Positions 1-64,000 of a stretch of 64,000 nt of DNA are shown piece by piece (the first letter of the stretch is position 1; the number at the start of each line of letters is the position of its first letter). The position numbers and the translations under genes are program-made. The notes below the pieces were generated by a model. The model was not told the DNA's origin. It searched no databases and was given only the letters and a program-made list of their open reading frames with translations. Source of the stretch: Opitutaceae bacterium. GTDB lineage: Bacteria > Verrucomicrobiota > Verrucomicrobiia > Opitutales > Opitutaceae. The stretch lies in the NCBI GenBank assembly GCA_015075305.1, contig JABTUS010000004.1, positions 364,679 to 428,678 on the forward strand. Direction: 5' to 3'.

Positions 1-2570
1 AGCATCTTCCTGTCGAGCAGATAGTCACCCTTGGCGTCTATTGCCGCACGCGGCCCCGTCACGCGAATCTGCGGAAAATGGATTTTGGGCCCATGAATCG
101 AAAAGTTGGCCTGCATTGCATCCAGCTTGAGGGTGCTGAAGTTGAACAAGGTGCGTCTCAGCACCTGGGAGAGAACGCCGAACAGATGAATCTCGGCCAG
201 GTCCGCTCCGGTCAATTCCGCGTTGCCCTGACCTTGGTAACTCAACAGGTCCTCAAACATCCCGTCCGCCGACATCGCCAGATCAATCCGGCCGGCGGCA
301 ATCTGCTCCTGCAGCCTGCTCTGCTTCGGAGGTTCGCGTCCCGCGCGCTTTGCCGCGAAATCCTCCAGGATCCGTATGCCCTCGCCAAGCGCGGCATTCT
401 TCAGTCGCAGATCAAATCCGAGTCGTCGCGATGGGTCCTCGCCGCTCAGGTGAACGCGTCCCTCCGCGGTCCCCTGCGCGAACCCCGTGGCAATCGGATC
501 AAGCACTATGTCGTCGTCGTTGATTGTGCCGTTCACTGAAATGTCCTTCAGCGGAAAGTCGTGGTACGAGCCGGGTCCCGCCGCATAGAAGGCAAGATTC
601 ACCCTCCGATGCCCGCCCTTGGACGAGCCCGGGCCGTCGATCTGCCCGGAAAGCCGGAGCTGGGGCGGCTGAGAAAACTTGAATGGCTCCACGATTCCGA
701 GGCCCTCGATTCCAATGACGCGGGCCGCCTCGTTCAAATCCATCGTCGAGGTCGCGTCGAATTCCAGCCGGGACCAGGACCTGCTTTCCCAGTTCACCGT
801 CCGCGCAAACGTTCCGTGGGCGAATCGCGGTCCCTGGTCCGCGCGGAAGAAAAGCGCGTCATAAAAGTGCGGACGGACAAACAGTCGTGTGCGCACATGG
901 TCAAACTGGACGCCGCGGATTGCAGTCCGGCCGTTTTCCGCGGCCACGAACACCGACAGGTCCGAATTGCGCCCCCATTGACCCCGGACGTCAACCGACG
1001 CGGATGGAACGGAGCGCGAGAAGTCGAAATTTAGCCAGAAATCCGGCCACCATTCATGAAACCAGCCGCCTATTCCGGAAGGCTCAAGCCTGCCGTCCAG
1101 CAGGAAGCGAAAGTCATGCGACTGCGTATCCATCCAATAACTACCACGGGCGATGCTCGGCCCCTGTTCCAGCGTGATGTCTTTGAAGCGGAGCGTGTGG
1201 CCTGCACACTCAAACTCCGCGCTCGCACCATCGAGCGCAACCGTGTGCGCGACCACCGCATCGACCGCGACGTGTCCGCTGAAACGCTCGGGCCTCCAAC
1301 CTGCAGCCAGGTCGACTTCAGCACGCAGGTGCGGGTCCGACCGGAGGCTGATCTCCTTTTCAAGGGGGTGTCCAACTGCGTTGCCGACCCAATGAATAAA
1401 CTGGGTCGATATGTCCCCGCGGACGCTCAGCCGGGAGGCGCCGGTTTGGAGATTCAAGGAGTCAAAACTGAGGCTCCAGAGCTTTCCTGCGAAAAGCGCG
1501 CTGAGGGAGGGTGCGACCCGGGGGAGGCTTGTCTCCATGGTGATTGCCCGGGCGGACCAGGGGGCGGCCACAACGGTGCCGATTCGGGATTTCAGGGACT
1601 TTGGCGCCAGCCGAAACGATGCGGGGTCCAGTGTGACTCCGACCACGCAATCAACATCGTCGACCTTTCGTTCCTCCGGTGCCTCGATGTGCGCCACCTC
1701 GCACCGAAGCTGCAGATCCGAAGGCCTGCCTCCTCCGATCGGAAACGTCGTCTTGAGGAGGATGCCATCAAGGATGAGAGGTTCCGCCAGTCCGCGGACC
1801 GAGTTTCCAGGCAGCCTGAAACGCCGGGCAATAAGATCGAGATCCGCCATTGCCATGGCTTTCTTGTCCGCACTCTCACTCAGATTCACCAGCAAGGTTG
1901 CCCCTTCGAGGCGATTGATCCACTCGAGCGGTCCCTGCAGCTGCCTCATCAATCGCAGATAGGCATGAACACCTTCGGCCCACATCTCGTGAAGACTCAT
2001 CCGCCTCAATCTTCCGGGCTGGGGGGGGAGTTTCATTCGCCCGTGGGAGCGTATGCCAAGTGCGCCCAACCTTGCTGACAATCCGGAGACCAGCAGATCC
2101 GATCCGTCCACCGCGAGTTGAACGGAAATTTCACTGAGTGCCGCCTCCTTCCGGCCGGTGGGGGAATACATCGGGGGCAGCCACAATGTTCCGCCTTCGA
2201 TTTCCAGATCAAGCGGCACAATGCGGCCGACGGCCAGCCACCGGGGATCGAATCTGACAAAAACTGAATCCGCGGTCAGGAGTGGTTCATCGACGGTTGG
2301 ATGAAAAATCCGGAAATCCTGGATGAACATGCTTCCGCCGGTGTCGATCATCGTCGGCCCGAAGGTCCCGCGAATGCCAAGTTCGGCGAGTCGTTTCTCG
2401 ACGTGCGGGCGGGCCCAGAAGGGAAGGGCGAGTTCCCTGCTTGTTGCGATCGTGATCTGGACGGCAAGGAGAATGCCGAGCGCCAGCCAGCCAGTCCAAA
2501 GCAGCAGCGTGCCGGTGAAGCGCCAGCAATGCCGGATCGAGGTCCCGAGCAATTTCAAGATGCCCGTCAT
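1..2570 (-). CDS. AsmA-like envelope protein, 5' part only (runs off window start)
   Basis: The minus strand is open from an ATG at 2570 to the window edge, giving 856 codons without a stop; the 3' end lies outside. The product starts with a short cytoplasmic stretch and one membrane segment at about residues 15-40, followed by a long region rich in beta-strand-like alternation. Near the window edge the sequence resembles the AsmA-like C-terminal domain, with phrases such as LKLDAMQANFSIHG and PRAAIDAKGDYLLD. Family knowledge: AsmA/TamB/YhdP-type proteins are inner-membrane-anchored periplasmic proteins implicated in phospholipid transport to the outer membrane. It lies 80 bp downstream of the DUF4340 gene on the same strand. 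The long plus-strand frames across this region are shadows. Exact subfamily is uncertain because the C-terminus is missing. Confidence 0.72.
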   Translation of the reverse strand, partial: MTGILKLLGTSIRHCWRFTGTLLLWTGWLALGILLAVQITIATSRELALPFWARPHVEKRLAELGIRGTFGPTMIDTGGSMFIQDFRIFHPTVDEPLLTADSVFVRFDPRWLAVGRIVPLDLEIEGGTLWLPPMYSPTGRKEAALSEISVQLAVDGSDLLVSGLSARLGALGIRSHGRMKLPPQPGRLRRMSLHEMWAEGVHAYLRLMRQLQGPLEWINRLEGATLLVNLSESADKKAMAMADLDLIARRFRLPGNSVRGLAEPLILDGILLKTTFPIGGGRPSDLQLRCEVAHIEAPEERKVDDVDCVVGVTLDPASFRLAPKSLKSRIGTVVAAPWSARAITMETSLPRVAPSLSALFAGKLWSLSFDSLNLQTGASRLSVRGDISTQFIHWVGNAVGHPLEKEISLRSDPHLRAEVDLAAGWRPERFSGHVAVDAVVAHTVALDGASAEFECAGHTLRFKDITLEQGPSIARGSYWMDTQSHDFRFLLDGRLEPSGIGGWFHEWWPDFWLNFDFSRSVPSASVDVRGQWGRNSDLSVFVAAENGRTAIRGVQFDHVRTRLFVRPHFYDALFFRADQGPRFAHGTFARTVNWESRSWSRLEFDATSTMDLNEAARVIGIEGLGIVEPFKFSQPPQLRLSGQIDGPGSSKGGHRRVNLAFYAAGPGSYHDFPLKDISVNGTINDDDIVLDPIATGFAQGTAEGRVHLSGEDPSRRLGFDLRLKNAALGEGIRILEDFAAKRAGREPPKQSRLQEQIAAGRIDLAMSADGMFEDLLSYQGQGNAELTGADLAEIHLFGVLSQVLRRTLFNFSTLKLDAMQANFSIHGPKIHFPQIRVTGPRAAIDAKGDYLLDRKM

Positions 2571-2650
2571 GACAAGGGAGTCAGCACTCGATTGCAGGCT
2601 GGCGCATGGATCCGGTTTTCACGTTCCGCAGGTGGAAACCGGGAGAGCCC

Positions 2651-4669
2651 TCAGGGCGCTCCAGCCTTGGTTGCCGGCGGAACAATCGGAAGCGGGCCTG
2701 GATCGCGGGGGCCGTAGGTGAGCGTCCAAAGCGCGTCCAGCACAGCCTGTTCGACCTCGAAGACAACGCCTCCGAAATCAGAGGTGCCGGCGAGCTGTGT
2801 GCCCCCCCCTGTCCGTTCACTGAGGAAGATGGTGGACTCCTCCGCCTTGGCACCAGCACCGCTGTAGGAGAGAGTCATGTCCAGGCGGTAGCTCCATGGC
2901 TTTTCGATACCATCAAGCTGGATCGTGGGTTGAAAGGCATCGACTACGATGCTCTTTGCGCGAAGCGTGCGCAGATGTTCGAGAAGAGATTCGACCGCGG
3001 CACGCTTGTCCGGCGAAAAATCAGCGAGCGCGGCAGCCCACGTCTCCTCAGGAGCAAGCTTCCGGGAGAAGATGATCGAACCATCCAGCCTGCTGAGTGA
3101 AAGGCCGGCAATCGAGGCTCCCGCAGGAAGATCCCGAAGCCTCTTTTCCCGGAAAATCCGCGCCTCGACGGGCGTCTGGCTCAGGATGCTTCCGTCCACC
3201 AGGTAGATGTAGTCATCCTTGTCCAGTCTTGCGTAATAGAGGCCCGCCGTCGGGCTCTCGATCCCGATCTGCAGAACAATGGGGAGGGATCCGCGAAGGG
3301 CGTCAACGGGCGGTGTCGCCGGTTGCGCAAGTGTCACGGTGATCTCCCGCAAGGGTCGGCTGAAACCCCAGTTTTCAAGGTCTGCGGCACTCGGCGCGTC
3401 GCTGAAGAAACGTTTCGCCTCCAGAAAGGCGAGCTGCTGCAGAAGCCGGTCCACGGTGGCGGTGTCCGCAGGGAGCGTCTGCACCCCTGTTCCGGAGGAT
3501 AGCGGTCGCACAATCTGCCACATTCCGGGAGCATCTCCGGCTGCCTGTGCCGAAGGGTTCGTATCCAGGCGCTGAAGCGTGAGCTCGGGAAGGTTTCCCG
3601 CGCGAAGAGTGATGGCTGTAACGGTGCGTCCATCGAGATCGAGTATCTTTCGTTCACGCAGTTCCTCCTGGGAATCCCGGATTGTCGAGAGCAGGGTCCT
3701 GGGCACCGCGGTTGTGAAAACCGCCGCCCTGTCTTCAAGTTTTGCGAACATCAGGATGAAATCGGAGTCCCCCGCGCTGGACGAACCGTTGCCTTCAGTC
3801 GGCACGGCCAGACCCAGGTTGAGCGTCTCTCTCCGATTGATTCCCTCCAGGGTGACCCGGAAGGCCGGATTGGCCAGTCCGGTGCGCGCGGGATCCGTTG
3901 CCGACTGAGGAGGGAACGAGGAGGCCGTCAGTCCGCTGAGCTGGCTGATCGCCAGCTCGGTGCGATCCTTGCTGGCGCGCGTGCGAATCGGAGTTTCGAA
4001 CAGCCAGCGGTTTCCCTCCTGCCTGAGGCGGACCCGGAGCGTGGTGGCGGCGACCACCTGAAGGCTCAGCGAACGCACCTCATAGTGAGGGATGGCGAAG
4101 AGCTTGTCCCGTCGCAACTGGTCAACGGGAATGCGCAGGCTGTCGAGCAGCGTTCGTTTCACCACCAGCACGCGGTCGCCATCGGGAGAAAGGATGTAGA
4201 GGCGGTTTCCTCCCTTGGTCTCGGCGCCAACCTTGAGCACGATCGGCGGGCCTGATCCCGGCCCGGAGGCTCCGGTGGGATTTCCCGGCGTCAGGGTCAG
4301 GGTCAGCGCGGGCTTGTCCAGGCCATAATCGGCGAGGGTCATGCCGCTCTTCTCCAGATCCTCCTTGCTGAAGCTCGCCTCGCGCTCAAGCAACTGGAGC
4401 TCGTTGAGAATTGTCCGGATGGCATGTTCGGCCACCGGCCACTCGATGGGCGAAGTCAGGTACCATCCATCGCCGCGCAGTTCCATGCGGACGGGTTCGG
4501 CATTGCCGAGGATCTCGAGCTTTTGAACGTTGGATGCCTTCGACCCGAGCACCAGGCGCCGGGACTGGTCCCGCGTCGCCTCGCTGATCGATGGACGCAG
4601 AATGTAGAAGATGAAGAAGAAAAGTGCGACGTTCAGAAAGACCAGAACGAGCGTGACCTTTGTGCGCAT
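2651..4669 (-). CDS. DUF4340 domain protein of the Gld-type ABC cluster
   Basis: The product has 672 residues with an N-terminal membrane segment at about residues 5-26 and a long extracytoplasmic part. That part contains repeated DUF4340-like modules, recognisable by recurring phrases such as YGLDKPALTLTL, NWGFSRPLREITVTL and GIEKPWSYRLDMTL. DUF4340 proteins are regularly encoded beside GldG-like ABC auxiliary proteins, but their biochemical role is not established. The start lies 14 bp after the stop of the GldG-like gene, so the two are very probably cotranscribed. It is unusually long, which fits several tandem DUF4340 copies. I infer a periplasmic partner of the ABC system. Confidence 0.8.
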   Translation of the reverse strand: MRTKVTLVLVFLNVALFFFIFYILRPSISEATRDQSRRLVLGSKASNVQKLEILGNAEPVRMELRGDGWYLTSPIEWPVAEHAIRTILNELQLLEREASFSKEDLEKSGMTLADYGLDKPALTLTLTPGNPTGASGPGSGPPIVLKVGAETKGGNRLYILSPDGDRVLVVKRTLLDSLRIPVDQLRRDKLFAIPHYEVRSLSLQVVAATTLRVRLRQEGNRWLFETPIRTRASKDRTELAISQLSGLTASSFPPQSATDPARTGLANPAFRVTLEGINRRETLNLGLAVPTEGNGSSSAGDSDFILMFAKLEDRAAVFTTAVPRTLLSTIRDSQEELRERKILDLDGRTVTAITLRAGNLPELTLQRLDTNPSAQAAGDAPGMWQIVRPLSSGTGVQTLPADTATVDRLLQQLAFLEAKRFFSDAPSAADLENWGFSRPLREITVTLAQPATPPVDALRGSLPIVLQIGIESPTAGLYYARLDKDDYIYLVDGSILSQTPVEARIFREKRLRDLPAGASIAGLSLSRLDGSIIFSRKLAPEETWAAALADFSPDKRAAVESLLEHLRTLRAKSIVVDAFQPTIQLDGIEKPWSYRLDMTLSYSGAGAKAEESTIFLSERTGGGTQLAGTSDFGGVVFEVEQAVLDALWTLTYGPRDPGPLPIVPPATKAGAP

Positions 4670-4683
4670 GGGAGGAATTCAAG

Positions 4684-6174
4684 CTAGCGGCGGCGTGTCC
4701 AAAAGACAATCAGGCCCAGCAGTGCAGCGGCACCGGGGACGCCCAGAAGCAGGCTGTAGCGAAGCCGGGAAAGCTCGTTTTGGCTGAGCGAAAGCTGCAG
4801 GCGCGTTATGGGTTGCGCGGGAACGTTGAGCTGGGCGTCGCGGTCGACGCACCAGTTGATCGCGTTGAGCAGCACGGTCAGATTCCCCTGGGCCTCAATG
4901 CGATCATTGGCAATGAAATCGGCGCTTCCAAAAACCACGATTCTTCCCCCCCTGACACTGAACGGAAGATTCGATTCCTTCGGGGGAGTGACGCGCTCCG
5001 AGGACGATGCGACCACAACCGGACCGGGAATATCCACGCCGGGATCATACTTCGGCGCCATGTGCAGTCGGTAGCTCCGTTCGCCCCAGGCGGTGCCTGC
5101 GGTCTGGATCAGAGGCAGCACCTGAAGCCCGGCATCGGGGCGGCGCGCGGGATCGGGGCGGGCGGGCCGCGCGGTTCCGAAACGCACGGGCAGGCCATTG
5201 GAATGCAGGGACGCGGTGATTGGGCTGTCCTTGTTCAGACTGCGCATGATCAGATCGCCCTCCTCATTCTGGCCATCGGGCCCGTTGTCGAAGATCCTCG
5301 CATCATCCACAAGCAGGCCCCATTCGTCGAGGAGGAGATCCAGCCCGTGATTCGCGCCAGGTCCGAGCAGCAGGATCAGGCGCCCCGCCTCTGTGAGCAT
5401 CCAGGTCCGCAGCAGATTCACCTCGGGTGCGCCGTACCGCGCGATGGGCCCCGGAATGATGACAAGCGCGTCCTTGGGAATCTCCCTGATCTGCGCCAGA
5501 TCCATGCCCTCGAGGTCGAAGTTGCGGAGCCTCAGGCTGTCGCGAAGAACGGAGAGTCCCCGGCTGCGCTCGACATCGTCCGGATGCATCTCGCCGTGAC
5601 CGAGGAGAAACACGATCTTCTTCCGCTCGGGATTGGCCACGCTGAGTATGGCCGCGGTCAATGCCTGTTCGGCCTGAAACGCCGTCTTTTTCCTGTTCTC
5701 GATCCTGTAAAGCTCCTCCAGGCCGACGAGGCGCCGCCGGTCGCCGCTTCGCACGAGCACTGAATTGGGTCCGACCTCCAGTTGCTCAGCGTCGCGCCGG
5801 CGCTGATAGACATCGAGGAACTTCACGGTTATGCGCCCGTCATGGGCGCGGGCTGCGTCGACGTTGCCCTCGGTTTGATAGACGTATTCCTTCAGGATTC
5901 CAGCCAGGTCGCGCGCGGCCTGGGCAATCTCCCCATTTTCGTCGTCCTCCGAAAGGGTGACGATGATTTCGACAGGGGCGCGCAGGCTGGTGAGGTATGA
6001 AATGGTTTCCGGCGAGAGGGAGTGCGTGCGAAAACGGGTCAGATCATAGCGCCGGAAGTAGTGCGGGGCGACATAGTTCAGTCCGGCAAATAGTGTGGTG
6101 AAGAGCACGGCCTGAAGCACCAGGTTGGTGAGGCGCATCCAGCGGGCGGCACGAAAACTGTCGGCAAAACTCAT
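4684..6174 (-). CDS. GldG-like ABC transporter auxiliary protein
   Basis: This 496-residue protein has an N-terminal membrane helix (about residues 14-36), a large extracytoplasmic domain of the GldG/ABC_transp_aux type and a C-terminal helix ending in WTRRR. Typical features are the early phrase LTRFRTHSLSPETISYL and the region KIVFLLGHGEMHPDD. I chose the ATG at 6174. A TTG at 6183 overlaps the upstream stop and would add three residues. GldG works with the GldF permease in Flavobacterium gliding, but related operons are common in non-gliding bacteria, so gliding should not be inferred. It is preceded by the permease gene with a 5 bp gap and followed by DUF4340. Confidence 0.82.
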   Translation of the reverse strand: MSFADSFRAARWMRLTNLVLQAVLFTTLFAGLNYVAPHYFRRYDLTRFRTHSLSPETISYLTSLRAPVEIIVTLSEDDENGEIAQAARDLAGILKEYVYQTEGNVDAARAHDGRITVKFLDVYQRRRDAEQLEVGPNSVLVRSGDRRRLVGLEELYRIENRKKTAFQAEQALTAAILSVANPERKKIVFLLGHGEMHPDDVERSRGLSVLRDSLRLRNFDLEGMDLAQIREIPKDALVIIPGPIARYGAPEVNLLRTWMLTEAGRLILLLGPGANHGLDLLLDEWGLLVDDARIFDNGPDGQNEEGDLIMRSLNKDSPITASLHSNGLPVRFGTARPARPDPARRPDAGLQVLPLIQTAGTAWGERSYRLHMAPKYDPGVDIPGPVVVASSSERVTPPKESNLPFSVRGGRIVVFGSADFIANDRIEAQGNLTVLLNAINWCVDRDAQLNVPAQPITRLQLSLSQNELSRLRYSLLLGVPGAAALLGLIVFWTRRR

Positions 6175-6179
6175 GGCTC

Positions 6180-6938
6180 TCAACCCTGAAGCAGCTTGGC
6201 CTCAACTCCGAGGATGCTGAAGATGAGCGTGAGGATCGTTCCGCTCAGGTAAAATATGATCTGGCGCGTATCCACCACGCCGCGACTGAAGTCATCGAGG
6301 TGCTCGAACACCTGCGCGTAGTGCACCGCGGCCTTGACCGGGCGCATGAACTCAAGGTCGATCACCGCCATTGTCTCCAGAAAATTCAGCCCGACGATCA
6401 GTCCGAAAAGCAGGGTGAACGAGAGTATTCCCGCGACAGCCACATTGCGGGAGAGCGAGCTCGCGAAAACGCCGATTGCGACAAACAGGAGTCCGGAAAC
6501 CGCAATGAACAGGTATCCTCCGACCAGCGGGCCCGGATCAATGAACCGGTCTCCCGCAAAGCGGTGAAGCACGTAGAAGAACCCCCCCGTTGATGCCCAG
6601 AGCGCGAGATAAAGCACGTAGGCGGAGCCGAACTTCGCAAGCACCACTTCAGTCGTGGTGACGGGGGTCGTGAGCAGTGTTTCGAGCGTGCCGAGCCTTC
6701 TCTCCTCCGCAAGGCACTTCATGGTCAGAAGCGGCACCATGAAGAAAACCGGGATGAAGAAGAACCGGAAGAATATCGTGGCGGGTGACTGCTCCTGGCC
6801 TGCGCCACTGTATCCTTCAAGCATTCCCGTGAAAAAGAACCCCATCACCGCGAGAAAGAGAACAGCGGCGATATAGGTGCCCGGATTGACAAGAAGCATC
6901 CGGATTTCGTGGTTGAGGATCGTGAGGTAGTGGCGCAT
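6180..6938 (-). CDS. GldF-like ABC-2 family permease
   Basis: The product has 252 residues and about six hydrophobic segments, starting with MRHYLTILNHEIRMLLVNPG and a first helix at about 20-40. This is the layout of ABC-2 type membrane subunits such as GldF. The cytoplasmic motif LAEERRLGTLETLLTTPVT is the conserved loop found in this family (a RxxGTLExLLxTPV pattern). It sits between the ATPase gene (35 bp upstream) and the GldG-like gene (5 bp downstream), so the three form one exporter-type complex. The substrate cannot be read from sequence. Confidence 0.87.
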   Translation of the reverse strand: MRHYLTILNHEIRMLLVNPGTYIAAVLFLAVMGFFFTGMLEGYSGAGQEQSPATIFFRFFFIPVFFMVPLLTMKCLAEERRLGTLETLLTTPVTTTEVVLAKFGSAYVLYLALWASTGGFFYVLHRFAGDRFIDPGPLVGGYLFIAVSGLLFVAIGVFASSLSRNVAVAGILSFTLLFGLIVGLNFLETMAVIDLEFMRPVKAAVHYAQVFEHLDDFSRGVVDTRQIIFYLSGTILTLIFSILGVEAKLLQG

Positions 6939-6973
6939 CGGCGACGGGAGTCAGTGGCGGTCGGCTCCAAGGT

Positions 6974-8038
6974 TCATTTGTGGCTGGGAGAGTCGACGAT
7001 GTCCCAGCTGCGCCTCGTGGCCGCCAGGAAAACATCCTCAAGACTCGGATGCGAGTGAGTGAACGATCTAAGCCGGATGCGGGGATCGGTGGCGAGCGCA
7101 CGAAGCAGGGACTCCGCCTGGTCTCCTTCATGCTGCGCCGTCACGAATGCCCGGTGGCATTCCGCCGCTGACGGGTCCGAGGCACTGGCGGGCATCGAAT
7201 CTCCCGGGGTGAACTCGACCACAAACGTGGGATCGAACTGCCGAAGCATTTCGGCAAGGGTGGCGCCGTCGCCGGCAAACTCCACCTGGTAGCGGGCGCC
7301 GCCCATGAACTCGCGGCGCAGGTCGGACGGCGTGCCCTGCGCCACAAGCTGCCCGCGGTTGATGATCAGCACGCGGTCGCAGGTCATCTCTATCTCGGGG
7401 AGGATGTGCGATGAAATGATGACAGTCATTCGTCCGCGCAGGCTGGCTATCAGGTCTCGAACGATCAGGATCTGATGCGGATCCAGCCCGATCGTGGGCT
7501 CGTCCATGATGATGACCGGAGGTTCGGCAAGAATCGCCTCCGCTATTCCCACCCGCTGGCGGTTGCCCTTGGAGAGCTGACCGAGGATGCGATGGCGAAC
7601 CCGCGTCAGATCGCAGCGCTCAAGGACCTCGTCGAGCCGCGGCCCCAGGCGGCTTCTGGGTATCTCCTTCAACCTGCCGCGATAGTAGAGGTACTCGGAG
7701 ACCCGCATGTCCTCCGGGAGCGGGTTGTTTTCGGGCATGTAACCGATGATGCGCTTCACCTCCTCCGCGCGCGTCGCGACCGGGATGCCGCACACTCGAA
7801 CAATGCCCGACGTCGCGGGCACGTAACCGGTCAAAATCCGCATCGTTGTTGATTTGCCTGCGCCGTTGGGACCCAGAAATCCCACTATTTCCCCGCGGCC
7901 GACCGTGAAACTGATCCTGTTGACCGCATGCAGGCCGCGGTAGGATTTGACCAGTTGCGAGACCTCGATGGCCGGTTCAGGGAGAGCTTCTTGCATGAAT
8001 TGCGGGCTTGTTCTTGCGGCGGGAGAGGGATCGTTCAT
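6974..8038 (-). CDS. GldA-like ABC transporter ATP-binding protein
   Basis: This 354-residue ABC ATPase shows Walker A GPNGAGKST, a signature LSKGNRQR in place of the canonical LSGGQ, and Walker B VIIMDEPTIGLD followed by the switch histidine in ISSHIL. The LSKGN form is common in the CcmA/GldA-type group that serves ABC-2 permeases. After the ATPase core (about residues 20-240) it has a C-terminal regulatory extension of about 110 residues. It is the first gene of the run leading to the permease, GldG-like and DUF4340 genes, so it is presumed to energise that complex. Confidence 0.88.
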   Translation of the reverse strand: MNDPSPAARTSPQFMQEALPEPAIEVSQLVKSYRGLHAVNRISFTVGRGEIVGFLGPNGAGKSTTMRILTGYVPATSGIVRVCGIPVATRAEEVKRIIGYMPENNPLPEDMRVSEYLYYRGRLKEIPRSRLGPRLDEVLERCDLTRVRHRILGQLSKGNRQRVGIAEAILAEPPVIIMDEPTIGLDPHQILIVRDLIASLRGRMTVIISSHILPEIEMTCDRVLIINRGQLVAQGTPSDLRREFMGGARYQVEFAGDGATLAEMLRQFDPTFVVEFTPGDSMPASASDPSAAECHRAFVTAQHEGDQAESLLRALATDPRIRLRSFTHSHPSLEDVFLAATRRSWDIVDSPSHK

Positions 8039-8108
8039 GCGCAGCCCGATGGACGCAAGTCTCGCCTTGCGGCTCCACCTTCCTCATGAAAGGCCGTGAA
8101 GCGGCAGC

Positions 8109-9104
8109 TCACGAGGCGGCTCCAATCGTCAGCGTGACCTCCCCGGCCCTCAGGCGCTCGATGCGGCCGCTGTCGGTCCGCACCAGAAGCGCGCCTTCCT
8201 CATCGATGCCCGCCGCCTTCCCTGAAATCGTGCTGGTGCCTGTTGAGGCGGCAATTTGTTTTCCTCGAAGAGCATCGTGGCGATTCCAGATATCGGCCAG
8301 TTCACCGGCTGGCAGTCCCTCGACGAATCTCTCGTATGCCAGAAGCACCCTGCCAATCACGGCGGCGGCGAACTTGTTGACGTCAATGGGTGCTGCCGCA
8401 TGCGCATCAAGCGACGTGGCACGTGTGCGCAACTCGCTCGGCCAGCCCGCTTCAGGCTTGTGCAGATTCAACCCAAGCCCGAAGACCAGATCGCGAATCT
8501 CGTCGGCGTCGATTCTCGCCTCCGTGAGCATGCCGCCCGCCTTGAGGCCGCCAAACAGGATGTCGTTCGGCCACTTCAGCTCGGGTGATGCGCGACAGAA
8601 ATTGGCGATCAATTCACAGAGATTCGCCCCCATCCAGAGGGTGAATATGGGCATTCGCGCCGGCGCCACGTGCGGACGGAATGCGAAGGACATGTACAGG
8701 TTTCCGTTCGACTGGGAGAGCCACCGGCGCCCTAGCCGGCCCCGCCCCTGGCTTTGCTCCCGCGAAAGAATGACGAAGGGGGCTGCTCTTCCATTGGCAA
8801 GCTCGCGGGTCGCCTCATCATTGGTGGAGTCGACGGTGTCGAGCAGAGTCAGGGTCAGCCTTCGATTCCGCAGCGGAAGGTATGCGCGCACGAGCGAGGC
8901 GTCCATTCCATCGGGCTTGGAGATGAGCCGGTAGCCTCGCGCGCGCACCGCTTGAAAGGTGAATCCGTGGGACCGCAGGTTCTCCATGTGCTGCCAGATG
9001 GCCACGCGGCTGATGCCAAGCTTCCTCGCCAGCGCGGCTCCGGAAACATATTCACCGTCGGAAGCCAGCAGCTCCCGGAGAATGTGGGATTCGGTCGAAT
9101 CCAT
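8109..9104 (-). CDS. birA: Bifunctional biotin ligase/repressor BirA
   Basis: The 331-residue protein has an N-terminal winged-helix domain (about residues 1-60, including LGISRVAIWQHMENL), a biotin/lipoate ligase catalytic domain and a small C-terminal domain. The biotinyl-AMP site motif GRGRLGRRW lies at 120-128, KWPNDI at 177-182 and the adenylation lysine in GGLKAGG just after. BirA activates biotin with ATP and attaches it to carboxyl carrier protein. The winged helix indicates it can also repress biotin genes, although none are in this window. The gene begins 3 bp after the nadC stop and is expected to be cotranscribed with it. Confidence 0.93.
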   Translation of the reverse strand: MDSTESHILRELLASDGEYVSGAALARKLGISRVAIWQHMENLRSHGFTFQAVRARGYRLISKPDGMDASLVRAYLPLRNRRLTLTLLDTVDSTNDEATRELANGRAAPFVILSREQSQGRGRLGRRWLSQSNGNLYMSFAFRPHVAPARMPIFTLWMGANLCELIANFCRASPELKWPNDILFGGLKAGGMLTEARIDADEIRDLVFGLGLNLHKPEAGWPSELRTRATSLDAHAAAPIDVNKFAAAVIGRVLLAYERFVEGLPAGELADIWNRHDALRGKQIAASTGTSTISGKAAGIDEEGALLVRTDSGRIERLRAGEVTLTIGAAS

Positions 9105-9107
9105 GGA

Positions 9108-10064
9108 TCAGGTTCTCCAATCGAGGCCGATGTCCATCCAGGCGCTTTGATGCACGAGCGCCCCCGTGGACACGAAATCGAGGCCAAGACCGGCGAGACG
9201 GGGCAGGCCCTTCAGCGTGATGCCGCCGCTCGCTTCGGTGAACGTGCGACCGCGAATCATCTTCAGGGCCTTCCTGATGCGAGGGAGAGTGAAATTATCG
9301 AGGAGAATCACGTCGGCGCCGGCGTCGATCACCGGCGGAATCTGTTCGAGTGTGTCGACCTCCACTTCCACGGGGAGTTCCGGCGACGCGCTTTTTGCAC
9401 GAGCGACGGCCGCAGCGAGACTCCGGCCGACGCGGGTCGCGCCGTATCCAGGATCGGCATCGCCGTGGAAGCCCAGCAGGGCAAGGTGATTGTCCTTCAG
9501 CATCACACGATCAAAAAGACCGAGCCTGTGGTTCCATCCACCGCCGCAGGCAACCGCATATTTTTCAAGCATGCGGAACGCCGGTGTTGTCTTGCGTGTA
9601 TCCAGAAGCCGGGTACGACCGCGGCCCAGCGCGTCTGAATATCTGCGCGTCTGCGTGGCGACACCGGAGAGTCGCTGGAGGAAGTTCAGGATGACCCGTT
9701 CCGCGGACAGCAGTATGCGCGGATCCCCGGCCAGCGTTGCGAGCGTCTGTCCTGCATCCACCGAGGCGCCGTCCTTCACGCGCATTTGCACCGTCGCCCG
9801 TCCGCCGTATATGGAAAGTATAAGGGGAACAAGGGGAAGCCCGCAGGTCGTCATGCTCCGGCGCGCAACAATGTGCGCTTCCGCCGCCGCGGGTGATCCG
9901 TTGATGCAGGCGGTGGAGGCATCGCCTTGGCGGACTGGAGGAGGGAAGAGTCCCAGACCCTTCAGGTCCTCGTCCCGCGCTATCTCCACAAGCCTGCGCA
10001 GGTAGGCCTTGTCGAGGTCATCCCACGAGATTCGTCGAATCAGGTGCTCAGCTACTGCAGCCAT
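9108..10064 (-). CDS. nadC: Nicotinate-nucleotide pyrophosphorylase (quinolinate phosphoribosyltransferase)
   Basis: NadC converts quinolinate and PRPP to nicotinate mononucleotide, CO2 and pyrophosphate in NAD synthesis. The protein carries the family hallmarks ERVILNFLQRLSGVAT, LLDTRKTTPAFRMLEKYAV and GGWNHRLGLFDRVMLKDNH, which bind quinolinate and PRPP. I chose the ATG at 10064, giving 318 residues. A TTG at 10151 in the same frame would add 29 residues, but NadC proteins usually begin about 20-30 residues before the conserved EDL motif, which favours the ATG. It heads a two-gene operon with birA. Confidence 0.9.
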   Translation of the reverse strand: MAAVAEHLIRRISWDDLDKAYLRRLVEIARDEDLKGLGLFPPPVRQGDASTACINGSPAAAEAHIVARRSMTTCGLPLVPLILSIYGGRATVQMRVKDGASVDAGQTLATLAGDPRILLSAERVILNFLQRLSGVATQTRRYSDALGRGRTRLLDTRKTTPAFRMLEKYAVACGGGWNHRLGLFDRVMLKDNHLALLGFHGDADPGYGATRVGRSLAAAVARAKSASPELPVEVEVDTLEQIPPVIDAGADVILLDNFTLPRIRKALKMIRGRTFTEASGGITLKGLPRLAGLGLDFVSTGALVHQSAWMDIGLDWRT

Positions 10065-10491
10065 GACGCCAGCCCAACGCGCCGACCCCGCTTTTTCAAG
10101 CCAGTCATCCCGGATGGATCGCAAGTTTGACGTCGCGGGCTGCCGGGCCAAGTCTTTCGGGGTGACGAACGAGCACGCCAGAATAAATCCATCGCCCGTG
10201 TTGATGCGATGGTTGTCAGACCACGCCGGATTTCCTTTTGTGAGGCTGCCTGCGCGGGCGGTGACTCTGCTGTGTCTGGCGGATTCAGCGGCGACGTCAC
10301 CCGCCGCAAGCGGCGCTCAATCTCCTGTATTTGGATTGCAGCGCCGCGAGGGCGAAAAGGAGGCGGCGATGCGCACCCATGCACTTCGCCGGTCGCGAGT
10401 GCATTTCAAATGCGACAACAGCGCAAAGGTGTGATCCGCGCTCAGCCTCCCGTCCTTGCGCAGTCGCGTTGTATCCTTCTTAAGTGGGCCC
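10065..10491. other. Divergent intergenic region with a short inverted repeat
   Basis: This stretch separates divergently transcribed nadC and the M32 carboxypeptidase gene. I see no convincing coding sequence. The only structure that stands out is a 13 bp inverted repeat, GCATTT-C-AAATGC, at 10401-10413. It is AT-richer than its surroundings and about 80 bp before the carboxypeptidase start, so it could be a regulatory site. Part of the left end (10065-10151) would be coding if nadC starts at the upstream TTG. Confidence 0.35.
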
Positions 10492-12003
10492 ATGCCGGAA
10501 TCCGCGCCTTCCATCGCGTCCTATTCTCACCTTATAACCAAGCTCAAACGCAGCCATCTCGTCGGGACCATTTCCGGTCTTCTGGGCTGGGACGAGCAGG
10601 TCAACCTGCCGCCTGACAGCGCCGACCAGCGCGCCGAGCAGATGGCCCTGCTCGCTGAAATCGGGCATTCGACCGCTGCGGATCCCGAAATCGGAAGCCT
10701 GCTTCAGAACCTCGAGACCGCCCCGGTCTCCCTCAGCGAGGACCAGAAAACGGTGGTCCGGCATGCGCGGCGCGACTATGATCGCGTAACCCGCCTCCCC
10801 TCCGATTTTGTCGCCGAGCGCGCCCGCCTGAACAGCAATGCCTACCATGCCTGGGCAAAGGCGAGGGCGGCGAACGACTTTCCCGGCTACGCGCCTTTTC
10901 TGGAGAGACATCTCGAGTTTGCACGTCGCGAGGCGGAATTCCTGGGGTGGGGCGACCGACCCTACGACTACGCCTTGGACAAGCATGACCCTGGGATGAC
11001 GACGGAGGTCATTGCCGGACTCTTTGCGGAATTGAAGGAAGGGCTCCTCCCTCTGGTGGCGGATCTACTCGCGGCCCCGCGCAAACCGACCGCCGGTTTG
11101 TTACGCGGGTTTCCGGTTGCGGATCAGAGGGAGTTTCTTCACGAAGTGACCGAACGCATCGGCTTCAATTATCGCCGCGGACGTCTTGATGTTTCGCTTC
11201 ATCCCTTTTGCGAAGGCGCCGGAGCGGACGTCCGAATGACGACGCGCTACAATGAGGACGAGCCGCTGGATTCGCTATTCAGTTCAATCCACGAAACCGG
11301 GCACGGACTTTACGAGCAGGGATTGCCGCTCGAGGATCAGGGAACTCCGCTGGGGCAGGCGATCGGCATGGCGGTGCATGAATCGCAAAGCCGCCTCTGG
11401 GAAAACCAGGTGTCGCGCAGCCGCGCGTTCTGGAGGTTTTTTGAACCGCGATTTCGCGCGCGCTTTCCAAGCCAGACACGGTCCCTTTCGAGCGAAGAGC
11501 TCCATCGGGCGATCAACGCCGTTGAGCCAACGCTGATCCGGGTCGATGCGGACGAAGTCACCTACAACCTTCACATCCTGCTCCGGTTCGAAATCGAACA
11601 GCAGCTATTCTCCGGAAAGCTGGCTGTCAGGGAGATTCCTGGTGAATGGAACCGGCTGTCCGGCCAGTTGCTTGGAATGACGCCGCCGAGTGACAGCAAG
11701 GGAGTGCTGCAGGACGTCCATTGGAGCGGAGGTGCGTTCGGATACTTCCCGAGCTACTGCCTGGGCAACATGATCGCCGCACAGTTGTGGTACAAGGCCT
11801 GGGAGGATCTGCCCAATCTTGATTCAGACTTCGAAGCCGGACGATTCGACCGCCTGCTGACCTGGTTGAGACATTCAATCCATGAGCAAGGCCGTCGTTT
11901 CGACACGCTTGGCATCGTGAAGCACGTCACCGGGAGTGAACTCTCGCCGAAGTATCTGCTTCGGTACCTGCGCGAGCGCTACTCGGCACTCTACCTCTCA
12001 TAG
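10492..12003 (+). CDS. M32 family metallocarboxypeptidase (carboxypeptidase Taq type)
   Basis: The 503-residue product is a cytoplasmic zinc carboxypeptidase that removes C-terminal residues from peptides. The zinc-binding motif HETGH is at about residues 267-271 and the third ligand lies in HESQSRLWEN (Glu at about 297), exactly the M32 arrangement. Length matches the family (about 500). I chose the ATG at 10492 because the M32 N-terminus (YSHLITKLKRSHLV) begins soon after it. A TTG at 10456 would add 12 residues. It is followed after 7 bp by tatD, so the two are likely cotranscribed. Confidence 0.93.
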   Translation: MPESAPSIASYSHLITKLKRSHLVGTISGLLGWDEQVNLPPDSADQRAEQMALLAEIGHSTAADPEIGSLLQNLETAPVSLSEDQKTVVRHARRDYDRVTRLPSDFVAERARLNSNAYHAWAKARAANDFPGYAPFLERHLEFARREAEFLGWGDRPYDYALDKHDPGMTTEVIAGLFAELKEGLLPLVADLLAAPRKPTAGLLRGFPVADQREFLHEVTERIGFNYRRGRLDVSLHPFCEGAGADVRMTTRYNEDEPLDSLFSSIHETGHGLYEQGLPLEDQGTPLGQAIGMAVHESQSRLWENQVSRSRAFWRFFEPRFRARFPSQTRSLSSEELHRAINAVEPTLIRVDADEVTYNLHILLRFEIEQQLFSGKLAVREIPGEWNRLSGQLLGMTPPSDSKGVLQDVHWSGGAFGYFPSYCLGNMIAAQLWYKAWEDLPNLDSDFEAGRFDRLLTWLRHSIHEQGRRFDTLGIVKHVTGSELSPKYLLRYLRERYSALYLS

Positions 12004-12010
12004 AATCGCC

Positions 12011-12832
12011 ATGGGCCTGGTCGACACGCACGCTCACCTGGAGACTTTCGCGCGGAGAGGGGAGCTCAATGCCGTTTTGGAACGCGCTAGGATCGCCGGA
12101 CTCGAGGGAGTCATCACCATCGGCACTTCTGTGGACGACTGGGACTTGTATCGCGGCATCGCGCAAGCAAACCCGGGATTCGTGGACTGCACGGTGGGGC
12201 TTCATCCGTGTTCGGTTGGAGAGGACTGGCCGGCGCAGCTGGCCCGCATCGAGTTCTACTGGGCGGAAACCGCATCGCCGCGCCCGGTCGCCCTGGGGGA
12301 AACCGGTCTCGATCGATTTCATCTCCCCACGGATCGGGCTGAGGCTGACAGGGTGTTTTCCCGCCAGCGGGATGTGTTCGCCGAGAGTCTTCGAATCGCC
12401 CGGAAGCTCGCGACCCGCGTGGTTGTGCATTCGCGCGGAGCCTTCCAGGAGTGCATGGAGATGGTCGACGCCAGCGGTGTCGACTGGTCGCGCGTCGTGT
12501 TTCATTGCTTTGTCGAGGGGCCTGCCGAAATCGAGGCATTGAACGAGCGCGGAGGGCGAGGCTCCTTCACCGGAGTGCTGACCTACAAGAATGCGGAGAA
12601 CGTTCGCGCTGCGCTCAAGCGGCAGGGTCTTCAACGGCTCATGTTGGAAACGGACGCCCCCTATCTCGCTCCGGTGCCCCATCGCGGAAAAGGCAATGAA
12701 CCAGCCCTCCTCGCGCACACCGCCGCCATTGCAGCGGAGGTGCTTGGGGTGTCGCCTGAGGACCTGGCCCGCCAAAGCACGCAAACCGCGAGGGAATTTT
12801 TCGGGATTCAGGCCATGAAGTCCATCCCTTGA
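12011..12832 (+). CDS. TatD family metal-dependent DNase
   Basis: This 273-residue TIM-barrel hydrolase has the TatD metal motifs DTHAHL at residues 5-10, ALGETGLD, the histidine in VVVHSRGA and FHCF, and LMLETDAPYLAP near the C-terminus. TatD proteins are cytoplasmic 3'-5' exonucleases or AP endonucleases involved in DNA quality control. The name is historical and not linked to protein export. I chose the ATG at 12011, directly before the first metal motif. The longer frame beginning at 11936 overlaps the carboxypeptidase gene and is not needed. Confidence 0.92.
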   Translation: MGLVDTHAHLETFARRGELNAVLERARIAGLEGVITIGTSVDDWDLYRGIAQANPGFVDCTVGLHPCSVGEDWPAQLARIEFYWAETASPRPVALGETGLDRFHLPTDRAEADRVFSRQRDVFAESLRIARKLATRVVVHSRGAFQECMEMVDASGVDWSRVVFHCFVEGPAEIEALNERGGRGSFTGVLTYKNAENVRAALKRQGLQRLMLETDAPYLAPVPHRGKGNEPALLAHTAAIAAEVLGVSPEDLARQSTQTAREFFGIQAMKSIP

Positions 12833-12925
12833 AGCAGCGTGCGTCGCCGTGACGAAAGTCCGTCCGCAATCAATCTGGCCAGACTTACGCACGTAAACTT
12901 CGCCGCCCGGGGCTGGTCATCCGGC

Positions 12926-13399
12926 TCATTTGGTGACCTGGCACTTTTCAAGGACCGATATGATGTCCAATCCATACAGGACGACGTCAGACATGGATGA
13001 CGGGTAGGCATAGGGGGCATCTTGAAATAATGCCCACCAGCTTTCCGTTACCCAGTCGTCAAGCGGGTGCTCTGCACGAAAGATATGAAATCCGTGAAAT
13101 GCATCCACGAGCTCCAGAGCGCGCTGACTGTCAAGACTGCTGATTATCGGGATGTTCTGGAGCGACGCCTTCAGAGCAGCCTGAGTCTCATCAAAATCAA
13201 ATCCCAGATCTGTGATTGCCACGAGTGCCCCGACAAAGGTGCTCGCGATCAGGATGTGCCTGATGTCGGTTTCCGGGATTCTCTTTTCATTGTTCGCTAT
13301 CAATTCCAATGCGGCGTAGCCCGGGATGCCCCGTTCAAGTGTGACGGGAATCGTTGACGGCAGGATCTTCGGAATTGGGGCGATAATATTCTTTGGCAA
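12926..13399 (-). CDS. Orphan hypothetical protein, probably 5'-truncated
   Basis: The minus-strand frame gives about 157 residues with normal amino-acid composition, including EKRIPETDIRHILIASTF and ELVDAFHGFHIFRAEHPLDD, and ends in LEKCQVTK. I do not recognise the family. The only start near the beginning of the plausible region is a TTG at 13399; no ATG lies in frame until close to the C-terminus. Upstream of 13399 the frame merges into sequence that encodes a decayed peptidase on the other strand, so the true 5' end appears to be lost. A second frame just upstream (LNEIAEQEPTLHAPLP, about 13395-13455) may belong to the same gene after a frameshift. The local DNA is visibly less GC-rich than its neighbours. 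Confidence 0.4.
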   Translation of the reverse strand: MPKNIIAPIPKILPSTIPVTLERGIPGYAALELIANNEKRIPETDIRHILIASTFVGALVAITDLGFDFDETQAALKASLQNIPIISSLDSQRALELVDAFHGFHIFRAEHPLDDWVTESWWALFQDAPYAYPSSMSDVVLYGLDIISVLEKCQVTK

Positions 13400-13462
13400 G
13401 GCGGGAGGGGAGCGTGGAGGGTTGGTTCTTGCTCTGCAATCTCGTTGAGGGCGCAATAACCG

Positions 13463-13962
13463 GTCGGGATCCGGTATATCGACAGCGGTCCGCGCATGCT
13501 CTGGCTCGATCCGGGCTTCAAGGCGTTGCAGAAGATGCTGGATCGCGTTCTGATGGGCACGGCCAATCTCATCGCCAGCCGCGCGGCGGGCCATTCGTCC
13601 GCGACAGTTGGCAGTGCAATCCGCTGGTGTAGCTTCTTGCAAACCGCGGCTACGCCTACCGGCAGTTCAGCGAATGGATCGGTGACCCGAAACTGGATTC
13701 TCTTGCGAGCATCTCGCCGGTGAACTTTGCGGAAAAGATCGCCGCGCCGGTGCTGATTGTGCAGGGCAAGGACGATCGCACCGTGCCGCCGAAGCAGGCG
13801 CGAAAGCTGGTCGACGCGCTGGAGAAGGCCGGCCGCCAGCCGCAGGCGATCTATTTCTCAGGCGAAGGCCACAGTTTCTCCAGGGAAAAGGACCGCGCGA
13901 AGCTGTTCGCGGAGATCGGGCAATTCCTGGCGACGAATCTCGCTCCGAAATCAGGCGGTTGA
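13463..13962 (+). pseudogene. Decayed S9-family (prolyl oligopeptidase type) peptidase
   Basis: Three fragments of one S9 peptidase lie in order but not in one intact gene. Fragment 1 (about 13463-13590) reads GIRYIDSGPRMLWLDPGFKALQ. Fragment 2 is in another frame (about 13586-13655) and reads GGPFVRDSWQCNPLV, a TAG stop at 13630-13632, then LLANRGYAY; this is the conserved HGGP and LANRGYAV region of S9 enzymes. Fragment 3 (13656-13962) continues in the same frame with RQFSEWIGDPKLDSLASISP, GKDDRTVPPKQARKLVDALE and GEGHSFS. The Asp and His of the catalytic triad survive. The GxSxGG nucleophile segment, which should lie between LANRGYAY and EWIGDP, is missing. The gene is therefore inactive through internal deletions and a nonsense codon. 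Confidence 0.82.
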
Positions 13963-14115
13963 TCCCGGCTGCCGAGGCAGCAGATCACAGCAATGCAAAA
14001 AAGCAGGGATCCATTCCACTCTTCCCAAGATGGGCCGCCGCATCTTTCTCAGCACGATCCGAAGAGTGGCGACGATCATGAAGCCACGTCTGAGATCAGA
14101 CAGCCGGCGTTGATC

Positions 14116-14424
14116 CTATGGTTCGCCATGACGGAGGTCTTCTACACTGGACTGCTGTTCAGCCCGGCGCACATGGAGAATGCGGACATCGGCTCCATCC
14201 ATTCTGTAGTAGATCCAGCACGGGCGAATCCATACTTGACGATACAGGGGATGCGGGAACTCCGGCACTGGTCTGCCCATGAATCGAAAACGTTGCAGGT
14301 GGTCGGTGATTGCGAGGACCTGCTGAACAACGGACTTGGCCGCTTCTGGCTTGTCGAGCGCAATGTATTCAGCAATCGAATCGAGCTGAACCAGCGCCGG
14401 ATCAGACCAGATTACTTCAGCCAT
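14116..14424 (-). CDS. ParE/RelE superfamily toxin
   Basis: The 102-residue basic protein matches the ParE-type toxin fold: an N-terminal helical hairpin (WSDPALVQLDSIAEYIALDKPEAA) followed by strands with MGRPVPEF, YRQVWIRPCWIYYRMDG and VRILHVRR. Members of this superfamily poison gyrase (ParE) or cleave mRNA on the ribosome (RelE). The pattern here is closer to ParE, but the target is not provable from sequence. The start codon lies inside the antitoxin gene (13 bp overlap), the usual coupled antitoxin-first order. Confidence 0.88.
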   Translation of the reverse strand: MAEVIWSDPALVQLDSIAEYIALDKPEAAKSVVQQVLAITDHLQRFRFMGRPVPEFPHPLYRQVWIRPCWIYYRMDGADVRILHVRRAEQQSSVEDLRHGEP

Positions 14425-14669
14425 TTGCGGAGGCGCTTCCTGGCTTCGGCTTGCGACGCGGTCCGTCCTTCACGCATCGCTTGCTCTCCAAGAGCGATTC
14501 CTTCCAGAACCGACAACCTGCGATTCATTTCGTCGTAGGTTCCAACATCGACCAAATAGGCCGCTGGTCGACCATGCTGGGTAATCAGGACTGGATCTCG
14601 TGCCTCCTGAAGCTCCGCAATGATTGTGGTTGCACGTCGCTTGAGGGTCGTAACAAGTTCAGTCTTCAC
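14412..14669 (-). CDS. Phd/YefM-type antitoxin partnered with ParE-like toxin
   Basis: The 85-residue protein has the N-terminal Phd/YefM DNA-binding fold (TLKRRATTIIAELQEARDPV followed by LITQHGRPAAYLVD) and a C-terminal helical toxin-binding tail ending in RKRLRKWLK. It should neutralise the downstream toxin and autorepress the operon by binding the adjacent palindrome. Translation starts at a GTG (14669), only one base after the palindrome and without an upstream Shine-Dalgarno sequence. The promoter geometry predicts a leaderless or nearly leaderless mRNA. Confidence 0.88.
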   Translation of the reverse strand: MKTELVTTLKRRATTIIAELQEARDPVLITQHGRPAAYLVDVGTYDEMNRRLSVLEGIALGEQAMREGRTASQAEARKRLRKWLK

Positions 14670-14670
14670 G

Positions 14671-14704
14671 AGTGCTACTTAAGTAGCACTTGCCTGTGTG
14701 TCAA
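14671..14704 (-). promoter_or_regulatory. Promoter with overlapping perfect palindromic operator of the Phd/ParE module
   Basis: Reading the minus strand, a perfect consensus -35 box TTGACA lies at 14704-14699. After a 17 bp spacer comes TAAGTA (14681-14676), a weak -10 box. A perfect 20 bp palindrome, half-site AGTGCTACTT followed by its exact reverse complement, covers 14671-14690 and so overlaps the -10 box and the expected transcription start. This is the usual arrangement for autoregulation by an antitoxin dimer. The expected start of transcription is within a base or two of the GTG start codon. Confidence 0.78.
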
Positions 14705-15298
14705 GATGCAGATTGCCTGATGTCAAAGACCGGCCGCAACGACGGCGTGACAGATCCCGGCGATGGCTCTGGCGGCTTGGGGGAAATACCAAGGTTCGAG
14801 GGACGTTACTCAACCAAAAGTCTGGCAAAGACCTGCCATGCGGCGGAATTCGCTATTGCGGCACGGGAAGTGAGTTTGTCGTTGTCCAGCGAGGACCGAT
14901 CTCTTGCCGGCCTCAGGGCCTGAGACTTCCTGACCCTGCGAAATTCCTCTTGCGCGTCGGACTGAGGCAACGACCTCAATATATTCGTCGCGAGAAACTC
15001 ATTCAATTCCTGTCAACTGCCTGGCGAGCCACCTCCGGTCGAACCTTGGGACATGTCCATACTGTCAGTTTCGCAATCGATCAAGCGATCATGGAGCGCT
15101 TTGATACGCGCGACAGTGAAGGTGGCTTCAGCCGTGACCTTGTTGCTGCGACGTATCCGATGGAATCTGGAACTCCCAACAGGACCCCCGTTGTTGCTTG
15201 CAGTCGATACAGACGGGGCCCCGCCGGACCCGTTTGACACGCTTTCAGGTGAGAACCGGAAGATTGACTTGGCCTCGATGGAGGCTCGATTGAGTCTC
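14705..15298. other. Non-coding or decayed stretch between two divergent toxin-antitoxin pairs
   Basis: No intact gene is supported here. On the minus strand at 14806-15006 there is a 66-residue frame of natural-looking composition (ending AIANSAAWQVFARLLVE) that is closed by a stop three codons upstream of its TTG. It may be the relic of a larger gene, but I cannot name the family with confidence. A TTGACA hexamer occurs at 15233-15238 upstream of the second antitoxin, but no matching -10 box follows at normal spacing. The rest shows no recognisable element. Confidence 0.35.
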
Positions 15299-15532
15299 AT
15301 GAAGACAATCAGGATTTCCGAGGCCAAGCGCAATTTCACCCGCATCTTCGCCCGCGCGAAGCGTGGTGAGACGGTCATACTCCAGAATGGCGACGACTAC
15401 ATGCAGTTGGTCCCCTGCGCGGTCTCGGATCCAGCACCGGTGTACCCTGTCGGCTCCTTTCGCCACACGGAGGAGGTGGTGGCGATGATAAACGCCGCTC
15501 CCACTGACTCCCGTCCAGTTCGCAACGAATGA
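15299..15532 (+). CDS. Phd/YefM-type antitoxin partnered with PemK-like toxin
   Basis: The 77-residue protein begins MKTIRISEAKRNFTRIF, the typical Phd/YefM N-terminus, followed by ETVILQNGDDYMQLVP and a disordered acidic tail suited to toxin binding. I chose the ATG at 15299 because the family signature starts immediately after it. An in-frame ATG at 15278 would add seven residues. Its stop codon overlaps the start of the toxin gene (ATGA), so the two are translationally coupled. It is unrelated in sequence detail to the other antitoxin 0.6 kb away. Confidence 0.82.
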   Translation: MKTIRISEAKRNFTRIFARAKRGETVILQNGDDYMQLVPCAVSDPAPVYPVGSFRHTEEVVAMINAAPTDSRPVRNE

Positions 15533-15885
15533 AGAACAAGCACGGCGTCACCCTGCGACAATGGGAGGTGGTGAAGGTCCGCTTCCGGCCAAACGACCGC
15601 GACGAGCATCCCGCCATTGTGGTTTCCAACGATGAGCATTGCGGGGACTCCCGGCTCGCGCGACTCAATGTTCTTTACGGAACAAAGACCTCACCCGGCA
15701 ATCCACCCCGGCCGCACCAGGCATTGGTCAATTCCGCTGAGGGGCTCGATTTTCTGACCGCGGTGGACTGCAGCTATTTTTACACGGTGAAGAAGGATGC
15801 GATCACCCAATCCATCGGCACAGTGGGAATTGAAAGGCGACGAGCGCTGAAGCGGACGATCATCGCGGCCTGCCGGCTTCAGTGA
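15529..15885 (+). CDS. PemK/MazF-like mRNA interferase toxin
   Basis: The 118-residue product has the PemK/MazF barrel pattern: RQWEVVKVRFRPNDRDEHPAIVVSND at the N-terminus, ARLNVLYGTK in the middle and DAITQSIGTVGIERRRALKR near the C-terminus. MazF/PemK toxins are cytoplasmic ribonucleases that cut mRNA at short sequences. It overlaps the antitoxin gene by 4 bp. The N-terminal phrase HPAIVVSND replaces the more common RPALVVS but keeps the family shape. The recognition sequence cannot be predicted. Confidence 0.8.
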   Translation: MKNKHGVTLRQWEVVKVRFRPNDRDEHPAIVVSNDEHCGDSRLARLNVLYGTKTSPGNPPRPHQALVNSAEGLDFLTAVDCSYFYTVKKDAITQSIGTVGIERRRALKRTIIAACRLQ

Positions 15886-15946
15886 AGCGTCGCGATCAAG
15901 GGAGGATTTCCAGAGGGGCAACCCGAATGATTGTGGCGGTCAGGCT

Positions 15947-16702
15947 TCAATTCAAGTTCATCCGTGAACCGACAGGTCGTGGACGTGCGGAGTGCGCAAT
16001 CCAATCCTGCGCCGCCAGGCTAACAAGTGCGGCGTCAATCAGGTTTAGTAGTAAGGACTGACCCTCTCGGATTACCCCTGTGTTTAGAATCTGGTCTTCC
16101 ACGCGAATCCATGTCCGGTCCGGGGGCAGAGGCGCTTTGAGACGCGGGCGATTGAGGGAGGGATGAAGATTCAGTTCGGGCGTCGCAGCTATTCCCCAGT
16201 TGGATCGCTCATAGGCGATTCCCGGTTCGAGTCTCGACAGAAAGGTGTCGATGATTGATCCAATCGAGGAATTCAGGCCGGGCACGACTGCGTGAATGAA
16301 ATCGAGGGGATGGCCGATCTTTTCGGCCAGGGCCCATGAGGAAGGGAAACAGACGACTCCCGCCATGAGGACAAACCGATTCGCGGAGTCTGGTCGAAGC
16401 AGGAGAAGATCCGATTCGAATGCCTTTCCAAGAGTGATGAGTCTGGCCGGGGCACTGCCGCTTGTGGATGGACGAAACGAAGGTTCATTCCATTCGCTGG
16501 CAAGAGATTCAAGCTGCGCCACAAGCGGCTCTGCTTCATCAATTGCGGCGACATACGGCGTGGGGTCGGCGTCGAGCCACCGACGCCTCTCCATCAGCGC
16601 CTCGCGGTTCCGCACCTGGAAAAAGGAGCGGGTGCCGCCGCGTTTGAGGGTGAGTCTGTGGCGGAAATCCTGGTTGGGAAACAGGTCGGCGAGGGCGGTC
16701 AC
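15947..16702 (-). pseudogene. DUF3445 (heme-dependent oxidative N-demethylase-like) gene with replaced 3' end
   Basis: Residues 1 to about 205 match the DUF3445 family (related to heme-dependent oxidative N-demethylase): FPNQDFRHRLTL at the start, then DLLLLRPDSANRFVLMAGVVCFPSSW, KIGHPLDFIHAVVPGLN and ERSNWGIAATPELN. The conserved region continues to WIRVEDQIL. There the family normally proceeds with an LPxTGxxxFxIR segment and a further 50-60 residues. Instead the frame runs into unrelated sequence (NTGVIREGQSLLLNLID) and ends after 44 residues. The break is at about 16087. The protein is shorter (251 residues) than usual, so it is probably non-functional, though it could still be translated. 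Confidence 0.7.
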
Positions 16703-16790
16703 CGCGGTTCAGCCAAGCGATCCGCGCGGGCATCGGCGATGAAATTGTGGCGATTGCGCCGTCCGTTTGAACTCGCGCGCGCCGCCTGCA

Positions 16791-17708
16791 ATGATTGGAG
16801 ATATCACGCATCGATCGGACGTGAAGACCTGTTTCATCATCAATCCCCGCGCCGGAAGGCACCGGAATCGAACGGATGTCATGAAGCGGGCGGAGGCATT
16901 CCTTTCCGTTCAGGGAAATGAGGGGCGCGTCATGATGACCGAGCGTCCGGCGCACGCACGCGAACTCGCCCGGAGCGCCGTAGGGGAAGGCTTCGACCGG
17001 GTGGTCGCCGTGGGGGGTGATGGAACGATGAATGAAGTGGCGTCCGTTCTCATCGGCACACCCGTCGCGATGGGGCTCGTGCCGCGCGGCTCGGGCAACG
17101 GGCTGGGGCGGCATCTGGGAATTCGTCACGGCGACAGCCATGCGTTTGACGTGCTGCAGTCGGGCCGGATCCTTGCGATTGATACGGGCGTGGTCAATGG
17201 GGTCCCTTTCATCAATGCAATGGGGATTGGTTTCGATGCGGAGGTGAGCCAGCGTTTCAACGCGCTGACAAAACGTGGATTCGTCTCCTACCTGTCGACG
17301 GCGGTTCGACTCTTTCTTTCGCGAAAGGCGGTGGGCTGCACGGTGCGGGCGGAGGGGGAGGGTTTCAGCGAAAACGCATTCCTGGTGGCGGTCGCCAACT
17401 CCGATCAGTATGGAAATGACTGCATCATTGCGCCGGGCGCGCGTCTGGATGACGGCCTGCTTGACCTCACGCTGATTCGCGAAGTGGGCTGGCTGCGGGC
17501 GCCGGGGCTGGGCATGCGGCTCTTCACCAGGACGCTCGATCGGAGCCCGCTGGTCGTCCGAAGTCGCGCGGCGGCTTTTGTGATCGAAAGGATGGAGGAC
17601 GGTGTCATCCACACCGACGGCGAGGTGCACCACATGGGACGCCGCCTCGACATTGCGGTTCGCCCGGCGAGCCTGCGAGTGATGGTGCCTTCGGACTGGA
17701 ACCGTTGA
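16791..17708 (+). CDS. Diacylglycerol/lipid kinase family protein (YegS/DgkB-like)
   Basis: The 305-residue product shows the DAGK catalytic motifs: CFIINPRAG near the N-terminus (about residues 14-22), GGDGTMNEV at 75-83 and PRGSGNGLGRHLG at 98-110, with the C-terminal YegS-like beta-sandwich (GEVHHMGRRLDIAV). Such enzymes phosphorylate diacylglycerol or related lipids or sphingoid bases. The exact substrate is unknown. GSGNGLGR is a variant of the common GTxNDFAR motif. I chose the ATG at 16791 over a TTG at 16767. The gene ends immediately before the convergent trpA stop, leaving no room for a separate terminator. Confidence 0.87.
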   Translation: MIGDITHRSDVKTCFIINPRAGRHRNRTDVMKRAEAFLSVQGNEGRVMMTERPAHARELARSAVGEGFDRVVAVGGDGTMNEVASVLIGTPVAMGLVPRGSGNGLGRHLGIRHGDSHAFDVLQSGRILAIDTGVVNGVPFINAMGIGFDAEVSQRFNALTKRGFVSYLSTAVRLFLSRKAVGCTVRAEGEGFSENAFLVAVANSDQYGNDCIIAPGARLDDGLLDLTLIREVGWLRAPGLGMRLFTRTLDRSPLVVRSRAAAFVIERMEDGVIHTDGEVHHMGRRLDIAVRPASLRVMVPSDWNR

Positions 17709-18515
17709 TCAGGCGCGGCCCAGGCCGGCGGCTAGATCGCGTGTCACTCCACCGATCGTTTCAAGAATCCGGCCGGTGTTGCCAAGATTGTCGCGGATGC
17801 AATTGACGAGGACGGAGCCCACGACGACGCCATCCGCAGTCTGGCCCACCGTCCTGACATGCTCCCTGCGGGATATGCCGAAACCGACGACGACCGGAAG
17901 CGATGTGCACGCCTTGATCTGGCTGACTGCAGTCGCGATGTTGTCGGCGACAGCCTCGCGCACTCCGGTGACACCTTCACGGGAAACGTAGTAAATGAAT
18001 CCAGTGGCCGCCTGCGTGATGATCGGGATGCGGGATGCGGGTGTCGTCGGAGCAACTATGAAAACCGTCCTGATGCCGTGTTTCCTCGCGAGATCGGACA
18101 GTTCTCCGGCTTCCTCAGGAGGCAGGTCGAGCGTGAGAATGGCGTCCACTCCCGCCTGCTTCGCGGAGGCGAGATAGGCTTCGCTGCCGTTTGAAAAGAT
18201 GAGGTTGTAATACGTGTAGAAGGCTATCGGAACGCGGGGAAACTCGGCGCGCAGGCGGCGCACCAGCTCAAAGACGTGCTCGGAGGTCATGCCCGACGCG
18301 AGGGCCCGCTGTGCGGCAAGCTGGTTGGTCTGCCCGTCCGCGAGAGGATCGGAAAACGGCACGCCGAGTTCGAGAATGTCGACACCGTTCGCCAGCACGG
18401 TTCGGCAGACGGCGAGCGAGGTTTCCAGGTCGGGGTCGCCCGCGCAGAGGTAGGCTACAAGTGCGGCACGATTCTCACTGTGTGTACGGGCAAACGTGGA
18501 AGCGATGCGGTCCAT
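17709..18515 (-). CDS. trpA: Tryptophan synthase alpha subunit
   Basis: TrpA cleaves indole-3-glycerol phosphate to indole and glyceraldehyde 3-phosphate and passes indole to TrpB. The 268-residue product carries the catalytic Glu49 and Asp60 at the canonical positions in ILELGVPFSDPLADG, and the phosphate-binding region VVVGFGISRREHV. trpB is not adjacent. The window contains trpA, trpD and trpF at three separate places, so the pathway is dispersed. It faces lysS divergently, with 188 bp between them. Confidence 0.95.
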   Translation of the reverse strand: MDRIASTFARTHSENRAALVAYLCAGDPDLETSLAVCRTVLANGVDILELGVPFSDPLADGQTNQLAAQRALASGMTSEHVFELVRRLRAEFPRVPIAFYTYYNLIFSNGSEAYLASAKQAGVDAILTLDLPPEEAGELSDLARKHGIRTVFIVAPTTPASRIPIITQAATGFIYYVSREGVTGVREAVADNIATAVSQIKACTSLPVVVGFGISRREHVRTVGQTADGVVVGSVLVNCIRDNLGNTGRILETIGGVTRDLAAGLGRA

Positions 18516-18703
18516 GGTTGGTCGAGGTGTCAGTTGGCAGCAAAATCCCGGAAAAAGACATCAAAAAGTATCGGGCCAAGCCGGATGCGCGTTTGGGGAC
18601 GCGCACAGATGACAAGGATTGGCTCCGCAAACGAGAAGCCGCATGCGGGGCCTTGAGAATGCAATTGCCCGTCCCGCGTCGCGAACCCATCGTGACGGAT
18701 TCC

Positions 18704-20203
18704 ATGACAGACCCTTTGATCGACAACACCCACGACCAGCACGCCGTCCGGCTGGCGAAGCTCGATGAGCTGCGTGCCGCGGGCAACGATCCCTTTCGCG
18801 CCCGGTTCGCAGTGAGCCATTTCTCCGAGGATGCCCGAAAGCTGCACGTGGACGGCCAGGACAACGCGGTCTCAGTCTCGGTGGCCGGCCGCATCGTGGT
18901 CATGCGCGACATGGGAAAGAGCCAGTTCGTGAAATTGTTCGATCAGCAAAGCGGCTCCGAGGCGGGACCAATCCAGATCTACGTCAGGAAGGACGTCGTG
19001 GGGGAAGCCGCGTACGCCGCCTTCAAGAAGCTGGACCTCGGGGACATCATCGGTGCGGAAGGCACGCTCTTCAAGACGAAGACCGGGGAGATCACGGTGC
19101 GGGTCGATCGATATGTGCTGCTTGCCAAAGCCCTGCGGCCGCTGCCGGAAAAGTGGCACGGATTGAGCGACCCGGAGCAGGTTTATCGCCAGCGATACCT
19201 TGACCTGATCGTGAACAGGGAGTCCCGCGAGCGGCTGCTCCTGCGATCCCGCATCGTGTCGCACATCCGGCGATTCTTGGAGTCGCGTCATTTCATTGAG
19301 GTGGAGACGCCCGTCCTCCAGAACGTCGCGGGCGGCGCGGCGGCGCGGCCCTTCACCACGCACCACAATGCGCTGGGCATGGACTTTTTCCTGCGAATCT
19401 CACTCGAGCTTTACCTGAAGCGGCTGCTGGTCGGCGGCATTGATCGAGTCTTCGAGATCGGTCGGAATTTCCGCAATGAAGGGATTTCGCGGCGTCACAA
19501 TCCGGAGTTCACCATGCTCGAGGTCTACCAGGCCTACAGCGATTTTCGCGGGATGATGGAGCTGGTGAGGGCGCTGCTTCAGTCGATCTGCACGGAGGTG
19601 CTTGGGACTTCCAGGATCAGGCACGCGGCAAGCGGACAGGAGATCGACTTCTCGGGCGAGTGGCGGGAGATTTCCTACAAGCAGCTCATTCGTGAGGCGA
19701 CAGGTGACGCAGAGTGGTTCGCACGCTCGAAGGAGCGGAAGGTCGAGGGGGCGGAGGCGCTTGGGCTCAAGGTCGATCCAAAATGGGAGGAGTTTGAGAT
19801 CACGAACGAGATTTTCTCAAAGAAGATCGAGCCCACGCTGATACAGCCAACGTTCGTGACGCACCTGCCGAAGGAACTTTGTCCGCTGGCGAAGCTGAAC
19901 CAGCAGGATCCGGGGGTTCTTGACGTGTTTGAGCTCATCATTGGGGGCATGGAAATCGCGCCGGCCTACAGCGAGCAGAACGACCCCGTTGAGCAGCGCC
20001 GCATGTTCGAGGCGCAGGCCGGGGAGGAGCGGCAGAACATCGATCATGACTTCCTCCTTGCGCTTGAACATGGCATGCCACCCGCCGGCGGCATGGGAAT
20101 CGGCATCGACCGGCTCTGCATTCTTCTGTCGGGAGCGGAGAGCATTCGCGACGTCATGTTTTTTCCGCAGCTTCGCTCCCAGCCCGGAGCGGCGACATCC
20201 TGA
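18704..20203 (+). CDS. lysS: Lysyl-tRNA synthetase, class II
   Basis: The 499-residue enzyme charges tRNA-Lys. An OB-fold anticodon domain (about residues 50-155) precedes the class II catalytic core. Motif 1 is around FLESRHFIEVETPVL, motif 2 is FEIGRNFRNEG and motif 3 is GMGIGIDRLCILL. The length is close to that of E. coli LysS (505). I chose the ATG at 18704 because homologous sequence starts just after it; the frame is open much further upstream without family similarity. It is followed by the LolC-type/lolD genes on the same strand, an arrangement seen in several bacteria. Confidence 0.95.
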   Translation: MTDPLIDNTHDQHAVRLAKLDELRAAGNDPFRARFAVSHFSEDARKLHVDGQDNAVSVSVAGRIVVMRDMGKSQFVKLFDQQSGSEAGPIQIYVRKDVVGEAAYAAFKKLDLGDIIGAEGTLFKTKTGEITVRVDRYVLLAKALRPLPEKWHGLSDPEQVYRQRYLDLIVNRESRERLLLRSRIVSHIRRFLESRHFIEVETPVLQNVAGGAAARPFTTHHNALGMDFFLRISLELYLKRLLVGGIDRVFEIGRNFRNEGISRRHNPEFTMLEVYQAYSDFRGMMELVRALLQSICTEVLGTSRIRHAASGQEIDFSGEWREISYKQLIREATGDAEWFARSKERKVEGAEALGLKVDPKWEEFEITNEIFSKKIEPTLIQPTFVTHLPKELCPLAKLNQQDPGVLDVFELIIGGMEIAPAYSEQNDPVEQRRMFEAQAGEERQNIDHDFLLALEHGMPPAGGMGIGIDRLCILLSGAESIRDVMFFPQLRSQPGAATS

Positions 20204-20286
20204 AGCATGAATCCAACGGGCATCGACTGCCGCGCCACCGATGGCCCGACCGGCCGCCGCTGAAAGCGGGCGCATTTCACCCACCG

Positions 20287-21519
20287 ATGCCCTGGTACCT
20301 TTATCTGGCTCTTCGGCAGCTCTTCCCTGCGGGACGCCGGTTCCCGTTCTTCACGGCTATCTCGATTCTCGGTGTGGCGCTTGGAGTGACCCTGCTGCTG
20401 GTGGTCATGAGTGTCATGGGTGGATTCGGCTTCGAGATCCGGCGGATGATCGTCGAAACCGAGGGGGAAGTTCAGATCAAGAGTTCGCAGCCGATCCAGA
20501 ACTGGAGGGAACTTGTAGGGAAAATCGAACGGATTCCGGGTGTCGCTGCGGCGACTCCCTATGCGTCGGGAGCGGTCATGGTGCTGCACGAAGGAAGGCC
20601 CGCGTATCCCATGCTGCGCGGACTGGATCTGGCCTCTGTTGAGCGGGTCGTGAATCTGGCGCACTATGTGCGCGTGGGATCACTCGACGACCTTGATGAC
20701 GATTCGGTGATACTGAGCTCCGAACTCGCGCGTTCGATGGACATCGTTGTGGGGGAAAGCCTTGAAATATATTCGCCGCTCATGGTGGAGCGGCTGCGAA
20801 GCGATGAGGTATTCCTGCCGCGTGAGGTCAAGGTGGTCGGCATTCTGGAGATCGGCCACCAGCAGTTGGACAGCAGCACCGTCTACTGCACGCTGAGGCT
20901 GGCGCAGGACCTTTACGGACTCTCCTCGTCGGTGCATGGCATCAATGTGCGGGCGAAAAGCGGGGTTGGGGAGGATGAACTTGCAGCCCGCATCAATGCG
21001 GCCGGACTGCCGCAGGGCATACGGGCGTTCTCATGGATGGACAGCTTTGAGGCGTTCCTGTGGGTGCTCAATCTTGAGAAGAGCATGATCTTCTTTCTGC
21101 TGCTGTTCATCGTCATCGTGGCTGCGTTTTCCGTCACCAGCTCGCTCCTCATTTCCGTTGTCAGAAAGACCCGGGAGATCGGTCTTCTCGGAGCGCTCGG
21201 AGCGCGGCCAGTTTCCATAGCAGCCTGCTTCTGCTCGCAGGGGCTCCTGATTGGCGTCATCGGAACCGTATTGGGCATCGGCCTGGGCTTTCTTGCACTG
21301 GCCCTTCGAAACGACGTCGTGATGACGCTGGCCCGTCTCACCCAGCGGGACGAGGCATTGCGGCGTTTTTACCAGTTTTCCAACCTTCCGTCGCATACCG
21401 CGGTGTCGGATGTGGTGACGATCATCGTGCTCACGATTTTCATCTCGTTTCTCGCCGGGCTGATTCCCGCCTGGCGTGCCGCGAGACTGAGGCCGGTTGA
21501 GGCCTTTCGCAATGAGTGA
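20287..21519 (+). CDS. LolC/LolE/LolF-type lipoprotein-releasing permease
   Basis: The 410-residue protein begins YLALRQLFPAGRRFPFFTAI, the typical LolC/E start, with a first helix at about 20-45, a periplasmic MacB-like domain (about 46-265) and three C-terminal helices. The coupling region VRKTREIGLLGALGA and the closing PAWRAARLRPVEAF are family hallmarks. With LolD it should extract outer-membrane lipoproteins from the inner membrane. Only one permease gene is present, so the complex may be a homodimer or a LolF-like arrangement. It overlaps lolD by 8 bp. Confidence 0.9.
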   Translation: MPWYLYLALRQLFPAGRRFPFFTAISILGVALGVTLLLVVMSVMGGFGFEIRRMIVETEGEVQIKSSQPIQNWRELVGKIERIPGVAAATPYASGAVMVLHEGRPAYPMLRGLDLASVERVVNLAHYVRVGSLDDLDDDSVILSSELARSMDIVVGESLEIYSPLMVERLRSDEVFLPREVKVVGILEIGHQQLDSSTVYCTLRLAQDLYGLSSSVHGINVRAKSGVGEDELAARINAAGLPQGIRAFSWMDSFEAFLWVLNLEKSMIFFLLLFIVIVAAFSVTSSLLISVVRKTREIGLLGALGARPVSIAACFCSQGLLIGVIGTVLGIGLGFLALALRNDVVMTLARLTQRDEALRRFYQFSNLPSHTAVSDVVTIIVLTIFISFLAGLIPAWRAARLRPVEAFRNE

Positions 21520-22195
21520 GCACGGCCCCGTTGAAGTCCTGCGCGCCGAGGGGATCCGCAAGTCGTTCCCCAGCGGCGATCGCCGCATAGATGTGCTGAA
21601 CGGTGCGGACCTATCGCTCAGGGCGGGCGAAAGCGTGGCGATCCGGGGTGAGTCGGGCGCGGGAAAATCGACCCTTCTGAACATTCTCGCGGGGCTTGAT
21701 GCGAGCGACGCGGGGCGGTTGTTCTGGGGCGCCGATCTGATCACGCCGCGTTCGGCGACGGTTCGGCGCAACGCCTATCTCGGAATGGTTTTCCAGGCGT
21801 TCCACCTCATACCCGAAATGACAGCGTGGGACAATGTACTCATGCCCTGCCGCATTGGGGGTGTGTTGAACGCATCCGCCCGCCGGCGCGCCTCGGACCT
21901 TCTCGAACGGGTCGGACTCTCCGAAAGATCCCATCACCTGCCGTCGCAGTTGTCCGGCGGCGAGCGCCAGCGTGTCGCGGTTGCGCGTGCGCTGATCAAT
22001 GAGCCCCCTTTGCTTCTTGCGGACGAGCCGACCGGGAATCTCGATGAAAGGACGGGTGTGGCCGTGATCGACGCCCTTCTTGGACTCTGCGCCTCGACAG
22101 CCACCGCGCTTGTCCTCGTCACCCACAATGCCGCGCACGCCAGCAAGACGGGTCGGACCCTCCTGCTTCGCGGCGGACAGCTTCATCATGACTGA
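21512..22195 (+). CDS. lolD: Lipoprotein-releasing ABC transporter ATPase LolD
   Basis: The 227-residue ATPase has Walker A GESGAGKST, a Q-loop in GMVFQAFHLIPEMTAWDNV, signature LSGGERQRVAVARAL, Walker B LLLADEPTGNLD and switch histidine VTHN. The MTAWDNV phrase is typical of the LolD/MacB group. It starts at the ATG at 21512 within the end of the permease gene (ATGAGTGA overlap). It powers lipoprotein release by the permease encoded just upstream. The downstream oxidoreductase gene again overlaps its 3' end by 8 bp. Confidence 0.93.
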   Translation: MSEHGPVEVLRAEGIRKSFPSGDRRIDVLNGADLSLRAGESVAIRGESGAGKSTLLNILAGLDASDAGRLFWGADLITPRSATVRRNAYLGMVFQAFHLIPEMTAWDNVLMPCRIGGVLNASARRRASDLLERVGLSERSHHLPSQLSGGERQRVAVARALINEPPLLLADEPTGNLDERTGVAVIDALLGLCASTATALVLVTHNAAHASKTGRTLLLRGGQLHHD

Positions 22196-23177
22196 TTCAC
22201 TCATTCGCTGCGGCGTCGCAGGTGTCGGTTCACTCGGGCAGCACCATGCCCGCATTTACGGCACGCTCCCGGGTGCGCGTTATGTTGGATTCTTCGAAAC
22301 CAATGATGTCCGCGCCGCGGAAATCCAGGGCAGGTTTGGCGGCGAGCGGTTTGCCAGTCTTTCGGCGCTGGGCGATGCCTGTGACGCGGTTTCCGTGGCG
22401 GTTCCAACCGACCGCCATGCCGCGGTGGCGATCCCGCTTCTGGCGGCGGGCTGCCATCTCCTGATTGAAAAGCCGCTGACAGCGACGCTGCCGGAGGCGG
22501 AGGAGGTTCTTGCGGCTGCAAAGGCGGCCGGTGTCCTGGTGCAGGTCGGGCACATCGAGCACTTCAATCCCGTGATGGCCTTTCTTGAAAAGGAGGTCAG
22601 CGACGCACGCTTCATCACCACGGAGCGGCTGGCTCCGTTCACGCCGAGGGGGACTGAGGTCGGCGTTGTATTGGACTTGATGATACACGACATCGGCATC
22701 GTGCTTGAACTGGTGAGGTCGCCGGTCGAGAAGATCGACAGCGTCGGCCTGAGCGTGCTGTCGAAATCGGAGGACATTGCAAATGCGCGCATCCAGTTTG
22801 CCAATGGATGCGTGGCCAATCTGAACGCCAGCCGCATGAGCCTGAAGAAGGTGCGCGAGATCCGCATCTTTCAGTCGAGCGCCTATCTTTCGTTCGATTT
22901 CATGAATCAATCCGGCCATCTGGTGAAGCGCTCCGGCATGCTGGACTACGCGGCTCGCATCATGTCGGGTGAGGTGAAGCCGGGGGACCTCTCGGCCGTT
23001 CCGCTTGAGTCGGTGCCGATCGAGAAAGGGGAGCCGCTGGCCCGGGAGCTTGCGCATTTTGTCGACAGTGTGGCCCGTGCGCGGAGGCCGAAGGTGGACG
23101 CTGTCCTGGGAAAGTCGGCGCTTGAACTGGCGATCGCGATCACCGGCCAGATTCGAGCCGCCGGAGGAAGGCGCTAG
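22188..23177 (+). CDS. Gfo/Idh/MocA family oxidoreductase, candidate lipid A/UDP-sugar dehydrogenase
   Basis: The 329-residue protein has an N-terminal Rossmann fold (IRCGVAGVGSLGQHHARIY), the family signature EKPLTATLPEAEEVL and the catalytic-region phrase VLDLMIHDIGIVLELV. Gfo/Idh/MocA enzymes oxidise or reduce sugars using NAD(P). The gene is wedged between lolD (8 bp overlap ATGACTGA) and lpxB (17 bp gap), so a role in lipid A sugar metabolism is a reasonable inference. The GnnA oxidoreductase that makes 3-amino-substituted UDP-GlcNAc is from this family. A GnnB-like aminotransferase is not visible here, so the substrate remains open. Confidence 0.85.
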   Translation: MTDSLIRCGVAGVGSLGQHHARIYGTLPGARYVGFFETNDVRAAEIQGRFGGERFASLSALGDACDAVSVAVPTDRHAAVAIPLLAAGCHLLIEKPLTATLPEAEEVLAAAKAAGVLVQVGHIEHFNPVMAFLEKEVSDARFITTERLAPFTPRGTEVGVVLDLMIHDIGIVLELVRSPVEKIDSVGLSVLSKSEDIANARIQFANGCVANLNASRMSLKKVREIRIFQSSAYLSFDFMNQSGHLVKRSGMLDYAARIMSGEVKPGDLSAVPLESVPIEKGEPLARELAHFVDSVARARRPKVDAVLGKSALELAIAITGQIRAAGGRR

Positions 23178-23182
23178 GATCG

Positions 23183-23190
23183 AAGGAGGA
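23183..23190 (+). promoter_or_regulatory. Strong ribosome-binding site deciding the lpxB GTG start
   Basis: An AAGGAGGA sequence lies just upstream of the GTG at 23195. It is one of the few near-consensus Shine-Dalgarno sites in the window. It supports the GTG as the lpxB start, even though the conserved region begins some 35 codons later. Confidence 0.7.
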
Positions 23191-23194
23191 TGGC

Positions 23195-24388
23195 GTGACG
23201 ACTGTCCGTTCGCATCTTCACGAACTGGGTTTTCCGCCCGCGCGCCGCGCGGTTCCCGGAGAGGTGTTTCTGCCTCCGCCGTTCGGAGGCGGCGCCGATC
23301 TGCTGATGATTGCCGGCGAGCACTCCGGAGACGAACATGCGGCGCGATTGATTCGCTCCCTTGGGGTTTCGTCTCCCGGGCTGAGGATCGCCGCACTGGG
23401 CGGGCCGGAGATGGCCGATGCGGGGGCCCAGTTGCTTCACGATCTCACGGCGTCTTCGGTCGTCGGGCTCGTGGAGGTGCTGAAAAACTATTCCTTCTTC
23501 AGGCGCCTGTTCGATGCGACGCTGGCGTGGATAACGGAGCACCAACCCCGGGCGGTCCTTTTTGTCGACTATCCCGGCTTCAATCTCAGGCTCGCGGCGG
23601 CCTTGCGCGAACGCGGCATCAGCGTGAAGGGCGGCGGGCGGGTCAGGACGCTTTTCTACATCTCTCCGCAGATTTGGGCTTGGAAGGCGAAACGACGGTT
23701 CACGATGGCCCGGGACCTGGATGCGCTCGCGGTGATATTTCCATTTGAGGTGAAATGCTATGCGGACACCTCGCTTCCGGTCGCGTTTGTGGGTCATCCC
23801 TTCCTCGAACCGGACCACCGGGCTTCGGTCAGCTATGGGAAGAATGGCCCGATACTGCTGCTTCCCGGGAGTCGCCGGCAGGCGGTCTCGCGGATCTTCC
23901 CCGTGCTGCTTGCCGGGTACCGCGCTTATCGGAAGCGGCCTGCGGTTGTTGTGCACCCAAGCGAGCTGATCGCTGACATTGTGCGAAGCACGCCGCTGCC
24001 GCAGGAGATCTCGCTGGTGGAGGCGGGGAGTCCGGTGGCGGCGTCTGCCGTGCTGACATCCAGCGGAACGATGTCCCTGCAGTGCGCACTTGCTGGGATT
24101 CCGGGGGCGATCGCCTATCGCGCGAACCCACTCACCTACGTGATGGGGAAAATGCTGCTTCAGGTGAAGTACCTTGGGATCGCCAATCTCCTCCTTGGGG
24201 AGCCCATGTATCCCGAATACATTCAGGGCGCCGCGAGAAGCGATGTGCTTGCGAGGGAATTGATGTCCGCGTGTGAGGATCCGCAGCGCCGAGCAGATAC
24301 CCAGGAACAGGCGGCCGCGTTGAGGAAAATCCTGACGCACCCGGCTGGAATCACCGCACCGGGCTGGGTGTTGAAACATCTTGGGTAG
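23195..24388 (+). CDS. lpxB: Lipid-A-disaccharide synthase
   Basis: LpxB condenses lipid X with UDP-diacylglucosamine to form the lipid A disaccharide. The 397-residue protein contains LLMIAGEHSGDEHAARLI (the usual AGExSGD N-terminal motif), VLFVDYPGFNLRLA, FYISPQIWAWKAKR and LLLPGSRRQ, all diagnostic of LpxB. It has a 35-residue N-terminal extension before AGEHSGD. The consensus ribosome-binding site in front of the GTG at 23195 argues that the extension is real. The upstream neighbours (Lol genes and oxidoreductase) place it in an outer-membrane biogenesis cluster. Confidence 0.93.
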   Translation: MTTVRSHLHELGFPPARRAVPGEVFLPPPFGGGADLLMIAGEHSGDEHAARLIRSLGVSSPGLRIAALGGPEMADAGAQLLHDLTASSVVGLVEVLKNYSFFRRLFDATLAWITEHQPRAVLFVDYPGFNLRLAAALRERGISVKGGGRVRTLFYISPQIWAWKAKRRFTMARDLDALAVIFPFEVKCYADTSLPVAFVGHPFLEPDHRASVSYGKNGPILLLPGSRRQAVSRIFPVLLAGYRAYRKRPAVVVHPSELIADIVRSTPLPQEISLVEAGSPVAASAVLTSSGTMSLQCALAGIPGAIAYRANPLTYVMGKMLLQVKYLGIANLLLGEPMYPEYIQGAARSDVLARELMSACEDPQRRADTQEQAAALRKILTHPAGITAPGWVLKHLG

Positions 24389-24587
24389 GACGAGTGTCGG
24401 ATCATCCTGCCGTATGACCAACCTGTCGCGCCCGTTCTCCACGGAAGCCCGTGAACCCTGGAGATTCCTGAATTGCCCGCGGGATCCTCATGTGAATCCG
24501 GGTGGCCGCGCGACGTCGCGGCAGCCGCACCAATCTTCACTTGAAATCATTGAGCCTGTTCGTGGTGGCATGGAAGGATCGCCACTG

Positions 24588-25667
24588 ATGAATCCCGTCT
24601 TGCGCTTGATTTCACTTCTGCTGCTGGCAATCCTGGCGCCATCGCTGAACGCCGCTTCCCCGGAAGCTGGGAGAAAGCTGGTCATTGGGACGCATGAGGC
24701 GCCTCCGTTTGCAATGAAGTCTGGCGACGGCAGGTGGAGCGGCCTCAGCATTGAGCTGTGGCAGGAGGTGGCGGCGAAACTCGGCCTCGACTACGAATGG
24801 CGGGAGCTGGAGGACCCCGAGGCGCTGGTGGGTGAAGTGGAGGCCGGCAGGGTCGACGCCTCCGTGGCGGCGATCACAGTGACGGCGGAGCGCGCGGAGA
24901 AAGTCGATTTCACCCAGCCGTATTTCAATGCCGGTCTGGGCATTGTCGTGCCTGCCAAGCGTGAGAGCGGCTGGCTCGGGACGGCGCGCGCATTCCTCTC
25001 GCTGAGTTTCCTGAAGGTTGTCGGTGCTCTGACGCTGGTGCTGCTCGGGGCCGGATTTGGCGTCTGGATTTTTGAGCGTCGCCGAAACTCGGGAGACTTT
25101 GGGGGAACGGCCGCGCAGGGGCTGGGCTCCGCCTTCTGGTGGGCCGCCGTGACGATGACGACCGTGGGTTACGGCGACAAGGCCCCGCGAACGCTTGGCG
25201 GCCGCTTGATCGCGCTCGTCTGGATGTTTACGAGCGTGATCATCATCTCGACATTCACGGCGCAGATCACGTCGTCGCTGACCCTGAACCGGCTTTCCAG
25301 CGCAGTGCACGGTCCGGCCGATCTGCCGCGCATCGTTGTGGCGACGGTCGGGGAGTCGGCGGCGAACGAGTACCTCAACGAAAACCACGTGCGCACGGTT
25401 GACGCGAGCAGTGTCGAGCGCATGCTTGCCGCGATTTCGGAGGGAACCGCCCAGGCCGGCGTCTATGATGCGCCCATCCTGCAGTATCTGCTGCTCAGCC
25501 ATCCCTCGCTGCAATTGCTCCCAGGAACGTTCGAACATCGCGGTTATGCGATCGCGCTGCCACAGCAGAGTCCCTTGCGGAAGCGCATCGATATCGCCTT
25601 GCTTGAAGTGATACAGGGCGCGGCATGGAAGGCGCGTTTGAAGCGGACGCTTGGCACGCCGCTGTGA
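24588..25667 (+). CDS. Bacterial ionotropic glutamate receptor-like potassium channel (GluR0 type)
   Basis: The 359-residue protein combines a solute-binding domain with a pore. A signal peptide covers about residues 1-23. Binding lobe 1 is at about 28-130, with GTHEAPPFAM and the ligand-arginine region ITVTAERAEKVDFTQPYF. A first membrane helix lies at 141-163, then a pore loop with the potassium selectivity filter TTVGYGD at 191-197, and a second helix at 206-232. Lobe 2 at about 240-350 contains AGVYDAPILQYLL. This split order is that of cyanobacterial GluR0. I chose the ATG at 24588 because a GGAAGG site precedes it by 10 bp and a signal peptide follows. The ligand is probably an amino acid, but this is not provable. 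Confidence 0.88.
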   Translation: MNPVLRLISLLLLAILAPSLNAASPEAGRKLVIGTHEAPPFAMKSGDGRWSGLSIELWQEVAAKLGLDYEWRELEDPEALVGEVEAGRVDASVAAITVTAERAEKVDFTQPYFNAGLGIVVPAKRESGWLGTARAFLSLSFLKVVGALTLVLLGAGFGVWIFERRRNSGDFGGTAAQGLGSAFWWAAVTMTTVGYGDKAPRTLGGRLIALVWMFTSVIIISTFTAQITSSLTLNRLSSAVHGPADLPRIVVATVGESAANEYLNENHVRTVDASSVERMLAAISEGTAQAGVYDAPILQYLLLSHPSLQLLPGTFEHRGYAIALPQQSPLRKRIDIALLEVIQGAAWKARLKRTLGTPL

Positions 25668-25734
25668 TGGCTGGAGAGTCCGCTGGAGGCTTGGAGCTGC
25701 GCAACGATCAGCGACGCGACGGGGCGTGGGCCGG

Positions 25735-26781
25735 TCAAGTCAGGAACCATCCCGCGAGCACAGCGGCCAGGATCAGGCGATAGACAGCAAAAAGGGCGAG
25801 GCCATGGCGGGCCAGGTAGCGCACGAGAAAACGCACGGCGAGCGCGGAGGATGCTGTTGCAACAGCGGTGCCCAGGACGAGCGGTGGCCAGCCAAAGACC
25901 TCGACCATGGCGGGACCGGCCTGAAAACCCTTGTAGACGGCTGCACCTGCAAGCGTAGGAAGGCCCACCAGGAAACTGAATTCGGCGGCCCGCGCCGGGG
26001 TGAGTCCGCAGAAGTATCCACCCACCATTGTGACCATTGAACGGCTCGTGCCCGGCCAGAGCGCCAGGCATTGCATCAGGCCGATGCCGAGGGCCTCAAG
26101 GCTGGTGAGATCGTGAGGCTCCTTTCGGCTGTCTGTGGCGTGTGCGGACGAGCGGCGCCAGCGTTCGGCGAAAAACATCAGGACCGCACCGCTGATCAAC
26201 GCCGCCACAACGGCGCCGATGGAAAAAAGGTGCCGGTCGATCCAACTTCCGAGATAGAAACCCGCGGCGGCCACGGGCGCGAACGCGAGGATCACATTGC
26301 GAAGCAGGCGGATGCCCGGGCCATTCCGCCCGAGCATGCCGAACAGCATGCCGAGGATTTTTTCCCAATAGAGCAGAACCACCGCAGCGATCGCTCCGAC
26401 CTGAATCACAACGATGAAAGTGTCGGCGGCGAGCTTCTGGGTCAGAGGCTCCCCCGATGGGTTTTTCGACGAAGGACGCTTGTACCATCGAATCCCGCCG
26501 CTGGCGTCCCTCAGAGGCTCCTGCCCCTCAAGTCCAAGGCAGTGGTTGGCGATGATGAGATGTCCCGTCGATGAGATGGGGAGAAATTCGGTCATGCCTT
26601 CCACCAGGCCCAAAATCACGGCATCGCGGGCGCGGAGATGCGTGTCCTTGGGCGCGGCCAAGGGGGAGGCGGCTCGCTCCATGGAATCCGTGGGAATGAC
26701 GGGGATCACCGGCTCGGGGCCCTGCGCCCAGATTGACACACCTAGGACACAGGAAACGAGGGCGGCTGGGAGAATGCGCAC
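25735..26781 (-). CDS. uppP: Undecaprenyl-diphosphatase (UppP/BacA type)
   Basis: UppP dephosphorylates undecaprenyl diphosphate so the lipid carrier can be reused for peptidoglycan and surface glycans. The catalytic motifs EGMTEFLPISSTGH (residues 61-74) and GTSRSMVT are intact and about eight helices are predicted. At 348 residues it is about 75 longer than E. coli UppP. The excess comes from an N-terminal signal-peptide-like segment (MRILPAALVSCVLGVSIWA, start GTG at 26781) plus a proline-rich linker, and from an insert of about 35 residues after the first motif. An internal ATG at 26682 would remove the extension. Confidence 0.92.
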   Translation of the reverse strand: MRILPAALVSCVLGVSIWAQGPEPVIPVIPTDSMERAASPLAAPKDTHLRARDAVILGLVEGMTEFLPISSTGHLIIANHCLGLEGQEPLRDASGGIRWYKRPSSKNPSGEPLTQKLAADTFIVVIQVGAIAAVVLLYWEKILGMLFGMLGRNGPGIRLLRNVILAFAPVAAAGFYLGSWIDRHLFSIGAVVAALISGAVLMFFAERWRRSSAHATDSRKEPHDLTSLEALGIGLMQCLALWPGTSRSMVTMVGGYFCGLTPARAAEFSFLVGLPTLAGAAVYKGFQAGPAMVEVFGWPPLVLGTAVATASSALAVRFLVRYLARHGLALFAVYRLILAAVLAGWFLT

Positions 26782-26812
26782 CTGGCTTGGTTTTCAGCTT
26801 TGGGCGGAGGTA

Positions 26813-26826
26813 GCAAATTTATTTGC
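26813..26826. promoter_or_regulatory. AT-rich inverted repeat between divergent uppP and trpD
   Basis: GCAAAT, two bases, then ATTTGC form an inverted repeat in the 78 bp gap between the divergent uppP and trpD starts. It is the most AT-rich patch locally and could be an operator or part of overlapping promoters. I see no convincing -35/-10 pair around it. Confidence 0.3.
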
Positions 26827-26859
26827 CGAGCGGGTTCCTCGTCGACTCTCTCGCTGCAC

Positions 26860-27906
26860 ATGGCGCTCGAAGTCCTCACTCGCAAACTTGTTGCCGGAAA
26901 TGAACTGTTGCCGGCGGAGGTGGATCTGGCTGCGGCGTCATTGACGGAGGATGTCGTTCCGGAAGCGGACAAGGTGGAGTTTCTCGCGGCGCTTTCCCGG
27001 AAAGGTGAAACGGCTGCGGAGGTGGCGGCGTTTGCGCGCAATTTTCGCGCTCGTGCCATCGATCCGGGCGTGGCGGCGTGGGCTGGCGGGGCGATCGATA
27101 TTGTGGGAACGGGCGGCGATCACGCGGGCGGCTTCAATATCTCCAGCATGGTTGTGCTGGTCCTGGCTTCGGCCGGAGTGGTCGTCATGAAGCACGGCAA
27201 TCGCGGCATCACCTCGAAATGCGGAAGCGCCGACTTGCTTTCCGGCCTGGGAGTCAGGCTGGATGCGTCGCCCGAGACCCTGCGCCGCGCGCTCGATGAG
27301 CTTGGGTATGTCTTCTTTTTTGCGCCCGGCTATCATCCCGCGTTCAAACACATCGCACCGGTGCGCCAGACGCTGGCCGCGCGGGGACTGAGAAGCGTCT
27401 TCAACATACTCGGCCCCCTGCTGAATCCGGGGCGGCCGGCGCACATTCTGCTTGGGGTGTTCTCGGAGGCCTGGGTGTCCACCCTTGCCGATGTGCTGGA
27501 GATCCTTGGCACGGAGGCGGGGCTCGCCGTCCACGGTGTCCTCGGTGAGGGGAGGGGGATAGACGAGCTCACCACCGCAAGTTCCAACCGCGTTCGCGGC
27601 GTGGGGCGGCTTCGTTCCATCGACGGTTGGTGGCAGCCGGATGAACTGGGGTTCGCACGATCGGAGTTCGACGGACTTCGCGGCGGGGATGTAACCGAGA
27701 ATCTTGGCATCATCGATTCAATCCTCGCCGGGAGGGGACCTGCGGCGCTGGTGGACACCATCGTGCTCAACGCCGCCACCGCGCTGTGGATTGTCGGCCG
27801 GGTGCCGTCGATTCGTGACGGCACGGCCATTGCGCGTGACCTGCTGCTGGGTGGAGATGTGAGGCGGAAGATCTCCGCGACCCGTGAATTTTATCAGTCT
27901 TCATGA
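26860..27906 (+). CDS. trpD: Anthranilate phosphoribosyltransferase
   Basis: TrpD transfers a phosphoribosyl group from PRPP to anthranilate in tryptophan synthesis. The 348-residue protein matches the family throughout: ALEVLTRKLVAGNELLPAEV at the N-terminus, the PRPP loop IVGTGGDHAGGFNISS, KHGNRGITSKCGSADLL and the anthranilate-site region FNILGPLLNPGRPAH. The PRPP loop reads GTGGDHAGG where GTGGDG is usual, and SKCGSAD replaces the common SKSGSAD. Both are mild deviations. I chose the ATG at 26860 at the family start. Its stop overlaps the glmM start (ATGA). Confidence 0.9.
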   Translation: MALEVLTRKLVAGNELLPAEVDLAAASLTEDVVPEADKVEFLAALSRKGETAAEVAAFARNFRARAIDPGVAAWAGGAIDIVGTGGDHAGGFNISSMVVLVLASAGVVVMKHGNRGITSKCGSADLLSGLGVRLDASPETLRRALDELGYVFFFAPGYHPAFKHIAPVRQTLAARGLRSVFNILGPLLNPGRPAHILLGVFSEAWVSTLADVLEILGTEAGLAVHGVLGEGRGIDELTTASSNRVRGVGRLRSIDGWWQPDELGFARSEFDGLRGGDVTENLGIIDSILAGRGPAALVDTIVLNAATALWIVGRVPSIRDGTAIARDLLLGGDVRRKISATREFYQSS

Positions 27907-29231
27907 AGCGCATCTATTTTGGCACGGACGGAGTGCGTGGACCCTATGGGGGGCCGGTCATCAATGAGGCGTTCGCCACGAGGCTCGGCATTGCGGCTGG
28001 CCGTTGGGCGGGTGGCGTGGGAACCGCGTATGTCGGTCGCGACACCCGGGCCTCCGGTGCCTCGCTCGTGGAGGCCGTGGCGCGCGGCCTGCGGGCATCC
28101 GGACTCGACGTGATCTCATTGGGAGTGCTGCCGACCCCGGGGGTGGCGAGACGCGTGCGCGATCATGACGGGGTTCTGGGTGTGATGATCACGGCGTCGC
28201 ACAATCCCGCCGGCGACAATGGCATCAAGTTTTTCGGTCGCAGGGGAATCAAGCTGTCCGATGCCGATGAGGCGTTGATTGAGGAGCACCTCCCGCCGGA
28301 GGGCCGGGCGGTTTCGGACAACGGACTTCTGCCGTCGAGCGATGGAGTCGCGGACTACATCACCGCGGTGACAGCGATGCTGCCGGCTGGTTCGCTCGCA
28401 GGATGGAGGATCGTGCTTGATACTGCGAACGGCTCCACGGTTTCGACGAGTCCCGTAGTACTGCGCGCTCTGGGAGCGGAAGTCGTTGGGATCGGCAATG
28501 CTCCCGATGGCTCGAACATCAACGCCGGCGTTGGCAGCGAGCATCCGGGCGCGCTTGTCCAGGCTGTGAAGTCGTGTGGCGCCTGGCTTGGCATCGCGCA
28601 TGACGGCGATGGGGACCGTTGCGTGGTCTGCGACGAAACGGGCGATGTGCTCGACGGCGACGAACTGCTCACGATTCTGGCGACGCACGCGCTGTCGAAG
28701 GGAGCCCTGCCGAACTGCGAAATGGTGATCACCGTGCAGAGCAACATGGGCGTTGATGCCGCGATCCGTGCAGCTGGCGGCAAAGTGGCCCGGACAAGCG
28801 TGGGCGATCGCTATGTCGTGGAGCGCATGCTGGCGGACGGTGCGCTGCTTGGGGGTGAGTCCAGCGGCCATGTCGTGTGCGCCGATGTCTCCCCATCAGG
28901 CGACGGCCTTGTCGCCGCCATGCGTGTGCTCGCGGTGATGCGTGACACGGGGCGGCCGCTCTCGGAGCTTCGCAGGGTTCTCAAGAAGTTTCCGCAGGGC
29001 ACGCGCAATCTTGTTGTTGCGGAAAAGCGGCCCTTGGAAACATGTCCCACGCTTTCCTCCGCAGCGGCACAACTGGAGTCCGAGCTTGGAGAAAGCGGCC
29101 GGGTGCTGGTGCGCTATTCGGGCACCGAACCCAAGCTCCGCCTTCTGGTCGAGGCGTCGGATGACTCCGTGGTAACAAAGGGGCTGGACCGGCTCGAAGC
29201 GGCGGCGCGTCATGACCTGAAAGTCATTTAG
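27903..29231 (+). CDS. glmM: Phosphoglucosamine mutase
   Basis: GlmM interconverts glucosamine 6-phosphate and glucosamine 1-phosphate on the way to UDP-GlcNAc for peptidoglycan and lipid A. The 442-residue protein shows the start YFGTDGVRGPYG, the phosphoserine loop MITASHNPAGDNGIKFFG with Ser99, the metal loop DGDGDRCVV and the sugar-binding motif GGESSGHVV. The phosphate-binding RYSGTEPKLRLLVE is near the end. It is coupled to trpD by a 4 bp overlap and followed by trpF, so an amino-sugar gene is embedded in a tryptophan gene group. Confidence 0.95.
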   Translation: MKRIYFGTDGVRGPYGGPVINEAFATRLGIAAGRWAGGVGTAYVGRDTRASGASLVEAVARGLRASGLDVISLGVLPTPGVARRVRDHDGVLGVMITASHNPAGDNGIKFFGRRGIKLSDADEALIEEHLPPEGRAVSDNGLLPSSDGVADYITAVTAMLPAGSLAGWRIVLDTANGSTVSTSPVVLRALGAEVVGIGNAPDGSNINAGVGSEHPGALVQAVKSCGAWLGIAHDGDGDRCVVCDETGDVLDGDELLTILATHALSKGALPNCEMVITVQSNMGVDAAIRAAGGKVARTSVGDRYVVERMLADGALLGGESSGHVVCADVSPSGDGLVAAMRVLAVMRDTGRPLSELRRVLKKFPQGTRNLVVAEKRPLETCPTLSSAAAQLESELGESGRVLVRYSGTEPKLRLLVEASDDSVVTKGLDRLEAAARHDLKVI

Positions 29232-29288
29232 CCGATCTGCGTGCGCTCGGTTGCGCGCGCATGGCCGCCGTGTACGCTGTCACGAAAC

Positions 29289-29954
29289 ATGATCGAGGGC
29301 ATACAACTCAAGATTTGCGGTCTCACCTCGCTCGTGGACGCCTGCCATGCCGATCATGCGGGCGCGGACTATCTCGGATTCATTCTCTATCCCAAGTCAC
29401 CGCGCTGCGTGTCGCTGCCCCAGTTTGCCGCAATGAGGGGGCGGTTGCCGGACGGCCGGCGAACAGTGGCGGTGATGGTTGAGCCGGCGGATGCGGATCT
29501 GGCCTCGGCCATGGCGGAGGGATTCGATCGCGTTCAAATCCACTTTCGCGCCGATCATCCCCTTGATCGCCTTGAAGCCTGGAGCGGGCGGGTCGGACCG
29601 GAAAGGTTGTGGCTGGCTCCCAAACTCCCTCCGGCGATTGATGTTGCGGACGCCTGGCTGCCGCTTGCCGACACGTTTCTCCTCGATTCCTATGACGAGA
29701 GCCAGTTTGGAGGATCTGGAAGGGCGGGAGACTGGGCGAAGTTTCGACGGCATCAGATGCGCCACGGTCAGAAGACGTGGATCCTCGCCGGAGGCATCGG
29801 TCCGGGGAATGTGGCCGCCGCGCTCGAGGCGTCTGGCGCACGGGTGGTCGACATGAACAGCGGGGTGGAGGTCTCCCCCGGAATCAAGGATCACGCAAAG
29901 ATCGACCGTGCGGCGCTGGCCATCCGGAGCGCGCGCCGTTCCAAAACAAGGTAG
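29289..29954 (+). CDS. trpF: Phosphoribosylanthranilate isomerase
   Basis: TrpF isomerises phosphoribosylanthranilate, the product of TrpD, to the carboxyphenylamino deoxyribulose phosphate. The 222-residue protein contains the KICGLT motif with the catalytic Cys10, YLGFILYPKSPRCVS, the aspartate region TFLLDSYDES and the phosphate-binding end WILAGGIGPGNVAAAL followed by VVDMNSGVE. I chose the ATG at 29289 because KICGLT begins seven residues later. It is 57 bp downstream of glmM on the same strand, so trpD-glmM-trpF probably form one unit. Confidence 0.92.
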   Translation: MIEGIQLKICGLTSLVDACHADHAGADYLGFILYPKSPRCVSLPQFAAMRGRLPDGRRTVAVMVEPADADLASAMAEGFDRVQIHFRADHPLDRLEAWSGRVGPERLWLAPKLPPAIDVADAWLPLADTFLLDSYDESQFGGSGRAGDWAKFRRHQMRHGQKTWILAGGIGPGNVAAALEASGARVVDMNSGVEVSPGIKDHAKIDRAALAIRSARRSKTR

Positions 29955-30026
29955 GTTCGGCGGGTGGTCCGAGACTGATGCTGCGAAACTGGCAGGGCGG
30001 CGGCGTGAGCGGGGTGGAGATTGACA

Positions 30027-31091
30027 ATGGCAGGCTGCCGAACTGACGCTGCACGCATGTTGCGATCCCCACCTGGCCATTGGCGTCGTCTGCTGCTTGT
30101 CTTGTGCATGGTTGCGACAGCGGCCGGGCAGGGCGCCGCCAGGGCGACTTCCACAAGCGGAACACTGCTTGTCGCAAACAAGGGCACTCGGAGTCTTTCG
30201 GTGGTTGATGTTGCGAAGGGCGGACAGATCGCCGCAATTGCGGAGGACGCCGTGACCGGGCATGAAGTGATAGCTTCACCGGACGGGCGATTCGCTTATG
30301 TTCCGATCTTTGGCAATTCCGGCGTGGGCAAGCCGGGGACGGACGGTCAGTTGATCCGCGTGATGGACCTGACTCGAAACGAGATCGCGGCGACGATCGA
30401 CTTTGGGCGCGGTGTTCGTCCGCATTGCGCGCAGATTCATCCGAAGACGGGGCTGCTCTATGTGACCACCGAGATTGAAAACTCCGTCACCCTCATCGAT
30501 CCGAAGTCGCTTGAAATCATCGGATCCATCCCCACGGGCCATCCCGAATCGCACATGCTGGCGATCTCGCATGACGGGAGGCGTGGCTACACGGCGAACG
30601 TGGGGTCCGGAACGATTTCGGTCCTCGATCTTGAGAAGCGCTCGCTTGTCACGACGATTCAGGCAGCAGCCCGTGTTCAGCGGGTGACTGTTTCACCGGA
30701 TGACCGGTGGGTCGTGACGGCGGACCAGACCAAGCTCAGGCTCGTTGTCATTGACGCAAAGACCAGCGCCGTCAGCGCATCGATCCCGCTGCCAGGCCTG
30801 GGGTACGGCACGGCGTTCACCCGCGATGGCCGGTGGCTTCTGGTTGCCCTCCCGTCGCTGAAACAGCTTGGCTTCATCGACTGGGCGAACCGGCGTGTCG
30901 TTGCGACGGTCGACGTTCCCAAGGCGCCTCAGAGCGTCCTGCTTGAACCCGGGGATGCGCGGGCGTTCGTGTCGTGCGACTCCAGCGCCCAGATAGCGGT
31001 CGTCGATGTGGCGCGGCGTGTCGTTGAAAAGTTGATACCCGTCGGCGCCGGTGCGGACGGTCTGGCCTGGGCGGTCACGCCTGTCCCGTGA
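30027..31091 (+). CDS. Secreted YncE-like beta-propeller protein
   Basis: The 354-residue product has a basic N-terminus and a hydrophobic segment (RRLLLVLCMVATAAG) that looks like a signal peptide. About seven repeats of the YVTN/YncE type follow, recognisable by GTLLVANKGTRSLSVVDVA, VTLIDPKSLEIIGSIPTGHPE and GTISVLDLEKRSLVTTI. Such propellers act as periplasmic or surface binding proteins, with no general activity assigned. I chose the ATG at 30027, which has a GGAG site 7 bp upstream. A later ATG at 30057 would shorten the signal peptide. It may be the last gene of the trpD-glmM-trpF run, though functional linkage is not evident. Confidence 0.78.
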   Translation: MAGCRTDAARMLRSPPGHWRRLLLVLCMVATAAGQGAARATSTSGTLLVANKGTRSLSVVDVAKGGQIAAIAEDAVTGHEVIASPDGRFAYVPIFGNSGVGKPGTDGQLIRVMDLTRNEIAATIDFGRGVRPHCAQIHPKTGLLYVTTEIENSVTLIDPKSLEIIGSIPTGHPESHMLAISHDGRRGYTANVGSGTISVLDLEKRSLVTTIQAAARVQRVTVSPDDRWVVTADQTKLRLVVIDAKTSAVSASIPLPGLGYGTAFTRDGRWLLVALPSLKQLGFIDWANRRVVATVDVPKAPQSVLLEPGDARAFVSCDSSAQIAVVDVARRVVEKLIPVGAGADGLAWAVTPVP

Positions 31092-31142
31092 CTGTGCTTC
31101 CGGTCGGCGCTGGCCGCACGCAGCCATCGCGAATGCATCCGG

Positions 31143-32150
31143 TCAGTCCACCAGCGAATCTCCCAGGATCGACGCGTCCGCCAGTCCTTCAATGGGCACT
31201 GGCTTTGGAAGAATCTTCAGGTCGACGAGCAGGTCGATTTGCTCCCGCATGCGCCTGCGGCTGAGCTGACCGACCGCCTCGCCGCGCTCGGAATGGCCGG
31301 CGACAAGGTGATGTTCCCGGAGCGAATCCCGGCCAAAGACAAGAAAGTCGCGCGGCATTTGCGTGTTGCGTGATGTGATGAGATCGAACGCCGGAGTGGG
31401 GTCGCCGCTGATGAAGTCAGTCCAGCCGCGATTGGAAGCCGCAACGAAGACCCTGAGCGCAGCCGCATTTTCCCGGGCGAAGCGCCGCGTGGTCATGTAC
31501 ACCCGGTAGGGATCGAAGCCCGAATCCGAGATCAGCAGAGTCCGGGATGCGGCGCCATGCCTGCTCGCATAGTACGGCTCATTCGTGATGAAGCACTGCT
31601 GGATGAAATCCGGGTCGGCCATGAATCGCGCAATGCCGAAGTTCGAGGGGATGATGGAAAAATCGATCCGGTAGCGCGCCTTGAGGAAGGCGATCCATGC
31701 CGAACCGGGAACCGCCATGATGGTTTTCCCATTGAGATCCTCGAATTTGGAGGCGGGATTTTTCTCATGCATGAGGATCGCCTGGGGATCGTGTTGAAAG
31801 GTGACACCGATCATCACGAAGGGCTTTCCATCCTCGATGAAAAGGGCGACATCGTCGCTGCGACTCATGCCCACGTCCGCGGTGCCGGCGATCATTCTCT
31901 GCGCAACCGTCACACCAGGCCCGCCGCTGATGATGTCCACATCGAGCCCCGCGTCCCGATAGTAGCCCTTGGCCAGCGCCTGATAGAAGCCGCCGTGCTC
32001 CGCCTGGGGGTACCAATCCGTCTGAAAGCGGATTTTCACCGGTGATTCCGGCGAGTGCGTGGAACCATGCGGGCGCTCCGGCCTGCGGCATCCCGCGAGA
32101 AGCGCGAGGACGAAAACGGATGTGAGGATGAGTGTTCTGTTGAAGGTCAT
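31143..32150 (-). CDS. NMT1/ThiY-like ABC transporter substrate-binding lipoprotein
   Basis: The 335-residue product has a lipoprotein signal ending in LALLAGC (Cys21) and an NMT1/ThiY-type periplasmic binding domain. The diagnostic region is FQTDWYPQAEHGGFYQALAK followed by GYYRDAGLDVDIISGGPG. Family members bind pyrimidine precursors of thiamine, or nitrate, sulfonates or similar small molecules. The WYPQAEHGGFY start is closest to the thiamine-precursor group. I chose the ATG at 32150 because the lipobox lies at the right distance. It is last in an importer operon, 4 bp after the permease gene. Confidence 0.87.
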   Translation of the reverse strand: MTFNRTLILTSVFVLALLAGCRRPERPHGSTHSPESPVKIRFQTDWYPQAEHGGFYQALAKGYYRDAGLDVDIISGGPGVTVAQRMIAGTADVGMSRSDDVALFIEDGKPFVMIGVTFQHDPQAILMHEKNPASKFEDLNGKTIMAVPGSAWIAFLKARYRIDFSIIPSNFGIARFMADPDFIQQCFITNEPYYASRHGAASRTLLISDSGFDPYRVYMTTRRFARENAAALRVFVAASNRGWTDFISGDPTPAFDLITSRNTQMPRDFLVFGRDSLREHHLVAGHSERGEAVGQLSRRRMREQIDLLVDLKILPKPVPIEGLADASILGDSLVD

Positions 32151-32154
32151 TCGA

Positions 32155-32946
32155 CTACGAATCACGCCGGCTGTAGGAGTCGTGCCAGCGGTGCATGGCC
32201 AGCCAGGCGAGCAGGACGGCTGTGGCGACAAAGATGAAGCCGAGCAGGCAGCCGGTCAGCGCCGTGGCGAAGAGGGCGGACATCTTGAGCTGCGAACTGA
32301 ATACGATCGCCAGGAAGCCGAGCCCGCCACCGTCGCCCGCGGAACTGCCGGCCGTGAAATCCCCCATGATTGCGCCAATCGGACCGAGTGTGGCCGCGAT
32401 GCGCAGTCCGGTGAAAAAGTACGGCAATGCTGCGGGAAGACGAAGGAGGAGCATTTCCTGGCGCCTGCCGGCGCCGTACAAATGGAAGAGATCGACGAGA
32501 TTGCGGTCGACGGATATCAGGCCCTGAGTGGTGTTGACGACCAGCGGGAAGAAACAGATCAGGAATGTAATGACCGACACGCTGGGAAGGCCCGGCTTCG
32601 CCCATTGCAGGATGATGGGCGCGAGCACGATCACCGGTGTCATCTGAAGCAGCATCAGGTAGGGATAGAGGCTGGCCCGCACCAGAGGTGACAAGGAGAG
32701 CACGATGGAGAGGGCCAGACTGACCAGAATGGCACCGATGAATCCAATGACGGCGCCCTGCAGGGTGTTCATCGCGGCATTCAGAAGGGCGCCGCGATGC
32801 TCGACGAAAGCTGAAAGGATCTGATCAGGCGACGGGAGCAGAAACTCCTGATCCCCGGTCAGCATGGCGCGCACGCCGTACCAGGCAGCGAGGAAAAGGG
32901 CGCCGGCAGCGACGGGCAGCATGAACGTCAGGTTCCTTCGTTTCAT
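32155..32946 (-). CDS. ABC transporter permease (SsuC/ThiX type)
   Basis: The 263-residue membrane protein has about six helices and the BPD_transp_1 coupling loop with the EAA-like segment LFHLYGAGRRQEMLLLRLPAALPYFFTGLRIA. Layout and length match permeases of nitrate, sulfonate and thiamine-precursor importers. It lies between the ATPase gene (12 bp upstream) and the binding-protein gene (4 bp downstream). Confidence 0.9.
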   Translation of the reverse strand: MKRRNLTFMLPVAAGALFLAAWYGVRAMLTGDQEFLLPSPDQILSAFVEHRGALLNAAMNTLQGAVIGFIGAILVSLALSIVLSLSPLVRASLYPYLMLLQMTPVIVLAPIILQWAKPGLPSVSVITFLICFFPLVVNTTQGLISVDRNLVDLFHLYGAGRRQEMLLLRLPAALPYFFTGLRIAATLGPIGAIMGDFTAGSSAGDGGGLGFLAIVFSSQLKMSALFATALTGCLLGFIFVATAVLLAWLAMHRWHDSYSRRDS

Positions 32947-32958
32947 TGGCGCCTTGAA

Positions 32959-33723
32959 TCAAGGAAACCTCAGATGCGACGTCCGAAGAACGCCAGATAC
33001 CTCGCCGACCAATCTTTGGTAGGCCGCGGACTCGCGCGTTGTCTCGGTGCGCGGATACGGGAGGTCAACGGCGACTTCGCGAACGATGCGACCCGGGCCC
33101 GGACCCATGACAAGAACACGGTTGGACAGGAAAACCGCCTCCGAGACGGAGTGCGTGACAAAGAATGCGGTCCATGCCTCCTGCTGACGGATCGCGAGCA
33201 GTTCCTCGTTGAGGTGTTCGCGTGTCATTTCATCGAGCGCACCGAACGGCTCGTCGAGCAGCAGAATCCTCGGAAAGAGCGAAAGAGCGCGCGCAATGGA
33301 CACGCGCATGCGCTGCCCGCCTGACAATTGCCGTGGGTAAAAGTCGGCGCGCGCGGACAATCCGACCATGGCGATCGATCTCTCGACCGTCGCCCGCCGT
33401 TGATCGACCGGCATGCCCTGAAGGCGGAGCGGCATCTCAACATTCTTCCTGACGGTGAGCCACGGGAGCAGGGTTGGATCCTGGAACACGTAGGCGATCC
33501 TGCTGGAGGCATTCGTTCTGGCATCGCACTCGATTGACAGCGTGCCGCTGGAAACAGGGCTCAGTCCGGCGATGAGTCGGAGAAGGGTCGTTTTTCCGCA
33601 CCCACTGGGGCCGATGATCGAGACGAATTCACCCTGCCCGGCGCGGAGCGAAATCCGGTCGAGGACCAATGGACCTTCGCCGTATCGTTTGACCACATTG
33701 CTGAACTCAACCAATGCTCCCAT
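32959..33723 (-). CDS. ABC transporter ATPase (SsuB/ThiZ type)
   Basis: The 254-residue ATPase has Walker A GPSGCGKTT, a Q-loop in YVFQDPTLLPWLTVRKNV, signature LSGGQRMRVSIARAL, Walker B ILLLDEPFGALD and switch histidine THS. The phrase FQDPTLLPWLTV is characteristic of the nitrate/sulfonate/thiamine-precursor importer ATPases. It is the first gene of a three-gene importer operon. I looked for a TPP riboswitch in its leader and did not find one (see rejected items), so the thiamine-precursor assignment rests on the binding protein alone. Confidence 0.91.
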   Translation of the reverse strand: MGALVEFSNVVKRYGEGPLVLDRISLRAGQGEFVSIIGPSGCGKTTLLRLIAGLSPVSSGTLSIECDARTNASSRIAYVFQDPTLLPWLTVRKNVEMPLRLQGMPVDQRRATVERSIAMVGLSARADFYPRQLSGGQRMRVSIARALSLFPRILLLDEPFGALDEMTREHLNEELLAIRQQEAWTAFFVTHSVSEAVFLSNRVLVMGPGPGRIVREVAVDLPYPRTETTRESAAYQRLVGEVSGVLRTSHLRFP

Positions 33724-33845
33724 GCGGAAGGGTTAGCTAGGCGGGTTGCTCCGGCAAAATCAACTGCGTCCCCGCCTGCGGCATTTTCTCCCGGGCGCGG
33801 CACACCCCGGACATGCGACCCGGCCGGGGTGCCATGAGACAAGCG

Positions 33846-35240
33846 TCATCGCTTTTGCAGGATTTTGTCGGCAATCTCTTCGAGCGGGTAGGTGAAGATT
33901 TCCGCCAAAGTGGGATGATACCAGGGTGCCTTGAGCAGATCGAAGACGCTTGCATTCATTGCGACCGGACCGGTGAAACAGTGGATCAATTCACCCGCAT
34001 CACGTCCAACCACCTCAACGCCAAGGATGCGGCCCGTCCGCGGCTCGGCGGTGATTTTGACATATCCGCGCTTAGCCTCCATGAGGATCGACTTGCCGTG
34101 ATCGTCGAACGGGTAGCTTGCGCTGACAAATGGCCGTCCCTGCTCGATCAGCGCGGCGTCAGAATGCCCCAGCGTGGCGATCGCGGGATCGGTGAAAACA
34201 ACATTGAGCAGGAGACGCGGGTCGATGGGTTTGAGGCCCTTCGCGCCGAATGCGTGGCGCGCGGCGAGTTCGCCCTGTGCCACGGCCAGATGAACGATGT
34301 CGTGCGGTCCCGTGACGTCGCCGCCGGCATAGATGTGCGGCCGGCTTGTCTGCTGCCATCGATTCACCTGGATTCTCCCCCCATCGCCGAGTGTCACTCC
34401 GGCGGCAGCGAGGTTGAGGCCATCCGTGAGCGGTCCGCGCCCCAGTGCATTGAAGAGATGCTGCGCGCGCCGCGTGACGGACCTTCCTTCATGCGTGAAG
34501 GTGACACTCACACGGCCGTCGCTTTCGCTGACGCGCAGGAGCCTGGTGCCGGTGAAGAGCTCAATGCCCTCATCGCGAAAGGCCTGCTGCACCACCTCGC
34601 TCGCTTCGGATGAATGGGCTCTCAGCACATGGGGACTGCGTTGAATCTGGACCACGCGCGAACCGATCCGGCGAAGAAACTGGGCGAGTTCGCACGCCAC
34701 GATCCCGCCGCCGAGAACAATCACGCTCCCAGGAACAAAATCCAGATCGAGCACGTCGTCACTTGTCCATGTGGTCGCTTCCTTCAGACCCGGAACATCG
34801 GGCACGAGGATCCTCGAGCCTGTGGCGATCATGAAACGATCGGCGGTGATCCTCCTCCCTCCAGCGAGTTCGACCGTATTCGCATCCAGGAAACGGGCGG
34901 CTTTCCGGAAGAGCGTGTAACGGCCCGACTTCAACGCCTTGACGCGGTAGTCGGCAAATTCGCCGATGATGCGTCGCTTGCGTGCGTGAAGCGCCTTCAT
35001 GTCGACCGTGGCCGACGGAACCTTCAAGCCGAGCACTTTGGAATTCCTCGCGAGATGGAGAATGTCGGTCGAGTAGAGGAGCGTTTTCGACGGCATGCAT
35101 CCGCGCAGGATGCAGAGTCCCCCGAGTTCGGCTCCAGAGTCGGCTATGGCCACGCGCCTGCCCATGTCAGCGGCCGCACGAGCCGCGTTGAAGCCGGCGG
35201 AGCCTCCGCCGATGACAAGAAAGTCGAAATGATTGCGCAT
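33846..35240 (-). CDS. Pyridine nucleotide-disulfide oxidoreductase (dihydrolipoamide dehydrogenase-like)
   Basis: The 464-residue flavoprotein has an FAD-binding start FDFLVIGGGSAGFNAARAAA, the redox-active disulfide in GGLCILRGCMPSKTLL (Cys43 and Cys48), an NAD-binding SVIVLGGGIVACELAQFL, the second FAD motif IYAGGDVTG and the dimer-interface active-site HPTLAE. These define the class I disulfide reductase family (Lpd, Gor, MerA, Sth). GGLCILRGCMPSK deviates from the GGTCLNxGCxPSK of true E3 subunits. No 2-oxoacid dehydrogenase genes are adjacent. The physiological substrate is therefore uncertain. Adjacent genes belong to unrelated operons. Confidence 0.88.
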   Translation of the reverse strand: MRNHFDFLVIGGGSAGFNAARAAADMGRRVAIADSGAELGGLCILRGCMPSKTLLYSTDILHLARNSKVLGLKVPSATVDMKALHARKRRIIGEFADYRVKALKSGRYTLFRKAARFLDANTVELAGGRRITADRFMIATGSRILVPDVPGLKEATTWTSDDVLDLDFVPGSVIVLGGGIVACELAQFLRRIGSRVVQIQRSPHVLRAHSSEASEVVQQAFRDEGIELFTGTRLLRVSESDGRVSVTFTHEGRSVTRRAQHLFNALGRGPLTDGLNLAAAGVTLGDGGRIQVNRWQQTSRPHIYAGGDVTGPHDIVHLAVAQGELAARHAFGAKGLKPIDPRLLLNVVFTDPAIATLGHSDAALIEQGRPFVSASYPFDDHGKSILMEAKRGYVKITAEPRTGRILGVEVVGRDAGELIHCFTGPVAMNASVFDLLKAPWYHPTLAEIFTYPLEEIADKILQKR

Positions 35241-35296
35241 GGCAGAATGTTACGCTGGCTCCCGGGAAGCGCAATGCCTGTGCGCAGGCGGGTGCT

Positions 35297-36664
35297 TCAA
35301 CGCCCTTTGCCGAACAGCATGATGTGAACCGTCTTCAGCAGGATGGATGCGTCGAGGACGAAGGAAAAATGGCGGATGTAGTAGAGATCGTATTCGAGCT
35401 TGCGCATGGTGTTCTCGAGTGTCGCACCGTACGGATGATTGACCTGGGCCCAGCCGGTGATGCCCGGTTTGACCAGGTGGCGGAAGTGATAGCACGGAAT
35501 CCGGCGCTCATAGTCATCGACAAGATTCTCCCACTCCGCACGCGGCCCGATGAGGCTCATTTCACCCCGAAGCACGTTCCAGAGCTGGGGAAGTTCATCG
35601 AGCCGGGTTGCGCGGAGCAGCCGCCCGAGCGGAGTGATGCGCTCCTCGTCACTCAGGGGGAGGGTGCCGATGTGCGGGTTCCGCATGGTGCGCAGCTTGA
35701 CCAGCGAAAAGCGCTTTCGGTTCAAACCCACGCGCTGCTGATGGAAAAAGGCCGGGCTTCCGTCGCTCAAGCGCACAAGCAGCGCGCAGAGCAGGATGAC
35801 CGGAGCGAAAACAACGAGTCCCGCAAGCGCGATGATGATGTCGCACAGACGCTTCAGGCGGACAAAGACCGGTTCGCGCGCCATCTGGAAGCCTTCCCGG
35901 AAAAGCCAGGTTTGATCGAGCTGGATGAGAGGAATTTTTCGCCAGTAGATCTGGTGAAAGAGCTCGAGGGTGTAGGTGGGAACGCCGCTGAAGTAGAGTT
36001 CGACCAGCGTGTCCGAAACGACGGCGGGCAGATCGAAGGACGCGTCGGGAACGACGATCGCTTCGACGGTGATGCCACCCCTGCGAATGGCCTCCAGGCA
36101 CTCGCCGATGGGTCGCACGTGAAGGCTGTCGGGAAGCAACTGCGCCCCCCCGGAACCGTCCGGCACCGCAAAGATGATCCTGCGATCGAATGCGTGGTGG
36201 GAGCACTCGTTGCGGAACGCCTCACAACTGGCCTGCGTGCCAATGTAGAGCAGGTGGCGCAGCCGGTGGCGCCGCAGCCAGCGCAGGTGGAAGAAACGAC
36301 GATAGCCCAGCGAGAGCGGAAGCATCACGGCGAATCCCGAGAGGATGACGAGACGGCTGCCCTGCAGCGGATAGCTCGCGGCAATGACGGCAAACGTGAC
36401 AAGAAGGGTTGCAACTGTCGACGCGGCGACGGCGATCGTGTGCTGGCTCGTGTAATCGAGGCTGAGCATGTCCGTGCGCTCCTCGTATCCGTCGACCAGG
36501 TATAGGGCGATGGCCAGAAAAGCCAGCGGCCCCGCGAGGGGAAGCAGCAGCCAGTGGCCCACCGGCTGGATGCCGCGCAGCCAGGCGAGCGCGTTGAACG
36601 CCAGCACGAGCGAGACCGCGTCGAGCAGGAACAGCAGAATGGCGTGCCGGCGGGAGGAGTTCAT
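35297..36664 (-). CDS. Undecaprenyl-phosphate sugar phosphotransferase (WcaJ/exopolysaccharide initiator type)
   Basis: The 455-residue protein has four to five N-terminal helices, a CoA_binding_3-like soluble domain (about 130-260), another helix and the C-terminal bacterial sugar transferase domain. The domain is marked by SDGSPAFFHQQRVGLNRK, FSLVKLRTMR, RATRLDELPQLWNVLRGEM, SLIGPR and KPGITGWAQV. It transfers a sugar 1-phosphate to undecaprenyl phosphate and so starts repeat-unit assembly. It is the last gene of the long glycan operon and overlaps the preceding glycosyltransferase by 4 bp. The first sugar cannot be predicted reliably. Confidence 0.93.
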   Translation of the reverse strand: MNSSRRHAILLFLLDAVSLVLAFNALAWLRGIQPVGHWLLLPLAGPLAFLAIALYLVDGYEERTDMLSLDYTSQHTIAVAASTVATLLVTFAVIAASYPLQGSRLVILSGFAVMLPLSLGYRRFFHLRWLRRHRLRHLLYIGTQASCEAFRNECSHHAFDRRIIFAVPDGSGGAQLLPDSLHVRPIGECLEAIRRGGITVEAIVVPDASFDLPAVVSDTLVELYFSGVPTYTLELFHQIYWRKIPLIQLDQTWLFREGFQMAREPVFVRLKRLCDIIIALAGLVVFAPVILLCALLVRLSDGSPAFFHQQRVGLNRKRFSLVKLRTMRNPHIGTLPLSDEERITPLGRLLRATRLDELPQLWNVLRGEMSLIGPRAEWENLVDDYERRIPCYHFRHLVKPGITGWAQVNHPYGATLENTMRKLEYDLYYIRHFSFVLDASILLKTVHIMLFGKGR

Positions 36665-37509
36665 CGGTTCGATTGTTTCAGCGACCCGATTGAAGGGGAC
36701 TTGAGCCCGCTCGCGGACAGTTCCCGGAGAGCGTCGCGCGCGAACGCCTCATATCTGGCCAGGAGCCGGCAGTAGTGCAGCCCGGGCGCTCCGTCGAGCA
36801 GGCCGCCGCGAATCACAAACTGGTGGAGAAAACGAAGCGCCGGCCTGCAGGGAAGATGGTAGCTAAGGGATTTCAATGAGCGCCGACGAAGGGTGGAATC
36901 TCCCGAGAGAAATCCCCTCCAATGGATCGGCGGCCTGGTTGACAAGTGCTGCTCCGCCTCAAGCCGCGCATAGATGCGGTGCTTGTCGAGCCAGGCTGCC
37001 TCGCCGCAGGCCATGAAGTGATGCAGATAGTCGGAGTGAAGACGTGTCATCCGCATGTCGGGAGCCTCGCGTTGACCGTGGCCCGACTGAATCCAGCGAA
37101 ACCTCCCGCGGTGAACGAAGCGCGCCTGAAGTGTGGGATAGTCGGTGCTGTGACGCAGCCACTTTTCGCGATAAATCATGCGCGGCGCCGCCCACGCCCC
37201 GTCGCATCGCCCCGGATCTCCCCAGGCCAGGCATTCCTGAAAGAGTTCCGGCGTGAACTCCTCATCGGCATCCAGATGAAACGCCCACGGGTGCCGGCAG
37301 CCGCCGTGCTTGTCGGCAAAGGTGCGCTGCTGGGCGAAGGATTCAAAAGCGTGCGTGAGAAAGCGGGCCCCGGCCTGCCGGGCGATCGCGGCCGTGGCGT
37401 CCATGGAGCCCGAATCCAGCACCAACATGTCATCGCACCCGCGAATCGACGCCAGGCAGGCGGGCAGGGTCTTCTCCGCATTGAGCGTGAGAACGATGAC
37501 AGAGAACAT
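36661..37509 (-). CDS. Glycosyltransferase family 2 (WaaE/KdtX-like)
   Basis: The 282-residue GT-A enzyme begins MFSVIVLTLNAEKTLPACLA, has MLVLDSGSMDATAAIARQAGA and the metal motif FHLDADEEFTPEL. This combination is typical of the WaaE/KdtX group, which adds a hexose to the lipopolysaccharide core. I chose the ATG at 37509, which shares one base with the stop of the upstream ligase-type gene (TGATG). The upstream 19 codons of the open frame show no family similarity. It overlaps the sugar-phosphotransferase gene downstream by 4 bp. Confidence 0.88.
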   Translation of the reverse strand: MFSVIVLTLNAEKTLPACLASIRGCDDMLVLDSGSMDATAAIARQAGARFLTHAFESFAQQRTFADKHGGCRHPWAFHLDADEEFTPELFQECLAWGDPGRCDGAWAAPRMIYREKWLRHSTDYPTLQARFVHRGRFRWIQSGHGQREAPDMRMTRLHSDYLHHFMACGEAAWLDKHRIYARLEAEQHLSTRPPIHWRGFLSGDSTLRRRSLKSLSYHLPCRPALRFLHQFVIRGGLLDGAPGLHYCRLLARYEAFARDALRELSASGLKSPSIGSLKQSNR

Positions 37510-38930
37510 CAGCGGGCCTCCGACAGGGCGGCATACCGCAGTCCTGCGAAAAAGAGAACCCACCATGAAGCCACGACGGCGGGATTCGCGAAGGGAAACT
37601 CGAGGGCCGCATAGAGTGAAACCAGCGCGCTCCCCAAAAGAAGGTACATGGCAACCGGATGACCGGCGATGTGACGTCTCAGCACCCAGAGCGGCCAGAC
37701 CGCGGATGCCGCCAGCAGCAGGGTGCCCACGATGCCGATTTCGGCGAGCGACTGCAGCCAGTCGGAGTGGGCCTCCTGGTAGTAGATCGGAAGGCCGTCG
37801 GCTGGCCCGACCGGTGTTGAGTTGTACGCGGGAAAGATCCGCTCATAGCTCTCGAGCCCCCAGCCGAACCACGGCTTGTCCATGGCCATCTGCAGGGTGT
37901 CGCGGTAGAGAGCGGAGCGTTTTGGCCCCGGAATGTCGGCGCCGATGTCGGCCAGCTGCTGACGTGTCGTCTGAAGCCGGTCCAGGATTGCGGGCTCTCC
38001 CAGCTTGTAGACCGCCAGTGCGCCGGTGCCCGCAAGGATGAGGGTGAGTGAAACAACCGGCCAGGCCCTGCGTTCGTCACGGTGCCGGTGACGTGTGAGC
38101 TGGAACACGCCATGGACGAGAGCGATTGTGAGCAGGACGGCGATGAGCACCGTGGATGAGCGGGATGTGCTCAGGGGTATGGTTGCCGCGATGAAGAGCA
38201 GTGCGATTCCCCACATCAGCGCCGGCGAGTCGAGGATGTACCGGCTCTCGCGGTGGAATGCGTGATGGAACACGAGCCCAAGGCATGCGGAAGCCATGAG
38301 AATTGAGAATGCGCCCCAATGATTGTGGTAAACAAAGGTCGCGAAGAAGGCGCCGGTGGGGGCATGCTGCAGGCCGAAAAAGATGTCCTGCGCCATCAGT
38401 TTCTGAAGCGTGCCGAAGACTGCCAGGACGAATGCGTTTGCAGCCAGCACGCGAAGCAGCAGGCGCAGGGCGTGCCGGGAGCGGACGCAGAGAAACAGGT
38501 TGAATCCGGTGAGGAAGCATCCGGAGAGCAGCCAGAGTTCGCGGAGGGATCTGGCGCCGTCCGCGCTGCTTGGCCAGAGCGCCGGGATGGGGCGCACGAA
38601 CCAGCGCGTTTCGCCATCAAAGGTGCGCGGAAACAGGTTGGGTGTTCGGGATGCGACCATGATCAGGACGGCAAGGATGGCCATGGGGACGAGCCACTGG
38701 AACGGACTGAATCGACCGGGCTGCCTCCGCCGTGCGCGCGCGAGGAATTCCCAGATTGTGATCGCGAAGGCCGGAGAGACCAGGACGCAGAGGATCGGCT
38801 TCGACCACCAGATTTTCCCTCCGAACATCCAGGCCGAGGCCACTATGACAAGCGCTGCGTGGGCGAGCGCCCATCGTGATCGCAGAAAGAGCGTGGAAGT
38901 GAGGGGTGACGGGAACTCCCGGGATGTCAT
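37509..38930 (-). CDS. O-antigen ligase/polymerase family membrane protein
   Basis: The 473-residue protein has about 10-12 helices and a long periplasmic loop of the Wzy_C/WaaL type. Diagnostic stretches are FVYHNHWGAFSILMASA and, after the loop, QEAHSDWLQSLAEIGIVGTLL, which corresponds to the HxHNxxLQxLxExGxxG motif of O-antigen ligases. Such proteins either ligate glycan to lipid A core or proteins, or polymerise repeats. I chose the ATG at 38930, whose ATGA overlaps the upstream stop. The frame is open for a further 103 codons without membrane or family character. A second polymerase-type gene lies 3.5 kb upstream in the operon. Confidence 0.88.
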   Translation of the reverse strand: MTSREFPSPLTSTLFLRSRWALAHAALVIVASAWMFGGKIWWSKPILCVLVSPAFAITIWEFLARARRRQPGRFSPFQWLVPMAILAVLIMVASRTPNLFPRTFDGETRWFVRPIPALWPSSADGARSLRELWLLSGCFLTGFNLFLCVRSRHALRLLLRVLAANAFVLAVFGTLQKLMAQDIFFGLQHAPTGAFFATFVYHNHWGAFSILMASACLGLVFHHAFHRESRYILDSPALMWGIALLFIAATIPLSTSRSSTVLIAVLLTIALVHGVFQLTRHRHRDERRAWPVVSLTLILAGTGALAVYKLGEPAILDRLQTTRQQLADIGADIPGPKRSALYRDTLQMAMDKPWFGWGLESYERIFPAYNSTPVGPADGLPIYYQEAHSDWLQSLAEIGIVGTLLLAASAVWPLWVLRRHIAGHPVAMYLLLGSALVSLYAALEFPFANPAVVASWWVLFFAGLRYAALSEAR

Positions 38931-40057
38931 GACGCCGTTTCGCGCGCGTGCCGGAGGCCCGCATAGAACGCCTCGAGCAGACGGCCTCCAACCGACCATG
39001 AAAATGCGCGGGCCGCCCATGCCCGGGCTCGTTGTCCACGCGCCTTCAACTGCTCCGGGCTCTCGGCAAGCGCTTCGCGCAGGGCACCGGCGTAGTCCTT
39101 CCAGGGGACGCACCAGCCGGCATCCTCGGATGCCAGCGCCTTCCACGGCGTGCTGTCGGTAACCAGCGCGGGAATGCCGGCTGCCAGGGCCTCGGCCACG
39201 ACAGATCCAAAGTTTTCGGAGTGGGAGGGCAGCAGGCACAGGGATGCGGCGGGATAGGGTGCGGGGCGTCCCGCGCCGTCATGCACCTCAATCCGGTCGG
39301 ATCCTCCGGAGCGATAGATATAGGAGCGGAGCTGTCTCACGGAATACTGTTCCGGGATGCCGACCAGGAGGAGCATCCAGTCCCTGGGTGCCAGTTCTAT
39401 CCAGAGGTCGATCAGTTCGAGGATGCGCTTCTTCCCATGAAAGCGTGAATAGAAAAGGGCGGTGCGCTGTGTCAGCGTGGCGGGGCAGATTTCATTCCAT
39501 TGGGAACGCGCGCCGGCGAGGTCGATGTCCGCCGGCACGTCGACACCGAGTGGCGCCATGCATACGGGCTGGATGAACCCAAGGTCCCGGATGTCTTGCG
39601 CTTCCTCGGCACTGGTTGCATGCCAGCCGGATGCCGCCTGAAACGCACCGGGGTGAACAAATCGCTCCGCGAAAGCCTTGTTCCAGCGGTGGTGCCGCCA
39701 TGCCCATGGCGACATCATGCCGCGGGGCGAAATGACCAGCGGAACGCCCGCCTTGTTCGCAAACTGGTGAGCGGTATGAAGCGGCCTGAGCCACAGTCCG
39801 TGCACGTGAACGATGTCAGGACTGATCCTTTCAAGCGTCGAGCGAAGCCCGGGCATTGGACACAGCGCCTTGGGGAGGCCTCCGCGCAGGATCCTCACAG
39901 TCAGCGAGCCCTCCTCCTCCAATCTGGCCCCGGGACCCGACGCAAGGAGCTCAACGCGATTGCCCAGTCCAGCCTGGGCCCGGGACAGCGCGAGGACCGC
40001 CTTGCTTGGACCGCCATGCCGTGGGTCTAGGCTCGCAACGATATGGCAAATGGTCAT
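38927..40057 (-). CDS. Glycosyltransferase family 4
   Basis: The 376-residue GT-B protein starts MTICHIVASLDPRHGGPSKA, with VHVHGLWLRPLHTAHQFA and VISPRGMMSPWAW in the N-terminal acceptor domain. The donor-site EX7E-type motif SHSENFGSVVAEALAAGIPA is in the C-terminal domain. This is the GT4 pattern common in surface polysaccharide clusters. Sugar specificity is not predictable. It overlaps the ligase-type gene by 4 bp and follows another GT4 gene after 15 bp. Confidence 0.9.
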   Translation of the reverse strand: MTICHIVASLDPRHGGPSKAVLALSRAQAGLGNRVELLASGPGARLEEEGSLTVRILRGGLPKALCPMPGLRSTLERISPDIVHVHGLWLRPLHTAHQFANKAGVPLVISPRGMMSPWAWRHHRWNKAFAERFVHPGAFQAASGWHATSAEEAQDIRDLGFIQPVCMAPLGVDVPADIDLAGARSQWNEICPATLTQRTALFYSRFHGKKRILELIDLWIELAPRDWMLLLVGIPEQYSVRQLRSYIYRSGGSDRIEVHDGAGRPAPYPAASLCLLPSHSENFGSVVAEALAAGIPALVTDSTPWKALASEDAGWCVPWKDYAGALREALAESPEQLKARGQRARAWAARAFSWSVGGRLLEAFYAGLRHARETAS

Positions 40058-40072
40058 TCTTGGGTGAGCACG

Positions 40073-41230
40073 CTAGGTTTGAGCAGGCAGGCCGGTCAAC
40101 CGCGCAAACTGCGCGAGCAGGTCGTCCGCGGTGGATTCGAAATCATACCGCCGCACGCTTTCCTGCGCCCGCGCGGCGATCCCTGTTCTAAGGGAGGAAT
40201 CGTTCAGCAGCCTGAACAGGCAGTCTTCCAATTGGCCGACCCGATCCCGGGCGGATTGGTCGAATTGGAGGCCGTTGACGCCGGAGACAATGACATCGCG
40301 GTAGCAATCGAGGCGCGACAATACGGGCGCAGCGCCGGCGGCCATGGCCTCCAGCGGAGCGACGCTCAATCCCTCTCCCCGGGTTGCAAGGCTCGGATAG
40401 CAGAAGATGTCGATGGATCCATAGACTTCGCTCAATATCTCCGAGTCATAGCTGGGTCCGCGAAATTCGAGGCGGTCGGCGAGGAGAGGCTGGTATCGCC
40501 TTTGCAACGATGCCAGGTAGCCCGCACCACCGCCGCCTTCTCGAACGTCGACCGGTCCCATGAGCACCAACCTCCACTCGGGCAGCGTATGACGTCCTTT
40601 GGCAAGACCGGCAGCGGCGTCGAGGAGCAGCTCCAACCCTTTCTCGGGATGAATTCTTCCGACATAGGCGATCGTGACTGGCCCAGCACGGGCGGCCTGG
40701 CGGGAGTGCCGCCGGAGCCCTGCCCAATCAATTGACTGTCGGAGAACGGATACACGGCTGGCGGCTCCGGGGTTTTCGCGGATCGCCTTGTCGGCGACGG
40801 CCTGCGAGGTTGCGAGGATGAGATCCACCTTTCCGTAGAGGCGCACCTGTCCCTTTGGCATGCGACCGAGCACGACCGCCACGCGGCCGGGATCACGGCG
40901 GCGGCCCGCGATGAGGAAAGGCAGCGAAACCGTATTGCACACCACCAGGTCTGCAGGCGGCAACGCCGGGGCCACGCGTCGCCCCCAAAGAAAATCGCGC
41001 CACAGGTTGCGCGGCAGTGAGCGCGTGTGATCGCGCCCGGGAATGCGCAGGTGGGTGAGTCCTCCGATCGTTTCCCGATCCGGGAGGCCGGGCCAGGTGC
41101 GCGAGATCACGCACACCTCGTGACCGCGCGCCGCAAACAGCCCGGCGAGACGTCCCCATATCTTTTCCATCGCGCCCCCGCTCACGGCGGGCACGGGAAG
41201 GAAGAAACCCATGACGATTGTCAGGCGCAT
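40073..41230 (-). CDS. Glycosyltransferase family 4
   Basis: The 385-residue GT-B protein begins MRLTIVMGFFLPVPAVSGGA and carries TIAYVGRIHPEKGLELLLDA and the EX7E motif GEGLSVAPLEAMAAGAAPV. The N-terminal VSGGAMEKIWGRLAGLFAAR is an acceptor-domain phrase seen in polysaccharide GT4 enzymes. Its ATG shares one base with the upstream stop (TGATG), so translation is coupled. The sugar donor is unknown. Confidence 0.88.
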   Translation of the reverse strand: MRLTIVMGFFLPVPAVSGGAMEKIWGRLAGLFAARGHEVCVISRTWPGLPDRETIGGLTHLRIPGRDHTRSLPRNLWRDFLWGRRVAPALPPADLVVCNTVSLPFLIAGRRRDPGRVAVVLGRMPKGQVRLYGKVDLILATSQAVADKAIRENPGAASRVSVLRQSIDWAGLRRHSRQAARAGPVTIAYVGRIHPEKGLELLLDAAAGLAKGRHTLPEWRLVLMGPVDVREGGGGAGYLASLQRRYQPLLADRLEFRGPSYDSEILSEVYGSIDIFCYPSLATRGEGLSVAPLEAMAAGAAPVLSRLDCYRDVIVSGVNGLQFDQSARDRVGQLEDCLFRLLNDSSLRTGIAARAQESVRRYDFESTADDLLAQFARLTGLPAQT

Positions 41231-42447
41231 CAGCGTGCAAGTGCGGATTCCAGGGCCAGCTGCAGGCCGGCCGCGGCGTGCTCGTAGGAGTACCGGCGGA
41301 TGCGCTGGCGAACAGCGCGGCGGATCCCGGCACCCCGGGAGTGAAGGTCATCGAGGGCGCGCGCGAGGGTCGTTCCCAGGGCGGCCGGCTCCTCCGACGG
41401 AAAGACCCAGCCGGTTTCGCCGTCGCTCACGAGATCCTGCTGGCATCCCACGCGGTCGCTGACCAGGCACGGGGTCCCCATCTCCATCGCCTCGTTGACT
41501 GCCAGTCCCCAGCTCTCATGGATGCCATTAGAGGGAAGGACAAACAGGGAGGCCGCCAGATAACACGCCGGCATTTCGCTTTGATTCGCAAAGGGAAGAA
41601 AATGCACCGAGACACCGGCCGCGTCGAATGCGGCGGCCTGAGCCTGGAGGGCGGACTTCTCCGGGCCGTCGCCGACATAGAGAAGGACGGTGTTTGCCGG
41701 AGCGAGTTCGAGAAACGCGTCGAGCAGAAGGCGGGGTTGCTTCCAGGGCACGAGTTTCCCGGCAAAAAGCACCAGAGTCGCATCGGCCGAAATGCCGAGC
41801 CGTCCGCGAAGCGCACGGGCGCGCTGCTGGTGGGTGGAAAGTTCGGGGGAGAAATGACGACTGTTGACGGCATGCGGCGCGAAGAAGAGCCGTGATTCAG
41901 GGACGCCGAACGCCTTGAAATAGTCGCGGTTCGCCTTCCCGACATAGGTGACGCCGGCAAACCGCGCGAAGAGGGTCCGCATGGCCAGCCCGCGGAGCCC
42001 GCGGTGTGGTGGTCGGCCGAGCAGGTGGGAGTCCCCGCGGAACAGCAGGGGAACCCTCCTGAACCAGTTCCACAGGATGACAATCATGTGGCTCGCATAG
42101 GCGTATCCGAACAGGAGAATGGCATCGGGTTTCCACGCATCCAGGCGGCGGGTGAGACCGGGGTTGTGGAGCCCCGAAAAGCGTTCGCTTGTGGGATGAC
42201 TGGAGCTGTTGGGCACGAATTCGTGATCATAACCGCACAGGAGGTCCACATCCCAGGCGATGGTGCGATCGAATCCGGGGTCATGCGTGGGTGTCGCGCC
42301 CGCATTCCAGAGGTAGAAGACGCGAATTTTCAGCGACGTGTTTTCCGACAGCCAGCGGAACCACGGGCTGTAGTACTGGGTGGGATGCGAGAGCACGATC
42401 GCGAGCCGCGCAGCCCGTGCAGTCACGGTGTTCGGTTGCAGGGTCAC
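41230..42447 (-). CDS. Glycosyltransferase family 4
   Basis: The 405-residue protein begins with ARLAIVLSHPTQYYSPWFRWL, a start seen in a distinct GT4 subgroup of surface glycan clusters. It has LLFRGDSHLLG, VLFAGKLVPWKQPRLLLDAFL and the EX7E motif HESWGLAVNEAMEMGTPCLV. I chose the GTG at 42447, whose GTGA overlaps the stop of the polymerase gene. A second GTG at 42426 is possible. The open frame continues 24 codons further upstream inside the neighbouring gene, without family similarity. Confidence 0.86.
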   Translation of the reverse strand: MTLQPNTVTARAARLAIVLSHPTQYYSPWFRWLSENTSLKIRVFYLWNAGATPTHDPGFDRTIAWDVDLLCGYDHEFVPNSSSHPTSERFSGLHNPGLTRRLDAWKPDAILLFGYAYASHMIVILWNWFRRVPLLFRGDSHLLGRPPHRGLRGLAMRTLFARFAGVTYVGKANRDYFKAFGVPESRLFFAPHAVNSRHFSPELSTHQQRARALRGRLGISADATLVLFAGKLVPWKQPRLLLDAFLELAPANTVLLYVGDGPEKSALQAQAAAFDAAGVSVHFLPFANQSEMPACYLAASLFVLPSNGIHESWGLAVNEAMEMGTPCLVSDRVGCQQDLVSDGETGWVFPSEEPAALGTTLARALDDLHSRGAGIRRAVRQRIRRYSYEHAAAGLQLALESALAR

Positions 42448-43928
42448 TCGAGAAAATGCTTGAGCACAAAGGGCACGCCGAGAACGGCCACCGCGGCCTG
42501 CGAGAGCGAGGCGATCCATGCGCTCATCGGAAGTTCAATCTGAAACGACCATGCCAGCAGCAGCACCATCAGCATTCCGGGGTAGGAGATGAGGGGGGAA
42601 CAGCGGGTCCAGACACCCGCGAGTTTGGTGCATGCACCGATGATCGCGCCTAGGGATGCGAGGCCGAGGAATCCGAAGTTGGCGAAGGCCTCGGCGACCA
42701 CGCCGAAACCAATGGTGGTTCGGAGGGTGCTCTCCTCATCCTGGAGCCCGTAGTAGGTGGCAAGCCGTTGCGTGCTCACGTGCCCCATCGGCTTGTCCGG
42801 CCAGAAAATCCGGGGAATGAGCTGGGGCAGGATGTGTCCGTAGGTCTGGCCATCGAGATAGGGCTGCCGTGCGGGGGTGGCGTCGACCACGAGCGTGAGC
42901 ATGTGAAGCAGCGAGGTGCGCTCGATGAGTTTTCGGGATACGAAGATGTCGCCGGAGGCTTGGGATCGCGGCGTCAATCCGTGCTGGACCCATTCCGCAA
43001 AGAACGACGGGAGCTCCCAGAAGGTGGGCGGCGGCGCCTCGTTCTCCCAGTACTTCATGCGCATCGCGCTCTTCCCGTTGTGGAGGATGGCCATGCATGC
43101 GAACAGCAGGAGACAGGCCGCCAGGGGAATGCGCTTCCCGCCGGAGACATAACCGATCAGGGCGAGCACAAGGAGTGAAAGGCCGCTCACCAGGAAGAGT
43201 GTCGACACAAGCAGGAGCGACTGCAGGGCAAGCAGGGATCCGAAATAGATCCTGTCACGCCGATGGAGCTCGCCGGCCCCCCATTTTCGGCTGAGCAGAA
43301 AGGTGCAGAGCGTGCCCACACCGTAGCCAATGGCGCGGAAGATGCTGTTGAGCTCCGGTGGGATCAGATCGGTGAATTCCGAGAGGAGCGTGTAGAGTGT
43401 GGAGATCCCCATGCCGACCCGGAGGTAGCGATCGACGGGTCCCGTGAAAAGCGGCAGAGACCACCAGGGGCCGATCCTTGGAACCCCGGGAACCAGCTCA
43501 TAGGTCGCGATTGCGCAGAGCTGGAAGAGTATCACGCCCCACGCTGCCGCTGTGACGCTTTCCACGGGATAGTGACGCAGCAGTTCATGGCCCCCGAGCA
43601 ACGGCAGCGCAAAACTGTTGAACCCCGTGATCATGAAGGTCTGGAAAACCGGAAAGGAACTCTCCTGGCGTCTTGCCCAGCGCAGGCCCGGCAGAACGGA
43701 TAGTATGAGAATCGCCAGGCCCTGGAAGCGGTGGAGCGGATCGTCAATCGGGGTGACGAATCCGAAATAGACGCAGAGCGCCAGCGTTGCCAGAAGGCCG
43801 CTGCGGAAGAGCAGCGTGGCATTTTTCTCGGAAAGCGGAGAGGCTGCTCCGAAGGAGAGGACGGGCTCCGTCTCCGGCTGAGCTTCGGTTTCAGCGAGGT
43901 TCATGACTGGACGTCGGAGCCTGATCAT
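42444..43928 (-). CDS. Wzy-like polysaccharide polymerase
   Basis: The protein of about 494 residues has roughly 10-12 helices and the polymerase-type motif LIPRIFWPDKP preceded by YGHILPQ. This motif is typical of O-antigen/exopolysaccharide polymerases that link repeat units in the periplasm. A soluble loop (about 300-390) holds this region. I chose the ATG at 43928 because a GGAG site lies 5 bp upstream. The ATG at 43904 is a good alternative, and either start overlaps the upstream glycosyltransferase. Together with the ligase-type protein, the operon contains two membrane proteins of this class. Confidence 0.8.
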   Translation of the reverse strand: MIRLRRPVMNLAETEAQPETEPVLSFGAASPLSEKNATLLFRSGLLATLALCVYFGFVTPIDDPLHRFQGLAILILSVLPGLRWARRQESSFPVFQTFMITGFNSFALPLLGGHELLRHYPVESVTAAAWGVILFQLCAIATYELVPGVPRIGPWWSLPLFTGPVDRYLRVGMGISTLYTLLSEFTDLIPPELNSIFRAIGYGVGTLCTFLLSRKWGAGELHRRDRIYFGSLLALQSLLLVSTLFLVSGLSLLVLALIGYVSGGKRIPLAACLLLFACMAILHNGKSAMRMKYWENEAPPPTFWELPSFFAEWVQHGLTPRSQASGDIFVSRKLIERTSLLHMLTLVVDATPARQPYLDGQTYGHILPQLIPRIFWPDKPMGHVSTQRLATYYGLQDEESTLRTTIGFGVVAEAFANFGFLGLASLGAIIGACTKLAGVWTRCSPLISYPGMLMVLLLAWSFQIELPMSAWIASLSQAAVAVLGVPFVLKHFLE

Positions 43929-45237
43929 TGGCACTCCGTGTCACCCGGTCAAACAACTCACACTGCCGGCGCGTCAGTGTTTGCACACTGTAGTGGTCGT
44001 GGAAATACGCAGTCTCGCGCGGAGGAACCGCGCCCGGAGGGAAACCCTTCAGCGCCGCCTGAAGGAAGGAAAGGACCGCGGGATGAGAACGATTGGACGC
44101 CGGGCTGTCCTCGACAACAGCGACGACGCATCCCCCCAGTGGCCGCAGCAGGTCGCGCAGCAGGCTGCGTTCGCGAACGACGGCCAGGATCGGCCTGCCG
44201 GAAAGAAAATAGGGGTGGAGCTTTGAAGGGGAATAGGCGGGGTCGGCCGCTGCAAGCAGCAGGACACCATCGGCCTGGGACTGCCACCTCAGGCTCTGCA
44301 GGTAGGTGGTGCGTCCGGCAGTCTCGTGCACCTGCGCCTGGAGATTCAGCCGTGCGGCAATGGGAAGGATGTCAGATGTAGTCGCGGGCACCGCTGCGTA
44401 GGTGGTGCCGACAAAATGAAGATGCAGGCGCCGCGCCTCGACGGGCTGGCTGCGTGCGAGTTCATGCAGCGACTGCAGCACCGCCTCAATCGCCGTCAGC
44501 CCGATGGGTCCTGCAGCTCCGGTATAGACGAGATGCACCTCTCCGTGTTCGCGGGACAATTCCGGAATTTGAGCCGCGAGTCCGGCGGACGCGGCCGCGA
44601 GATCCTCCCGGCTTCCGCCGAACTCGATTGTTTCGGACGGGCGGCCGCTCATCCAAGGATAGCGGTGGCGGAGATCGTCGAGGTAGCGGGGCGATACGCT
44701 CATGAAGCCGCTGGCTCGGGAAAAGGACGGCTCCTCAAGGACCCGGGCGACCATGCGCGCGAATCCGTATTTCCATCCGCCAGGTGGGCGAGTGCCGGTG
44801 TCTTCGTAGTGGCTGGTCTGCCAGGGGTCCTGGATGTCGATCACGTACGGAATGCCCGTGTCCCTCCTCCAGAGGCGAGCCGCAAAGGTTGCGACAAACT
44901 CCGTCGTCGATACGAACACCAGGTCGATGCGCTCACGTTTGATGATCTCCAGTCCGGAGCGCCAGAGGTGCCGCCAGGAACGCAGTCCGAGGCTGCCAAC
45001 ACCCACGATGCGGCAAAGCGCCCGCGAAACCGCGCCGCAGCGATAGATCGGCAAGTTTGCAGGCAGGATCGCACCCAGCTCAGGCTCAATCACGCCGTCG
45101 GCTTGCGCGGAATCCACGCAGAGCAACACGGGATTCCAGCCCCATGCCCGATAGTGGGGGAGACTCATTCGGACTCTTTGCAGGTCGGGAGCGCTGAGGG
45201 GAAGCCACCGCGGGCAAACGATCAGCACGCGTTTCAT
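43891..45237 (-). CDS. GT4-like glycosyltransferase
   Basis: The 448-residue protein starts MKRVLIVCPRWLPLSAPDLQ and has VFVSTTEFVATFAARLWRR followed by PYVIDIQDPW, a typical GT4 acceptor-domain sequence. The C-terminal half has VHLVYTGAAGP and YSPSKLHPYFLSGRPILAVV, the donor-site region. The classic EX7E is not obvious, so it is a divergent member. It overlaps its upstream neighbour by 4 bp. Confidence 0.8.
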   Translation of the reverse strand: MKRVLIVCPRWLPLSAPDLQRVRMSLPHYRAWGWNPVLLCVDSAQADGVIEPELGAILPANLPIYRCGAVSRALCRIVGVGSLGLRSWRHLWRSGLEIIKRERIDLVFVSTTEFVATFAARLWRRDTGIPYVIDIQDPWQTSHYEDTGTRPPGGWKYGFARMVARVLEEPSFSRASGFMSVSPRYLDDLRHRYPWMSGRPSETIEFGGSREDLAAASAGLAAQIPELSREHGEVHLVYTGAAGPIGLTAIEAVLQSLHELARSQPVEARRLHLHFVGTTYAAVPATTSDILPIAARLNLQAQVHETAGRTTYLQSLRWQSQADGVLLLAAADPAYSPSKLHPYFLSGRPILAVVRERSLLRDLLRPLGGCVVAVVEDSPASNRSHPAVLSFLQAALKGFPPGAVPPRETAYFHDHYSVQTLTRRQCELFDRVTRSANDQAPTSSHEPR

Positions 45238-46511
45238 GTCAGCGGCAATGCGCGAAAAGGTTCATTCAGCGCCCTATCGGCCTCGGAAACCACGATGGGT
45301 TTGTCGGTCTCCCAAGAGTAGACAAATTGGCCGGCCGTCCACGCGTCGTCGCGCGCCTTTTCCTGCCGCACGGGCGAGTCGAAATAGGCGTCGATTTCCC
45401 GGGCCGACTTGGCGGGGTCCTCCAGGTCGAGTTTCACACCCGCAGAACGAAGCGCGCGCCCAAGGGACAACTGGGCCTTCGTGGTTGAATAGGCGACGGG
45501 CAGTCCTGCGAGAAGGTAGGTGTAGATCTTGTTTGTGAGACAGAAGTCGCGATTGGCCGGGGTGGACAAATCAACAGCGAGGCCAAGGTCGAACGGAGAG
45601 CAGAGCATGACCATGCTTTCGGCGGGTTCCCTCGGCAGAAAGTAGATCTGCCCCCGGAACCCCGCGAGGCTGGCAATCTGCTTCAACGCCTCGGGGAAAT
45701 CGCGTTCCGGAGTGCCGCGAAGAAACAGGTCGCAAGGGGTGCGGCACCTGCCAAGGATGGCCACCACGGGCTCGAGGCCGCGGCCGCGACCGATTGTCTG
45801 CGAGAACCAGTACAGGCGGGCTCGCTCAGTGTTCTTTACGCGCCTGTTCCGCGGTTGAATCGAGGGGCCCATGGAGCGCGGGAATGTGTTGAGCAGTATG
45901 CTTGGCCGGCGAACGCCCCGGGTTGCCACGTACTCGTCGGCGATCATCGGGGAGGAGGCGGTCAGGTAGGCGCAGAGTGGCATCAGGGACCATTCTATCT
46001 TGTCCAGCCCGCGCTGGCGGACCTTGCTGCGCACGACGGCGTCCGTCTCCGCGGGGTGATAGTCCTCGGCGTCAAATCCAAGCAGCGTGCCGGCATGGTG
46101 CGCACCGGCGGCGGCGGCGCAGAGTCCCGACGGGGTGTGGCCGATGTAAAGGCCTGCTCTGACACCGCGGGCCGCCGCCGAAAGCGCTGGGATCGACGCA
46201 TGCTCCGCGCGCATCGCCAGCTTCAGCGACGGCTCACGAATGAATCGGAGCAGCAGGCGTGATAGACGAACTTCGATCGACGAGAGGAGCGAGCCTGGCT
46301 GGCGCCTCCAGTTCACGGGAACGGACAGCCAGGACCTCGCGTGCGCGATGGCGTCATCCTCGTCGAAAAGTTCCTTGCGATAGCGTCCGTGGATGACCGT
46401 GACGACGCAGTTGCATTCCTGAAGAGCGTCCGCCTCCTTGATCACGCGTGGGTTGTTCGCGAGGTGATGCGGCGTGACGATGCAGATGGATTCCGTGGCT
46501 GGCCGGGGCAT
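45234..46511 (-). CDS. Divergent GT4-like glycosyltransferase
   Basis: The 425-residue protein begins ICIVTPHHLANNPRVIKEADAL, a start typical of GT4-like enzymes in polysaccharide clusters. It continues with TLLGFDAEDYHPAE and, near the C-terminus, LTNKIYTYLLAGLPVAYS, where the donor-site acidic motif is degenerate. I chose the ATG at 46511. An ATG at 46568 would overlap the preceding gene by 40 bp and add 19 residues without family similarity. Its end overlaps the next gene by 4 bp. Confidence 0.78.
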   Translation of the reverse strand: MPRPATESICIVTPHHLANNPRVIKEADALQECNCVVTVIHGRYRKELFDEDDAIAHARSWLSVPVNWRRQPGSLLSSIEVRLSRLLLRFIREPSLKLAMRAEHASIPALSAAARGVRAGLYIGHTPSGLCAAAAGAHHAGTLLGFDAEDYHPAETDAVVRSKVRQRGLDKIEWSLMPLCAYLTASSPMIADEYVATRGVRRPSILLNTFPRSMGPSIQPRNRRVKNTERARLYWFSQTIGRGRGLEPVVAILGRCRTPCDLFLRGTPERDFPEALKQIASLAGFRGQIYFLPREPAESMVMLCSPFDLGLAVDLSTPANRDFCLTNKIYTYLLAGLPVAYSTTKAQLSLGRALRSAGVKLDLEDPAKSAREIDAYFDSPVRQEKARDDAWTAGQFVYSWETDKPIVVSEADRALNEPFRALPLT

Positions 46512-46528
46512 GATGGGCGGAGATTCGT

Positions 46529-47485
46529 TCAACGAAAGCGCACCTGAAGGCGTCGGGCGAGTTTCCATCCGCCGATTGCGCGCAGCCACTTGAGCCGCGG
46601 GCCGCAGGGGAGTCTTGTCCTGGGCATGCAGCCATCCTCACGAGCCCGGCGTGCCGCGTCCAGGCTCAGCGACGGGGCTTCGGGATAGAGTTCATAGCGG
46701 AGGCGTTCCCACATTTCGCTCACGGCGAGGAGCGTCTCGGGGGATTGGTCGCAGCTTAGGAGGGTCTCCGAAAACCGAAGGGCGGAGCGATGCATGGCCT
46801 CCATGCGGGACTTGCTCCTTGTGGTCGACATGCTGCCGCTGAGGCCGGAGCGGTAGTGTGTGTGGACATCCGCCACAAAGCGGATCCTGGAGGCGCGCGC
46901 CAGGACCCGCGCAAAGAACTCACCATCGTCATTGGGCGTCAGACTCTGGTCCCATGGTCCCGCCTTCAGAATCAGATCCCGCGGCGTCAGCCAGGCTGCA
47001 GGGTGCATCATGATGCCCTCCGCCGCCTGGGTGCGGAGAAACAGCCACGCCGGTTCGTAGTCGCGCGCCGTCGTCCGCTCCACAGGGTGGGAGGACATGC
47101 TCGTGAACTCCCCTCGGAAGCGACTCCAGCCGCAACTGGCGACGGTGCCCGGTGGTGATTCACGAAGCACGCGCAATTGCCGTGAAATCTTTTCCGGGCC
47201 GATGAGGTCGTCCGCGTCGAGAAACTGAATCCATGCTCCGCGGCTTTCAGCGAACCCGCGGTTGCGTGCGGCGCCCGGACTCTTTCTTGGCTGAGTGAAC
47301 AGGCGAATGCCGCGGGAAACATACCGTTCGGCGACCGAGAGCGAACCATCCGTGGAACCGTCGTCGACCACGATGATCTCCTGCGAATGGTCCGAAGGCG
47401 TCAGGACGGAATCAATGCATGCCGCGAGCCAGGGTTGCGCATTGTGGCACGGAATGATGATGCTGACATCGGGCTGGGCGGTCAT
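46529..47485 (-). CDS. Glycosyltransferase family 2
   Basis: The 318-residue GT-A enzyme has VSIIIPCHNAQPWLAACIDS, the nucleotide-binding VVDDGSTDGS and the metal motif IQFLDADDLI, followed by the acceptor region. It overlaps its upstream neighbour by 4 bp (ATGA). The acceptor and sugar are unknown. Confidence 0.9.
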   Translation of the reverse strand: MTAQPDVSIIIPCHNAQPWLAACIDSVLTPSDHSQEIIVVDDGSTDGSLSVAERYVSRGIRLFTQPRKSPGAARNRGFAESRGAWIQFLDADDLIGPEKISRQLRVLRESPPGTVASCGWSRFRGEFTSMSSHPVERTTARDYEPAWLFLRTQAAEGIMMHPAAWLTPRDLILKAGPWDQSLTPNDDGEFFARVLARASRIRFVADVHTHYRSGLSGSMSTTRSKSRMEAMHRSALRFSETLLSCDQSPETLLAVSEMWERLRYELYPEAPSLSLDAARRAREDGCMPRTRLPCGPRLKWLRAIGGWKLARRLQVRFR

Positions 47486-48513
47486 GGCGGCGAGGAGGAG
47501 CGCTGATTCAGTTGTGCCTCAGCGAAACGTTCAGCCGTGGCCTTGTCCAACATCGTCCACCATGCGGGATGGTCTTTGCGCGCATGGATGCACGCCCAGG
47601 CGGCGCCGGGCCGGCCCATCCATGTCCTGAGGTATCGCAGCCAGTCGCGGCTCGACGCCTCGCTCAGGAGAGGCCGGCAGGCGCGATCCGCGAATGCGGC
47701 GTGAAGCGCCAGATTGGTCACGGCCGGTGTCTGGCGGCGGAGATGAGTCCAGAAGTCACGGATACCGCTGGCATCCATCCCTGAATTGCGCACGTACGTG
47801 GCCAGCAGCAGGGTTTGAATCACGCCCCAGCGATGGCCGTCAGCATCCCGCGCGGATTGTCTGGTCCGGCTGTAGGTTGCCAGGGGCAGGGGCAGGTAGA
47901 TCATGGGGTGCCGAATCAGACGCTCGCGGAAGGCCTCCATGCCCGTGAAGGGAATGTCCCCGGGCGTCGGGGGGGGAATGCCTTCGCGCCGCATCAGCAT
48001 GGCGCCATTCGCCATGCGCGCGCCCGTGGCCTGGGCGGGGTCGCCCCATGGGATCATGCGGCGCGTGGCCCGTCCGGTTCCGGAATCAACGGGATGAACC
48101 GTCCGAGTGGTGTAGCTCCATGAGCCATCCGGATTCTCGGTCGCGATGGTCTGGTTGCACCAGGCGAGATGGGCCCCCGGGCATTCGTCCAACGCGCGTT
48201 TCAACGTGGAGAGGAAATCCGGATGCCAGGCTCCGTCATCCTCAAGGATCGAGAAGTACTCCGCGGACTGCGACACTTCTGAAAAGCCCCGGTTGAACGC
48301 GCCGACAGCACCGAGATTGCGTTCGTGCGCCAGCAGGCGGATGCGTGGATCGTTCAGGGAGGCGACGACCCGGGATGGCTCCGGGTCCGCGGGATCATCG
48401 TTGTGCACGAGCGCGATCCAGTCTGCATGCGATTGCGCAAGCAGGCTCCGGAGCGCCCGCGGCAGCAGGCGCCCGCGCCGATGGGTTGGGACAAATACAT
48501 GGACGAGCGCCAT
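47482..48513 (-). CDS. Glycosyltransferase family 2
   Basis: The 343-residue protein begins VHVFVPTHRRGRLLPRALRS, has IRLLAHERNLGAVGAFNRG and the acidic metal motif FSILEDDGAWHPDFL, all GT2 features. The start lies 3 bp after the upstream stop and the end overlaps the next gene by 4 bp. The substrate is unknown. Confidence 0.87.
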   Translation of the reverse strand: MALVHVFVPTHRRGRLLPRALRSLLAQSHADWIALVHNDDPADPEPSRVVASLNDPRIRLLAHERNLGAVGAFNRGFSEVSQSAEYFSILEDDGAWHPDFLSTLKRALDECPGAHLAWCNQTIATENPDGSWSYTTRTVHPVDSGTGRATRRMIPWGDPAQATGARMANGAMLMRREGIPPPTPGDIPFTGMEAFRERLIRHPMIYLPLPLATYSRTRQSARDADGHRWGVIQTLLLATYVRNSGMDASGIRDFWTHLRRQTPAVTNLALHAAFADRACRPLLSEASSRDWLRYLRTWMGRPGAAWACIHARKDHPAWWTMLDKATAERFAEAQLNQRSSSPP

Positions 48514-48516
48514 GGA

Positions 48517-49506
48517 TCAGGAGGGCGCGCCCATTCGCGCAGGGCTCCCGCCGGCGAAGCCGCGCCAGGCGTGGCGAAAATAGCCGCGCTTCGCGAGGTC
48601 CACATAGTGGTGCAGGCAGGCTTTGGGCTGGAGAATCTCATCGGTGTTCGGGGCGACGATGTAGTCGGCCGGCGGCAGCTGGCGATGCGGCGTTCCGCTG
48701 AGCAGCAGGGCGGTCAAAGCCTGCTCCAGAAAGTAGCTGGAGCCGTGGGTAGAGAGCAGCGTCCGCGTCCAGTGCTCGAGATTGTCCCAGTCCATTGCGG
48801 AGGAGGACATGCCGCAGACCCCTGTGTTCACCAGGGTCGGGATCGGCCCGGTGACGAGCGTCGAAAGCCGTGCGCGCCCGTATCCGTACGACTCCTTGAA
48901 GTCGGTCATCACGATCGGGAGGGAAGGATCGCCCAGCCAGTCGATCAAGGCGTCGGGGCGGCGGTGAAAAAGCATGTCCGCATCCAGAACCAGATTGGCG
49001 CCGGGGCGCGCGGCGTGGACGTCGGTGAGTTTTCGAAGCAGGGTGAATCGCATCCGGTGTTCCCGGAGCGTGGGAAAGCGTCCGGAGGGCAGGCGCGCGT
49101 CGAGCGCCTGTTGTAGTGGGGTGCCGGATACAATGTGCAGTCCGGGAAACGCCGATGCGAGGCGGCGGGTCATGGCAGGGGACAGCGTCCCGTCGTCCAC
49201 GAGGAGCACCGGCCACAGGCGATCGGGAGCGTGAATCTGAAAAGAGCGAAGGCAGAAGGCGGTCTGCTCCCAGTAGCGCGCGCCGGTGAGAAAAACCAGG
49301 CAGGCATCGCCTTCACCGGGGCTGCGGACGGGCAACGTCGGAAGAGCGGCCGCCGCCATGCGCATGGCCTGGCGGGCCCGATGGGTTTTCCATTGGGCGA
49401 CAGGGCCGCCCTCGCGCACGGACCGGGCCACTGCCGCCCGGGGGCGATGCCAAAGCTGGTAGAGCCAGTGTCCCGGCCGGGTCCACTCGAACGCGGGCTG
49501 TCTCAT
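48517..49506 (-). CDS. GT-A-fold nucleotide-sugar transferase of uncertain family
   Basis: The 329-residue protein has LVFLTGARYWEQTAFCLRSF, VLLVDDGTLS and a clear metal-binding ANLVLDADMLFHRRPDALI, which indicates a GT-A fold. Later phrases such as VNTGVCGMSSSAMDW resemble GT8-like enzymes, but I cannot place it in a family firmly. I chose the ATG at 49506 with ATGA overlap. The upstream 36 codons of the frame are unlikely to be translated. Confidence 0.72.
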   Translation of the reverse strand: MRQPAFEWTRPGHWLYQLWHRPRAAVARSVREGGPVAQWKTHRARQAMRMAAAALPTLPVRSPGEGDACLVFLTGARYWEQTAFCLRSFQIHAPDRLWPVLLVDDGTLSPAMTRRLASAFPGLHIVSGTPLQQALDARLPSGRFPTLREHRMRFTLLRKLTDVHAARPGANLVLDADMLFHRRPDALIDWLGDPSLPIVMTDFKESYGYGRARLSTLVTGPIPTLVNTGVCGMSSSAMDWDNLEHWTRTLLSTHGSSYFLEQALTALLLSGTPHRQLPPADYIVAPNTDEILQPKACLHHYVDLAKRGYFRHAWRGFAGGSPARMGAPS

Positions 49507-50522
49507 TTTCGGGGTTGGCTGCGCGCTGCCGCCTCGAATGCTGCAACATCGGACAATCCGTCGAAGCGTCCGCAGAGTCCGCGCCAGCGAATGCGATGGG
49601 CGGGCGACTTCCATGCCGCACTGCGGACATAGGCGCGGCTCTTCCGCAGGGGGGCCGTCCAGCGTGATATTGGCCGCCAGGGATTGAGTCCGTATCGGTG
49701 AAGGACATGCACCCAGGATCGCTGGATTCCCTGGTTCAGGCGGGCAAGATAGGCGGCCTGAAGGCGGGCGGTCGGAATCAGATGCGTGACCTCAAGCGAG
49801 GGAAACCAGCCGGTGTGCCAGCCGCCCAGGAGGGCCGAGAGAACGATGTCCTGGTCTCCACCCGAAGCCAGCGACGCGCCGACGCGGTCAGTGATCTCCG
49901 GGCCCGCCGTGGCTGTTTGGACGCGGGCGACCCAGGCATTGGCCGCCTCGCGACGCACAAGCAAGGCGGCTCCGTTGGGGAGCCAGTCGGGAATGTCCAC
50001 CGGGCCCGATGGCGCGTGGGATGCATTGCCACCCTGGCTTTCCCGGCCCGGGGCGCGGGCATGCAGGTGGGTCAGGATCCGCTCGCCCCCTCTTATTTCG
50101 CGCAAGGCCAGGAGCCCCGCAAATTCGTCGAACCATCGCGGAGGAGGGCCGCCGAATTCAGGCAGAATGTTTCCGCCGGCCGTGCCGAGGGAGGGCAGGC
50201 GCAGGAAGGTGGTGCGTGCGGTCTCCAGAAATCCCGGTGAAGGCAGCACGTCGTCATCGACGAACGCGAGCAGGCCTCCCTGCGAGGCCTCGACCCCCCT
50301 TCTGCGGGCGCGGCTCAGTCCGGACGCGGGCTCCGTCACCACCCTGACTTCACACCGCAGACCCATGAAGGCGGAGTGCGGGACCGGCTGCGTGGAGGCG
50401 TTGTCGACTATCACGATCTCCCATTGATCCGCGGGAAGCGTCTGCAGCGCGAGGGCATTTGCGACCCGGTTCAGGTTCGCCGGGTCGGGATTGCGCGTGG
50501 GAATGACGACGGAAACCCTCAT
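49503..50522 (-). CDS. Glycosyltransferase family 2
   Basis: The 339-residue GT-A protein begins MRVSVVIPTRNPDPANLNRV, has IVIVDNASTQPVPH and the metal motif AFVDDDVLPSPGFLE, followed by PNGAALLVRREAA and SGGDQDIVLSALLGGW. This order is typical of GT2 enzymes in polysaccharide operons. I chose the ATG at 50522. The frame is open 79 codons further upstream into the preceding gene, without family character. Confidence 0.88.
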   Translation of the reverse strand: MRVSVVIPTRNPDPANLNRVANALALQTLPADQWEIVIVDNASTQPVPHSAFMGLRCEVRVVTEPASGLSRARRRGVEASQGGLLAFVDDDVLPSPGFLETARTTFLRLPSLGTAGGNILPEFGGPPPRWFDEFAGLLALREIRGGERILTHLHARAPGRESQGGNASHAPSGPVDIPDWLPNGAALLVRREAANAWVARVQTATAGPEITDRVGASLASGGDQDIVLSALLGGWHTGWFPSLEVTHLIPTARLQAAYLARLNQGIQRSWVHVLHRYGLNPWRPISRWTAPLRKSRAYVRSAAWKSPAHRIRWRGLCGRFDGLSDVAAFEAAARSQPRK

Positions 50523-50535
50523 TGTATCGGATGGT

Positions 50536-51675
50536 TCAATACACAACGAATTCAGGCGCAAGCAGTCGGTCCGCGTCATCCGGAACATGCCGGGCGGATG
50601 CGCGCTGACGGGCTGCGGATCCCATGCCGCTCCAGGCTGACCTGGCGCACCAGGCCCGTCGGATGGCATCGGCGAGCGATTCGACGGAACCGGGATCGCA
50701 GATGAAGCCGGTGACGCCTTCCTCGATCCATTCCTCCGCGGCGCCGACGCGGGTCGCAATCACGGGCCTTCCGTACAGCAGGGCCTCGATCATCGCCGTG
50801 GGCAGGCCCTCGTCGCGGGACGCTGAAACGAGGCACTGGTTTTCCCTCCAGATGCCGGCCAGGTCCGGAACAAAACCATGAAACCGGACGTGACGGGAAA
50901 GTCCGAGTTGCGAGGCCAGCAGCTGCAAGGCGTCGTGACCGGGACCTTCACCATGGATGTTCAGCCGCCACGATTGCGACGCACCTGGAAATTGCGCCAG
51001 GGCTGGCAGGAGCAGATCCAGTCCCTTGACGTGTTCGAGGCGTGCGACGACGGCAAACGTTGGAGTGTCGCCAGCCGGCCAGGGTACACCCCCGGAGGGC
51101 GGGGGACGGATCGGAACCTGGATCAGGCTGGCATGGCGAAGCGGCAGCGCAAGGTGACGGCGCGTGATTTCGAGATTGCGGCGGGAAACGAAGAAGATCC
51201 GCCTGGCTCCGCAGAAAGCGGCTCCTGCCCTCTGCAGATCCACCGGGCTCAGGAACGGGGCTTCCGTCTGCCAGTTCGCAATCACGAAATAGGGGATGCG
51301 TTGATCCTGGATAAAGCCCAGCACGCGACCCTCCCTCACAAGATCGTAGGTTCCGCCGCAACTGAATATGACGCGATCTGGGCGAAATATCCTCAGCGCC
51401 GACACAAGACTGTCGGTTTCGCCGGCTGCATATTCCATCCTGCGCTTGATGCGATCCCGCTGGCTGCGGGGTATCGTGGGAACGCCGGTTGGAAAGTGGC
51501 GTGCGCCCTGACGAATCATCGATTGAACGCGTGCATGTGCGGCCACCGCGGGCGTCACCCCCACCAGGACGGCGTCGCCCCGCCCCAGAGCGATGTCCGC
51601 GGCGTGCGACCAGAGGATGTCCGCTCCTCCAAACGGATAGCCGTAGACGGTTGAAAGAAATGCGATGCGCATCAT
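50536..51675 (-). CDS. Glycosyltransferase family 4
   Basis: The 379-residue GT-B enzyme begins MMRIAFLSTVYGYPFGGADI and carries AVVARLEHVKGLDLLLPALA, RFHGFVPD and the EX7E motif RDEGLPTAMIEALLYGRPV followed by GAAEEWIEEGVTGFI. These are standard GT4 features. Two adjacent ATG codons (51675 and 51672) are equally good starts. It lies 14 bp after the GT11 gene. Confidence 0.9.
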   Translation of the reverse strand: MMRIAFLSTVYGYPFGGADILWSHAADIALGRGDAVLVGVTPAVAAHARVQSMIRQGARHFPTGVPTIPRSQRDRIKRRMEYAAGETDSLVSALRIFRPDRVIFSCGGTYDLVREGRVLGFIQDQRIPYFVIANWQTEAPFLSPVDLQRAGAAFCGARRIFFVSRRNLEITRRHLALPLRHASLIQVPIRPPPSGGVPWPAGDTPTFAVVARLEHVKGLDLLLPALAQFPGASQSWRLNIHGEGPGHDALQLLASQLGLSRHVRFHGFVPDLAGIWRENQCLVSASRDEGLPTAMIEALLYGRPVIATRVGAAEEWIEEGVTGFICDPGSVESLADAIRRAWCARSAWSGMGSAARQRASARHVPDDADRLLAPEFVVY

Positions 51676-51689
51676 GGCTGACGCAGCCC

Positions 51690-52619
51690 TCACGCCGCAA
51701 ATCCGGCAGGCAGTGTCTGCCAGGTGGATGGCACGAGATCGCGCGTATCGTGGGTGAGGCCTGCATACCAGGGCGATGGCGCGATGGTCAATTTTCCCGG
51801 ATGCCGAATCAGCCAGGCAGCCCACCATGAGAACGAGCTGTTGGCCGTGATGCCATGGTGGCAGGCTGTCATCAGCTCAAGCGTTTCATGGACGGTCAGT
51901 CTGCGCTCCGGGTCCACGAGACGGAAGTCGGCAACTCCCTCCAGCAGTCTGGCGGCTCCGGAAGGGTCGTCGGAAAACAGGTGGAACCTCATTCCCGGAT
52001 GATGTGCGGCAAACCTTTCGATTGCGGCGCGGTAGTAGGCGGCGCCCAGAATTCCGATTTCCCGGCTGAAACGAGGATCGGTGACGTAGTCGCCCCGCCG
52101 GACATGCACGAATGCGGATGGGGCGGATCTGATGTCCTCAAGGGCCGCCTTTGCCGGATCTGACAGCGGAAAGCGGAACGAAAAGTGGCGCCGCACCTCC
52201 GGGAAGATGGACTGGAAAAACTGTTCGGACTGGAAGAGCCCGTCGAGATGCGTGCCATCCGGAAGCGCATGAAAGTCGGGCGTGTGGCGGAACGAAGTCT
52301 GGCGGTATGCGAAGCCGCCCTTGTGCATTCTGCGCTCGTACTGCCGGAGTCGCAGAAATCTGGCGACGGCCAGGCTGCAGCGTTCGCTGCGTGTGAGAGG
52401 AACACCCGTGGCGCGCTCGTTCTCCTCAGTCGTTGAAAATTGCGCCGGCAGGAGAAATCCATCGAGAGCGTACCGGCCGTGTTCGGCCCATTCACTGGTT
52501 TCGCGGAACCAGCTCACATCGAGCTTCAGCACGGTGCGGCGATGGGAGGAGAGGGCCAGCCCCGCCGCATATTGAAACATCTGGTTGCCGAGCCCGCCGG
52601 AGAGTCGTGTGATGATCAT
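51690..52619 (-). CDS. Glycosyltransferase family 11 (alpha-1,2-fucosyltransferase type)
   Basis: The 309-residue protein has the GT11 signatures: RLSGGLGNQMFQYAAGLAL at the N-terminus, AFVHVRRGDYVTDPRF in the middle (the HxRRGDY donor motif) and HHGITANSSFSWWAAWL near the C-terminus. GT11 enzymes transfer fucose from GDP-fucose to O-2 of galactose or related sugars. No GDP-fucose synthesis genes lie in the window. It overlaps the ABC ATPase gene by 4 bp. Confidence 0.92.
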   Translation of the reverse strand: MIITRLSGGLGNQMFQYAAGLALSSHRRTVLKLDVSWFRETSEWAEHGRYALDGFLLPAQFSTTEENERATGVPLTRSERCSLAVARFLRLRQYERRMHKGGFAYRQTSFRHTPDFHALPDGTHLDGLFQSEQFFQSIFPEVRRHFSFRFPLSDPAKAALEDIRSAPSAFVHVRRGDYVTDPRFSREIGILGAAYYRAAIERFAAHHPGMRFHLFSDDPSGAARLLEGVADFRLVDPERRLTVHETLELMTACHHGITANSSFSWWAAWLIRHPGKLTIAPSPWYAGLTHDTRDLVPSTWQTLPAGFAA

Positions 52620-53872
52620 GGCAGGCGCTGAAGTTCGACTGACATTCCGTTGAGCACGGTGCCAACGCCGGATGTCGCGGGAAAGTATCCCATCGGCTGG
52701 CTGCCGTTGATGTGAAGCCTGGCCGCCTCGAATTGCTGGAGCGTACGATCCCGCTCGCTCAATCCGACCAGCAGCGAATAGGTTCCCGCCTCAAGCTGGA
52801 CCGCCTTCTGCGTGAAGGTCGCCTCGTATTCCCCGCGATCCAGGTTCCTCGGCGGGCTCCAGGTGGTTTGAACCGGCTTGCCGTCGGCGGCGAGAAGTCC
52901 CACGGCGACAAGCACGTGTTCGAGGCGTCCGCTGTCGATCCGGAAGCGCAGGCGCACGTGCCAGGGTTCACCGACGGCGACCTCTGCAACGGAGCGGCCC
53001 GCGTCGTTGAGAACCTGCACATCCAGGACACGCGCGGATTCGCTTGCCGTCGTGGCTGGCGCGGGCGATGGCCCGAGTGCGGCCACGCTTCTGATGTAGT
53101 CATCAATCACAGCGGGCGCCGGACCGCGCGAAACGATCCGACCCTGATCAAGGAGCAGGGCGGAACGGCAGAGCTGGCGGACGAGACTCAGGTCATGGCT
53201 GACAAACAGGACGGTCCGTCCGGAATCGCCTCTGGAAAAGGCCCCCATTTTTCCGATGCATTTCTTCTGAAATGCAATGTCCCCGACGGCGAGCACCTCG
53301 TCGACGATGAGGATTTCCGGCTCCAGGTGGGCGGCGACGGAGAAGGCGAGGCGCACCTGCATGCCGCTGGAATAGTGCTTCACCGGTGTATCGAGAAACC
53401 GTTCGACCTCTGCGAAGGCCACAATTTCATCGAAGCGCCGGCGAATCTCCGCGCGGGTGAGCCCGAGGATGGCGCCGTTCAGGAACACGTTCTCCCTCCC
53501 GCTGAGTTCGGGGTGGAAGCCCGTGCCGACCTCAAGCAGCGAGGCGGTGCGTCCCCGAAGAACGGCCGAGCCCGATGTGGGATCCGTGACTCGTGAGAGG
53601 ATCTTGAGCAGGGTGGATTTCCCTGAGCCGTTGCGACCGATGATCCCGACAACATCCCCGCGGGTGACTTGAAAAGAAACGTCCCTCAGGGCCCAGAAGT
53701 CGCGCCCGCGAGTCGCATCGGCGGAACGCCCGAGCAGCCGCGAGCCAAATCTGGCGGCACGGCCAGTGATCGCATCGCGCAGGGTGCTTGTGCGGCGGCC
53801 GGGCTCGAGGCGATAGAGTTTGGAAATGGAATCAACTTCAATCACGGCTTGTGATGATGATGCGGGATTCAC
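52616..53872 (-). CDS. Wzt-type polysaccharide ABC transporter ATPase with C-terminal carbohydrate-binding domain
   Basis: The 418-residue protein has an ATPase domain (about residues 8-245) with Walker A GIIGRNGSGKSTLLK, FHPELSGRENVFLNGAILG, signature YSSGMQVRLAFS and Walker B LIVDEVLAVGD. A beta-rich C-terminal region (about 275-418) is of the Wzt_C type that recognises the glycan to be exported. The ELSGRENVFLNG phrase is diagnostic of the O-antigen/teichoic-acid exporter group. I chose the GTG at 53872; a TTG at 53917 would add 15 residues. It is the first gene of the glycan operon. No Wzm permease is found next to it. Confidence 0.9.
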   Translation of the reverse strand: MNPASSSQAVIEVDSISKLYRLEPGRRTSTLRDAITGRAARFGSRLLGRSADATRGRDFWALRDVSFQVTRGDVVGIIGRNGSGKSTLLKILSRVTDPTSGSAVLRGRTASLLEVGTGFHPELSGRENVFLNGAILGLTRAEIRRRFDEIVAFAEVERFLDTPVKHYSSGMQVRLAFSVAAHLEPEILIVDEVLAVGDIAFQKKCIGKMGAFSRGDSGRTVLFVSHDLSLVRQLCRSALLLDQGRIVSRGPAPAVIDDYIRSVAALGPSPAPATTASESARVLDVQVLNDAGRSVAEVAVGEPWHVRLRFRIDSGRLEHVLVAVGLLAADGKPVQTTWSPPRNLDRGEYEATFTQKAVQLEAGTYSLLVGLSERDRTLQQFEAARLHINGSQPMGYFPATSGVGTVLNGMSVELQRLP

Positions 53873-53958
53873 GTGTCCGTGCGGGTTGAGGCGGCGTGAG
53901 CCGACGCTGGAATGCAAGGCAAGACGCGCAGCCTCAGCAATCCTGAGGTTGCGAACAG

Positions 53959-53970
53959 CGTAGATCTACG
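53959..53970. promoter_or_regulatory. 12 bp palindrome upstream of the glycan operon
   Basis: CGTAGATCTACG is a perfect palindrome in the 130 bp gap before the first glycan gene. A short hairpin (CCTCAG and CTGAGG arms, 53932-53948) lies between it and the operon start. The position suits an operator or promoter-proximal control site. I cannot identify the binding protein. Confidence 0.35.
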
Positions 53971-54002
53971 ACTCCAGGGTTCCCGTTGGGGATTCGCAGC
54001 CT

Positions 54003-54554
54003 TCAACCCACCTCGGCGTGAACGGAGCCGGCGATCTTCCTGGATTCATCGGGCGAGACGAGCAGTTCGACGAGTTTGAGACCGAAGTCGACGGCCGTGC
54101 CGGCTCCGCGTGAAGTGACGATGCGGCCGTCGGTTACCACCCGTTCGTCCTGCAGGATGTGCGGCAGTTCGCCGGCAACAGACTGATGCGCTGTGTAGCG
54201 CCGCCCCGACAGGATGCCCGCGTCATTCAGGACGGTCGGAGCTGCGCAGATGGCTGCGAGCCATCGTTCGGCGGCATGCTGCTTGAGAACCCGCGCGCGC
54301 ACGCGTGGGTCTGCGCGCAGATGTTTCACTCCGGGCCCGCCTGGAAGAAGCAGGAGGTCAAAGGCGGCATCGTCGTCAACGGATGACAGCGGCGTGTCGG
54401 CGTGCACCGTCAGGCCGGATCGTCCCGTGACATGGATGTGATCGCCAAGCGATGCGGAAAGGATCTCAACACCGGCTCGGCGCAGGAGGTCGAGGGGTGT
54501 GATCGCTTCAATTTCCTCGAAGCCCTCGGGGAGAAGCAGAAGGACGCGCGACAT
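54003..54554 (-). CDS. DJ-1/PfpI family protein (YajL-like)
   Basis: The 183-residue protein has the DJ-1 fold motifs: LLLLPEGFEEIEAITPLDLL with the conserved glutamate, DLLLLPGGPGVKHLR and the nucleophile elbow AAICAAPTVL with Cys103, followed by SRGAGTAVDFGLKLVELL. Members act as redox-sensitive chaperones or deglycases, and the activity is debated. It is 12 bp downstream of the protease gene on the same strand, which suits a protein-quality-control role. Confidence 0.9.
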   Translation of the reverse strand: MSRVLLLLPEGFEEIEAITPLDLLRRAGVEILSASLGDHIHVTGRSGLTVHADTPLSSVDDDAAFDLLLLPGGPGVKHLRADPRVRARVLKQHAAERWLAAICAAPTVLNDAGILSGRRYTAHQSVAGELPHILQDERVVTDGRIVTSRGAGTAVDFGLKLVELLVSPDESRKIAGSVHAEVG

Positions 54555-54566
54555 GCCGGCAGTGCG

Positions 54567-56795
54567 TCAGCCCTTCTTGCGGACCTCGGCGGTGAGCGGT
54601 GCGTGATCGGAAACCCAGAGATCCTGTTCTTCGCCGAGCGCGAGTGCGTCCGAGAGCACACGAAAACTCTCACGAAGATCGATATCCACCTTGGCGAAAT
54701 GCTGGTTCTCGTCGTCCATGCCCGGATCTTCGACATTCGCTTCGGGGTCGTCCGGATCGGGGGCTTCCTTTATGCGTGGAGGAGGGGGTGGCGCGAGGAG
54801 AACCTCGGTGTACTTGAAGTCATTTTTCGCGAGTTTTGCCCTTTCCGCCAGCATGTCCTTGCGGAAGGCATCGTCCGTTGCCTTGGTGCGGCGCCGGTCC
54901 TCAAGATTGAGGGAGACCGTCTTCATGTCCTGCTTCGACCTGTAGAAATCGATGCTCTTTCGTAGATAGGCGAACTCCTCGAGCGAAGCCTCGCGCTCGA
55001 GGCTTTTTGCACGGAGGGGTCCCAGGATGCGATTGTCGAGCGGTTTTCCCTCGAAATGGCTGGTCGGAATTTCGTCCCAGACCAAGGCGTGCGGCAGTTC
55101 CTTTTCGCCCACTTTCATGTCGATCGAGGGCAGGACGATGTCCGGAATGACTCCCTTGAGTTGTGTCGATGATCCGTTGGGAAGATAGAATTTCTGAACC
55201 GTGAGTTTTGCGGCGCCCATCTTGAACGGCGATCTGACCATGCCGGGAACGATGTTCTTCATCTCCACGACCGTCTGCACGGTTCCTTTTCCGTGGGTTG
55301 AGCTGTCGCCGATCACAATGGCGCGGCCGTAGTTTTGCAGGGCTCCGGCCACAATCTCCGAGGCTGAGGCACTGTAGCGCGACACCAGGACGGCGAGTGG
55401 ACCGCCGTAGGCGACCTTGGGATCCTCATCTTCGTCAACCTTCACCTCGCCGAAATAGGAGCGGACCTGGACCACCGGCCCCTTTTGAATGAACAGGCCG
55501 GTGAGCTCGATCGCCTCCGAAAGCAGGCCCCCGCCGTTGCGTCGGAGGTCGAGCACGAGTCCCTTGATGCCCGAGGCTTCAAGTTTTTCGATCAGACTGG
55601 CGACGTCTGCGGTGGCGGATGGCTGATCAGCGGCGTTCTCTCCTCCGTCCGGGCCGTAAAACTGCGGAAGGGTGATCACTCCCATCGGGATGAGCGTCCC
55701 GTGGATGTCCGGCACCTCGAAAATGGCGCCAAACGCCCGGGCTGAATCCAATTTCACGACGTCACGCACGAGGGTGACATCCTTGCGCACCGAGGAGTCG
55801 GTTGCATTTCCCGGCTGGATCAGGAGGCGGACGGGTGTCCCCTTGGTGCCGCGAATCATGTCGACGATCTTGCGCAGCTTCATGCCGATGACCTCGATGG
55901 GCTCGATGCCCTGCTGTCCGACGGATATGATCTTGTCGCCCGGATGGACCTGCTTGCTCAGGTCAGCGGGGCCGCCGGGAACGATTTCCTTGATGACGCA
56001 AAGATCATCCTCGAGCGACAGCATCGCTCCTATTCCAACGAGCTGGAGTCGCATCTGGATGTTGAAATCCTCGAAGGTGTCGGCGGAGAAGTAGGTGGAG
56101 TGGGGGTCGTACATCCGTGCAAGCGCTCCGAGGAAGATTTCCGCAAGATCGGTGGACTCGATCTCGGCGATGTTTTTTTCCATCCGTTCGTAGCGCTTGC
56201 GAATGTGTGTCCTTGCGGATTCGAGGGCGGCCGCGGGCTCCATGTTCTTGTTGCTGAGCACATGGTCCAGAATTTCGAATTTCAGCCGGCGCCGCCACAG
56301 TTCGTCCGCCTCCGCCGGATTCGCCGGCCATGCCGCTTTTGTGCGATCGAGTGTGTAGGTTTCAGGCGTCGTCAGGTCGATGGGCTTCTTCAGCTCCTCG
56401 AAGATCCAGGCGACGCGGGCATGGGTCCTCTCCTCGTACACCTTGAAAATCTGGTAGGCGTAATCGATTTTTCCGAGAGTCGAGATGTTCCAGTAGAGAC
56501 TGTCGGACGAGTTCGCGGATGTAAACGCCTGCTTGTCCGATTCGAGGAAAAACATGCGCGAACCGTCGAGGTCCGTCATGTAGTCGCCGATCAGCTCGCC
56601 GTAATCGCCGGGTTTTACGGCATCCCGGTTGTAGTGCACTTCTTCGAGAAGCTTTACCAGGAATTGGACCTCCTTCGACTGCGCGGTCGAAGTGGAGAAG
56701 GTGTGGTCCTGTGCCGGTTGCGCGCAAACTGCCAGGCTGGAGACCAGGAGGAGCAGGTACGGGAGGGCGGCACGAATCTTCGACAGGGACATCAT
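54567..56795 (-). CDS. prc: Carboxy-terminal processing protease (Prc/Tsp-like, S41)
   Basis: The 742-residue periplasmic serine protease has a signal peptide (KIRAALPYLLLLVSSLAVCAQ), an N-terminal helical domain, a PDZ domain (about 230-330, with GIGAMLSLEDDLCVIKEIVP and GGPADLSKQVHPGDKI), and an S41 catalytic domain. The catalytic serine motif SRYSASASEI is at about 472-481 and the lysine in HGKGTVQ at about 503. A C-terminal DUF3340-like part follows. Prc degrades proteins with nonpolar C-termini and trims envelope enzymes. Two adjacent ATG codons (56795, 56792) fit the signal peptide. Confidence 0.93.
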   Translation of the reverse strand: MMSLSKIRAALPYLLLLVSSLAVCAQPAQDHTFSTSTAQSKEVQFLVKLLEEVHYNRDAVKPGDYGELIGDYMTDLDGSRMFFLESDKQAFTSANSSDSLYWNISTLGKIDYAYQIFKVYEERTHARVAWIFEELKKPIDLTTPETYTLDRTKAAWPANPAEADELWRRRLKFEILDHVLSNKNMEPAAALESARTHIRKRYERMEKNIAEIESTDLAEIFLGALARMYDPHSTYFSADTFEDFNIQMRLQLVGIGAMLSLEDDLCVIKEIVPGGPADLSKQVHPGDKIISVGQQGIEPIEVIGMKLRKIVDMIRGTKGTPVRLLIQPGNATDSSVRKDVTLVRDVVKLDSARAFGAIFEVPDIHGTLIPMGVITLPQFYGPDGGENAADQPSATADVASLIEKLEASGIKGLVLDLRRNGGGLLSEAIELTGLFIQKGPVVQVRSYFGEVKVDEDEDPKVAYGGPLAVLVSRYSASASEIVAGALQNYGRAIVIGDSSTHGKGTVQTVVEMKNIVPGMVRSPFKMGAAKLTVQKFYLPNGSSTQLKGVIPDIVLPSIDMKVGEKELPHALVWDEIPTSHFEGKPLDNRILGPLRAKSLEREASLEEFAYLRKSIDFYRSKQDMKTVSLNLEDRRRTKATDDAFRKDMLAERAKLAKNDFKYTEVLLAPPPPPRIKEAPDPDDPEANVEDPGMDDENQHFAKVDIDLRESFRVLSDALALGEEQDLWVSDHAPLTAEVRKKG

Positions 56796-56866
56796 TGCGG
56801 AAATAGGAAAGGTGGAACGCGGAAAAGTTGCAGGCAATGCCTGTGCAAATGCCGGGGGGGGAGCGC

Positions 56867-57769
56867 CTACGGTTTGCTCAGGATGTCCCGCGCCGCATCG
56901 AGCAGGCGCCGTTCATCAGGCGTCAACGAAGCGAGGCCATGGCTGTTGATCTTGTCGAGCACGCGATCGACTTCCGCCTTCATGTTTTCGCGACTGGCGG
57001 GCACTGCCTGCCGCGGCGGATCAGATGCCTCCGAATCGCTGTCCGTTGACTTCAGCTCGCGCACTTTGCGATCAGGACTCGACCGACCGTCAGGGAATCG
57101 CCATTCGCGCAGGTAAACAAAACGGAAATAGGCCCAACCGGCCAGCATGCCCCCCAGGTGAGCCGAGTGCTCCCAGCCGAAGCCGGAAAGCCGGCCGGTG
57201 CGTTCGAAAAACAGATAACCGAGGAGTTCGACGCATGACAGGGCGATCACGGCATGCTTGACGACGAATGTGACTGGTATGAACAGCAGGGAAATGGACA
57301 CCCGCTGGTTGGGGTTGAGCAATCCATAGAGCGTGATGAGGCCAGCGGCGGTTGCCGAGGCGCCGATCAGGCTGTCTTGAAACTGCCAGTGGACAGCAGC
57401 CCAAAGGGCTCCCCCCGAAACCAAGGCAAGGAACCAGAAACCCAGGAACCGCCGCGAACCCAAGAGCGGGAGCAACTCACCGCCCACAAACCAGATGATT
57501 CCGCAATTAACAATGAGATGCAGGAGCACGAGTGGCCCGGTATCGTGAAGAAAGCCATAGGTCAGCAGCCTCCAAAATTCGCCGTGCTTCAAGCCGTCAA
57601 TGCTCAGTTCGAAAACAGCATCGTAAAGCTGCCCGGTCGGTTCCGCAAAGAGCCGGTGAAAAAGCAGTTGAACGACATGCCCGGCAGCGAGCGCAGAGAC
57701 AAGCCAGACCAGCACCGAGGTAGTTTGACCACGGTTCTCCCCTCGCATGTAGGGCCGGTCAGTAAGCAT
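56867..57769 (-). CDS. Rhomboid family intramembrane serine protease
   Basis: The 300-residue protein has about six helices. The rhomboid catalytic serine is in SLIGASATAAG (Ser138) and the histidine in HSAHLGGMLAGW (His204), and the WRLLTYGFLHD and HLIVNCGIIWFVG regions are also present. The serine motif GASA has alanine where the common GxSG has glycine. A cytosolic tail of about 80 residues ends in VDRVLDKINSHGLASLTPDE, like the small domain found on many bacterial rhomboids. It lies 71 bp upstream of the prc gene on the same strand, suggesting a membrane proteolysis group. Confidence 0.88.
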   Translation of the reverse strand: MLTDRPYMRGENRGQTTSVLVWLVSALAAGHVVQLLFHRLFAEPTGQLYDAVFELSIDGLKHGEFWRLLTYGFLHDTGPLVLLHLIVNCGIIWFVGGELLPLLGSRRFLGFWFLALVSGGALWAAVHWQFQDSLIGASATAAGLITLYGLLNPNQRVSISLLFIPVTFVVKHAVIALSCVELLGYLFFERTGRLSGFGWEHSAHLGGMLAGWAYFRFVYLREWRFPDGRSSPDRKVRELKSTDSDSEASDPPRQAVPASRENMKAEVDRVLDKINSHGLASLTPDERRLLDAARDILSKP

Positions 57770-57976
57770 GCTGGCATCAGGGTGGCGTGGCTCCCGCCAA
57801 ACTCAAGCGCGCTCCCGGAAAACAGGCGAAAAATTGATGAAATATCAGCAAATTACGACAGTTGGCCGGTTCCCGGTGGCGCTGGGGGCCATTCGATCCG
57901 TTGCATCGGGTGGCAAATGCATTCATGGCGCTGTGCTTGACAGCACCCGCGAGTGCGATTTTGTCCGCTTTACGCC

Positions 57977-58282
57977 ATGGCCAACAAAGACGACAAGTGG
58001 GAAAATAATGTTCCCGGAAAATTCTATGTGGATCAGCAGTGCATCGACTGCGATCTCTGTCGCGAAACGGCGCCAGGTTTCTTCACCCGCCACGATGACG
58101 GAGGCCATTCCTACGTTTTCAAGCAGCCATCCACGCAGGAGGAAATAGATCAGTGCATGGAAGCACTTGAAGGATGCCCGGTTGAAGCCATTGGGGCTGA
58201 TGGAGATGACTCCGCGGAATCCGCTGCACAGCAGCCTCAAGTGAGTGCGACGCCGCAGCCGACCGGCGAAGTCAGAGGCTAG
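57977..58282 (+). CDS. Small ferredoxin with one iron-sulfur cluster
   Basis: The 101-residue protein has CIDCDLC (Cys22, Cys25, Cys28) followed by EGCPVEAIG with Cys67, giving a single [4Fe-4S]-type site, and an extra Cys60. The tail of about 30 residues is acidic and low-complexity. It is probably a soluble electron carrier. I chose the ATG at 57977. The gene is flanked by opposite-strand genes on both sides (rhomboid divergent, lptE convergent with a 6 bp gap), so it is monocistronic and its redox partners are unknown. Confidence 0.88.
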   Translation: MANKDDKWENNVPGKFYVDQQCIDCDLCRETAPGFFTRHDDGGHSYVFKQPSTQEEIDQCMEALEGCPVEAIGADGDDSAESAAQQPQVSATPQPTGEVRG

Positions 58283-58288
58283 GCGGTC

Positions 58289-58816
58289 CTACCACACGTC
58301 GAGAACCGCGTTCAGCGCGGCTGAGGCGAGGGAATCTGCCAGAAGCGGAACCGCCTGATATTCCGCGCGGAGTTGATTGTCATGGTTTCCGGTCTGCGGA
58401 TTGTCCGTGAAGATCTGCCGCCTGGCGTCCAATGGCCGGTCCTTGAAATAGATCGCGCCCGACCCGGGATTGATGAGCGACAGGGACGCCGTCAGGTTCA
58501 AATTGAATTTGCGCGCAAGTCCGGTGTCATTCGGCAGGACTGTCGCGACCTCTCGTCCATAGCGGCCAATCGTCATGGAAAGGACGGCGTCCGCCTCCGA
58601 CGGTGAATTCACCACAGTCAAGCGCCCGTCGCGTATGAATGCCTCGCGGAGTGCGGTGCTGATGGCGGCGACGGACTGGGGCAGGCTGGAGCGATTGGCG
58701 ACCGGTTCAATGTACAGTCGTTGGAAGGCAGGCCTGCTCCGCGTTCCAAGCACGTAGTGGCCGCATCCTGCCTGGAAACAGGCGGCTATCAGGAGAATGA
58801 ATCCGGCTCTTCTCAT
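58289..58816 (-). CDS. lptE: LPS-assembly lipoprotein LptE
   Basis: The 175-residue lipoprotein has a signal ending in the lipobox QAGC (Cys18) followed by GHYVLGTRSRPAFQRLYIEP, matching the LptE start, then NRSSLPQSVAAISTALREAF. LptE plugs the LptD barrel that inserts LPS into the outer leaflet. The gene lies 29 bp downstream of bamD on the same strand. Overall sequence conservation in LptE is low, so the call rests on the lipobox, the N-terminal motif and length. Confidence 0.82.
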   Translation of the reverse strand: MRRAGFILLIAACFQAGCGHYVLGTRSRPAFQRLYIEPVANRSSLPQSVAAISTALREAFIRDGRLTVVNSPSEADAVLSMTIGRYGREVATVLPNDTGLARKFNLNLTASLSLINPGSGAIYFKDRPLDARRQIFTDNPQTGNHDNQLRAEYQAVPLLADSLASAALNAVLDVW

Positions 58817-58845
58817 CGGCGGGGCCAGGAAGTTCCCGGCAGGCT

Positions 58846-59883
58846 TTAGAAGAACAGGAATTTCTTGCTGCGTTTCTTGCCTGCTGCAGAGGACTTTGCC
58901 TCTGCCGCTTCGACCTTGGCCAGTTGTGCGCGGGCCTTCTCGGCGACTGATGAATCAGGGAAAACGGTGATTGCCTCGTTGTAGAACACGCGTGCGGCCA
59001 TGTAGTTGTCGCGCTTGTAAAAGTAAAAGTCGGCGATCTTTATCTTGCTCTCAGCGAGGACCTTCTTCATTTCGCTCAGCCCCTTTTCCGCAGTGCTCAC
59101 GCCGGCGTCGCTTGGGTATAGAATCATGAAGTCCTCGAAATAGGTGACGGCCTCGCGTGTGGATGCCTGATCGTAATAGGGGCCCTCAACCAGTGACGCG
59201 TGTCCCTGGGCGAGCCTCAGGTAGGCGTCGGGCGTCAGCAGGCTTTGCGGATAAAAATTTATCATTCGATCGAGCGCGTCGATCGATTCCTCGACGTTGC
59301 CCATGCGCTGGTGCGCCCTGGCAATGTTCATCAGGGATAGCGGGGCGTAGTCGCTGTAGGGTGCGGTGATCAGCAGGACCTCAAAGTACTCGACCGCCTT
59401 TTCGCGATTGGTGAATCCGGGGATGATGCCCCAGATTCGGTTCCGTGCGCCGTCGAGAAGCGCGCTCGCGATGCGGTATTGTTCACCGATGATCTCGTTG
59501 AACCGGGTGTAGTTCGGATACCGGCCCACCACCTGCTGGAAATCCTCATGGGCCTTGTAGTACTGCTTCCGGTCAAGACGCATGTGCCCCGCCCTGTAGA
59601 AAGCCTCCGGTGCAAAGACTGAGTTGGCGAATCGTTTGCCCACACGCTCATAGCTTCGGGCCGCCTTGCCATAGCTCCGGGCCTCTTCGTACCCGCGGGC
59701 GCTGTTCATTTGGTCGAGAGCCTTTCGACCGTCCTCTCCGACCAGGCCGGAAAGCGCGCCGCCTTCGATCTGCCAGCCGGTCGCGGGTGTCCACACAAGC
59801 TCGGCCCGCAGTGCTCCAGCCTGGATCAGGAGCGATGCCAGCAGGCACAGATATCCGGAAAAGCGAACGAAGGAAGTCGACAT
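58846..59883 (-). CDS. bamD: BamD/YfiO-like outer-membrane assembly TPR protein
   Basis: The 345-residue protein has a signal peptide (YLCLLASLLIQAGALRA) and TPR repeats such as YGKAARSYERVGKRFANSVF, YYKAHEDFQQVVGRYPNYTR and NYMAARVFYNEAITVFPDSS. This is the BamD organisation. BamD supports beta-barrel protein insertion. Unlike E. coli BamD, no cysteine follows the signal peptide, so the protein seems not to be a lipoprotein. It is longer than usual and ends in a lysine-rich tail. I chose the ATG at 59883. Position between fabH and lptE supports an outer-membrane role. Confidence 0.78.
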   Translation of the reverse strand: MSTSFVRFSGYLCLLASLLIQAGALRAELVWTPATGWQIEGGALSGLVGEDGRKALDQMNSARGYEEARSYGKAARSYERVGKRFANSVFAPEAFYRAGHMRLDRKQYYKAHEDFQQVVGRYPNYTRFNEIIGEQYRIASALLDGARNRIWGIIPGFTNREKAVEYFEVLLITAPYSDYAPLSLMNIARAHQRMGNVEESIDALDRMINFYPQSLLTPDAYLRLAQGHASLVEGPYYDQASTREAVTYFEDFMILYPSDAGVSTAEKGLSEMKKVLAESKIKIADFYFYKRDNYMAARVFYNEAITVFPDSSVAEKARAQLAKVEAAEAKSSAAGKKRSKKFLFF

Positions 59884-59893
59884 GAGATTGAGT

Positions 59894-60871
59894 CTACCAG
59901 CGAACCAGTGCGCCCCCATAGGTCAAGCCCGCCCCAAATGCGACGAGGAGAACCAGATCGCCGGATCGTATGCGTCCGGCCTGACTGGCCTCATGAAGCG
60001 CGAGGGGAATCGAGGCGGAGGAAGTGTTGCCGTAACGATCGACGTTCACAAAGAAGCGGTCCATCGGCAGTTTCAGGTAATGCGCAATGGCTTCAATGAT
60101 TCGGAGATTGGCCTGATGGGGAATCACACAGGCGATCTGATCGGCTGTGACCTCGTGTTGTTCCAGAATTTCCCTGGCGATATCCTCCATGGCGCGCACG
60201 GCGACCTTGAAGACCTCTTTTCCCTTCATCCGGATGACGCGGAGGTCGTCAATCGATGGAGGAGAGGCACCGCCGCCAGGAATCCAGAGGAGATCAGGCG
60301 GGAGTGGGATCGTGGCGAGTCGTGAGCCGATTATTTCCGAACGGGCATTGGGGGACCGGCCCAGCACGACGGCTCCGGCGCCATCTCCGAAAAGGACGCA
60401 TGTGGTGCGATCCTTCCAATCAAGCATGGTCGAAAGCTTCTCGGCGCCGACGATCAATGCGTGACGATAGCGTCCTGACGCAAGCATCGCCCAGGCGGTG
60501 TCGAGTGCGTACAGAAAACCGGTGCATGCGGCATTCAGGTCGAAGCAGGCGGCCTTCTCCGGGATGCCCAGCTTTTGCTGGAGGAGGCATGCCGTCGCGG
60601 GCATCGGAAGGTCTGGGGTCAGCGTTGCCAGGATGACCAGATCGATTTCATCATTGGTGACGCCCGCCATGTCAATGGCCGCTTGGGCGGCCGCGGCCGC
60701 CATGTCAGCGGTGGTCTCCGACTCGGCGGCGATGCGGCGCTCCCTGATGCCAGTGCGGGTCATGATCCATTCGTCCGAGGTGTCGACAACGCGCGCGAGT
60801 TCATCGTTGTTCAGCACCCTGGCTGGAGCATAGGCGCCTGTACCGAGGATGGCGATGGGCATTGAGGCCAT
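59894..60871 (-). CDS. fabH: Beta-ketoacyl-ACP synthase III
   Basis: FabH condenses acetyl-CoA or another acyl-CoA with malonyl-ACP to begin fatty-acid elongation. The 325-residue enzyme contains DLNAACTGFLYALDTA with the nucleophile Cys116, IPHQANLRIIEA with the catalytic histidine and DRYGNTSSASIPLAL with the asparagine. Length and motifs match the family. It follows plsX after 38 bp in the conserved rpmF-plsX-fabH order. Confidence 0.95.
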   Translation of the reverse strand: MASMPIAILGTGAYAPARVLNNDELARVVDTSDEWIMTRTGIRERRIAAESETTADMAAAAAQAAIDMAGVTNDEIDLVILATLTPDLPMPATACLLQQKLGIPEKAACFDLNAACTGFLYALDTAWAMLASGRYRHALIVGAEKLSTMLDWKDRTTCVLFGDGAGAVVLGRSPNARSEIIGSRLATIPLPPDLLWIPGGGASPPSIDDLRVIRMKGKEVFKVAVRAMEDIAREILEQHEVTADQIACVIPHQANLRIIEAIAHYLKLPMDRFFVNVDRYGNTSSASIPLALHEASQAGRIRSGDLVLLVAFGAGLTYGGALVRW

Positions 60872-60909
60872 GCGTGGGAAAGAAGGGGAGCGCGGCCCTG
60901 CGGACCCGC

Positions 60910-61971
60910 TCAGGCCAGCACCGATGGCGTGGGGACCAACTCGTTCGCACGGGCGATGTCGGCTTCGATGTGGCGGTTGAAATCCGTGCGAATGAACTCA
61001 CTCGCGTCATGCATTGCATTCATGATGGCGAAACGGTTTGCCGAGCCATGCGCCTTGAGCACGCTACCGCGAAGGCCAAGGAGGGGAGCTCCTCCGTATC
61101 GTTCCGGTTGAATCCTGTTCTTCAGCTCGGAAAATGCACCGCGCGCAAGGAACGCACCGAGTTTCCTGCCCGGGGCTGCGGCAAGCTTTTCCTTGAGCTC
61201 CCGACTGAAGAACTTGGACATGGATTCCCAGCTCTTGAGGCAGATGTTTCCGGTGAAACCGTCGCAGATCACCACATCGACGGTGTTGAGGAAAATCTGG
61301 AATCCTTCGATGGGGCCGGCATAGTTCACGAGGTTGCCCAGTCGCTTCAGCGCCTCATGCGTCTCGTTGACCAGGCAGTTGCCCTTGCCTTCCTCGGTGC
61401 CGATGGTGAGGAGTCCAACGCGGGGCCTTTCAATGCCAAGTTCGAGCCGGCAGTAATGGGTTCCCAGGATCGCATTGTGGACCAGGTGAATGAATTTGCA
61501 GTCGGGATTCGCACCGGCGTCGATCAGAACCGAGTTTCCGTCGTCGCGGGGGATGACGGCCGCCAATGCCGGCCGCTCGACTCCATTGACGGTCCGGAGT
61601 TTGAGCGTACCTGCGGCAACAAGGATCTTGGTGTTGCCGGTGCTTACGACGGCTGCGGCCTGGGAGTCCTTGACCAGCTCGATCGCCCGGAGCATCGACG
61701 CATCGCGCTTCCGCTTGATTGCGCCCATGACCTCATCATCGGGCGAGATGACCTCGGAGGCATGGAGCACGGCCACCTTGGGGTGCCCGCGCAGTCCTTC
61801 CTGTGCCAGGAGTGGATCCAGCTCAGCCTGACGGCCGACCAGCGTGATCGGGTTGAGGTCGGCAAACTCCGCCAGCGCAAGTTTCAGCGCGTGCACGACC
61901 TCGGATGGGCCCAGGTCGCCACCCATTGCATCGATGGCGATTCTGGCCGCCGATCCTGAATCAGAACTCAT
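60910..61971 (-). CDS. plsX: Phosphate acyltransferase PlsX
   Basis: PlsX makes acyl-phosphate from acyl-ACP for phospholipid synthesis. The 353-residue protein contains IAIDAMGGDLGPSEVV, AAVVSTGNTKILVAAGTL, VGLLTIGTEEGKGN and VVICDGFTGNICLKSWE, all hallmark segments. I chose the ATG at 61971; an upstream GTG at 61980 would add three residues. It lies between rpmF and fabH. Confidence 0.95.
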   Translation of the reverse strand: MSSDSGSAARIAIDAMGGDLGPSEVVHALKLALAEFADLNPITLVGRQAELDPLLAQEGLRGHPKVAVLHASEVISPDDEVMGAIKRKRDASMLRAIELVKDSQAAAVVSTGNTKILVAAGTLKLRTVNGVERPALAAVIPRDDGNSVLIDAGANPDCKFIHLVHNAILGTHYCRLELGIERPRVGLLTIGTEEGKGNCLVNETHEALKRLGNLVNYAGPIEGFQIFLNTVDVVICDGFTGNICLKSWESMSKFFSRELKEKLAAAPGRKLGAFLARGAFSELKNRIQPERYGGAPLLGLRGSVLKAHGSANRFAIMNAMHDASEFIRTDFNRHIEADIARANELVPTPSVLA

Positions 61972-62012
61972 CGCGAGCACTGGCGATAACGCTCGTTGCC
62001 CGATGAGGGTGA

Positions 62013-62192
62013 TCAGACTTCCACCGTGAGGACCTGGCGACCGCGATACATCCCATTCCTGGGATTTACACGATGGGGGCGGAACGCGGAACCGTCGGTC
62101 GGATCGCGAGCGAGTTCGGGAGCCTTGAAGGCGTTGGCTGCGCGGCGATTGGCGCTGCGACGTTTGGACTGCTTGCGTTTCGGATTGGCCAT
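62013..62192 (-). CDS. rpmF: 50S ribosomal protein L32
   Basis: A 59-residue basic protein begins MANPKRKQSKRRSANRRAAN, the L32 signature, and ends with RGRQVLTVEV. I translated it directly from the ATG at 62192. The zinc-ribbon cysteines of some L32 proteins are absent, so this is the cysteine-free form. The rpmF-plsX-fabH order is widely conserved in bacteria and confirms the call. The 200 bp upstream, before the tatA terminator, should hold its promoter. Confidence 0.93.
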   Translation of the reverse strand: MANPKRKQSKRRSANRRAANAFKAPELARDPTDGSAFRPHRVNPRNGMYRGRQVLTVEV

Positions 62193-62336
62193 GTTCGGAA
62201 AAGTTGAGTGGACCGGACGCAGGGGCTAAGCTGCGTCAGGAAACAGATTAAAGGGTAAACGATATGGGGTGCGGGCCGGACGCGTCAAGCGATGTTTCAA
62301 CCCGTGCACGTGAGCGCAGCGCGGAGGGAGGCGACA

Positions 62337-62365
62337 GAAAAAACAGGCGCGTCTTTAGACGCGCC
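62337..62365 (-). terminator. Rho-independent terminator of tatA
   Basis: On the minus strand an 8 bp GC-rich stem (GGCGCGTC and GACGCGCC around the loop TAAA) is followed by TG and a run of six T. It lies 33 bp after the tatA stop and cleanly separates tatA from rpmF. Confidence 0.9.
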
Positions 62366-62398
62366 CGAAACTCACTGCTGAAGGGGGAGGACGGAGGA

Positions 62399-62647
62399 TT
62401 AATGCGAACCATCCGTTCGGACGGTTTCAGCCTTTTTTGCTTCCGTAGTTGTCGCGGTTGCCACCGGCTTGTCGTCGTCCTGATCCTCGCTGGAGGCCTT
62501 CTTGAATTCCTTGATGGACTTGCCCAGCCCCTTGGCCAGTTCAGGAAGCTTCTTGGCTCCGAACAAAAGAAGAACGACGGCGAGGATGAGAAGGATCTCC
62601 ATGCCTCCGAGGCCGAACGCACCGAGTACGAGCGGTGAAAAATTCAT
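62399..62647 (-). CDS. tatA: Twin-arginine translocase subunit TatA/TatE family
   Basis: The 82-residue protein has a short periplasmic N-terminus, one helix (about 15-30, [20 protein letters not shown]), the FGAKKLPEL hinge and an amphipathic helix ([14 protein letters not shown]), then a charged tail. This is the TatA pore-forming subunit pattern for export of folded proteins. tatB and tatC are not nearby. It is bracketed by its own candidate promoter and terminator, so it is probably monocistronic. Confidence 0.93.
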
Positions 62648-62653
62648 GCCGAG

Positions 62654-62681
62654 ACAATAGCCGCAAGGCGGGTTCTGTAAA
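62654..62681 (-). promoter_or_regulatory. Candidate tatA promoter
   Basis: Minus-strand TTTACA (62681-62676) and TATTGT (62659-62654) are separated by 16 bp and resemble -35 and -10 boxes. The expected transcription start falls at or within a base or two of the tatA ATG at 62647, and there is no Shine-Dalgarno sequence, so a leaderless mRNA is possible. Confidence 0.45.
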
Positions 62682-62754
62682 GGTCAAAGGACCGATACCC
62701 AATGAATCCTTGCAGGCGTTTTACTTTCCCGAGCCGGGCGGCCTTGATGAACGA

Positions 62755-63438
62755 TCACTTGCCGCTGTTCGCTGGTCCGATGAATGTCATCCGTGCAAAC
62801 AGCTCGAGCAGGCGCTTTCTGAGAAGCTCGTCCTCCTCCGCGACCGTCTTGTTGTAACTCAGGCGCTGAACCGCCCGCTCCGCGAGTTCGATGCTCAGGA
62901 CATAGACAAATCCGTCGCGCATCAGGGTAAGGTTGCCGCGTTTTGCGACCAGAGGTTCATTCGTTTCGGTGTAGCTCGGGCGGTTCCGAAACATAGTGCC
63001 GCCTGGCAGGAGGTTGTAGGTGAGCAGCGTGCCGGATTCCATCGACGGGATGTACTTGGCACTTTCCACCCGGGAACCGGGAAAACGCTCCTGGAAATCC
63101 CTTTGAACATACTCGGTGAAGAACCAGATCAGGTATTCCTTGCGACCGCGCGTTTCAAACTCCCAGCGCTGCGTTGCATCCATCTTGAAACAAGCGATGC
63201 TTGCATGGGTGTTGAAATCGTCCTCGAACGTCACGACGTCCGGGGTGTCGACCACCTTCCCGCCGAGTTCCGAAAGAACGGGGATTGCGATCTTGTAAGA
63301 CCCGGAGGGAGCGAAGTAGGTGGTGCCCTCAATTCGGCCGGCCAGGACACCCTGGGCCGGGAGCATCGAAGCTCCCGTCAGGCCAAGTGCTGCAAGTAGA
63401 AGCGCGCGCATCATGATACAAAAGATTCGAGTGTGCAT
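62755..63438 (-). CDS. Secreted protein of unknown function
   Basis: The 227-residue product has a signal-peptide-like N-terminus (MRALLLAALGLTGASMLPAQ) and a soluble domain with GRIEGTTYFAPSGSYKIAIP, VVTFEDDFNTHASIACFKMD and LTLMRDGFVYVLSIELAERA. I do not recognise the family. It reads like a globular periplasmic protein conserved in composition, without obvious catalytic motifs. Start choice is open: ATG at 63438 or the ATG pair at 63414/63411, nearer the hydrophobic segment. It lies 15 bp downstream of rsmA on the same strand. Confidence 0.68.
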   Translation of the reverse strand: MHTRIFCIMMRALLLAALGLTGASMLPAQGVLAGRIEGTTYFAPSGSYKIAIPVLSELGGKVVDTPDVVTFEDDFNTHASIACFKMDATQRWEFETRGRKEYLIWFFTEYVQRDFQERFPGSRVESAKYIPSMESGTLLTYNLLPGGTMFRNRPSYTETNEPLVAKRGNLTLMRDGFVYVLSIELAERAVQRLSYNKTVAEEDELLRKRLLELFARMTFIGPANSGK

Positions 63439-63453
63439 CACTGTGACCTGATT

Positions 63454-64000
63454 TCAAGCAGACGGTTGCACCAGATTCTGCCATGCCTGGATCGGAATTT
63501 CCTCCGGACGTGCGCGCGGGGTGAGACCGTGAGTCGCGAGAACTCCCAACCAGGCCGATCCATTGTCCGGAAGTCGATCGCGAATCAATGAGCCGATCTG
63601 CTTCCGTCGCTGCTGGAAGAGTCCACGGATCAAATCCCGGACGCCTTGAGGAAAGACAATCGGCTCGGGCCTTCGCACGAGGTGGAGGAGAAAGGAGTCG
63701 ACCTCGGGTCGCGGATGAAAGCAGGCGGACGACACGGCGTGACCCGGTGCCATTGAAAAGGCGGACTGGAGAAAAATGGAAATGGCACCGAATGCCTTGG
63801 TCCCCGGCTTTGCTGCATATCGTTCAGCGGCTTCGCGCTGCAGCATGAGCACCATGCGCTGGGGAAGTGCGCCGCTGAGCACGGCGTCCATCCATGGAGT
63901 TGAAATGGCGTAGGGCAGATTGGCCACCACCTTGAATGGCTCGGTGCTGCGGGGTGCGGACAGGCCGGCCAGCGGAAGCTCAACCGCGTCGCCAAGAACC
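63454..64000 (-). CDS. rsmA: 16S rRNA dimethyladenosine transferase RsmA, 3' part (runs off window end)
   Basis: RsmA (KsgA) dimethylates two adjacent adenosines near the 3' end of 16S rRNA. The visible part is the last 181 codons. It starts at VLGDAVELPLAG, contains the catalytic motif FKVVANLPYAISTPW (motif IV, NLPY), the region RMVLMLQREAAERYAAKPGT and the C-terminal FHPRPEVDSFLLHL, LFQQRRKQIGSLI. The N-terminal SAM-binding part lies beyond the window. The frame is open to the edge. Confidence 0.92.
   Translation of the reverse strand, partial: VLGDAVELPLAGLSAPRSTEPFKVVANLPYAISTPWMDAVLSGALPQRMVLMLQREAAERYAAKPGTKAFGAISIFLQSAFSMAPGHAVSSACFHPRPEVDSFLLHLVRRPEPIVFPQGVRDLIRGLFQQRRKQIGSLIRDRLPDNGSAWLGVLATHGLTPRARPEEIPIQAWQNLVQPSA

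Follow-up and report, generated by a model that had tools for sequence, protein, structure and literature searches.

Gene organisation at the locus

We analysed a stretch of 64,000 nucleotides of contig JABTUS010000004.1 from an Opitutaceae bacterium (hereafter the window). All coordinates are positions in this window, and E values come from profile or sequence searches. The window carries an intact gene for a GluR0-type channel, whose features are collected in Table 1. The gene is flanked by lpxB and uppP, as the preliminary description had stated and as the matches to PF02684 and PF02673 confirm. It lies 199 bases from lpxB, and uppP is on the opposite strand. The promoter scan at the channel gene showed no promoter-like site, and the terminator scan returned one terminator-like site, inside the channel gene, which is within shuffle expectation and uninformative.

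Table 1. Features of the channel gene and its two neighbours (positions in the window)
Feature	Position	Strand	Basis
lpxB, left neighbour, outside the system	23195..24388	+	PF02684, 2.5e-66
Ribosome-binding-like GGAAGGA	24572..24578	+	ends 9 nt 5' of the ATG; spotted by eye
GluR0-type channel gene	24588..25667	+	intact frame, ATG at 24588, stop ends at 25667, 359 aa; domains and predicted structure
Signal-peptide-like N-terminus, residues 1-23	24588..24656	+	hydrophobic peak 4-22, then LNAAS; putative cleavage site
S1 binding lobe, residues ~30-122	24675..24953	+	Pfam SBP_bac_3 / Lig_chan-Glu_bd, model
Arg102, predicted contact of the ligand alpha-carboxylate	24891..24893	+	aligns with Arg of NpGluR0 (2pyy); role as given in the available text of PMC2950845
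First transmembrane helix, residues 139-163	25002..25076	+	model, hydrophobicity
Pore helix, residues 175-190	25110..25157	+	model
Potassium selectivity filter TVGYGD, residues 192-197	25161..25178	+	sequence, Ion_trans_2 match
Second transmembrane helix, residues 203-234, with gate-like FTAQITSSLT	25194..25289	+	model, hydrophobicity, alignment to YTASLTSILT of AtGLR3.4
S2 binding lobe, residues ~242-356	25311..25655	+	Pfam, model, structural superposition
Asp294, predicted contact of the ligand alpha-amino group	25467..25469	+	aligns with Asp of NpGluR0; role as given in the available text of PMC2950845
uppP/bacA, right neighbour, outside the system	25735..26781	-	PF02673, 6.1e-68

Domain architecture and predicted structure

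The domain content of the protein was established with Pfam. The best stretch of the SBP_bac_3 match (1.5e-24) covers residues 31-348 and thus runs across the pore, while Lig_chan-Glu_bd (6.3e-13) is found at residues 31-122, Lig_chan (3.1e-15) at 150-246, Ion_trans_2 (3.5e-14) at 149-231, and Ion_trans (4.2e-9) at 148-231. All these matches are above the cut-offs, including those of Lig_chan, Ion_trans_2, and SBP_bac_3, the profiles that the preliminary description had proposed for a search. In NCBIfam no match passed its threshold; those below it were mostly to proteins that bind amino acids, with two potassium channels besides. The hydrophobic segments of the protein peak at residues 4-22, 144-162, and 207-225. 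In the host genome (97.6% complete), Lig_chan and Ion_trans_2 are each matched by the channel gene only (E <= 0.001). A solute-binding protein of an ABC transporter was ruled out, as a pore interrupts the binding domain and the gene adjoins lpxB and uppP rather than a permease.

The AlphaFold2 monomer model was built with an alignment of 40 rows (A3), composed of the Opitutaceae channel and 39 of the best 80 relatives described below. It has a mean pLDDT of 91.1 and a pTM of 0.76 and starts with an N-terminal helix; it further comprises a binding domain of two lobes and the helices 139-163, 175-190, and 203-234, which flank the filter loop (residues 192-197) as had been claimed. Taken together, the open reading frame, the Pfam matches, and the model bear out the layout first proposed for this gene, i.e., a binding domain split by a transmembrane helix, the TTVGYGD loop, and a second helix.

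To place the fold, the model was compared with known structures using VIA-align, in which rows within 1 Z of each other are ties. The top match is the core of the Nostoc punctiforme GluR0 (2pyy; Z 29.7, 1.6 Å over 210 residues), followed by the core of the Synechocystis GluR0 (1ii5; Z 29.0). In the latter superposition both lobes fit as one domain (1.8 Å over 216 residues), with no failure to close. The entry 2pyy, a glutamate complex, is also the best sequence match in the PDB (4.2e-28), before Arabidopsis GLR3.4 (1.7e-24) and AMPA receptors. It is thus the best match in both sequence and structure, with aligned Arg and Asp residues, and its aligned core is 31% identical to that of the Opitutaceae protein. 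The solved chain comprises just the core, and this comparison therefore does not extend to the pore. The Synechocystis protein (slr1257) has the same architecture and a potassium pore, as described in the available text of PMC13099474, but it belongs to another phylum and is 25% identical over the aligned core, to which the comparison is again confined.

The 50 Foldseek rows shown were all chains of AMPA or kainate receptors, aligned over approximately the whole protein. The whole-length superposition on these receptors was poor (TMq 0.50-0.58, rmsd 6.9-14.2 Å, for a modelled monomer), and the orientation of the domains may differ from theirs. The Opitutaceae channel has in common with eukaryotic iGluRs and plant GLRs the binding fold, the pore module, and the SYTA-type gate region; unlike these proteins, it has no N-terminal domain and no fourth helix, and it carries a potassium filter. 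A eukaryotic-type iGluR was ruled out given a length of 359 residues with a signal-like stretch, two transmembrane helices, and this filter.

Conservation of the binding residues, the filter, and the gate

The arginine and the aspartate that the preliminary description had placed at about 102 and 294 are exactly residues 102 and 294, and both align with the corresponding residues of 2pyy. Among the 40 rows of A3, R102 is kept in 39, and D294 and TVGYGD in all; the count for the filter is inflated because one of the patterns used to find the loci was VTMTTVGY. We also aligned the channel with 29 relatives of the same phylum (A1, 30 rows; a truncated match is excluded, as are four second matches that have no locus). 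There, R102 is kept in 22 rows, D294 in 24, and a filter of the form [VI]G[YF]G in 23, the three occurring together in 15. In the alignment to AtGLR3.4, STFTAQITSSLT at the end of the second helix is matched to SSYTASLTSILT, and SYTAxLxxx is given as the iGluR gate motif in the available text of PMC11479355. The residues [FY]TA at 223-225 are found in 27/40 rows of A3 and 16/30 of A1. Hence, judging from the alignments, diverged forms exist in the wider family and the Opitutaceae protein is a standard form.

Some of these diverged forms can be described further. Eight verrucomicrobial relatives in A1 (L032-L037, L039, L043) keep a GYG-type filter (TTGYGD in L033) and lack the arginine of the binding lobe; they may therefore sense something other than an alpha-amino acid. 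Another six (L040, L041, L042, L044, L046, L048) have the same architecture with a non-potassium pore, e.g., VGGADN, and resemble by eye the Group 2 of Ger et al.

Prokaryotic channels of this type have been classified before. Group 1 of Ger et al. (2010) consists of 12 bacterial channels with a potassium filter, and its members share the order S1-helix-P-helix-S2, the Ion_trans_2-type filter, and the conserved Arg and Asp, according to the available text of PMC2950845. The Opitutaceae protein has the half-domains flanking two transmembrane helices and a P loop, the filter, the Arg and Asp, and a predicted GluR0-like core, and it fits this group. Relative to the published listing, what differs is that it is a member from the Opitutaceae: the main text of PMC2950845 has no term with Verrucomicrob- or Opitut-, and its table gives accessions rather than species. 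We found no literature joining a bacterial glutamate receptor or ligand-gated potassium channel with Verrucomicrobia. The gene is thus a further member of an already known channel class. The earlier remark on how few bacterial members have been characterised is reasonable, with the qualification that the class was already catalogued in 2010 (PMC2950845) and the physiology of GluR0 was addressed in 2026 (PMC13099474).

Distribution and acquisition of the gene

To study the distribution of the gene, we searched for full-length copies at increasing taxonomic distance. In the genus, one genome out of ten has it (E <= 1e-40), namely that of the host; two of the nine genomes without it are less than 90% complete. 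Full-length relatives are present in 13 of 250 genomes of the family (E <= 1e-40), in 68 of 385 genomes of the class (E <= 1e-45, completeness of 85 or more), and in 30 of 387 genomes of the phylum (E <= 1e-25). The congeners G001 and G004 showed weaker partial matches, restricted to the S1 side and resembling ordinary binding proteins. Among named genomes, at least 594 stretches matched the search pattern and at least 554 encode some relative (E <= 1e-3), plain potassium channels possibly among them. We kept the best 80 of these at least 554 relatives, each of which matches the query from residue 31 or before to residue 344 or beyond. Going by their record titles, these 80 belong to Verrucomicrobiota, Pseudomonadota, Bacteroidota, Planctomycetota, Gemmatimonadota, Myxococcota, and others.

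We built a tree of 79 rows with the Opitutaceae channel, 24 other genome loci, two loci from putative viral contigs, and 52 of the best 80 relatives (near relatives were thinned by hand). A quick method was used, and 22 of the 76 inner branches are open. The Opitutaceae channel falls in a set of five rows (99) with three rows of the same family and one of the same class, other rows of the same order are placed elsewhere, and the Chlorobium relative L117 stands at an open fork.

The site of the gene was compared with ten regions of the same family, scanned by tblastn with ten proteins of the window (E <= 1e-5). In the congeners G007 and G008, which keep the order lysS, lolE, lolD, gfo/idh, lpxB, uppP, trpD, glmM, trpF, the tblastn edges of lpxB and uppP leave a gap of 81 and 85 bases, respectively, without a channel gene. 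The other eight regions are uninformative on this gap because lpxB is present and uppP is unmatched within the region. The simplest reading, and the most likely one, is that the gene was gained by transfer at the gap between lpxB and uppP, since it is absent from nine congeners and the gap is empty in G007 and G008. The GC3 of the channel gene (0.775) is slightly above that of nine neighbours (0.713-0.750), with no clear foreign composition, and we found no repeats around the gene that resemble element ends or bracket it. As GC3 is barely higher and element-end repeats were not seen, the argument for transfer is drawn from the distribution and the empty site. Descent with many losses in other lineages is possible, and fits an AU test in which a single clade of 12 chosen rows, comprising the channel's group and the order (L002 and L029 left out), was not rejected (p 0.235).

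The preliminary description had linked the channel to the surrounding envelope genes. Its position between lpxB and uppP in the host genome is what favours the idea that it works as a part of this neighbourhood, e.g., in the sensing of envelope stress. We surveyed 92 loci of relatives by tblastn with ten proteins of the window (E <= 1e-8) and found lpxB near the channel gene in none of them, while a single locus (L140) showed a weak match resembling uppP at a distance of about 4 kb. These loci are approximately 3 to 20 kb long, such that the short ones could miss a distant lpxB; two of them (L049 and L130) overlap on one contig, and the later 7 and 54 regions are outside the survey. Together with the empty gap of G007 and G008, the opposite strand of uppP, and the 199 bases up to lpxB, this leaves a link to the envelope genes extremely improbable, and the claim of a role tied to them is not upheld. 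If the gene was gained by transfer, as is probable, its neighbours say nothing about the role of the channel. The lpxB/uppP setting carries no functional signal, and the position looks accidental.

Relatives were also searched on mobile elements. The collection of named phages gave no match to the channel. On two putative viral contigs of IMG/VR (264 kb and 40 kb) there are genes for full-length GluR0-type proteins (L180, 5001-6014; L179, match at 5001-5951), which a second scan of putative viral contigs returned as the sole full-length relatives. They are 26-28% identical to the Opitutaceae channel and 43% to each other, and both contain TMTTVGYGD together with the Arg of S1 and the Asp of S2. 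Upstream of both, adjacent in L180 and at about 3 kb in L179, lies an ORF of a Ser-rich secreted type with YGYMDP, and two neighbours of L180 match HNH endonucleases in PHROGs. Among plasmids, 21 records were matched. Three, from Paracoccus pantotrophus, are glnH matches with 27% query cover, and the other 18 cover at least 75%. The relative on a Kovacikia minuta plasmid has, by eye, a pore that is not of the potassium type. Two Rhizobium tumorigenes plasmids (NZ_CP117262.1 and NZ_CP117256.1; 756 and 834 kb) carry a 44% identical relative annotated only as a substrate-binding-domain protein.

Proposed working and ligand

Very probably, the gene encodes an amino-acid-gated potassium channel of the inner membrane, of GluR0 type (Group 1 of Ger et al.), that was probably transferred into the gap between lpxB and uppP. 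The domains, the predicted structure, and the key residues back the initial identification as a GluR0-like ligand-gated potassium channel, with gating and selectivity as predicted properties. The product would be one subunit of the channel. Its signal-like start and first helix would place both lobes in the periplasm, as hydrophobicity and charges suggest: the N-terminus is hydrophobic and signal-like, and the loops expected in the cytoplasm have three cationic residues in 164-182 and three in 198-207. The available text of PMC13099474 places both termini of GluR0 outside. Four subunits would make the pore, and, judging from the filter sequence and by analogy with GluR0, the filter would enter from the cytoplasmic side and pass potassium. 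Arg102 and Asp294 would hold an alpha-amino acid, most likely glutamate or similar. As in GluR0 and iGluRs, closure of the lobes on the ligand would pull the second helix, and the pore would open.

One might instead consider the protein a decayed or non-conducting relic, a channel-like binding protein without gating. Such decay would agree with the patchy distribution and with one relative (L198, G535:C3:158753-159364), possibly a decaying copy, which has an internal TAG in a genome that is 69% complete. The Opitutaceae gene, however, has an intact frame, a complete filter, binding residues, and gate region, and a confident model, and we consider a relic very unlikely.

The nature of the ligand is a closer question. 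A GluR0-type channel for another amino acid (glutamine, serine, arginine, alanine, or others), serving as a sensor of nutrients or cell-wall turnover, is a serious possibility, if somewhat short of an even chance. In VIA-align, glutamine-binding proteins (Z 27.1-28.9) come near GluR0 and arginine-binding proteins somewhat lower (Z 25.6-26.1); since the former are level, or almost level, with GluR0, the fold by itself does not single out a ligand. The best NCBIfam matches, all below the cut-offs, are to Lys/Arg/Orn- and Gln-binding proteins. Arg102 and Asp294, by the roles given in the available text of PMC2950845, account only for the recognition of the alpha-amino-acid backbone, and the available text of PMC11479355 describes plant GLRs as nondiscriminatory in their ligand profile, like binding proteins, GluR0, and AvGluR1. 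On the other side, the nearest relative of known structure by sequence is the Nostoc GluR0 in complex with glutamate (2pyy), and glutamate is bound by GluR0, as stated in the available text of PMC13099474.

Concerning its use, a GluR0-type channel that responds to glutamate or a similar amino acid would probably serve to adjust potassium, turgor, or membrane potential quickly once amino acids are present in the periplasm. A role of the GluR0 kind in the control of turgor or membrane potential is likely and is our best guess, by analogy. The available text of PMC13099474 (2026) reports that GluR0 lets potassium-uptake-deficient E. coli grow at low potassium and that cells without GluR0 shrink faster after a KCl shock. 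Against a role in turgor, it also reports that deletion of gluR0 improved growth on high KCl rather than impairing it.

MscS-type genes near relatives

We clustered the neighbours of the relatives in 86 of 99 loci, those where the ORF caller found the channel. Genes of MscS type were the most recurrent family, within 4 kb in 10 of the 86 loci, an association noticed post hoc. For a recount, we built an HMM from hits in the same loci and applied it to 98 of them (L130, a copy of the contig of L049, was omitted): MscS-type genes were found within 3 kb in 12 loci and at 3-8 kb in 4 (p 0.006). Removing the near-copies L090 and L205 gave 10 against 4 (p 0.022), and restricting the count to named contigs, without L090, gave 8 against 3 (p 0.039). 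In a second set of 53 verrucomicrobial loci (without L207, a copy of the contig of L084), there were two near, both from one genus, and none far (p 0.16). The association of MscS-type and GluR0-type genes is thus suggestive, a lead and not a result, given the modest, post hoc statistics and the weak second set.

Same-strand pairs occur, for instance, in L115 (Zhongshania aquimaris, 9 bp), L091 (214 bp), L088 (253 bp), L204 (546 bp), and L205 (771 bp). The loci L238 and L241 also have an MscS-type gene close to the GluR0-type gene. Pfam MS_channel_2nd was matched by all eight MscS-type proteins submitted, one of which (L126) is from the far group. The MscS-type proteins of L115, L091, and L126 are long, with a best match to MscK below the NCBIfam cut-off. 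No MscS match was found within the 64-kb window.

These gene pairs, recurring in unrelated bacteria, might be the trace of a turgor relay with two channels, in which channels of MscS or MscK type would release glutamate, the GluR0-type channel would sense it in the periplasm, and the resulting potassium flow would reset turgor or membrane potential. The Opitutaceae channel would then be a member without a linked MscS gene. In its available text, PMC13099474 cites papers on MscS-type glutamate efflux and suggests that effluxed glutamate may activate GluR0; we found there no linkage of MscS and GluR0 genes. We consider this relay unlikely.

Significance

With this gene, the bacterial channels regarded as similar to the ancestor of neuronal glutamate receptors include a member from the Opitutaceae. 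The very patchy spread of the gene fits transfer. Being the sole match to Lig_chan and to Ion_trans_2 in the genome, it would make a clean target for a knock-out, provided that the organism is cultivable. For such an experiment, the suggestive proximity of MscS-type genes in other lineages supplies a specific hypothesis, in line with the effect of GluR0 on shrinkage after potassium shock that the available text of PMC13099474 describes.
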